IMG/VR virus record: IMGVR_UViG_3300040960_001862
Span: 1 to 23,447 of that record
Source of the DNA: a virus
Length of the DNA: 23,447 nucleotides
Direction: 5' to 3' (one strand)
How positions within the stretch are numbered: the stretch's first letter is position 1; each line of letters begins with the position of its first letter. A model generated the notes under the pieces. The model was given only the letters and a program-made list of their open reading frames with translations, did no database searches and was not told where the DNA came from. Made by a program: the position numbers and the translations under genes. Shown piece after piece: positions 1 to 23,447 of the stretch.

Positions 1-1653
1 TTAACGATTTCCAATCAAGTGATCACGGCTGGAGTGGTTCCGGTTTCCCTCGGTGGCACAGGCTCTACGACTGCTTCGGGAGCAAGGACTGCACTTGGGG
101 TTTCAATTGGGTCTGATGTCCAAGCATATGATGCAGGACTCAACGATATTTCTTCTTTAGCCGTAACAGATGGCAACATCATCGTAGGAGACGGAAGTAA
201 TTGGGTAGCGGAGTCTGGTTCAACAGCCAGAGCATCACTAGGGGTCACTATCGGATCTCAGGTCCAGGCTTGGGACCAACAGTTAGACGATATCAGTGCT
301 CTCGCAGTAACAGACGGAAATATTATTGTTGGTAATGGAACTACCTGGGTAGCGGAATCGGGTGCTACGGCTAGAGCGTCTCTGGGTTTGACCATCGGTA
401 CTGATGTCGAAGCGTACAGTTCCACCAATGCAGATTATTCAGATACCACAGCAAACTTCACGGGGACATTACAAAACGGTGGTTCCAACGTAGTTGTAGA
501 CAGTGATATTGGTTCCTCGGTTCAAGCCTATGATGCAGACACTGCAAAGTATGACGATACAACAGCCAATTTTACCGGAACCCTCCAGAACGGAGGGAGT
601 AACGTTGTTGTTGATTCAGACATCGGATCTTCGGTCCAAGGGTATGACGCTGACACGGCTAAGTACGATGACACCACAGCAAACTTTACGGGGACTCTCC
701 AGAATGGGGGGTCTAATGTAGTGGTCGATTCAGACATCGGATCTACGGTTCAAGCCTATGATGCGGATTTATCTACAATCGCAGGACTGTCGAGTGCGGA
801 TGGGAACTTCATTGTTGGGTCTGCAACCGGATGGGTAGTCGAGTCTGGAGCAACCGTAAGAACTTCTCTCGGATTAGCTATCGGAACGGATGTACAAGCC
901 TATGATGCGGACACCGCAAAGTACGATGACACTACAGCTAATTTCACAGGCACACTCCAAAATGGTGGATCAAACGTTCTTGTTGACTCAGATATTGGAA
1001 GCACAGTTCAAGCGGCAGGTTCGTACCTAACTTCAGTTGATTTAACTTCTAACGTCACAGGGACTCTTCCTGTAGCTAACGGAGGAACTGGAGTTACTTC
1101 TTTAGCATCACTGAATGCTGCTGATCTTGGATCGAATAATGGGGTGTCTAACGCTACAGACGGATATGTTCTGACTGCCGATGGGACAGGTGGCGTTGCG
1201 TGGGAAGCGGCAACAGGTGGATCAGCAATCAGTAATGTGGTTGAAGATTTAAGTCCGCAGCTCGGTGGGAACCTGGATGTCAATGGGCAGTCCATCGTTT
1301 CGGTTTCAGCAGGGAACATCGCAATTACACCGGACACCACAGGCAAAATAATTCTTGACGGACTTTCGTGGCCCACGGCAGACGGGACTGCAGATCAGGT
1401 ATTAAAGACCGATGGTGCTGGCAATCTCAGCTTTGTGGATCAGTCAGGAGGTGGTGGCTCTGGCAGTTACATCGAACACGCAAACAGTATCAGTGACAGC
1501 GTCACCGTAGCATCCGGTAATAATCGACTCTATATCGGAGACACCACGTTTAGCGGAACTCTGACGATTGAAGGTAAATTAGTTTCTATCGATGGTCCGT
1601 TTAATTTAACGGGAACGGCAAACATAACAGGAACCCTTTCAGTGAGACACTAA
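1..1653 (+). CDS. Tail fibre/stalk protein, 5' end outside the window (partial)
   Basis: The frame is open from base 1; the GTG at 19 is only the first start-like codon inside the window, so the gene is taken as truncated on the left. The visible part (about 550 aa) is low in charge, rich in Gly/Thr/Ser/Ala/Asp and built of repeats. One class ends in motifs such as GGTGSTTASGARTALGV and SGATARASLGL; another carries DTTANFTGTLQNGGSNVVVD. Such repeats are typical of trimeric tail fibre stalks in marine phages. There is no TM segment, no signal peptide and no recognisable enzyme motif. The likely role is a host-contact fibre stalk outside the virion. The stop overlaps the next fibre gene by 1 nt (TAATG), suggesting coupled translation. 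Fibre is well supported by composition; the receptor and exact position in the tail are unknown. Confidence 0.82.
   Translation, partial: LTISNQVITAGVVPVSLGGTGSTTASGARTALGVSIGSDVQAYDAGLNDISSLAVTDGNIIVGDGSNWVAESGSTARASLGVTIGSQVQAWDQQLDDISALAVTDGNIIVGNGTTWVAESGATARASLGLTIGTDVEAYSSTNADYSDTTANFTGTLQNGGSNVVVDSDIGSSVQAYDADTAKYDDTTANFTGTLQNGGSNVVVDSDIGSSVQGYDADTAKYDDTTANFTGTLQNGGSNVVVDSDIGSTVQAYDADLSTIAGLSSADGNFIVGSATGWVVESGATVRTSLGLAIGTDVQAYDADTAKYDDTTANFTGTLQNGGSNVLVDSDIGSTVQAAGSYLTSVDLTSNVTGTLPVANGGTGVTSLASLNAADLGSNNGVSNATDGYVLTADGTGGVAWEAATGGSAISNVVEDLSPQLGGNLDVNGQSIVSVSAGNIAITPDTTGKIILDGLSWPTADGTADQVLKTDGAGNLSFVDQSGGGGSGSYIEHANSISDSVTVASGNNRLYIGDTTFSGTLTIEGKLVSIDGPFNLTGTANITGTLSVRH
421..1017 (+). 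repeat. Protein-level repeats in the tail fibre, heavily recoded at the DNA level
   Basis: Units of 38 codons start at about 421, 535, 649 and 907, with one divergent 48-codon unit at 763-906 in between. Units at 535-648 and 649-762 encode 36 of 38 identical residues, yet 23 of 38 codons differ and 21 of those changes are synonymous (counted by hand). One block of six codons (gat tca gac atc gga tct) is identical in the two units. Unit boundaries are approximate, since the repeat could be phased elsewhere. Confidence 0.88.
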
Positions 1654-2348
1654 TGGCAGGAGAGATTCAACTTAACAGCACCACGATGGCAACGGAGTCT
1701 TCTGGTACGATTACATTATCGAATGTGGACAGTGCTACCAACCGGACAAATCTGGGTCTTGGTTCAATGGCAACGCAAAATGCTAATGCTGTTGCAATCA
1801 CAGGAGGGACTATTAACACGGTTCAACCTGCAACTGGACAAAGCCTGACCATTAAAGACGAAGACGGTAACACGGCAATTACCATTGGGACCGACAACAC
1901 GGCAGCAGGATATTTAAGTCTGAATTTCGGCAGTTATCACGGCAGTTCTGGTGGAGCAGGTAGTGGCACTCTATCGGGTAATACTTTAAATGACTATGAA
2001 ACTGGAACTTGGACCCCCAGCATTATTGGAGCTACTTTGTCTGGAGGTAGTGTGAGTGGTAGTTACACAAAAGTTGGAAGATTAGTAAGTCTGACAGCAG
2101 AATTTACAGGCGTTACTATTTCAAGTGTTTCTGGTTTTTCATACATTACTGGTTTCCCTTTTACTAGTTCTGCAACATCAGTGGGGAATATGGCCCATAC
2201 TACGATGACAAGCATTGGTCAGGCAAGATTGGGGAGTGCTGGTTCGTCTGCTATTTTAACGCCACTCAATACAACGGGAGCAACTGGTCAATGGAATGCA
2301 GGATCAAGTAAATATATGACTTTCCAAATAACTTATCATGCGAGTTAA
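1653..2348 (+). CDS. Second tail fibre/tip protein
   Basis: 231 aa, starting at the ATG that overlaps the stop of the preceding fibre gene by one base. The N-terminal third has the fibre motif NRTNLGLGSMATQNANAV followed by a short ITGGTI element. The middle has LNDYETGTWTP, a motif recurrent at the distal part of uncultured marine phage fibres. The C-terminal 110 residues are Gly/Ser/Thr-rich and beta-prone, consistent with a tip or receptor-binding domain. It has no TM segment, no signal peptide and almost no Cys. With the upstream gene it probably forms a two-part fibre, stalk plus tip. The family assignment is inferred from motif and position; receptor specificity cannot be read. Confidence 0.75.
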   Translation: MAGEIQLNSTTMATESSGTITLSNVDSATNRTNLGLGSMATQNANAVAITGGTINTVQPATGQSLTIKDEDGNTAITIGTDNTAAGYLSLNFGSYHGSSGGAGSGTLSGNTLNDYETGTWTPSIIGATLSGGSVSGSYTKVGRLVSLTAEFTGVTISSVSGFSYITGFPFTSSATSVGNMAHTTMTSIGQARLGSAGSSAILTPLNTTGATGQWNAGSSKYMTFQITYHAS

Positions 2349-2353
2349 AAATT

Positions 2354-2599
2354 ATGACAATTTTAAAACAAACTATTACAGACAAAATCGAAATCGTTGG
2401 ACAGTTTAACCACATTCAAGTTCGTGAAGCAATTCAAGTCTTAGAAGACGGACAAGTCATCTCACAATCCTACCATCGCTATGTCGTAGCACCTGGCGAA
2501 ACAAGCACAAATCCAAAAGTTTCTGCTGTCATTGCAGCAGTTCATACTCAGGAAATCAAAGATGCTTACCAAACACATTTAGCAGCACAAACCGACTAA
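2354..2599 (+). CDS. Small conserved phage protein next to tail fibres (unknown function)
   Basis: 81 aa, starting 5 nt after the previous stop. It is soluble, begins MTILKQTITDKIEIVG and continues with a beta-rich stretch (QVLEDGQVISQSYHRYVV) and a helical C-terminus. Proteins of this look follow fibre genes in marine podoviruses, where a fibre accessory or chaperone role is sometimes suggested; nothing in the sequence proves that here. It has no Cys and no metal or nucleotide motif. The gap to the next gene is 13 nt, so it lies in the same rightward transcript as the fibre and lysis genes. Function is left open. Confidence 0.7.
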   Translation: MTILKQTITDKIEIVGQFNHIQVREAIQVLEDGQVISQSYHRYVVAPGETSTNPKVSAVIAAVHTQEIKDAYQTHLAAQTD

Positions 2600-2612
2600 C
2601 AAGGCCGAGCAT

Positions 2613-2885
2613 ATGCCAGAGAACTTTGTAGCAGTATTAACAGATTTAGGTGGAACGATGGCTTCCCTAGCCTTTGCAGGGTATCTCATTGTGTACTTGC
2701 TCAAAGGGTTTGCAGAAGAGAGAAAAATCCATTTGGACAAAGATTCCCGTAATGATGATGAACTTCGATCTTTAATGCGAGAGTCAAACTCTGCTTTGAT
2801 TAGTACAATGCGTGAAACCAACACGATTCTATCGGAAATGAGAGTCGCAATATCGGAACTCAAAGAAACGATTCATAATCGATGA
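2613..2885 (+). CDS. Holin candidate: one TM segment plus charged coiled coil
   Basis: 90 aa. Residues about 12-32 form a hydrophobic helix (TMASLAFAGYLIVYLL). It is followed by Lys/Glu/Arg-rich residues and a predicted coiled coil from about residue 45 to the end (heptad-like MRESNSALISTMRETNTI). A single N-terminal TM with a charged cytoplasmic coiled coil resembles BhlA-type or class III holins. It would form or regulate lesions in the inner membrane. It is the first gene of a tight lysis cluster, overlapping the next gene by 4 nt (ATGA). An alternative is an inner-membrane spanin-like component. Holin is an inference from topology and position. Confidence 0.55.
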   Translation: MPENFVAVLTDLGGTMASLAFAGYLIVYLLKGFAEERKIHLDKDSRNDDELRSLMRESNSALISTMRETNTILSEMRVAISELKETIHNR

Positions 2886-3193
2886 AACTTCTACTGATCT
2901 TTTTTCTGTTTCTGGCAACGGTTGCTAAAGCTCACGAAGAACTCGATTACAAAACCCATTACTTATTTATGTGGACAGGGAACTGTACGAATAGATTGAT
3001 CCCCACTTACGAACAGAAGGGAGTCCCGTGGAACTTTGCGTTTTCGATGGCTAGCCAGGGTTGCTCCTGTGTGATCGATAAATTTAGAGAACAGTATAGC
3101 CAAACAGAAGTCATGTCTTTGACGGATGCAGAACGAGAAGAACGATCACTCTATTTCGCTCAAGTCTGTAGCGGAATCACCAAGGAGATGTAA
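2882..3193 (+). CDS. Secreted cysteine-containing protein in the lysis cassette
   Basis: 103 aa. The N-terminus is a textbook Sec signal peptide (KLLLIFFLFLATVAKA) with a likely cleavage after AKA at residue 17, leaving about 86 periplasmic residues. Four Cys follow (in GNCT, GCSC and QVCSG), enough for two disulfides. There is no lipobox, so it is not an Rz1-type lipoprotein by sequence. It sits between the holin candidate and the endolysin with ATGA overlap upstream and TAATG overlap downstream. Possible roles are a periplasmic lysis regulator, antiholin-like factor or superinfection-exclusion protein; the family was not recognised. Gene reality is well supported, function is not. Confidence 0.7.
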   Translation: MKLLLIFFLFLATVAKAHEELDYKTHYLFMWTGNCTNRLIPTYEQKGVPWNFAFSMASQGCSCVIDKFREQYSQTEVMSLTDAEREERSLYFAQVCSGITKEM

Positions 3194-3312
3194 TGGAAGA
3201 ACTATTCAATCTAGCACTTGATACGGGATTTCTGGAAATGGGTCTGGTTGCCCTCGGTGCTCCAGCAGGACTCGTCTTCGGAGTCAAAATGTTCAAACGG
3301 ATGAAGAAATGA
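3193..3312 (+). CDS. 39-aa membrane peptide, possible small holin/pinholin partner
   Basis: Found by manual translation. The ATG overlaps the upstream TAA by one base and its TGA overlaps the endolysin start (ATGA), so it sits exactly between two coupled genes. It begins MEELFNLALDTGF, has a hydrophobic segment at about residues 13-31 (FLEMGLVALGAPAGLVFGV) and ends in a strongly basic tail (KMFKRMKK). The positive C-terminus predicts an N-out/C-in orientation. Position directly before the endolysin makes a holin or holin-modulating role plausible. Conservation of the perfectly spaced reading frame is the main evidence that it is real. Confidence 0.6.
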   Translation: MEELFNLALDTGFLEMGLVALGAPAGLVFGVKMFKRMKK

Positions 3313-3692
3313 TCGAAACTCGAAACTTCAAACATAGAGAACTCAGTTGTAATTGCTGTGGTGGCAATCAGATGAACGTGGCTTTCTTAGAAAAACTACA
3401 GTTGATCCGAGATGAATATCAACAACCGATGGTCATTAGTTCTGCCTACCGATGTCCACGATATAACGATGAGATTTCATCCACTGGACCCACTGGACCA
3501 CATACGACAGGAAGAGCCGTAGACATTCTGATCTACGGTCAGGAAGCCTATGATCTTATGAAACTTTGTCTCAAGTACGGAATGACTGGACTCGGATTCA
3601 AGATGGCTGGACCGAGGAGTACTAGGTTTCTTCACTGTGACGATTTAACCAATACTGCGAAGTCTCCCCGTCCCTGGATCTGGTCTTACTGA
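3309..3692 (+). CDS. Endolysin: peptidase M15 family (D-Ala-D-Ala carboxypeptidase-like)
   Basis: 127 aa, the usual length of single-domain phage M15_3 endolysins. The zinc-site pattern is visible: H65 in GPHTTGRAVDI, D72 seven residues later, and the downstream H109 in RFLHCDD. The substrate-side motif SAYRCPRYND at about 45-54 also matches the family. It should cleave peptidoglycan stem-peptide crosslinks in the periplasm. It has no signal peptide, so release depends on the holin gene(s) just upstream. A Cys-rich patch near the N-terminus (SCNCCGG, residues 13-19) is typical of this subgroup. Its 3' end overlaps the convergent integrase gene by 7 nt. Confidence 0.88.
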   Translation: MIETRNFKHRELSCNCCGGNQMNVAFLEKLQLIRDEYQQPMVISSAYRCPRYNDEISSTGPTGPHTTGRAVDILIYGQEAYDLMKLCLKYGMTGLGFKMAGPRSTRFLHCDDLTNTAKSPRPWIWSY

Positions 3693-4639
3693 TCTTTCTG
3701 TACTAGCTGTAACAGTTTATCTAACTTTTCCTCTAACGACTGAAAATCCGTGTGTCGCAGGTTCGATTCCCGCTCTGGCCACTTCATCGTTTTTGTAACA
3801 TCCTCTGTATCCTCTCTGTAAATTCCTAACGAATTCACTAATTCTTGTAGCGGCAAATGAGTCGTATTCAGATAGAGTTCTGTAGTCGATAATCGCTCAT
3901 GTCGTAGCAGATGTTGCACGTGTACTGGGTTCATGTTTCCGGACAATAGTTCAGTAGCAACAGAAGCTCTATAACCATGGAGTGGTTTCGGTCCATCTAA
4001 ATCGATAGACTTCTGAAACTTTCTCATCGAATACGTGAGATGACTCAGTTCTTTAAAATGGTGATCCAAGTAATTAGTTTCCCCCTCATGTTTTTCGATC
4101 TGTAAAAACTCCAGTAGCTTCGGATGTATCGGGAGAATGGAGTCTTGTTTATTCTTTGTCGTCCAATCCTCTTTTCCTTCGATACGGATTCCAGATCCGA
4201 TATCTGACCAATTCAAATGAAAAAGTTCTCCTGCTCGCATTCCGGTATATCTGAGCATGTAATGAGTTCTCCGAAGAATTTGATATCTCCGTGATCGTTG
4301 TGCTCTATGATTAAGAATGGTTTCGATGATCTCCAGTTGATGAGTTGTCCAGACCTTCGGGATCTTTTTGTTCAGTTTCAGCATCGGCACATGATACTTC
4401 GGATGATTCAGATATTTATGACACCAGTTCAAATACGCTTTCAAAGATCGTAGATGAGAATTGATTGACCCATCGGATAGACCTTCAGACCGGAGATGAT
4501 CTACGTAGTCCTTAAAAGTTTCGTAAGTAATGGAATCGGATGTCGAGAAGGCTTGCCATCGGGCTAATTGAGGTCGATAGGTATCAACAGTCCTCTGAGA
4601 ACGATAGGTCCGTAGATAGTCCAAATATTGATCAATCAT
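3686..4639 (-). CDS. int: Tyrosine-family integrase
   Basis: 317 aa. The N-terminal SAM-like core-binding domain spans about residues 1-85, with the catalytic domain after it. Active-site residues are R135 (YTGMRAGEL), a Lys in WTTKNKQ (K162 or K164), H221 and R224 (LHGYRAS), H247 (LLRHERL) and Y256 (TTELYLN). All catalytic elements are intact, so it should carry out attP x attB recombination. Residues 287-300 (WPERESNLRHTDFQ) are the antisense translation of the tRNA-Phe-like attP core, and the last 17 residues are a Leu-rich amphipathic tail. It is downstream of the repressor with a 4-nt overlap (start 4639, repressor stop at 4636), so it is translationally coupled to it. It converges with the endolysin. 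Confidence 0.93.
   Translation of the reverse strand: MIDQYLDYLRTYRSQRTVDTYRPQLARWQAFSTSDSITYETFKDYVDHLRSEGLSDGSINSHLRSLKAYLNWCHKYLNHPKYHVPMLKLNKKIPKVWTTHQLEIIETILNHRAQRSRRYQILRRTHYMLRYTGMRAGELFHLNWSDIGSGIRIEGKEDWTTKNKQDSILPIHPKLLEFLQIEKHEGETNYLDHHFKELSHLTYSMRKFQKSIDLDGPKPLHGYRASVATELLSGNMNPVHVQHLLRHERLSTTELYLNTTHLPLQELVNSLGIYREDTEDVTKTMKWPERESNLRHTDFQSLEEKLDKLLQLVQKDQ
3738..3782 (+). other. attP: attP core: 3' half of a tRNA-Phe gene, inside the integrase ORF
   Basis: Read on the plus strand, these bases match a tRNA from the anticodon loop to the discriminator base. The loop is CTGAAAA at 3740-3746 with anticodon GAA (Phe). A five-base variable loop (GTGTC) follows, then the T arm with TTCGATT at 3762-3768 and the acceptor strand TCTGGCCA ending at 3781. 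No 5' half (acceptor 5' strand, D arm) is present upstream, so this is not a functional tRNA gene. The T stem has one A-C mismatch (GCAGG against CCCGC). An orphan tRNA 3' half beside a tyrosine integrase is the classical attP signature. Confidence 0.82.
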
Positions 4640-5244
4640 AGTGCTTTCACCAATCTGACTACTCTTCCAACGATGACGAACCCGTCACTATCATCAGCCG
4701 TAATCGTGAGATCTTTGTAGATCGGATTATCAGAAACAATCCGGTATTCATCCTGAGCTACCCGTTGCACTCGTTTGACATGTAGTGATTCCCAGAGTCT
4801 CAGAACGTAGACTCCGTCACCAAGAAAGCCACTGTTCATATGAACCAGAATGGTATCTCCGGAACCCATCAAAGGACTCATGCTGTCACCGACTACGGTA
4901 ATGAAGGCTAAGTTCTGATCTGGTAGCTTCGGTAGCCACTCGGTAATCACAGAAATTGTTTCTCCGTTTTCATCGGTAGTCAGAGTCCCTGCTCCACCAC
5001 TTGCCTCTGTATCAAACTTTCGGATCAGCCGATAGTTGTCATCTCTGATCACTTCTTCCGTTTTGACCTCATCTATATTTCCAAAGACCTGTTCTATTCG
5101 GCTCAGAAAGTAGGATGAATCCTGTTTTCCTTGAAGAACTCGGTTCACTTTAGATCGATCCCATCCAATGGCATCTGCTATCTCTTGTTGAGAATATCCC
5201 TGGGACTTCCGCCACAGATCGAACTTTTCTAAAATTTTTTGCAC
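4636..5244 (-). CDS. LexA/CI-like self-cleaving repressor (HTH + S24 peptidase)
   Basis: 202 aa from a GTG start at 5244. The N-terminal HTH covers about residues 8-55 (SQQEIADAIGWDRSKVNRVL). The C-terminal S24 domain has the nucleophile S121 in VVGDSMSPLMGSGD and the general base K158 in HVKRV. A candidate cleavage site is A85-G86 in SGGAGTL. LexA of E. coli uses A84-G85, S119 and K156, so the geometry is nearly the same. It should repress the divergent early promoter in lysogens and be inactivated by RecA-stimulated self-cleavage during DNA damage. The start has only a loosely spaced GGAG upstream, about 11 nt away. It heads an operon with the integrase. Confidence 0.92.
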   Translation of the reverse strand: MQKILEKFDLWRKSQGYSQQEIADAIGWDRSKVNRVLQGKQDSSYFLSRIEQVFGNIDEVKTEEVIRDDNYRLIRKFDTEASGGAGTLTTDENGETISVITEWLPKLPDQNLAFITVVGDSMSPLMGSGDTILVHMNSGFLGDGVYVLRLWESLHVKRVQRVAQDEYRIVSDNPIYKDLTITADDSDGFVIVGRVVRLVKAL

Positions 5245-5332
5245 TTTCTTGTTGACTCCATAAATCTTTTCTGATCAGATATGCACTCCGATGCACAGAG
5301 TGAACGGTTAACGGTTACAAACATGGAGTCAA
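5245..5332 (+). promoter_or_regulatory. Divergent repressor/early-operon control region with inverted repeat arms
   Basis: This 88-nt gap separates the leftward repressor from the rightward early operon, so it must hold both promoters. A perfect 10-bp inverted repeat flanks it: TTGACTCCAT at 5252-5261 and ATGGAGTCAA at 5323-5332. The right arm supplies the GGAG Shine-Dalgarno of the gene at 5333; the left arm could also serve as a -35 (TTGACT). Inside are the palindrome CTGATCAG (5271-5278), ATGCAC repeated at 5281 and 5291, and a tandem AACGGTTA at 5303-5310 and 5310-5317. Operator assignment is inferred; no convincing -10 could be fixed. Confidence 0.6.
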
Positions 5333-6268
5333 ATGCAAGATACCAACCTTTTAAACACCACTCAGGCAGCTAAGGCTCTAGGGGTCTCTGTGGATCAGAT
5401 ACGAAGAATGATCAGTAATGGTCAGATCAAGAGTATCCAGACTCACGATAGATCCCCCCATTTAATCCCCACTGCAGAAATCCTCCGGAACACAGTGATC
5501 AAACCGAGAAGTTCAAGAATGAGCTTCGATGAATACTGCGAACTGGATGGACTGAATGCGTCTCTGATCAAAAGACTGAACAAGTCTCTGAACCATTACC
5601 TCTCTACTCCGTCAGATCCGTCTCCAGCCATGGCAAAGGGAACCGCCATTCATGACAGCATTGAACTGCGACTAGCCGGAAAATCTTTCGGTGACAAGTA
5701 CGTGATAGCGCCCAATGTGGACAGAAGGACGAAAGCAGGACGAGAGGAATACGATCAGTTTGTAGCAGAAGAAAAAAGAACGGTACTGAAGAAAGAAGAT
5801 TACGAAGACGTAGTTCTGATGACCGAGTCGGTTTTCAGACATCCTGAGTTCTGGAGAATCATTCCGAATGCAGAAGTAGAACAGGTGATCACCTGGGAAG
5901 AGAACGGTATCCGAGCAAAAGCGAGACTTGATTACAGTGACGAGGGACAGCACCTCGTTGTGGATCTGAAGAGTGCTCAGGACGCTTCACCCTACGGATT
6001 CAAAAAAGCAGTCACACGGTATCAATACGACATTCAAGCCAACTGGTATCGAAGAGCCTATCAATCTGTTTCCGGTCACTATCCGGAGTTTTTATTTTTA
6101 GTAGTCGAAAACACAGCACCCTACAACGTGGCCTTGTACAAACTATCCGATGAATTGATGCACAACGCAGAGTTCAAGATCAATCAAGCAGTCGAATTAT
6201 ACAAACAGTATCTCTCCGGAGAGATCTATAGCCAGGGATACCATGAGGACGTAATGGAGTTGTCATGA
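5333..6268 (+). CDS. Excisionase-like HTH fused to RecE-type PDDEXK exonuclease
   Basis: 311 aa, ATG at 5333 with GGAG five bases upstream. Residues about 7-52 form a MerR/excisionase-type winged HTH (TTQAAKALGVSVDQIRRMI). From about 64 on it matches the RecE C-terminal/DUF3799 nuclease layout: GTAIHDSIE (H107), RAKARLDY (D200), VVDLKSAQD (D211, K213) and the trailing helix YQYDIQANWY (Y232, Q235). The nuclease would resect 5' strands of duplex ends to feed the ERF annealing protein encoded at 7381. It is the first gene of the early operon. No separate xis gene is seen, so the HTH may supply an excisionase or regulatory function; that part is inference. Stop and next start overlap by 4 nt. 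Confidence 0.82.
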   Translation: MQDTNLLNTTQAAKALGVSVDQIRRMISNGQIKSIQTHDRSPHLIPTAEILRNTVIKPRSSRMSFDEYCELDGLNASLIKRLNKSLNHYLSTPSDPSPAMAKGTAIHDSIELRLAGKSFGDKYVIAPNVDRRTKAGREEYDQFVAEEKRTVLKKEDYEDVVLMTESVFRHPEFWRIIPNAEVEQVITWEENGIRAKARLDYSDEGQHLVVDLKSAQDASPYGFKKAVTRYQYDIQANWYRRAYQSVSGHYPEFLFLVVENTAPYNVALYKLSDELMHNAEFKINQAVELYKQYLSGEIYSQGYHEDVMELS

Positions 6269-7143
6269 TCAAAAATTGTCAATTTTGTAAGAGAGAATTT
6301 GAGACCGGAGGAAACAATCACCGGAAGTTCTGCAACAGCCGATGTCTCAGTCGATCACGGTATAGCTGTGAAACGTACAACAAGAACTGTTTGATCTGTA
6401 ACAAGGAATTTGAAGCACGGTCTTCCACGAACAAGTACTGCTCTCATGTCTGTCAGGGAGTCGCTAAAAAACTGAATTCAAAAGATCGGAATGTAGAACT
6501 GAAAAAGAAAAGAGCCGAGGAATTCAAGGTCCGAGAAAAAAGACAGTGTCTCCAGTGCAATAACAAATTCGTTCCGAGAAGCAGAGCACATAAGTTCTGT
6601 AGCGAACTGTGCAGAATCCGACAGCAGACTGAGCAGAATCAGAAACAGTGGCCCACGATGCCCTGTGCCTTTAAGGAATGTAACTTCACCTTTGTTCGGA
6701 AGAATCCGGCTCAGATCTATTGTTCTCGCAAATGTAAAGAGAAAGGAATCTCTGCACGGAAGTCGAAAAAGTACGCTGAGTTCATGAAGAAAAACATGAC
6801 AAAGAACAGGGAGTGTACTCGGTGTAACCAGAAACTACTGTCTCCGAAGTCACGGAGTTATCTGTGTGATCGATGCTTCAAGGATGTGGAGAACATTCGT
6901 AACCAGAGGAAACTCTTCAATGCTCCGGAATCCGACATCATCTTTGAACCGGAGTCAAACGACTTCTTCAGCAGTCCTTGGACTCGTTTACAGAAAAGAC
7001 ATTTCATCGATCTGGAACCGACAGACTCTTCTGTAGAGTCCTCGGATTTCAAGGATCAAATTCAAAACTATTTAAAGAAAGGAGGAAAGATTACGAAGCT
7101 ATCAGTCGGTTTCTGTCACTCACCCATTACCATGGAGCAGTAA
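6265..7143 (+). CDS. Protein with five tandem treble-clef-like zinc fingers (unknown role)
   Basis: 292 aa, highly basic. Five Cys4 units can be read: C5/C8/C23/C27, C42/C45/C59/C63, C95/C98/C112/C116, C134/C139/C153/C157 and C184/C187/C201/C204. Most have the form CxxC-x13/14-CxxxC with a shared KFC-S or YCS-C second half. Unit four has a wider first pair (CAFKEC). A helical Lys/Arg-rich linker separates units two and three. The C-terminal 80 residues are acidic, then end in NYLKKGGKITKL, a motif common in phage DNA-metabolism proteins. It lies between the RecE-type nuclease and the ERF annealing protein with ATGA overlap, suggesting nucleic-acid binding in recombination or replication. An HNH-nuclease reading was considered, but no His-Asn-His set was found. 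Function is open. Confidence 0.8.
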   Translation: MIKNCQFCKREFETGGNNHRKFCNSRCLSRSRYSCETYNKNCLICNKEFEARSSTNKYCSHVCQGVAKKLNSKDRNVELKKKRAEEFKVREKRQCLQCNNKFVPRSRAHKFCSELCRIRQQTEQNQKQWPTMPCAFKECNFTFVRKNPAQIYCSRKCKEKGISARKSKKYAEFMKKNMTKNRECTRCNQKLLSPKSRSYLCDRCFKDVENIRNQRKLFNAPESDIIFEPESNDFFSSPWTRLQKRHFIDLEPTDSSVESSDFKDQIQNYLKKGGKITKLSVGFCHSPITMEQ

Positions 7144-7388
7144 TGATGACCCTGGACAAAGCAAAATCACTGATGAAAGGACCGAACTATATGGAGGAAA
7201 TGGTCATGGAGACACTCAAAGCCTCTGATCTCTCGTTAATACCGGAGAAGATGGAAGTAGATTGGGACGATGAAGAACTACTGGAAGCCTTCCAGATTGC
7301 TCAGTCACAAATTCATTTGAAAAACTATCGTCTAGCGAATTCCGTTCTCCTTTTTTGTCACCGATTACTAAAGGAAAGATATGAGTGA
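7143..7388 (+). CDS. Small helical protein in the recombination operon (unknown)
   Basis: 81 aa from the ATG at 7143, which overlaps the previous TAA by one base; the open frame extends further upstream, but those codons lie inside the zinc-finger gene. It is helical and acidic in the middle (KMEVDWDDEELLEAF), ending in a more basic helix (FCHRLLKERYE). It has no recognised motif. It overlaps the ERF gene by 8 nt. The tight fit between two recombination genes suggests co-expression and possibly a partner role; this is inference. Confidence 0.65.
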   Translation: MMTLDKAKSLMKGPNYMEEMVMETLKASDLSLIPEKMEVDWDDEELLEAFQIAQSQIHLKNYRLANSVLLFCHRLLKERYE

Positions 7389-7839
7389 AAACATTTTGAA
7401 GATCACAGAAGACCTAACGACTTCACTGGATACCCAGGAACTCGACAAGGCGCTAGCCAAGGTCAAAGAAGAGATGAGTGCTTTGGTCGAAAAGGACGGA
7501 ACCAATCCGCATTTCCGGAACTCGTTTACTTCTCTATCGGCTTTGTTGAAAGCAGCCACTCCGGTACTCGCTAAACATGGGCTGTCTCTTCAGCAGCATC
7601 CAACGAGTTCTAAACTGGTCTCCAGACTGTCTCATTCATCAGGGCAATGGATCGTATCAGAGTATTCGTTACCAACACACAAGGATGATCCCCAGGGAGA
7701 CGGTTCAGCAATCACGTATGCACGGAGATACTGCTACCAGAGCATTCTGGGTCTAGCTGGAGACATGGATGACGATGGGAATGCTTCTATGCCGATCAGT
7801 GCCGGACCTCCGATGCCGAGAACCGGAGTGAAACGATGA
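7381..7839 (+). CDS. erf: ERF-superfamily single-strand annealing protein
   Basis: 152 aa, close to the minimal length of ERF recombinases. Family signatures are NPHFRNSFTSLSALLKAATP with AKHGLSLQQ (about residues 41-74) and the C-terminal GSAITYARRYCYQSILGLA followed by DMDDDGN. These proteins form rings on single-stranded DNA and anneal complementary strands, acting in recombination, genome circularisation or recombination-dependent replication. The RecE-type exonuclease two genes upstream is its expected partner. It starts inside the previous gene (8-nt overlap) and its stop overlaps the next start (ATGA-type). A short Pro/Gly tail ends the protein; the ERF call is strong. Confidence 0.88.
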   Translation: MSENILKITEDLTTSLDTQELDKALAKVKEEMSALVEKDGTNPHFRNSFTSLSALLKAATPVLAKHGLSLQQHPTSSKLVSRLSHSSGQWIVSEYSLPTHKDDPQGDGSAITYARRYCYQSILGLAGDMDDDGNASMPISAGPPMPRTGVKR

Positions 7840-8054
7840 TTGAAGGATATCTGGAAGACATGCTGATGGAACGAAAGTACGGAGTCTCTCTACAAGAGAT
7901 TCAGAATCTTTATACGGTGATGACTTGGCAAGTGTATCTGCGATTAGTCCAAGAAGACAGAAGGGACTCGGTTCCGGCTGATCTAGTGGAAGCTGCAGAA
8001 AAGTACGTCATTGCTTTTAACGACTGGGACCAACAACGAAATTTGGAGGACTAA
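7836..8054 (+). CDS. Small hypothetical protein
   Basis: 72 aa, starting in the 4-nt overlap with the ERF gene and ending in a TAATG overlap with the next gene. It is acidic and helix-rich (MLMERKYGVSLQEIQNL) with Trp residues near the middle and end. No TM segment, Cys or recognised domain is seen. The overlapping frame on both sides supports it as a real gene of the early operon. Its role is unknown. Confidence 0.65.
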   Translation: MIEGYLEDMLMERKYGVSLQEIQNLYTVMTWQVYLRLVQEDRRDSVPADLVEAAEKYVIAFNDWDQQRNLED

Positions 8055-8350
8055 TGGAAGGACTAGTACACTTGGTACCCCAAAAAATCCCTGTGATGGA
8101 ACAGACCGAGGTCTGGATTGTTAAAGGGATCGAAAGAACAGAGGTCTCCCCCGAACATTATTATCATGTATTTGCTTCTGAAGAAGATGCCGAAAGATGG
8201 GCAGAAACTCTGGAAACCATTGAAGGTGCAAAGACAGAGATTATTGAATCAACCCTAACTGTTCAAACAGGGTACTCCTACCCAAATCGTCCAGAGTACG
8301 GAGATGCTGCTGGCGAGACATTTAAAGACTTTACGTTAAGGATTCGTTAA
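8054..8350 (+). CDS. Small acidic hypothetical protein
   Basis: 98 aa, ATG at 8054 preceded by GGAGG at 8045-8049. The sequence alternates beta segments and helices (EVWIVKGIER, EDAERWAETLE) and is strongly acidic overall. This resembles small phage inhibitor or DNA-mimic proteins in charge, but no family was recognised. It belongs to the early operon, after which there is a 29-nt gap. Function unknown. Confidence 0.65.
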   Translation: MEGLVHLVPQKIPVMEQTEVWIVKGIERTEVSPEHYYHVFASEEDAERWAETLETIEGAKTEIIESTLTVQTGYSYPNRPEYGDAAGETFKDFTLRIR

Positions 8351-8379
8351 CCACGAATAATCAGACTAATGGAGGTGGT

Positions 8380-8583
8380 ATGTCAAGAAAGACGGTAAGA
8401 GTCTATGAAGATGACTACAAAGACTTAAAAAAGATCATTCGGGAACTTCAATATGAAATTTGTAAGGAGTGTATTTGGGCAGGTACTCAGGCTTTGGGTT
8501 CTGCAAGTCCAGACGATCTCCCACTAATTCACAGAGCACAGTCTTTAGTCAATGATGCACTGGCTTTGATGCCAAAACGTTAA
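8380..8583 (+). CDS. Small helical hypothetical protein
   Basis: 67 aa, with a very strong Shine-Dalgarno GGAGGTGGT directly before the ATG at 8380. The N-terminal 30 residues are a charged helix (VYEDDYKDLKKIIREL), followed by a Cys pair (CKEC) and a second helix. There is no known motif. It is separated by about 30 nt from the gene before and by about 130 nt from the next supported gene, so it may end a translational block of the early operon. Confidence 0.6.
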   Translation: MSRKTVRVYEDDYKDLKKIIRELQYEICKECIWAGTQALGSASPDDLPLIHRAQSLVNDALALMPKR

Positions 8584-8712
8584 TTATTTCAGACAGGGTA
8601 TAGCCAGTGGGCCTTCCTCCCTAAATAAATGGTCCGAATTCATTACTGGTTAATCAATACGAGAGTTCCGCATTTCTCTACGATGGCCCTGTCTCCCACA
8701 CATGGAGTAGCA

Positions 8713-8832
8713 ATGGATGCAACACTTAGATTTTCTGTTTTCCTCACGCTGTCTTCACTAGCTTTCCTGCTACTGACTCCAGCGATCATCAATGCACTCA
8801 ACTTTTGGACAAGAGTGTTCAATCAACTCTAA
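8713..8832 (+). CDS. 39-aa single-TM peptide
   Basis: The start is placed at the ATG at 8713 because GGAG lies five bases upstream (8704-8707). The frame is open from 8629, but upstream Mets lack a ribosome site. The peptide is one hydrophobic segment (SVFLTLSSLAFLLLTPAII) with a short N-terminus and a C-terminal NFWTRVF. The length suits a membrane-anchored phage peptide. AAGGAG for the next gene lies directly at its stop. It may be an early host-takeover or exclusion peptide; that is speculation. Confidence 0.4.
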   Translation: MDATLRFSVFLTLSSLAFLLLTPAIINALNFWTRVFNQL

Positions 8833-8842
8833 GGAGAAATCT

Positions 8843-9256
8843 ATGGACTTAGGATTTTCAATCGAAATCGAATACCCGAAAGAAATGATTCAGACCTCTC
8901 CGTTGCCCCCTGGAGAGCATATGGTCGAGATCCAATACATTGGTAGCAAACCAACGAAGTCTGGTGGCTGGATGCTGAACATGAAGTTAGCGAACAATCA
9001 TGGACATGTCTGGGACAATTTCAATGTTGGTCATGCTAGTGAAACCACTCGTCAGAGTGCTCAGAAGAAACTGGGAAGAGTAGCCCGTTGTAGTGGTCTG
9101 GAAGGATCGTTCAGTAATACCGATGACCTGTTAAACAGAACCGTAGCAGTCGAACTCGGATTAAATCAGAATGGGTACATCGAAGTACTGAAATACAAGG
9201 AGAAACTGTCACAGGTTCCGGTGATGGATACTGATGACGATGAACCTGAGTTTTGA
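8843..9256 (+). CDS. DUF669-like, SSB-type protein
   Basis: 137 aa from the ATG at 8843 with AAGGAG at 8831-8836; the longer frame from 8792 is ignored because its start lies inside the previous gene and lacks a ribosome site. Family features are PPGEHMVEI at about 22-30, KPTKSGGWMLNMKL (36-49), the VWDNFNVGH segment, and a helical QSAQKKLGRVARCSG region. The tail is acidic (MDTDDDEPEF), like the protein-interaction tail of single-strand binding proteins. It probably binds ssDNA in phage replication or recombination, upstream of the RusA resolvase and the DUF3987 ATPase. The DUF669 call is by motif and context. Confidence 0.75.
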   Translation: MDLGFSIEIEYPKEMIQTSPLPPGEHMVEIQYIGSKPTKSGGWMLNMKLANNHGHVWDNFNVGHASETTRQSAQKKLGRVARCSGLEGSFSNTDDLLNRTVAVELGLNQNGYIEVLKYKEKLSQVPVMDTDDDEPEF

Positions 9257-9638
9257 ACTACCTTTTCCTCCCTCGGTAAACACCTACTACCGGAGTTCTT
9301 TCCGGAGTAGATCGGTTTATCTGTCAAAAAAAGGACGGGAATTTCATCAACTAGCGTTAGTTGGTCTCATGGAGTTAAGCGATGCAGGAACATCCGGTAC
9401 TCTTCTCCCGTCCTTCCCCACAGAACGTCTCAGAATCCACATAGAACTGATTCCTGGTGATCGTAGGTCGTTTGATATCGATAACCGAGTCAAAGCGATC
9501 TTAGATGTTCTGGAGGGACATCTGTTTCTCAACGATAGTCAGATCGATGAACTGGAAGTCATTCGTAAACCAATGGACAAAGGGAAGGCACGATGTCGAG
9601 TAACGATCTCCGAGATCAAAGAGCAATCGAATTTCTAA
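9234..9638 (+). CDS. rusA: RusA-like Holliday junction resolvase
   Basis: 134 aa; the ATG at 9234 or the one at 9240 could be the start (protein begins MTMNLSFEL or MNLSFEL). RusA features are LPFPPSVNTYYR near the N-terminus, the acidic catalytic segment FDIDNRVKAILDVLEG (D81, D83, D91) and NDSQIDEL after it. It would cut four-way junctions and so resolve recombination intermediates made by the RecE-type nuclease and ERF pair, or clear DNA before packaging. It overlaps the SSB-like gene by 23 nt and the following ATPase gene by 46 nt, an unusually deep overlap. The family call is strong. Confidence 0.9.
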   Translation: MTMNLSFELPFPPSVNTYYRSSFRSRSVYLSKKGREFHQLALVGLMELSDAGTSGTLLPSFPTERLRIHIELIPGDRRSFDIDNRVKAILDVLEGHLFLNDSQIDELEVIRKPMDKGKARCRVTISEIKEQSNF

Positions 9639-10918
9639 AGAGACAGGGAATTCAGAGACCAGAGGTAGAAGAGGAAAGTTTTCCAGCAGAAGTGGAAGAA
9701 CCGATTCCAGAACTGGACTATCCTCCAGGGTTCTTAGGCGAACTCGCTGAAATGATCTGTGACAGTGGCTACAAACGACAGAAGTTGTTATCGATCTCGG
9801 CAGCTTCGGTGATCATCAGTTCTTTAGTCGGACAACGAATCAAGTCACAGTCTGGCATGAGAGCGAATATCTATTGTTTGTCTGTAGCACCGACTGCTGC
9901 CGGAAAGGAACATGGTCGGAGAATGATCGATAGATATCTCGTTGCTGCTGGAGCAGATTCGGTGATTGCTGGAGATGAAATCAGTAGTGATGCCGGAGTA
10001 GTCGATCAGTTATCGAATCAGCCACAATTGCTGTTTCTGTTAGATGAATTCGGAAAGTTTCTGAAACGAACTCAGTTGAGTAGTAGTTCTCCGTATCTCG
10101 TTGGCATTCTGGAACTATTGATGAAACTCTATGGTCTTTCTGATGGAACCTACAGATCCGGTTGGACAAAGACCGATGGAGGACGGAAAGTGATTCATCA
10201 GCCTCATGTAACGATCTATGGAACATCGACTCCAGAACAATTCTGGCCACTAATGAACGGGGATCTGATCAGTAATGGATTTCTGAATCGATTCTGGATC
10301 TTTGAAAACCGAGAGGAATCACCGGAGGAACAGAACGTACTGGAACCTGTTTTGAATCAATCGATGGTCCAGCAATTAAAGAGACTGTACTCTTTACCGA
10401 GAGTTTCGATGGGAGAAGATGCTACGATTCCAATGCCCCAGGTGATTACGGCTACAGAAGCAGCAAACGAGGTACTACGGGAAGCACAGAAGCACTGGAA
10501 GGAAGAATCACAGAATCCGGTAAACAAAGCCAGAGACTTGTGGAAACGAGCAAACGATATGTGTCGGAAAGCTGCACTCCTGGTCGCTATCAGTGGGTAT
10601 CAGTATCAACTACCGAATGTCACCGAAGAGCACATGCAGTGGTCCGTGGAACTAACGAACTATCTGTGTCGAAACGCAAGTCAACGAGCATCCGGTGAAA
10701 TGGGTGAAACCAGACATGAACAGAGGATCAACAAGATCTATCAGAAGATTTCCGAGAAACCGGATGGAATCAGTAACCGAGAACTAAACAGAAGCTGTCA
10801 CCATATCCCAAAGGCATATAGAATTCAGATTCTGGAGCAGTTACTGGAGTCAGGAATGATTGAAGAGACCATGGTAATGGTCGAGAAACGGTCTACGAGA
10901 GGTTTTAAATGTTCTTAA
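9593..10918 (+). CDS. DUF3987 family ATPase (phage replication helicase/primase-like)
   Basis: 441 aa. A P-loop variant APTAAGKE is at residues 99-106 and a Walker B-like LLFLLDEFGKF at about 146-156. A conserved HVTIYGTSTPEQFW segment comes next, then NGFLNRFWIFENRE. The C-terminal third is helical with a winged-helix look (ISNRELNRSCHHIPKAY). This matches DUF3987 proteins, which occupy the replicative helicase/primase position in many temperate phages. It ends the early operon. No DNA polymerase gene is present in the window, so host polymerase is probably recruited. The biochemical activity of the family is not firmly established; replication role is inference from position and motifs. Confidence 0.78.
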   Translation: MSSNDLRDQRAIEFLKRQGIQRPEVEEESFPAEVEEPIPELDYPPGFLGELAEMICDSGYKRQKLLSISAASVIISSLVGQRIKSQSGMRANIYCLSVAPTAAGKEHGRRMIDRYLVAAGADSVIAGDEISSDAGVVDQLSNQPQLLFLLDEFGKFLKRTQLSSSSPYLVGILELLMKLYGLSDGTYRSGWTKTDGGRKVIHQPHVTIYGTSTPEQFWPLMNGDLISNGFLNRFWIFENREESPEEQNVLEPVLNQSMVQQLKRLYSLPRVSMGEDATIPMPQVITATEAANEVLREAQKHWKEESQNPVNKARDLWKRANDMCRKAALLVAISGYQYQLPNVTEEHMQWSVELTNYLCRNASQRASGEMGETRHEQRINKIYQKISEKPDGISNRELNRSCHHIPKAYRIQILEQLLESGMIEETMVMVEKRSTRGFKCS

Positions 10919-10958
10919 TGGCACTACTCGCTAACTGTCACGGTGACACTTGGTGCCA
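10919..10958 (+). repeat. Nested inverted repeats after the early operon
   Basis: Directly after the ATPase stop, TGGCAC (10919-10924) pairs with GTGCCA (10953-10958), and inside lies a palindrome, TGTCAC-G-GTGACA (10936-10948). There is no T-run after it, so a classical terminator is unlikely; an operator or RNA processing signal is possible. Further along, AGTACTGT occurs twice (11003-11010 and 11019-11026). The rest of the gap up to 11102 holds only the palindrome TTTTGATCAAAA (11086-11097), next to the 3' end of the convergent XRE gene. Confidence 0.5.
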
Positions 10959-11102
10959 ATAAGGGAATTTAACGAGGTTTTTCCGGTTCCATACATATTA
11001 ATAGTACTGTATTAACGAAGTACTGTTCTTTTGGGTTACCGTCTGATCTGGAAGATACCATGGAAACCGGAGTTCTGTCAATCACTTTTGATCAAAAAAA
11101 AA

Positions 11103-11447
11103 TCAAAGTCTCACATTTGGTCGATCAGCCGTGGCTTCCTGGATCAAAGCATCGTGAATCCGTGGTGGAGAAACGAAGATCCGTTTTTCCAGTTCTTCCG
11201 AATCGTACATGATCTTCATCAGGAGCATAGCGACATTCAATAACTTTGGGAAGTGACGGATCTCCGATTCAAACTTACTGATTTCTACTCTGGTATAACC
11301 GAGTATATCTGATAGTTCCTGCTGAGTGAATCCGAGTTCTGTTCTGATTCCACGTAACCATTCCCCAGGACTTTTGTCTCCGAAGAAATCTTCATCGGTC
11401 ATGGTCTGTAGACAGTCGGTTGAAGCAATCAAAGGTTTTTTAGCCAT
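11103..11447 (-). CDS. XRE-family HTH regulator
   Basis: 114 aa. The Cro/C1-type HTH runs over about residues 29-80 (FTQQELSDILGYTRVEISKFE). An N-terminal extension of some 28 residues and a short helical C-terminal region flank it; no peptidase domain is present. It is on the minus strand, convergent with the early operon, and its ATG abuts a 21-bp direct repeat that is probably its own operator. No good Shine-Dalgarno is visible (nearest AGGA is 11 nt from the ATG). It could be a Cro-like second regulator, a late-gene regulator or an antitoxin-type protein without a visible toxin. DNA binding is well supported; target is inference. Confidence 0.8.
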   Translation of the reverse strand: MAKKPLIASTDCLQTMTDEDFFGDKSPGEWLRGIRTELGFTQQELSDILGYTRVEISKFESEIRHFPKLLNVAMLLMKIMYDSEELEKRIFVSPPRIHDALIQEATADRPNVRL

Positions 11448-11496
11448 AATTTTTGCGGTCCTGAGCGGAAGTGAGAATTTTTGCGGTCATGAGCGG
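11448..11496 (-). promoter_or_regulatory. Two 21-bp direct repeats at the XRE gene start (candidate operators)
   Basis: On the plus strand, AATTTTTGCGGTCCTGAGCGG (21 bases, 11448-11468) recurs at 11476-11496 with one mismatch (A for the second C of CC). The copies are 28 bp apart start to start and separated by 7 bp. The first copy touches the start codon of the minus-strand XRE gene, so a protein bound there would block transcription or translation initiation. Autoregulation is inferred from position. Confidence 0.68.
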
Positions 11497-11614
11497 ATCA
11501 GAATCAAACCGAATGCAAACGGAATACAAGATCGAACTGGTCAAATCGGGTTTAAAGCCACAAAAAGCAAGTAAAATTGCAATTGTATTCAGATCTGTTC
11601 AGATCAGGAGATAA
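11489..11614 (+). CDS. Possible 41-aa ORF divergent from the XRE gene
   Basis: Found by manual translation; ATG at 11489 lies inside the second operator-like repeat, an alternative ATG is at 11513. The product is basic and helical (YKIELVKSGLKPQKASKI) with an Arg-rich end. No clear Shine-Dalgarno precedes either ATG. A small gene divergent from an XRE regulator and sharing its operator region would fit a Cro/CII-like or toxin-like partner, but evidence is only position and an open frame. Confidence 0.22.
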   Translation: MSGSESNRMQTEYKIELVKSGLKPQKASKIAIVFRSVQIRR

Positions 11615-11706
11615 TCCGAAGGTATACTTGACTAGTCTTGAAACAGAAAAACGGCATGGTGAGAGATCTGAGCATCGATAGATGATAGTTTTGGGGAACA
11701 AAGCAC

Positions 11707-11738
11707 AAAAAAAAGGACAAGCTCCGGAGAACTTGCCC
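11707..11738 (-). terminator. Rho-independent terminator of the accessory operon
   Basis: On the minus strand GGGCAAG and CTTGTCC pair across a 10-base loop containing CTCCGGAG, followed by eight T. It lies 10 nt past the stop of the gene at 11748-12032. The 11615-11706 stretch beyond it holds nothing recognisable. Confidence 0.85.
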
Positions 11739-11747
11739 AGGATTAGA

Positions 11748-12032
11748 TCAATCTTCTATTATGGTAATTCCTAGCCTTTCGGCATCTCTTTCAGTTAAAA
11801 TTATTTCAAGGGGATCTTTTGAATTATCGTTAGTTGGTAGTCCTAACGGGATGATGGTAATCAATTTCCCATTTTTATTTGGAAAGGTCACAGTATTCCC
11901 ATAACTACCGGTTGCATAACTAAAAGATCTAATTATCTTTTTTTTATCTCTATGCCTAAACAACATGATTCCCTTTTCTGGGGTTTCAACTCGTTTGCCG
12001 TATACTGTTTTATTCCAGTTTTTATTTCCCAT
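11748..12032 (-). CDS. Hypothetical protein, AT-rich accessory gene
   Basis: 94 aa with GAGGAACT directly before the ATG at 12032. It is basic at the N-terminus (HRDKKKIIRSF), with beta-prone middle segments (NTVTFPNKNGKLITIIPLG) and a C-terminal LTERDAERLGI helix. It has no TM, Cys or known motif. By eye its codons are more AT-rich than the replication and structural genes, which fits a recently acquired accessory gene. It has terminators on both sides (12046-12067 upstream, 11707-11738 downstream), so it may be partly uncoupled from the genes before it and depend on read-through or its own promoter. Function unknown. Confidence 0.62.
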   Translation of the reverse strand: MGNKNWNKTVYGKRVETPEKGIMLFRHRDKKKIIRSFSYATGSYGNTVTFPNKNGKLITIIPLGLPTNDNSKDPLEIILTERDAERLGITIIED

Positions 12033-12045
12033 AGTTCCTCAAATG

Positions 12046-12067
12046 AAAAAACCTCCCGAAGGAGGTT
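12046..12067 (-). terminator. Rho-independent terminator inside the accessory operon
   Basis: On the minus strand AACCTCC-TTCG-GGAGGTT forms a 7-bp stem with a UUCG-type tetraloop, followed by a run of T (plus-strand A at 12046-12051). It lies 8 nt after the stop of the 59-aa gene and 14 nt before the start of the gene at 12032. The shape is that of a strong intrinsic terminator. Confidence 0.9.
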
Positions 12068-12074
12068 CTGTTAG

Positions 12075-12254
12075 TTAGTTTGGATAATGTTTCAAATAGT
12101 TCTGCATCGCTAGCTGATCAGTAAAACGGATACCAGCACCATGGATAGCATCTTGTAGAAAATGCCATTGCTTCGGATATCCTGTCCAGATCACGATTCC
12201 TTGATCTGTTACAAAGAATTTCCCTGCTTTCCAGGAAACAGTTACGACTCTCAT
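12075..12254 (-). CDS. 59-aa hypothetical protein
   Basis: Found by manual translation of the minus strand. The ATG (12254) overlaps the stop of the gp88-like gene as ATGA, and a strong terminator follows the stop. The product starts MRVVTVSWKAGKFFVTD, is rich in aromatic and His residues (KQWHFLQDAIHGAGIRF), and is predicted to be a small beta-alpha domain. The overlap and terminator make the gene credible. No family was recognised. Confidence 0.65.
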   Translation of the reverse strand: MRVVTVSWKAGKFFVTDQGIVIWTGYPKQWHFLQDAIHGAGIRFTDQLAMQNYLKHYPN

Positions 12255-12952
12255 AAGACAAAACCAGTTTTATCTAGTTTTGCGCTACCTTTTGCGAAGG
12301 CTCCGCCAACTTGAGAGACCTTTCCTAGCCACCAGACGTCCGTGTCGTCTTGTTCTTTAATCACGTGATAGCCAAACCAAGTATCAGGAATACTTTCTCG
12401 TGTTCTCCAAACTACGTTGACTACTCCGCCAGAAGACAAAACATCTAAACAGAAGCTCTCGTTTTCCTCTGATCTTGAAAAGATCAAATCGTAGTTCCAA
12501 GGGAACTTTCCCGTCAGGTATCGGTCCATTCTGTCAAATCGTTTTGTATAGTCGTAGAACCTGATCTTTCGTTTAAAAAGACTAGGCGCTACCAGTTCCC
12601 AGGCAACATCAGAAAGAACATTCAGCCGAACAAAAGGAGTCTTTCCCTGTTTCTCTGCTTTCCTTTCTATGGCATCTAGTTCAGATTCAAGAGTGCTCAG
12701 GAACAGTCTTCTGTTCTCTAAAAACAATTGAGCTTTCTTGATTCTTGCTTGTCTCACGTTAGAAAACTTTCCTCTCCCCTGATCAAACAAGCACACCGAA
12801 GTACATCCTTCTGATCGACTAGGACAAAGCTCAGTTCCCGACTCCTTTGCAGGAGCAAGGGACAATCCGGCAATCAAGATTTGATCAGTCCTTGTTTTGT
12901 CCAGTTTCGTATTTCCAGTTTCTGCCAATAATTTGATTAGTTGCTTACTCAT
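12251..12952 (-). CDS. gp88/DUF7227-like phage protein
   Basis: 233 aa, GAGGAACT before the ATG at 12952. The N-terminal third has features remembered for the 'gene product 88' family: TGNTKLDKT, the GLSLAPAKESG segment, and a Cys cluster CPSRSEGCTSVCL (C43, C50, C54), followed by GRGKFSNVRQARIKKAQ. Three Cys in this spacing could hold a metal or Fe-S centre; that is inference. The C-terminal half is mixed alpha/beta with several Trp. It is the largest gene of the minus-strand accessory operon. Gene product 88 proteins occur in many phages and have no established function as far as I know. The family assignment is moderately sure. Confidence 0.68.
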   Translation of the reverse strand: MSKQLIKLLAETGNTKLDKTRTDQILIAGLSLAPAKESGTELCPSRSEGCTSVCLFDQGRGKFSNVRQARIKKAQLFLENRRLFLSTLESELDAIERKAEKQGKTPFVRLNVLSDVAWELVAPSLFKRKIRFYDYTKRFDRMDRYLTGKFPWNYDLIFSRSEENESFCLDVLSSGGVVNVVWRTRESIPDTWFGYHVIKEQDDTDVWWLGKVSQVGGAFAKGSAKLDKTGFVL

Positions 12953-12960
12953 AGTTCCTC

Positions 12961-13179
12961 TTAAATGATTTGATCGTCAGTAGTAAAATCAAACAAGGTC
13001 CGCTCAAGTCTCTGAGCTTTCTTGTAGAACTGGTATTCCCTGGCAAAACATTGACTAGCATATGCCCAGTCATCATCAGTATTTAATGAAGACAAAGCTT
13101 TTCGCATGGCTTTCTTGATCGGTTTCCTCTGTTCCCAAGTAAGATAAATCTTCGGTTCTTTTGTTAGATCTACTGCCAC
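12961..13179 (-). CDS. Hypothetical protein, GTG start
   Basis: 72 aa from a GTG at 13179, chosen because GGAGG sits just upstream in a good position; the start overlaps the previous gene's stop by 10 nt. The product is basic and helical (REYQFYKKAQRLERTLF) with an acidic patch (NTDDDW). No motif was recognised. Its stop (12961) is 8 nt before the gp88-like start, and the stop codon merges with that gene's ribosome site. Confidence 0.6.
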   Translation of the reverse strand: MAVDLTKEPKIYLTWEQRKPIKKAMRKALSSLNTDDDWAYASQCFAREYQFYKKAQRLERTLFDFTTDDQII

Positions 13180-13352
13180 GATACCTCCGGTTGTTTCAGT
13201 TCAATGGAATAGCCAAGACTCTGGATCTTCTTTAACTGGAAACGGTCTAGTGTTTTTGTCCTGGTTAGATCTGAAAAGATCTGTGCAGTTTCACAGATTG
13301 GATAGTATAAGGTCTTTCCGTAGACCTGTTTTTGTTCGATGATGATTTTCAT
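13170..13352 (-). CDS. Hypothetical 60-aa protein
   Basis: The start is set at the ATG at 13352, preceded by AGAGGAAC; the frame is open to 13400 but that part overlaps the upstream gene and has no better site. The product begins MKIIIEQKQVYGKTLYYPI and ends in a Lys/Leu-rich helix and a short acidic tail. Nothing recognisable. It is the second gene of the accessory operon. Confidence 0.58.
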   Translation of the reverse strand: MKIIIEQKQVYGKTLYYPICETAQIFSDLTRTKTLDRFQLKKIQSLGYSIELKQPEVSWQ

Positions 13353-13362
13353 TTGTTCCTCT

Positions 13363-13539
13363 TTAGTTTGTTGGTTCAATGATCCAGAAGCACTCTCCAT
13401 CTGTTCCGACTCCGGAATGTGGAATGCCGAAATGATTAGCGTAGAAAAGAGCTTCCTTGATATCGGTTACTAGACATAACCAATCACACTCTGGATGCTC
13501 CGGATGTTTCGTGTAGAAACAGAAGAGTTTTGGGTTCAT
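13363..13539 (-). CDS. 58-aa Cys/His-containing hypothetical protein, first gene of the accessory operon
   Basis: Found by manual translation. The ATG at 13539 is preceded by GAGGACAAG, a good ribosome site, and a TATATA box lies just upstream. The product has four Cys and several His, for example KHPEHPECDWLCLV and TDGECFWII, so a small zinc-binding or redox domain is possible. The stop lies 10 nt before the next start. No family was recognised. The ribosome site and tight spacing make a real gene likely. Confidence 0.6.
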   Translation of the reverse strand: MNPKLFCFYTKHPEHPECDWLCLVTDIKEALFYANHFGIPHSGVGTDGECFWIIEPTN

Positions 13540-13563
13540 CTTGTCCTCGTATATATAAGGTAG

Positions 13564-13589
13564 AAAAAAACTGACCTGAATTAGTCAGT
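13564..13589 (-). terminator. Terminator-like hairpin in the leader of the accessory operon
   Basis: On the minus strand ACTGAC and GTCAGT form a 6-bp stem with an 8-base loop, followed directly by seven T (plus-strand A at 13564-13570). It lies about 25 nt upstream of the first accessory gene. It may insulate the operon from antisense transcription or act as an attenuator if the promoter is upstream, for example near the TTGTAC at 13599-13604. Confidence 0.7.
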
Positions 13590-14131
13590 AAAACCACCGT
13601 ACAACGTGTCATTATGGAACACAAGTATTTTTTGATCATTCTTGATCATTTTTTTTGGTCTTTTGCTCAAGGTCCAGGCATTTGCTCAGGTTATATCGTA
13701 TATCGTATATGATTTGTTTGGTTGTGGTTGTTCGATGGGTAGCTGTGGAAGGTTTGGAAACAAGCTGAGAAAGCAATTTTCCGGATCAAAACTTGACCAC
13801 CTGGACTTGCCCGATGCCTCCCAGCTCCTCCCAGTACCTCCCGTTTTTTATCACTGATAACTTTATCAGAACTTATAAGTCATTGATTTCATTGACTACC
13901 GTGCCTGCCGTATACGTTCTATATCGTATAATACTGAACATATCACTACTTTTAACTATCGATTAGCAATTAAACCACCGATTCGGTCCTCGTTTTCTCC
14001 CTGGTTCAAAAGGTATGGGGGGCACAAAATCGGCCCTTGGTCTGTGATAGGTCATCCCCTTCCCCCACACGGGGGGAATTTTTACTAGACGGTCTGATCA
14101 AAACTGATATAAATTGATCAAAAGGAGAAAC
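13590..14131. promoter_or_regulatory. Non-coding repeat-rich control region before the packaging operon (possible pac/origin)
   Basis: About 540 nt without a convincing gene, between divergent operons. It holds TTGATCATT twice with 10-bp spacing (13632, 13642); TATATCGTATATCGTATAT near 13692-13710 and a related tract at 13919-13930; and CCTCCC three times at exactly 10-bp spacing (13817, 13827, 13837). Also present are an inverted repeat CTGATAA-CT-TTATCAG (13854-13869), a perfect TATAAT at 13927-13932 and TGATCAAAA twice 20 bp apart (14095, 14115). Such phased short repeats suit protein-binding sites; a packaging-site or replication-origin role is inference from position next to the small terminase. 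Confidence 0.5.
14060..14083 (+). terminator. Intrinsic terminator upstream of the small terminase gene
   Basis: TTCCCCC (14060-14066) pairs with GGGGGAA (14072-14078) around a five-base loop, followed by TTTTT. It reads on the plus strand about 50 nt before the small terminase start, so the packaging operon promoter should lie between 14084 and 14131, or antitermination is used. Confidence 0.75.
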
Positions 14132-14617
14132 ATGAAAGACCCCAGACACCGAGTCAAGCAGAGAGACATTGAGATCAAGGAGAAGTTCGGAAAGATTCAG
14201 TGTGCTCCGATGGGTGCTCTCTGGTCCCAGGGCAAAGCGGCAGGTTTGACAGTCAAGAAGTTATCGGACAAGTCCGGACTTCCGGCCAATACAATCCGTG
14301 AGATGAACAGGAAATATGGGGAACTGGTGGAACTGCAGGTCCGAGCGAATCTCGGAGAGATTGCGGTCGATGCGTTACAGAACATGGTTGATCTGGCGTT
14401 CACTGCAGAGGATGAGAAGACTCGTTTCAATGCAACCAGAGACCTGTTGGACCGAGCAGGGTTCAAGCCGAAGACCGAATCGCACATTACTCAGGAAGTG
14501 ATCAAGAGGTCACCGAAGGAGATTGAAGAGGAAGCGAGGAAGAAGTTAGGCAACGAGTTAGCCGAGAAGTTACTCGGACTGTCATCGATAGAGGATGCAG
14601 AGATTGTAGAGACGTAA
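14132..14617 (+). CDS. terS: Terminase small subunit (probable)
   Basis: 161 aa. The ATG at 14132 is chosen over an upstream TTG because AAAGGAG lies in ideal position. An HTH-like N-terminal region is at about residues 38-60 (LTVKKLSDKSGLPANTIREM). Next is a helical core with DALQNMVDLAFTAEDEKTRF and ATRDLLDRAGFKPK, a pattern seen in small terminase and terminase-like DNA-packaging proteins. A charged C-terminal helix that could contact the large subunit ends the protein. It would recognise the packaging site, possibly in the repeat-rich region directly upstream. Direct evidence for TerS is context (first gene of the packaging operon) plus the HTH. Confidence 0.72.
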   Translation: MKDPRHRVKQRDIEIKEKFGKIQCAPMGALWSQGKAAGLTVKKLSDKSGLPANTIREMNRKYGELVELQVRANLGEIAVDALQNMVDLAFTAEDEKTRFNATRDLLDRAGFKPKTESHITQEVIKRSPKEIEEEARKKLGNELAEKLLGLSSIEDAEIVET

Positions 14618-14759
14618 ACGTTCATGGGCTTTGTTGGACACCACGGTCCGCACTCGGTAGTCGAGCCATCTTTTCGGCAGAGCGAATCTGTTGGAGGTCC
14701 ATGGGCAAACCGATAAACAATAGCAAGGAATTGTAAGGTGCGTCTCTTCAAATTTTGTA
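14618..14759 (+). other. 142-nt gap after terS with a strong orphan ribosome site
   Basis: No tRNA, promoter or terminator is recognisable. A 30-aa frame (14624-14716) and an 11-codon frame (14701-14736; ATG preceded by GGAGG a few bases upstream) can be read. The latter ends 23 nt before the next gene, which itself lacks a Shine-Dalgarno, so a leader-peptide coupling is possible but unproven. Confidence 0.3.
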
Positions 14760-15062
14760 ATGACTGTAATTATCGAATTCTTTGTGAACGTTATCGGAGA
14801 TGCTGGAGTGGCAACGTACCAGGGGAAAAAGGTCAGTCTGAACAAACCGTTTCGGACACCGAAGGAAAAGAAGAAGTTCGCAGTCTACGTGAAGAACGAT
14901 AAAGGCAATGTGATCAAGGTCCGTTTCGGAGATCCGAAGATGAGCATTAAAAAGGACCAGCCAGATCGCAAGAAAAGCTACTGTGCTCGTAGTGGTGGGA
15001 TCAAGGGAAAATCAGATCGAACTTCAGCGAACTACTGGAGTCGAAAGATGTGGAGTTGTTGA
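14760..15062 (+). CDS. DUF6321-like small phage protein
   Basis: 100 aa. The conserved segments are KKVSLNKPFRTPKEKKKFAV, VIKVRFGDPKMSIKKD, PDRKKSYCARSGG and the terminal NYWSRKMW. I recognise this from numerous marine phages, where it sits near terminase or structural genes and has no known role. It is basic, soluble and lacks a signal peptide. No Shine-Dalgarno is seen at the ATG at 14760. The only known pattern is the family motif order; function cannot be stated. The protein ends SC after the motif. Confidence 0.75.
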   Translation: MTVIIEFFVNVIGDAGVATYQGKKVSLNKPFRTPKEKKKFAVYVKNDKGNVIKVRFGDPKMSIKKDQPDRKKSYCARSGGIKGKSDRTSANYWSRKMWSC

Positions 15063-15141
15063 AGACAATTACGTGAAAACGGAAGTTGCTAGAGCAACTA
15101 CGTGAGGAACGAACGGAAACTTCTAAAGAGCAACTACATGA
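15063..15141 (+). repeat. Three imperfect repeats ending in the start of a small gene
   Basis: AGACAATTACGTGA (15063-15076), AGAGCAACTACGTGA (15091-15105) and AGAGCAACTACATGA (15127-15141) are clearly related. The third contains the ATG of the next gene; the second places a GTG in frame with it 12 codons upstream; the first has an out-of-frame GTG. AGTTGCT-AG-AGCAACT (15084-15099) is a 7-bp inverted repeat between them. Confidence 0.65.
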
Positions 15142-15293
15142 AAAAGAAGCCAGGACTGTACGCCAACATTCACAAGAAACGAAAATCTGGGAAGCCCATG
15201 AGGAAGAAAGGAGAGAAGGGAGCACCTACCGACAAAGCGTTTAAACAAGCAGCAAAGACTGCCAAACGGAACAAACCGAAAGGAACGAAATGA
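15138..15293 (+). CDS. Small basic conserved phage protein
   Basis: 51 aa from the ATG at 15138 with AAGAG upstream; a GTG at 15102 is an alternative start within the repeat array. The product (KKKPGLYANIHKKRKSGKPM and then RKKGEKGAPTDKAFKQA) is about 40% Lys/Arg. It matches the YANIH...RKPGSKGAPT pattern of small proteins that accompany the DUF6321-like gene in marine phages. It may bind nucleic acid or the packaging complex by charge; function unknown. Its TGA overlaps the next ATG. Confidence 0.72.
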   Translation: MKKKPGLYANIHKKRKSGKPMRKKGEKGAPTDKAFKQAAKTAKRNKPKGTK

Positions 15294-15400
15294 TGTACGG
15301 AAAAAAGAAAACGTCAAAGAAAGCGTTCAAACCGTGTGCAACGTGTCCGTCACCGAGCAAGTGCAAGATGGCCGGTAAATGCTTGAAAAAGAAAAAATAG
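15290..15400 (+). CDS. 36-aa Cys/Lys-rich peptide
   Basis: Found by manual translation; ATG at 15290 overlaps the previous stop and the frame runs 22 nt into the large terminase gene. The product is about one third Lys with four Cys, CATCPSPSKCKMAGKC, a layout suitable for one zinc. The two flanking overlaps support it as real. A charged packaging accessory is conceivable; no family known. Confidence 0.55.
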   Translation: MMYGKKKTSKKAFKPCATCPSPSKCKMAGKCLKKKK

Positions 15401-16863
15401 TAGTTGAGGCTCTAGAACTCCAGAAGGAGTACGAGGAAGCCAAGAAGTTCAACAAGCTATTATCTTACGAACCGTATCGGTATCAGGCAGAGTTTCACCG
15501 GAGCAGGGACGATTCTGGGAATCAGGCAAGGCAACGTTGTCTGATGGCTGGGAACAAGGTCGGGAAAACGTTCTGTGGTGCAGCAGAGATGGCATATCAT
15601 CTAACGGGACTGTATCCGGAGTGGTGGGATGGCTGGAGGTTCGACAGACCGATTCAAGCCTGGGCCGCAGGACAGAGTCACTATGCAACGAGAGACATTG
15701 TTCAGTGTGAACTTCTCGGAACTCCAGGAGATCCGGATGCACAGGGAACAGCAGCGATACCGAGAGAATTGATTCTATCGACAGAAAGAAACCCTGGGGT
15801 TCCCAACGGGATCGGCATGGTGCTGGTCAAGCATGTCAATGGGAAGAGCAGACTCCAGTTCAAATCATATGACAGTGGTGCTTCTGCCTGGATGGGAGTA
15901 GCCGTAGACGTAGTTTGGATGGACGAGGAACCACCGCAGGACATTTACTCTCAATCACTTCGTGCATCATTGAAGAACGGGGGTCCGGTCTATCTGACGT
16001 TCACACCGGAACGGGGAGTAACCGGAGTTGTTCAGAACTTTTTGAATGATCGAAAGCCTTCGCAGCAACTGGTGACAGCTTCCTGGGACGATGCTCCGCA
16101 TTTATCTGAAGATGTAAAACAGGAGATTCTCTCAGCGTTACCGTTGCATGAGCGTCAAATGAGATCCAAGGGAATTCCGGTACTTGGAAGTGGACAAGTC
16201 TTTCCGATTGCAGAGGAATCCTTTTCGGTCAGAGCTTTTGAAATTCCGGAACACTGGCCGAGGATCTGTGGGATCGACTTCGGTTTTGACCATCCGACTG
16301 CAGCAATCTGGGTAGCCTGGGACCGTGACACCGACACGGCTTATCTCTATGACAGTTACTGTCAGTCCGGTGCAGCAATGTTGCAACATGCCGAAGCAAT
16401 CAAACTCCGAGGGAACTGGATTCCGGTAGCTTGGCCTCATGACGGGAGCATTCATGACAAGGGAAGTGGACATGCCTTAGCCGATCAGTATCGCAGGGCT
16501 GGAGTCAATTTCTTGGGTTCCCACTTTCACAATCCGGAAGGCGGAATTGCTGTCGAACCAGGAATCATGGCCATGATCACAAGGTTTCAAACAGGACGGT
16601 TGAAGGTCTTCGATCATTTGCAGGATTGGTACAAGGAATACAGAATCTATCACCGCAAGGACGGAAAGATTGTCAGAAAGAATGATGACCTGATGTCCGC
16701 CACCCGTTATGCCGTTCAATCTCTTCGGTATGCCACAGTTCGGACCTGGAGACCCAGAGCAGAGGTAGCCGAGGGTTCTTTGTCAGATCGCACTTTTGAC
16801 CCTTTCAACCATTGGAGAGCATGGCCAGAGGATACAACCCCGTCTCCCGTGTGGAGGAACTGA
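15379..16863 (+). CDS. terL: Terminase large subunit
   Basis: 494 aa, the usual size. The ATPase half has Walker A AGNKVGKT at residues 57-64 and Walker B VVWMDEE at about 178-184. A coupling motif, YLTFTPERG, is at about 205-213. The nuclease half starts at about 296 with GIDFGFDHPTA (D300) and has a late acidic NDDLMSATRYA (about 435-445). It drives DNA into the procapsid and cuts concatemers, docking on the portal encoded at 18626. The start lies inside the preceding 36-aa gene. The 3' end overlaps the next gene by 43 nt. No defect is seen. Confidence 0.95.
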   Translation: MLEKEKIVVEALELQKEYEEAKKFNKLLSYEPYRYQAEFHRSRDDSGNQARQRCLMAGNKVGKTFCGAAEMAYHLTGLYPEWWDGWRFDRPIQAWAAGQSHYATRDIVQCELLGTPGDPDAQGTAAIPRELILSTERNPGVPNGIGMVLVKHVNGKSRLQFKSYDSGASAWMGVAVDVVWMDEEPPQDIYSQSLRASLKNGGPVYLTFTPERGVTGVVQNFLNDRKPSQQLVTASWDDAPHLSEDVKQEILSALPLHERQMRSKGIPVLGSGQVFPIAEESFSVRAFEIPEHWPRICGIDFGFDHPTAAIWVAWDRDTDTAYLYDSYCQSGAAMLQHAEAIKLRGNWIPVAWPHDGSIHDKGSGHALADQYRRAGVNFLGSHFHNPEGGIAVEPGIMAMITRFQTGRLKVFDHLQDWYKEYRIYHRKDGKIVRKNDDLMSATRYAVQSLRYATVRTWRPRAEVAEGSLSDRTFDPFNHWRAWPEDTTPSPVWRN

Positions 16864-17279
16864 GACAACGTTTTGAAACAGTCCGACAACAAGGACTTTC
16901 GGCACAGCAGTCGTACCAGCAGGACTATCCTCAGTATCGAAGTGCCTACGATGAAGCAGTTGCCTTTGAACCCCAGGTTCGGAGTGCCTACGATGCTTTT
17001 CAAGCGGAAAGGACTCAGGCCCGTCTGGATGCATATAACGCACTGTTATCGACCTACGAGGGTCTCCAGGCCAATTACAAGGCATACGAACCGACTCTTC
17101 AGCAGTACCAGACCACGATGCAACAGAGTGGCGCAGAGCTAGACCAGATCAACGAGATGCTTCCGTCCTTGTTGAAACAGATTGAAGTGGAACGAGATCC
17201 GAGGAAACAGGGAATTCGCAGAGACTATCAGCAAAGCATTCTGACTTCTACCGTCCGGAGTCCTTCAGCCATCCGATGA
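16821..17279 (+). CDS. Coiled-coil protein between terminase and portal
   Basis: 152 aa from the ATG at 16821, with GGAG a few bases upstream and inside the end of terL. It is Gln/Tyr/Glu-rich and nearly all helical (SRVEELRQRFETVRQQGLSA; ALLSTYEGLQANYKAYEP), consistent with a long coiled coil. There is no TM or catalytic motif. The position is typical for small structural or assembly proteins in podovirus late operons. Its stop overlaps the next gene's start (ATGA). A core or internal virion component is possible; function unknown. Confidence 0.65.
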   Translation: MARGYNPVSRVEELRQRFETVRQQGLSAQQSYQQDYPQYRSAYDEAVAFEPQVRSAYDAFQAERTQARLDAYNALLSTYEGLQANYKAYEPTLQQYQTTMQQSGAELDQINEMLPSLLKQIEVERDPRKQGIRRDYQQSILTSTVRSPSAIR

Positions 17280-17731
17280 TTGAAAAGTGTACTCTAGCCG
17301 ATATAGATGCCTTGATGGCAGATCTCCGGAACATGTATGTCGAAATGGCTCCCTTCGGAAAGATGGATGAAGAGAAATGTATTTCGTTTCTAACAGACAG
17401 CATTCAGCACCACGTAGTTCTGAAGAAGACCGAAGAGGAAAAACTCTTGGGACACATGGGTCTCAGAGTCGAAAGTCACTGGTACACCAAGGACGTAGCG
17501 CTCTACGAATACTACTGTTACGTCAACCCAGAACACCGCAAGACCCGTACTGCTTTTGATTTATACAAAGTATCGAAGCACATTGCCAAGGAAGCCAAAG
17601 TCCCTTTTTACTATGGAACCTTCCGCAAGCCGGAATCTGATTTTGAACGAGTGAATAAGTTTCTGAAGCGCCAAGGGGGGCAACAGATCGGGTCACAATA
17701 TTTTATAGGAGTGAGTGATGTCGTTATTTAG
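17276..17731 (+). CDS. GNAT acetyltransferase-like protein
   Basis: 151 aa. N-terminal LADIDALMADLRNMYVEMAP resembles the first GNAT helix pair. A central beta strand series (LLGHMGLRVESHW, then LYEYYCYVNPEHRKTRTAF) is the motif A-like part, where the arginine-lysine turn would contact acetyl-CoA. The end has a VNKFLKRQGGQQIG segment like a late GNAT helix. It may acetylate a protein or metabolite, or be a degenerate fold used structurally. Proteins like this recur between terminase and portal genes in marine podoviruses. Activity is not shown by the sequence; the pyrophosphate-binding loop is not canonical (Q/RxxGxG/A not clear). Confidence 0.55.
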   Translation: MIEKCTLADIDALMADLRNMYVEMAPFGKMDEEKCISFLTDSIQHHVVLKKTEEEKLLGHMGLRVESHWYTKDVALYEYYCYVNPEHRKTRTAFDLYKVSKHIAKEAKVPFYYGTFRKPESDFERVNKFLKRQGGQQIGSQYFIGVSDVVI

Positions 17732-18629
17732 TGATTTTGTAGACAGAAACACGAAGGACTTACAGAAAGGCGGACAGCAGATCATCGATCAGACCAGGAA
17801 CGTCATCGACCAGAACACGGATACTCTGACAAAGCCATTATTCGGAGGTCCGATCAATCTATCGGGAACAAATGGTGGTGGCAAAGGTGCTCCGAGTTAT
17901 TCTGCTCCTTCAATCAACATCAACATCCCCACACCGAATCTGGACCAGGATCTTGCGGCCCCTGTGGTCGAAGCAATCCAGGACATCAATGTGCCTAGAC
18001 CGAACACCGACCAGGACTTAACGAAGATCAGTGTCCAGGGGTTGCAGGAGTCTGCAGTTGAACAAGGGACGCAGTTACAGCAGGAAGCGATCAATACGGG
18101 CACAAAGATCCAGGAAACCGTAGTCCAAGCAGGTAGCAATCTGCAGGAAGCAGCAGTGCAAGCAGGGTCGTCAATCTCCGGAGGTCAAAGCAATCCAACC
18201 TTGGAAAATGCTGCGGAGCAGGTAACGACCTATGTAGAAGAAAAAGTAATGCCTGTGGTCAATGATGTAGCAAAGTTCTACACAGAGAATTATCCAGCCG
18301 TAAAGTTAGCCCAGGAAACAGTCCATGAATTTGAAAAAGTGACCCCGAATCTAGAGTTGCTCGGTTCAATGGATCTAGCAGGTGGTAAATCAGTAAAGGA
18401 CACTTCTGACCCAATGCCATCGGCAGATCTGGATGCTAAGGATTTCACAGGGAACGATGATCCTTTTGGAAATATTGAGACAGCAACGACCAAGGCAGAC
18501 AAGATGACGGAGGAGGAAAGACTCCGCAGAATCAGAAGACTGATGTTGAACCGATATGGTCGAGAAGACACGATTTTAACTGGGGCAAAAGATCCGCTGA
18601 ATCGTAGAAGATATGCGAGTGCATTATGA
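17718..18629 (+). CDS. Late structural/assembly protein, Gln/Pro-rich
   Basis: 303 aa from the ATG at 17718 (AGGAG six bases upstream; a GTG three bases earlier is unlikely). The first 70 residues are polar. Next come related elements INIPTPNLDQDLAAPVV and INVPRPNTDQDLTKIS, and a helical repeat region (EQGTQLQQEAINTGTKIQET; VVQAGSNLQEAAVQAGSS). The C-terminus is basic, RIRRLMLNRYGREDTILTGA, a tail remembered from portal-adjacent phage proteins. It overlaps the portal gene by 4 nt. An internal virion or portal-adaptor role is plausible; the family could not be named. Confidence 0.6.
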   Translation: MSLFSDFVDRNTKDLQKGGQQIIDQTRNVIDQNTDTLTKPLFGGPINLSGTNGGGKGAPSYSAPSININIPTPNLDQDLAAPVVEAIQDINVPRPNTDQDLTKISVQGLQESAVEQGTQLQQEAINTGTKIQETVVQAGSNLQEAAVQAGSSISGGQSNPTLENAAEQVTTYVEEKVMPVVNDVAKFYTENYPAVKLAQETVHEFEKVTPNLELLGSMDLAGGKSVKDTSDPMPSADLDAKDFTGNDDPFGNIETATTKADKMTEEERLRRIRRLMLNRYGREDTILTGAKDPLNRRRYASAL

Positions 18630-20263
18630 ACATTCTCGAAGAATACGAGGCACTGAAAAGCGATAGAGGCAACTGGGAGAACCAGTGGCAGGATATTGCA
18701 GAACTGATGATTCCTCGCAGAGCAGACTTTACCAATCGGTATCGTGCTTCCGGAGAACAGAGGAGAGATCGGATCTATGAATCCACAGCAGTCCGTGCCT
18801 TGGTCCGAGGAGCATCCGGTCTTCACAATACGTTGACCAGCAATACGGTTCCCTGGTTTTCATTGGAGACCGAAGATCCGCAGTTGATGAAAGAGAGAGA
18901 AGTCCAGTTGTGGCTGGAAGAAACCACACGTAGAACGATGGCTGTTTTCAATTCTCCTCAGAGCAGTTTCCATTCTTCGATCCATGAATACTTTCTGGAT
19001 CTGATGGCTTTCGGGACAGCAGTCCTTTTTGTTTCCAATGAACCTCCCTTCGGTCCGGTCTTCCGGTCCTATTTCTTAGGACACTGTTACATCGCAGAAG
19101 ACAAACTCGGCAGAGTAGATGCTATCTACCGGACCTTCTGGGACACGGCACGATCTCTCTACCGTCAGTTCGGAGAATCGCTATCTGATGAAATCAAAAA
19201 GGCAGCAGACAACAATCCCTTTGAACGCTTTGAAATTCTTCATTGTGTCAAACCTCGGAACAAGTCCGGCAAGGGACAACTGTCGAAACCGTATTTATCG
19301 GCATACATTGAAACAGCAACTAGGAAGGAAATCCGAGAAGGAGGTTTTGAGGAGTTACCGTACATTGTCAGTCGATGGCAAAAGAACAGTATGGAAGTCT
19401 ACGGACGAGGACCAGGAATCGAAGCATTGCCGGATGTCCGGATGATCAATGAGATGGAACGAATTGGTCTGATTGCTCTTCAAAAAGTAGTCGATCCTCC
19501 GATGTTACTGCCAGACGATGGATTCCTCGGACCCGTAAGACTCCAGCCAGGAGGCTTGAACTATTTCAGAGCCGGACTTGGACCACAGGATCGAATCACT
19601 CCGTTGATCACAAATGCCAGAATTGATCTCAATGAAGCAAAAATGGGTCAGGTCCGGAATGCGATTGAACGAGCATTCTACATTGATCTCCTGGAACTCC
19701 CTGGACCAACTGCTGCAGACGGGGATGTCCTCCGGTTTTCGGCAACAGAGATTGCTGCAAGGCAGAGAGACAGACTTTCGATCCTTGGACCCATTGTCGC
19801 TCGTCAAGAAGTTGAACTGCTTGGACCTCTGGTCTTGAGAACAGTATCGATTCTCTTACGAAATGGTTCCCTTCCGGAAGCACCACAGTCCTTGCAACAG
19901 GCAGAGTTCAAAATCTCGTATTCCAATCCGGTAGCGATTGCTCAGAGATCCGGTGAACTCGCTTCGATTTCACAGTTGATTCAGTTCCTTGTTCCATTTG
20001 CACAACTTGATCCGACGGTCATTGAACGTTTTGAAACCGGAAGAGTTGCCGAATTGGCAGCAGAGATTTTAAAAGTTTCTCCCTCAGTTTTCCGTACAGA
20101 AGCCGAACGGGATCAGAAGAAGAACGAGGAACTTCAGCAACAGCAGATGATGGAACAGATGCAACAGGCTCAAGTAATTGCCCAACAACAGTCTTTGATT
20201 TCACAGTCTCGCAGAGACGAATCCGTAGCAACTCTTAATGAAGCAAAAGCCAGAAGCGCATGA
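18626..20263 (+). CDS. Head-to-tail connector / portal protein (PF12236-like)
   Basis: 545 aa, matching podovirus portals in length. N-terminal family signatures are NWENQWQDIAELMIPRRADF and RRDRIYESTAVRALVRGASG, then a LHNTLTSNTVPWFSLE region. The middle carries MEVYGRGPGIEALPDVR with downstream residues, typical of T7-type connectors. The C-terminal about 50 residues are Gln-rich coiled coil (EELQQQQMMEQMQQAQ). It forms the dodecameric ring at the head vertex through which terminase packages DNA and to which the tail attaches. The stop overlaps the next start (ATGA). The assignment is strong. Confidence 0.94.
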   Translation: MNILEEYEALKSDRGNWENQWQDIAELMIPRRADFTNRYRASGEQRRDRIYESTAVRALVRGASGLHNTLTSNTVPWFSLETEDPQLMKEREVQLWLEETTRRTMAVFNSPQSSFHSSIHEYFLDLMAFGTAVLFVSNEPPFGPVFRSYFLGHCYIAEDKLGRVDAIYRTFWDTARSLYRQFGESLSDEIKKAADNNPFERFEILHCVKPRNKSGKGQLSKPYLSAYIETATRKEIREGGFEELPYIVSRWQKNSMEVYGRGPGIEALPDVRMINEMERIGLIALQKVVDPPMLLPDDGFLGPVRLQPGGLNYFRAGLGPQDRITPLITNARIDLNEAKMGQVRNAIERAFYIDLLELPGPTAADGDVLRFSATEIAARQRDRLSILGPIVARQEVELLGPLVLRTVSILLRNGSLPEAPQSLQQAEFKISYSNPVAIAQRSGELASISQLIQFLVPFAQLDPTVIERFETGRVAELAAEILKVSPSVFRTEAERDQKKNEELQQQQMMEQMQQAQVIAQQQSLISQSRRDESVATLNEAKARSA

Positions 20264-20499
20264 TCTTTCAAAAAAAGAGGCAGTCTGATTATCGGACTGT
20301 CTTTGACTCACCTCAAGGTCGCAAGGTCTTAGCGGACCTCTGCCAACGCCACTTCGTTTTCAATTCCACTCACATCCCCAATGATCCGTACACTTCTGCT
20401 TTCCAGGACGGTAGGCGTTCCGTAGTGGTAGACATTTTACGGTATTTGAAGATTGATCTGGAGACTCTAGAAACCCAAATGGAAAGACCCTATGAATGA
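20260..20499 (+). CDS. Bbp19-like small phage protein
   Basis: 79 aa. Sequence YRTVFDSPQGRKVLADLCQR with FQDGRRSVVVDILRYL downstream fits the pattern of Bordetella phage BPP-1 Bbp19 family proteins, which lie between the portal and scaffold or capsid genes in many podoviruses. It is soluble and basic in the middle. It overlaps portal (4 nt) and scaffold (8 nt). The family match is by memory of the motif; function of the family is unclear. Confidence 0.75.
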   Translation: MIFQKKRQSDYRTVFDSPQGRKVLADLCQRHFVFNSTHIPNDPYTSAFQDGRRSVVVDILRYLKIDLETLETQMERPYE

Positions 20500-21268
20500 A
20501 GTTCCAACGGAATCCACCGAGACCACCGAGGCCACCCAATCCCCCATGGCGTTTGATCCGACTTCGTTACCGGAAGAACTGGCTCATGAACCGTCTCTAC
20601 GGAATTTTGACGATGTATCGAAGCTAGCAAAAAGCTATGTCAATCTAGTTAAAAAAATGGGAGTTCCAGCAGAGCAACTGGTTCGACTTCCTGCTGACGG
20701 AAACTACGAGGAACTCTACAATCAACTCGGCAGACCTCCGGACCCACAGGGTTACGAAATCGATCTGTCGAATGACATCAATCTGGAGTACGTCAACAAC
20801 GCTCACAAACTGGGTCTCTCCAAGGATCAGGCACGGAACGTCTACGATTGGATGATGAACAAGTATGAACAAGTTCGATCCCAGGAAAAAAACGAGTACC
20901 AGGAAGCCGTCCAGCAAGGGATTGAATCACTGAAGAGAGAATGGGGAACCGACTTTGAGAGTCAGACCCAGATTGCCAAACAGGCATTTCTCCAGTTAGC
21001 AGACGCAGATACGGTCAAGATGGTGGAAGCATCCGGCCTGGGAAACTCTCCGGAGATGATCAAACTCTTCAACCGAGTCGGTCAAATACTAAAGGAAGAT
21101 GGTATGCTACAAAACGATGTGGCTTTTGGTGACAGTGGGGGAAGAGCATCGATTGAAAGTCGGTTGCAACAGATCATGGATTCGGATTCTCCGTACTGGA
21201 ATGGGATGCATCCGGAACACGATAAATACGTTAGCGAGGCATTGAAACTCCGAGAGCTTTTGACATGA
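20492..21268 (+). CDS. Capsid scaffolding protein
   Basis: 258 aa. N-terminal 30 residues are Thr/Glu/Pro-rich and disordered (STETTEATQSP). The FDDVSKLAKSYVNLVKKMGVP segment is a hallmark of podovirus scaffold proteins. A helical central region with GRPPDPQGYEI follows. The C-terminus (residues 225-258) is helical and mixed in charge, suited to capsid binding. It shapes the procapsid and is expelled or degraded before DNA packaging. It lies directly upstream of the capsid region, the canonical order. No protease domain is visible. Confidence 0.88.
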   Translation: MNEVPTESTETTEATQSPMAFDPTSLPEELAHEPSLRNFDDVSKLAKSYVNLVKKMGVPAEQLVRLPADGNYEELYNQLGRPPDPQGYEIDLSNDINLEYVNNAHKLGLSKDQARNVYDWMMNKYEQVRSQEKNEYQEAVQQGIESLKREWGTDFESQTQIAKQAFLQLADADTVKMVEASGLGNSPEMIKLFNRVGQILKEDGMLQNDVAFGDSGGRASIESRLQQIMDSDSPYWNGMHPEHDKYVSEALKLRELLT

Positions 21269-21438
21269 CAGAAGAACAGATTCAGCTTCGATTAGAATGC
21301 TTGCGTATCGCAGTAGAAAACGGTACAGTGGCCGATATCAGTAACCCCATTGAACTTGCTGATAAGTATTACCAGTGGGTCACAAAGCCCACAGATTCCC
21401 TCATGCAAAAGGAACGGAAACGGACAACCAGATCCTGA
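21265..21438 (+). CDS. 57-aa hypothetical protein between scaffold and capsid
   Basis: Found by manual translation: ATG at 21265 overlaps the scaffold stop (ATGA). Product MTEEQIQLRLECLRIAVENG then a NPIELADKYYQWV segment, with a basic tail. The pattern (short helical protein with ELADKYYQWV) recurs beside scaffolds in other phages. The overlap supports reality; role unknown. Confidence 0.65.
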   Translation: MTEEQIQLRLECLRIAVENGTVADISNPIELADKYYQWVTKPTDSLMQKERKRTTRS

Positions 21439-21473
21439 CCCGTACTTCTTCTGCTTCCTATCGGAATCCTGAG

Positions 21474-21529
21474 ACATCAGACATCTGATGTAGGACAACT
21501 CCAATCATAGGCATGAGATCAATTCTCAT
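21474..21529 (+). promoter_or_regulatory. Palindrome and hairpin in the leader of the capsid gene
   Basis: The 104-nt gap before the capsid gene has a perfect 8-bp inverted repeat ACATCAGA-CA-TCTGATGT (21474-21491) and ATGAGA-TCAAT-TCTCAT (21513-21529), a 6-bp hairpin 13 nt before the ATG. No T-run follows either, so these are more likely transcript-stabilising or initiation-controlling structures, or a promoter operator, than terminators. Confidence 0.45.
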
Positions 21530-21542
21530 CTCAGGTTGGATT

Positions 21543-22415
21543 ATGTCTAATCAGGTAACGACTGCTTTTGTCCAGCAGTACTCCCAGAATCTAGCTCACC
21601 TCGCCCAACAGAAAGGATCACGCTTGCGTGGTCTGGTGCGTACGGAAGGGGTCCGAGCAAAACAAGCCTTCTTCGATCAAATCGGTTCTCAAACTGCTTC
21701 CGTCCGGACAACCCGTGGAGCAGACACGATCATCAACGATACGCCTCATGCCCGAAGACGAGTGACTTTGGCAGACTACGAGGTAGCAGATCTGATTGAT
21801 GACCAGGACAAACTCCGGATGATTGTCGATCCGACTTCTTCGTATGCACAGGCTCAGGCTTTTGCAATCGGTAGAGCGATGGACGATGTCATCATCAGTG
21901 CAGCAACAGGAACTGCGTATACGGGCGAAACCGGAACAACTTCGGTGACTCTTTCCGGATACAACAGTGGTTCTCAGGTGATTGCTGCTGGTGGAACTGC
22001 GATGACCATCGCTAAACTTCGGGAAGCCAAATTCATTCTGGACAACGCTGATGTTGATCCGAGCATCCCTAGAGTGATCGTAGTTTCTCCGAAGCAGATC
22101 CAGGATCTGTTAGCGACCACGGAAGTCACCAGTTCTGATTTCAACACCGTAAAATCTTTAGCCCAAGGCCAAGTCACTGACTTTCTTGGCTTTAACTTCG
22201 TGACCTCTACTCGGCTAGGCTTGTCTGGTTCTACCAGAAGTTGCTTTGCTTACGCAGTAGACGGAGTCCTGTTGGCAGTAGCCAAAGATTTGACGGTACG
22301 AATCGATGAACGTCCTGACAAGTCCTACGCCACCCAGGTCTATGCTTGTATGTCCATCGGGGCAACTCGGATGGAAGAGACCAAGGTTGTTCAAATCGAT
22401 TGTGTTGAATCTTAA
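21543..22415 (+). CDS. Major capsid protein
   Basis: 290 aa. The ATG at 21543 is preferred over one at 21513 because the capsid family starts with SNQVTTAFVQQYSQN. Other features are GSRLRGLVRTEGVRAKQAFF, a region of RTTRGADTIINDTPHARR with DYEVADLIDDQDKLRM, and VIVVSPKQIQDLL in the second half. The pattern is that of HK97-fold capsid proteins of marine podoviruses. It assembles the icosahedral shell with the scaffold just upstream. Codon choice is like that of its neighbours. No frameshift site or decoration-domain insertion is apparent. Confidence 0.9.
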   Translation: MSNQVTTAFVQQYSQNLAHLAQQKGSRLRGLVRTEGVRAKQAFFDQIGSQTASVRTTRGADTIINDTPHARRRVTLADYEVADLIDDQDKLRMIVDPTSSYAQAQAFAIGRAMDDVIISAATGTAYTGETGTTSVTLSGYNSGSQVIAAGGTAMTIAKLREAKFILDNADVDPSIPRVIVVSPKQIQDLLATTEVTSSDFNTVKSLAQGQVTDFLGFNFVTSTRLGLSGSTRSCFAYAVDGVLLAVAKDLTVRIDERPDKSYATQVYACMSIGATRMEETKVVQIDCVES

Positions 22416-22430
22416 TAACGGAGTTCACTA

Positions 22431-22925
22431 ATGGCTGTTACCACTCAAAAAACTACGGAATACGCCAATGCTACGGCTGATCCGGTAGTCAACAACGAGT
22501 CCACCGAATTCCAGGGTCGACTCCGTGTAATGTTCTTCACCCATGACCAGGACGGTGCTGGGGATGCTACCTCTTCAGTAGCCATCGGGAAACTTCCGGC
22601 AGGACGAGTACGAGTTCTGTTGGGTCTTTCTCGCATGTACTGCAACTGGACCACTTCTTCGGCAACCTTGGATCTTGGTTGGGATGCTTACACAGACGGG
22701 GATAACACAGCAGTTGCTGCTGATCCTGATGGTCTGATCGATGGTCTCTCCGTAGATACTGCAGGGTATTTTAACATGGAAGGTGCTTTAGCCGGAATCA
22801 AGGCCACTGGCGGAACCTATGTCTTTCAGTCAATGGGAGGTGTAGTGATCCGAGCAACTAGTCAGGATACGGCTATTGCCGATGGGGATGATCTGGTCGG
22901 TTACATTGTCTATGTGATTGACTGA
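22431..22925 (+). CDS. Virion protein next to capsid (possible decoration or head-fibre protein)
   Basis: 164 aa, starting 15 nt after the capsid stop and overlapping the next ATG by one base. It is acidic, Gly/Asp/Ala-rich and beta-prone (ATSSVAIGKLPAGRVRVLLG; TSSATLDLGWDAYTDGD). It lacks enzymatic motifs. Small beta-rich proteins after the capsid gene are often capsid-decorating; the role here is inferred from position. Confidence 0.7.
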   Translation: MAVTTQKTTEYANATADPVVNNESTEFQGRLRVMFFTHDQDGAGDATSSVAIGKLPAGRVRVLLGLSRMYCNWTTSSATLDLGWDAYTDGDNTAVAADPDGLIDGLSVDTAGYFNMEGALAGIKATGGTYVFQSMGGVVIRATSQDTAIADGDDLVGYIVYVID

Positions 22926-23447
22926 TGTCTTCAGTAGTTCAGATCTGTAATATCGCACTGACGAATGTCGGTGAGACCAAAATTGCAGCTTTGAATGAAG
23001 AGAACGAGAGGGCCAGAGTTGTCAATCTTCGTTACGAAGACTGTAGAGACTCGGTCCTCAGGTCTCATCCCTGGAACTGTGCAGTCCACCGAGTAGAACT
23101 CTCTGCCGATGTCAGTGCTCCCGTGTGGGGTTATGCCAAACGCTTTGCTCTACCCAGTGACTGTCTCCGAGTTCTGGACATTGAAAACTACTTTGAAGAA
23201 TACGAAGTCGAGGGTCGGTACATTCTGACAGACAGTACAGCAGTCAAACTGAAGTACATCAAAAAGATTACTGATCCGAACGACTTCGATTCTCTATTGG
23301 TCCATGCCATTGCGCTCAAATTAGCTTCGGAGATTGCAGAAAATCTGACAGGTCGAGCGGATCTTCGGGACAGGATGTTTACGAAGTATCTTCAGATTCT
23401 TTCAGAAGCTAGAGGAGTCGATTCTCAGGAGAGGTCGATGCCTGTCG
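22925..23447 (+). CDS. Tail tubular protein A-like head-tail adaptor, cut by the window end
   Basis: About 174 residues are visible, with no stop before the edge. The start ATG at 22925 overlaps the preceding TGA by one base. Recognisable motifs are VVQICNIALTNVGETKI, RYEDCRDSVLRSHPWNCA and WGYAKRFALPSDCLRVLDI, as in T7 gp11-type tail tubular proteins. A late helical segment (HAIALKLASEIAENLTG) fits the usual C-terminal half of the family. The protein forms the upper tail ring attached to the portal. Confidence 0.86.
   Translation, partial: MSSVVQICNIALTNVGETKIAALNEENERARVVNLRYEDCRDSVLRSHPWNCAVHRVELSADVSAPVWGYAKRFALPSDCLRVLDIENYFEEYEVEGRYILTDSTAVKLKYIKKITDPNDFDSLLVHAIALKLASEIAENLTGRADLRDRMFTKYLQILSEARGVDSQERSMPV

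Follow-up and report, generated by a model that had tools for sequence, protein, structure and literature searches.

A putative tRNA-Phe attachment core within the integrase gene of a podovirus-like phage and the predicted exchange of the integrase tail

Does the attachment site of this phage lie within its integrase gene (int), and what would integration then make of the integrase (Int)? The window, which means the whole 23,447-base stretch of DNA analyzed here, is an IMG/VR-type viral record, and the phage is described as marine, temperate, and podovirus-like. The features around int are listed in Table 1. The reading that we prefer, with a probability of roughly 0.6, is that the attP core is located in the 3' end of int and that integration swaps a conserved, probably helical tail of the enzyme, likely stabilizing the prophage.

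Table 1. Features in and around the integrase gene of the window
Feature	Position	Strand	Basis
Tyrosine integrase, 317 aa, attP (free-phage) form	3686..4639	-	ORF; PF00589 E=6.8e-12; PF02899; PHROG 1 integrase
LexA/CI-like repressor, HTH + peptidase S24	4636..5244	-	PF00717; PHROG 4
M15 peptidase, likely endolysin, convergent to int	3309..3692	+	PF08291; ORF coordinates
Putative attP core: tRNA-Phe(GAA) 3' half, anticodon stem to discriminator base	3738..3782	+	tRNA match
Variable linker, Int residues 272-286, between body and core	3782..3826	-	Alignment; polymorphism counts
Int tail codons, from the third base of S301 through Q317 + stop; predicted to be lost on integration	3686..3737	-	Coding constraint

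Position of the core in the integrase gene

The bases at 3738-3781 are identical (44/44) to the 3' half of a tRNA-Phe(GAA) gene in the MAG contig CAJXNF010000111 of an uncultured proteobacterium (L021 hereafter). Base 3782 also agrees with the L021 gene, giving 45/45 over 3738-3782. This gene is the sole exact match to the core in a search that covered 84,980 species genomes, and chance is therefore excluded. An earlier interpretation made from the letters of the window (the sequence-only reading) had recognized a tRNA-Phe 3' half here, and the match to L021 bears it out. The core had also been said to encode Int residues of about 286-300 in the antisense direction. That it is coding is confirmed, whereas the exact residues in the Int frame are 287-301, WPERESNLRHTDFQS.

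The Phage_integrase Pfam domain covers Int residues 122-259, with the SAM-like domain on its N-terminal side, and the Pfam matches of Int are limited to PF00589, PF02899, and PF13102. The invariant catalytic-type residues R135, K162, H221, R224, H247, and Y256, which we take to be catalytic from general knowledge of the family, are all located upstream of the core, and the alignment thus agrees with the earlier claim that the catalytic residues through Y256 precede it. The window contains only one copy of the core, with none in the repressor gene, and no arm-type repeats were found around the core in the window. The comparisons support 3738-3782 as the attP core for a tRNA-Phe gene, situated inside int and past all the catalytic residues.

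The genes next to int should also be noted. The end of the M15 peptidase gene and the int stop share 7 nt. The first rightward gene, at 5333-6268 (+), encodes an N-terminal HTH_17 domain fused to a DUF3799/exonuclease VIII-like domain. The HTH_17 fold is common to excisionases, and the product may combine a recombination directionality factor with a nuclease. A similar N-terminus occurs in L024 and L034, two less closely related phages described below. At the left end of the window, a gene at 19-1653 (+) encodes a putative tail-fiber protein with repeated segments of the VQAYDADTAKYDDTTANFTGTLQNGGSNVVVDSDIGS type.

Conservation of the core and of the tail beyond it

IMG/VR was searched with the integrase and with the core. 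The search gave 19 close loci with identities of 91-99%, two of which are the opposite ends of one contig, as well as L024 and L034, whose integrases are ~62% identical to that of the window. The core and its reading frame are unchanged in each of the 20 related contigs that span it, L024 and L034 included (21 sequences with the window). Between the window clade and L024/L034, synonymous sites are saturated in the Int body, whereas the core is identical. The sole difference over the core codons between the two clades is the third base of the last codon, which is outside the core. In a relative of 37,108 bases, a 99-bp exact terminal repeat lies inside int, and the genome therefore closes across a full-length int. 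Three contigs from two samples (L018, L019, and L020) share their exact start base, ~54 bp past the core and beside a variable site, which probably marks a point where strain variation broke the assembly.

The invariance of the core bears on whether the tRNA half is a relic with the true attP elsewhere. A tRNA half need not adjoin int, since two contigs (L022 and L031) carry the core of the window ~11 kb from their integrase. In the family of the window, however, the core is invariant in spite of synonymous saturation, adjoins int, and exactly matches a host tRNA gene that resembles an integration hotspot. We regard a relic as very improbable. L022 and L031 are unrelated phages, one of which has a gene for a 2540-aa protein, and their 44-bp tRNA-Phe half lies in a gap and is followed by a host-like CCAGTA.

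The last 17 codons of int encode SLEEKLDKLLQLVQKDQ, as the sequence-only reading had stated, and their separation from the gene by integration, also claimed there, follows from the position of the core inside int. Between the two clades, pN/pS is 0.20-0.56 over the 13 aligned tail codons, compared with 0.31-0.34 in the body. The changes in the tail are mostly synonymous or conservative, with the second codon position altered in only 1-2 of the 13 codons. The probability of so few second-position changes in an unconstrained tail evolving at the third-position rate of the body (~0.63) is ~6e-4 or less, where the pairs compared are non-independent. The frame of the tail is unbroken in 21/21 sequences, and it is preserved in L024/L034 although the linker ahead of the core is 27 nt shorter there in the alignment. 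Within the window clade alone the constraint is less clear, with 5 synonymous and 5 nonsynonymous variants. The synonymous sites of the tail are saturated between the clades, which argues against the tail DNA being kept for binding sites. Judging from these substitutions, the tail evolves as protein, under purifying selection. This conservation means that the tail matters in the free phage, and not that its loss is regulatory.

The tail is predicted to form an amphipathic helix, LEEKLDKLLQLVQ. Its helical hydrophobic moment is significant in the window and in one relative (L013), and is not significant in L024/L034. An AlphaFold model of Int places a helix at residues 299-312, with low confidence (mean pLDDT 55), and is taken as a hint only.

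Homologous integrases with identities of 25-44% stop short of the core, near residue 271-277. One of them, L048 at 44% identity, stops before the 3' half of a tRNA-Arg gene; in its host genome (G013), the degenerate Int relative at L048:2076-2495 has an antisense tRNA-Arg(TCT) 3' half behind it. The L048 tRNA-Arg(TCT) half suggests that the lineage of this integrase has switched its target. Ten viral contigs (L112-L121) have a tRNA-Phe core of the native type, and nine of these have an integrase, 24-29% identical to that of the window; none was seen in L114 among the ten examined. The int gene crosses the core in none of them, and the core lies ~90 bp to 2.8 kb past the aligned Int end. In most of the ten, the native-type tRNA-Phe half is flanked by GATTGAAATT-like repeats. 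Since the less similar integrases end before the core, the fusion of int and the core looks like a derived trait of this family, one that would not be needed for the use of tRNA-Phe.

A derived fusion may be an incidental overlap, in which an int stop just before the core was lost and the ORF ran on through the tRNA half, which has no stop in any of its three antisense frames; the swap would then occur with no regulatory role, and the lysogen tail would be tolerated. The ends of the homologues at ~271-277 fit such an origin, as do the cores of L116 and L118, phages with the same tRNA gene target, at ~90-100 bp past the aligned Int end. So does the linker, which is weakly conserved by polymorphism counts. 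Purifying selection at the protein level on the post-core tail, unbroken in 21 sequences, nevertheless counts against an incidental overlap, which we consider rather unlikely.

Host locus and the predicted lysogen form

Protein identities of 95% and 91% to the congeners G014 and G011, respectively, place the L021 contig in its clade. Among chromosomes, this small host phylum also holds the best relatives of the integrase. In three host genomes (G001, G011, and G012), the DNA to the left of tRNA-Phe shows 83-88% identity over 1.46 kb, while that to the right is unrelated. The host tRNA-Phe gene therefore looks like an integration hotspot in these alignments. Its T arm is GGTGGTTCRATTCCACC in seven other genomes, and the phage-type GCAGGTTCGATTCCCGC is found in G001 alone. 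The 3' half in G001 either came in with an element that uses this att or is a native host allele. In the former case, the crossover would lie in the anticodon arm. In a comparison of L099:1632-1707 with L097:1556-1631, the T arm of one host equals that of the phage core, including an A51-C63 mismatch, whereas the arm is fully paired in seven relatives. One host tRNA-Phe 3' half is possibly phage-donated.

We constructed an attL in silico by joining the left flank and the tRNA 5' half of L021 to the phage core and the int body. The Int encoded there has 311 aa, ending ...DFQSVALPTELSGR and the stop codon (also given as ...WPERESNLRHTDFQSVALPTELSGR). In this reading, 10 new codons are followed by a TAG just outside the L021 tRNA gene, so that integration at L021 is predicted to exchange the last 16 Int residues for about 10 others. 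With ten other tRNA-Phe copies from the same phylum, the predicted tail is 12-34 residues when counted from S301, mostly with an SVALPTELSG start. The expectation that the prophage int would read on with no early stop thus fails for the best-matching host, L021, and holds in part for the other hosts. Two forms of Int would exist, a free-phage form of 317 aa and a lysogen form of 311 aa.

No lysogen with this int was found by integrase or alignment searches in 52 host-phylum genomes and 192 relatives, and these searches yielded only the degenerate L048. Likewise, no viral contig with a whole tRNA-Phe beside the core was found. Every core-bearing contig of the int family is in the attP form, and the L021 MAG has no related int.

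In the explanation that we prefer, a crossover at the anticodon arm of the host gene for tRNA-Phe, the point that we infer, would rebuild the tRNA. Int residues 302-317 would be replaced by VALPTELSG, read antisense from the 5' half of the tRNA and followed by a few residues that depend on the host, and int would thus exist in two forms, as in the myxophage Mx8 system discussed below. The full-length Int would integrate efficiently, the prophage form would be weaker or altered, stabilizing the prophage, and excision would return the full-length int. Like the crossover point, the lysogen form of the gene and the change in Int activity after the swap are inferred.

The predicted attL also permits an explanation by position, in which Int in the prophage is limited by transcription of tRNA-Phe head-on into int instead of by the altered tail. 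The tRNA and int read toward each other in the predicted attL, and no terminator-like site was found in 3000-5700 of the window. Silencing of this kind leaves the conservation of the tail unexplained, and it is unlikely to be the principal cause; it is compatible with the tail swap, and both can hold.

Coupling to the repressor and comparison with known systems

The stop of the repressor gene and the start of int share 4 nt (ATGA), and this overlap is kept in 12/12 window-clade loci tested. In L024 and L034, an 11-nt overlap is observed between int and a regulator gene. Gene overlaps such as ATGA point to co-translation. The overlap suggests that Int is co-translated with the repressor and is hence probably made in lysogens, which would be a reason for a weakened prophage form of Int. 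The altered tail could restrain Int in lysogens. A wider reading is a lysogeny switch that resets itself: the repressor and Int would be coupled in translation, the full-length Int would integrate, integration would weaken or redirect Int via a tail supplied by the antisense strand of the host tRNA-Phe, and the repressor would continue to be expressed with no excision. The swap would then be a control of directionality, with the conserved tail as the switching part. We offer this as a tentative possibility, with the odds against it.

The locus is a clear example, conserved among phages of an uncultured lineage, in which integration is predicted to rewrite the integrase itself. It adds comparative evidence that the removable Int tail is under selection, and the overlap of int with the repressor gene suggests a reason for a lysogen to need an altered Int. 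The locus also calls for caution, since the C-termini of prophage integrases may not be the phage's own.

The idea is less new than the sequence-only reading implied. An attP in int with a C-terminal swap is already published for Mx8, in which integration gives int a new 3' end and the changed enzyme is altered, not inactivated (PMC6070905). Islander describes the Mx8 and SSV integrases as extending across attP. Judging from the published description, the window resembles Mx8 (and Mx9) in having an att core that falls within the int ORF, past the codon for the catalytic tyrosine; the identity of the window core to the chromosomal tRNA-Phe of L021 is a likeness of the same type. Mx8 and the window phage are unrelated, however: the latter is podovirus-like, targets tRNA-Phe, has an int overlapping the repressor gene, and has a lysogen form that is predicted only.

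The Burkholderia phage phiX216/phi52237 has its attP in the int 3' end and integrates at tRNA-Phe, as a sequenced lysogen junction confirms (PMC3548686). The attP in the int 3' end at tRNA-Phe is the likeness, whereas phiX216 is a P2-like (subgroup A) myovirus, unlike the window phage.

The genes for the suicidal, SSV-type integrases of archaea also contain the site of recombination, and they are split into inactive fragments by integration (PMC8371274). In the window Int, by contrast, the catalytic residues 135-256 stay together and the tail alone would be exchanged. Assignment to the SSV type was rejected, as the core comes after all the catalytic residues and Int has no Phage_integr_3 domain (PF16795).

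In the mycobacteriophage BPs, attP is in the repressor gene, the virion and prophage C-termini differ, and the repressor gene and int are co-transcribed (PMC4557955). An attP within a coding gene that gives two protein C-termini is common to BPs and the window phage. Integration-dependent immunity like that of BPs was rejected from the positions of the core (3738-3782) and the repressor gene (4636-5244): attP lies in the repressor gene in BPs, whereas in the window phage it lies in int and leaves the repressor untouched.
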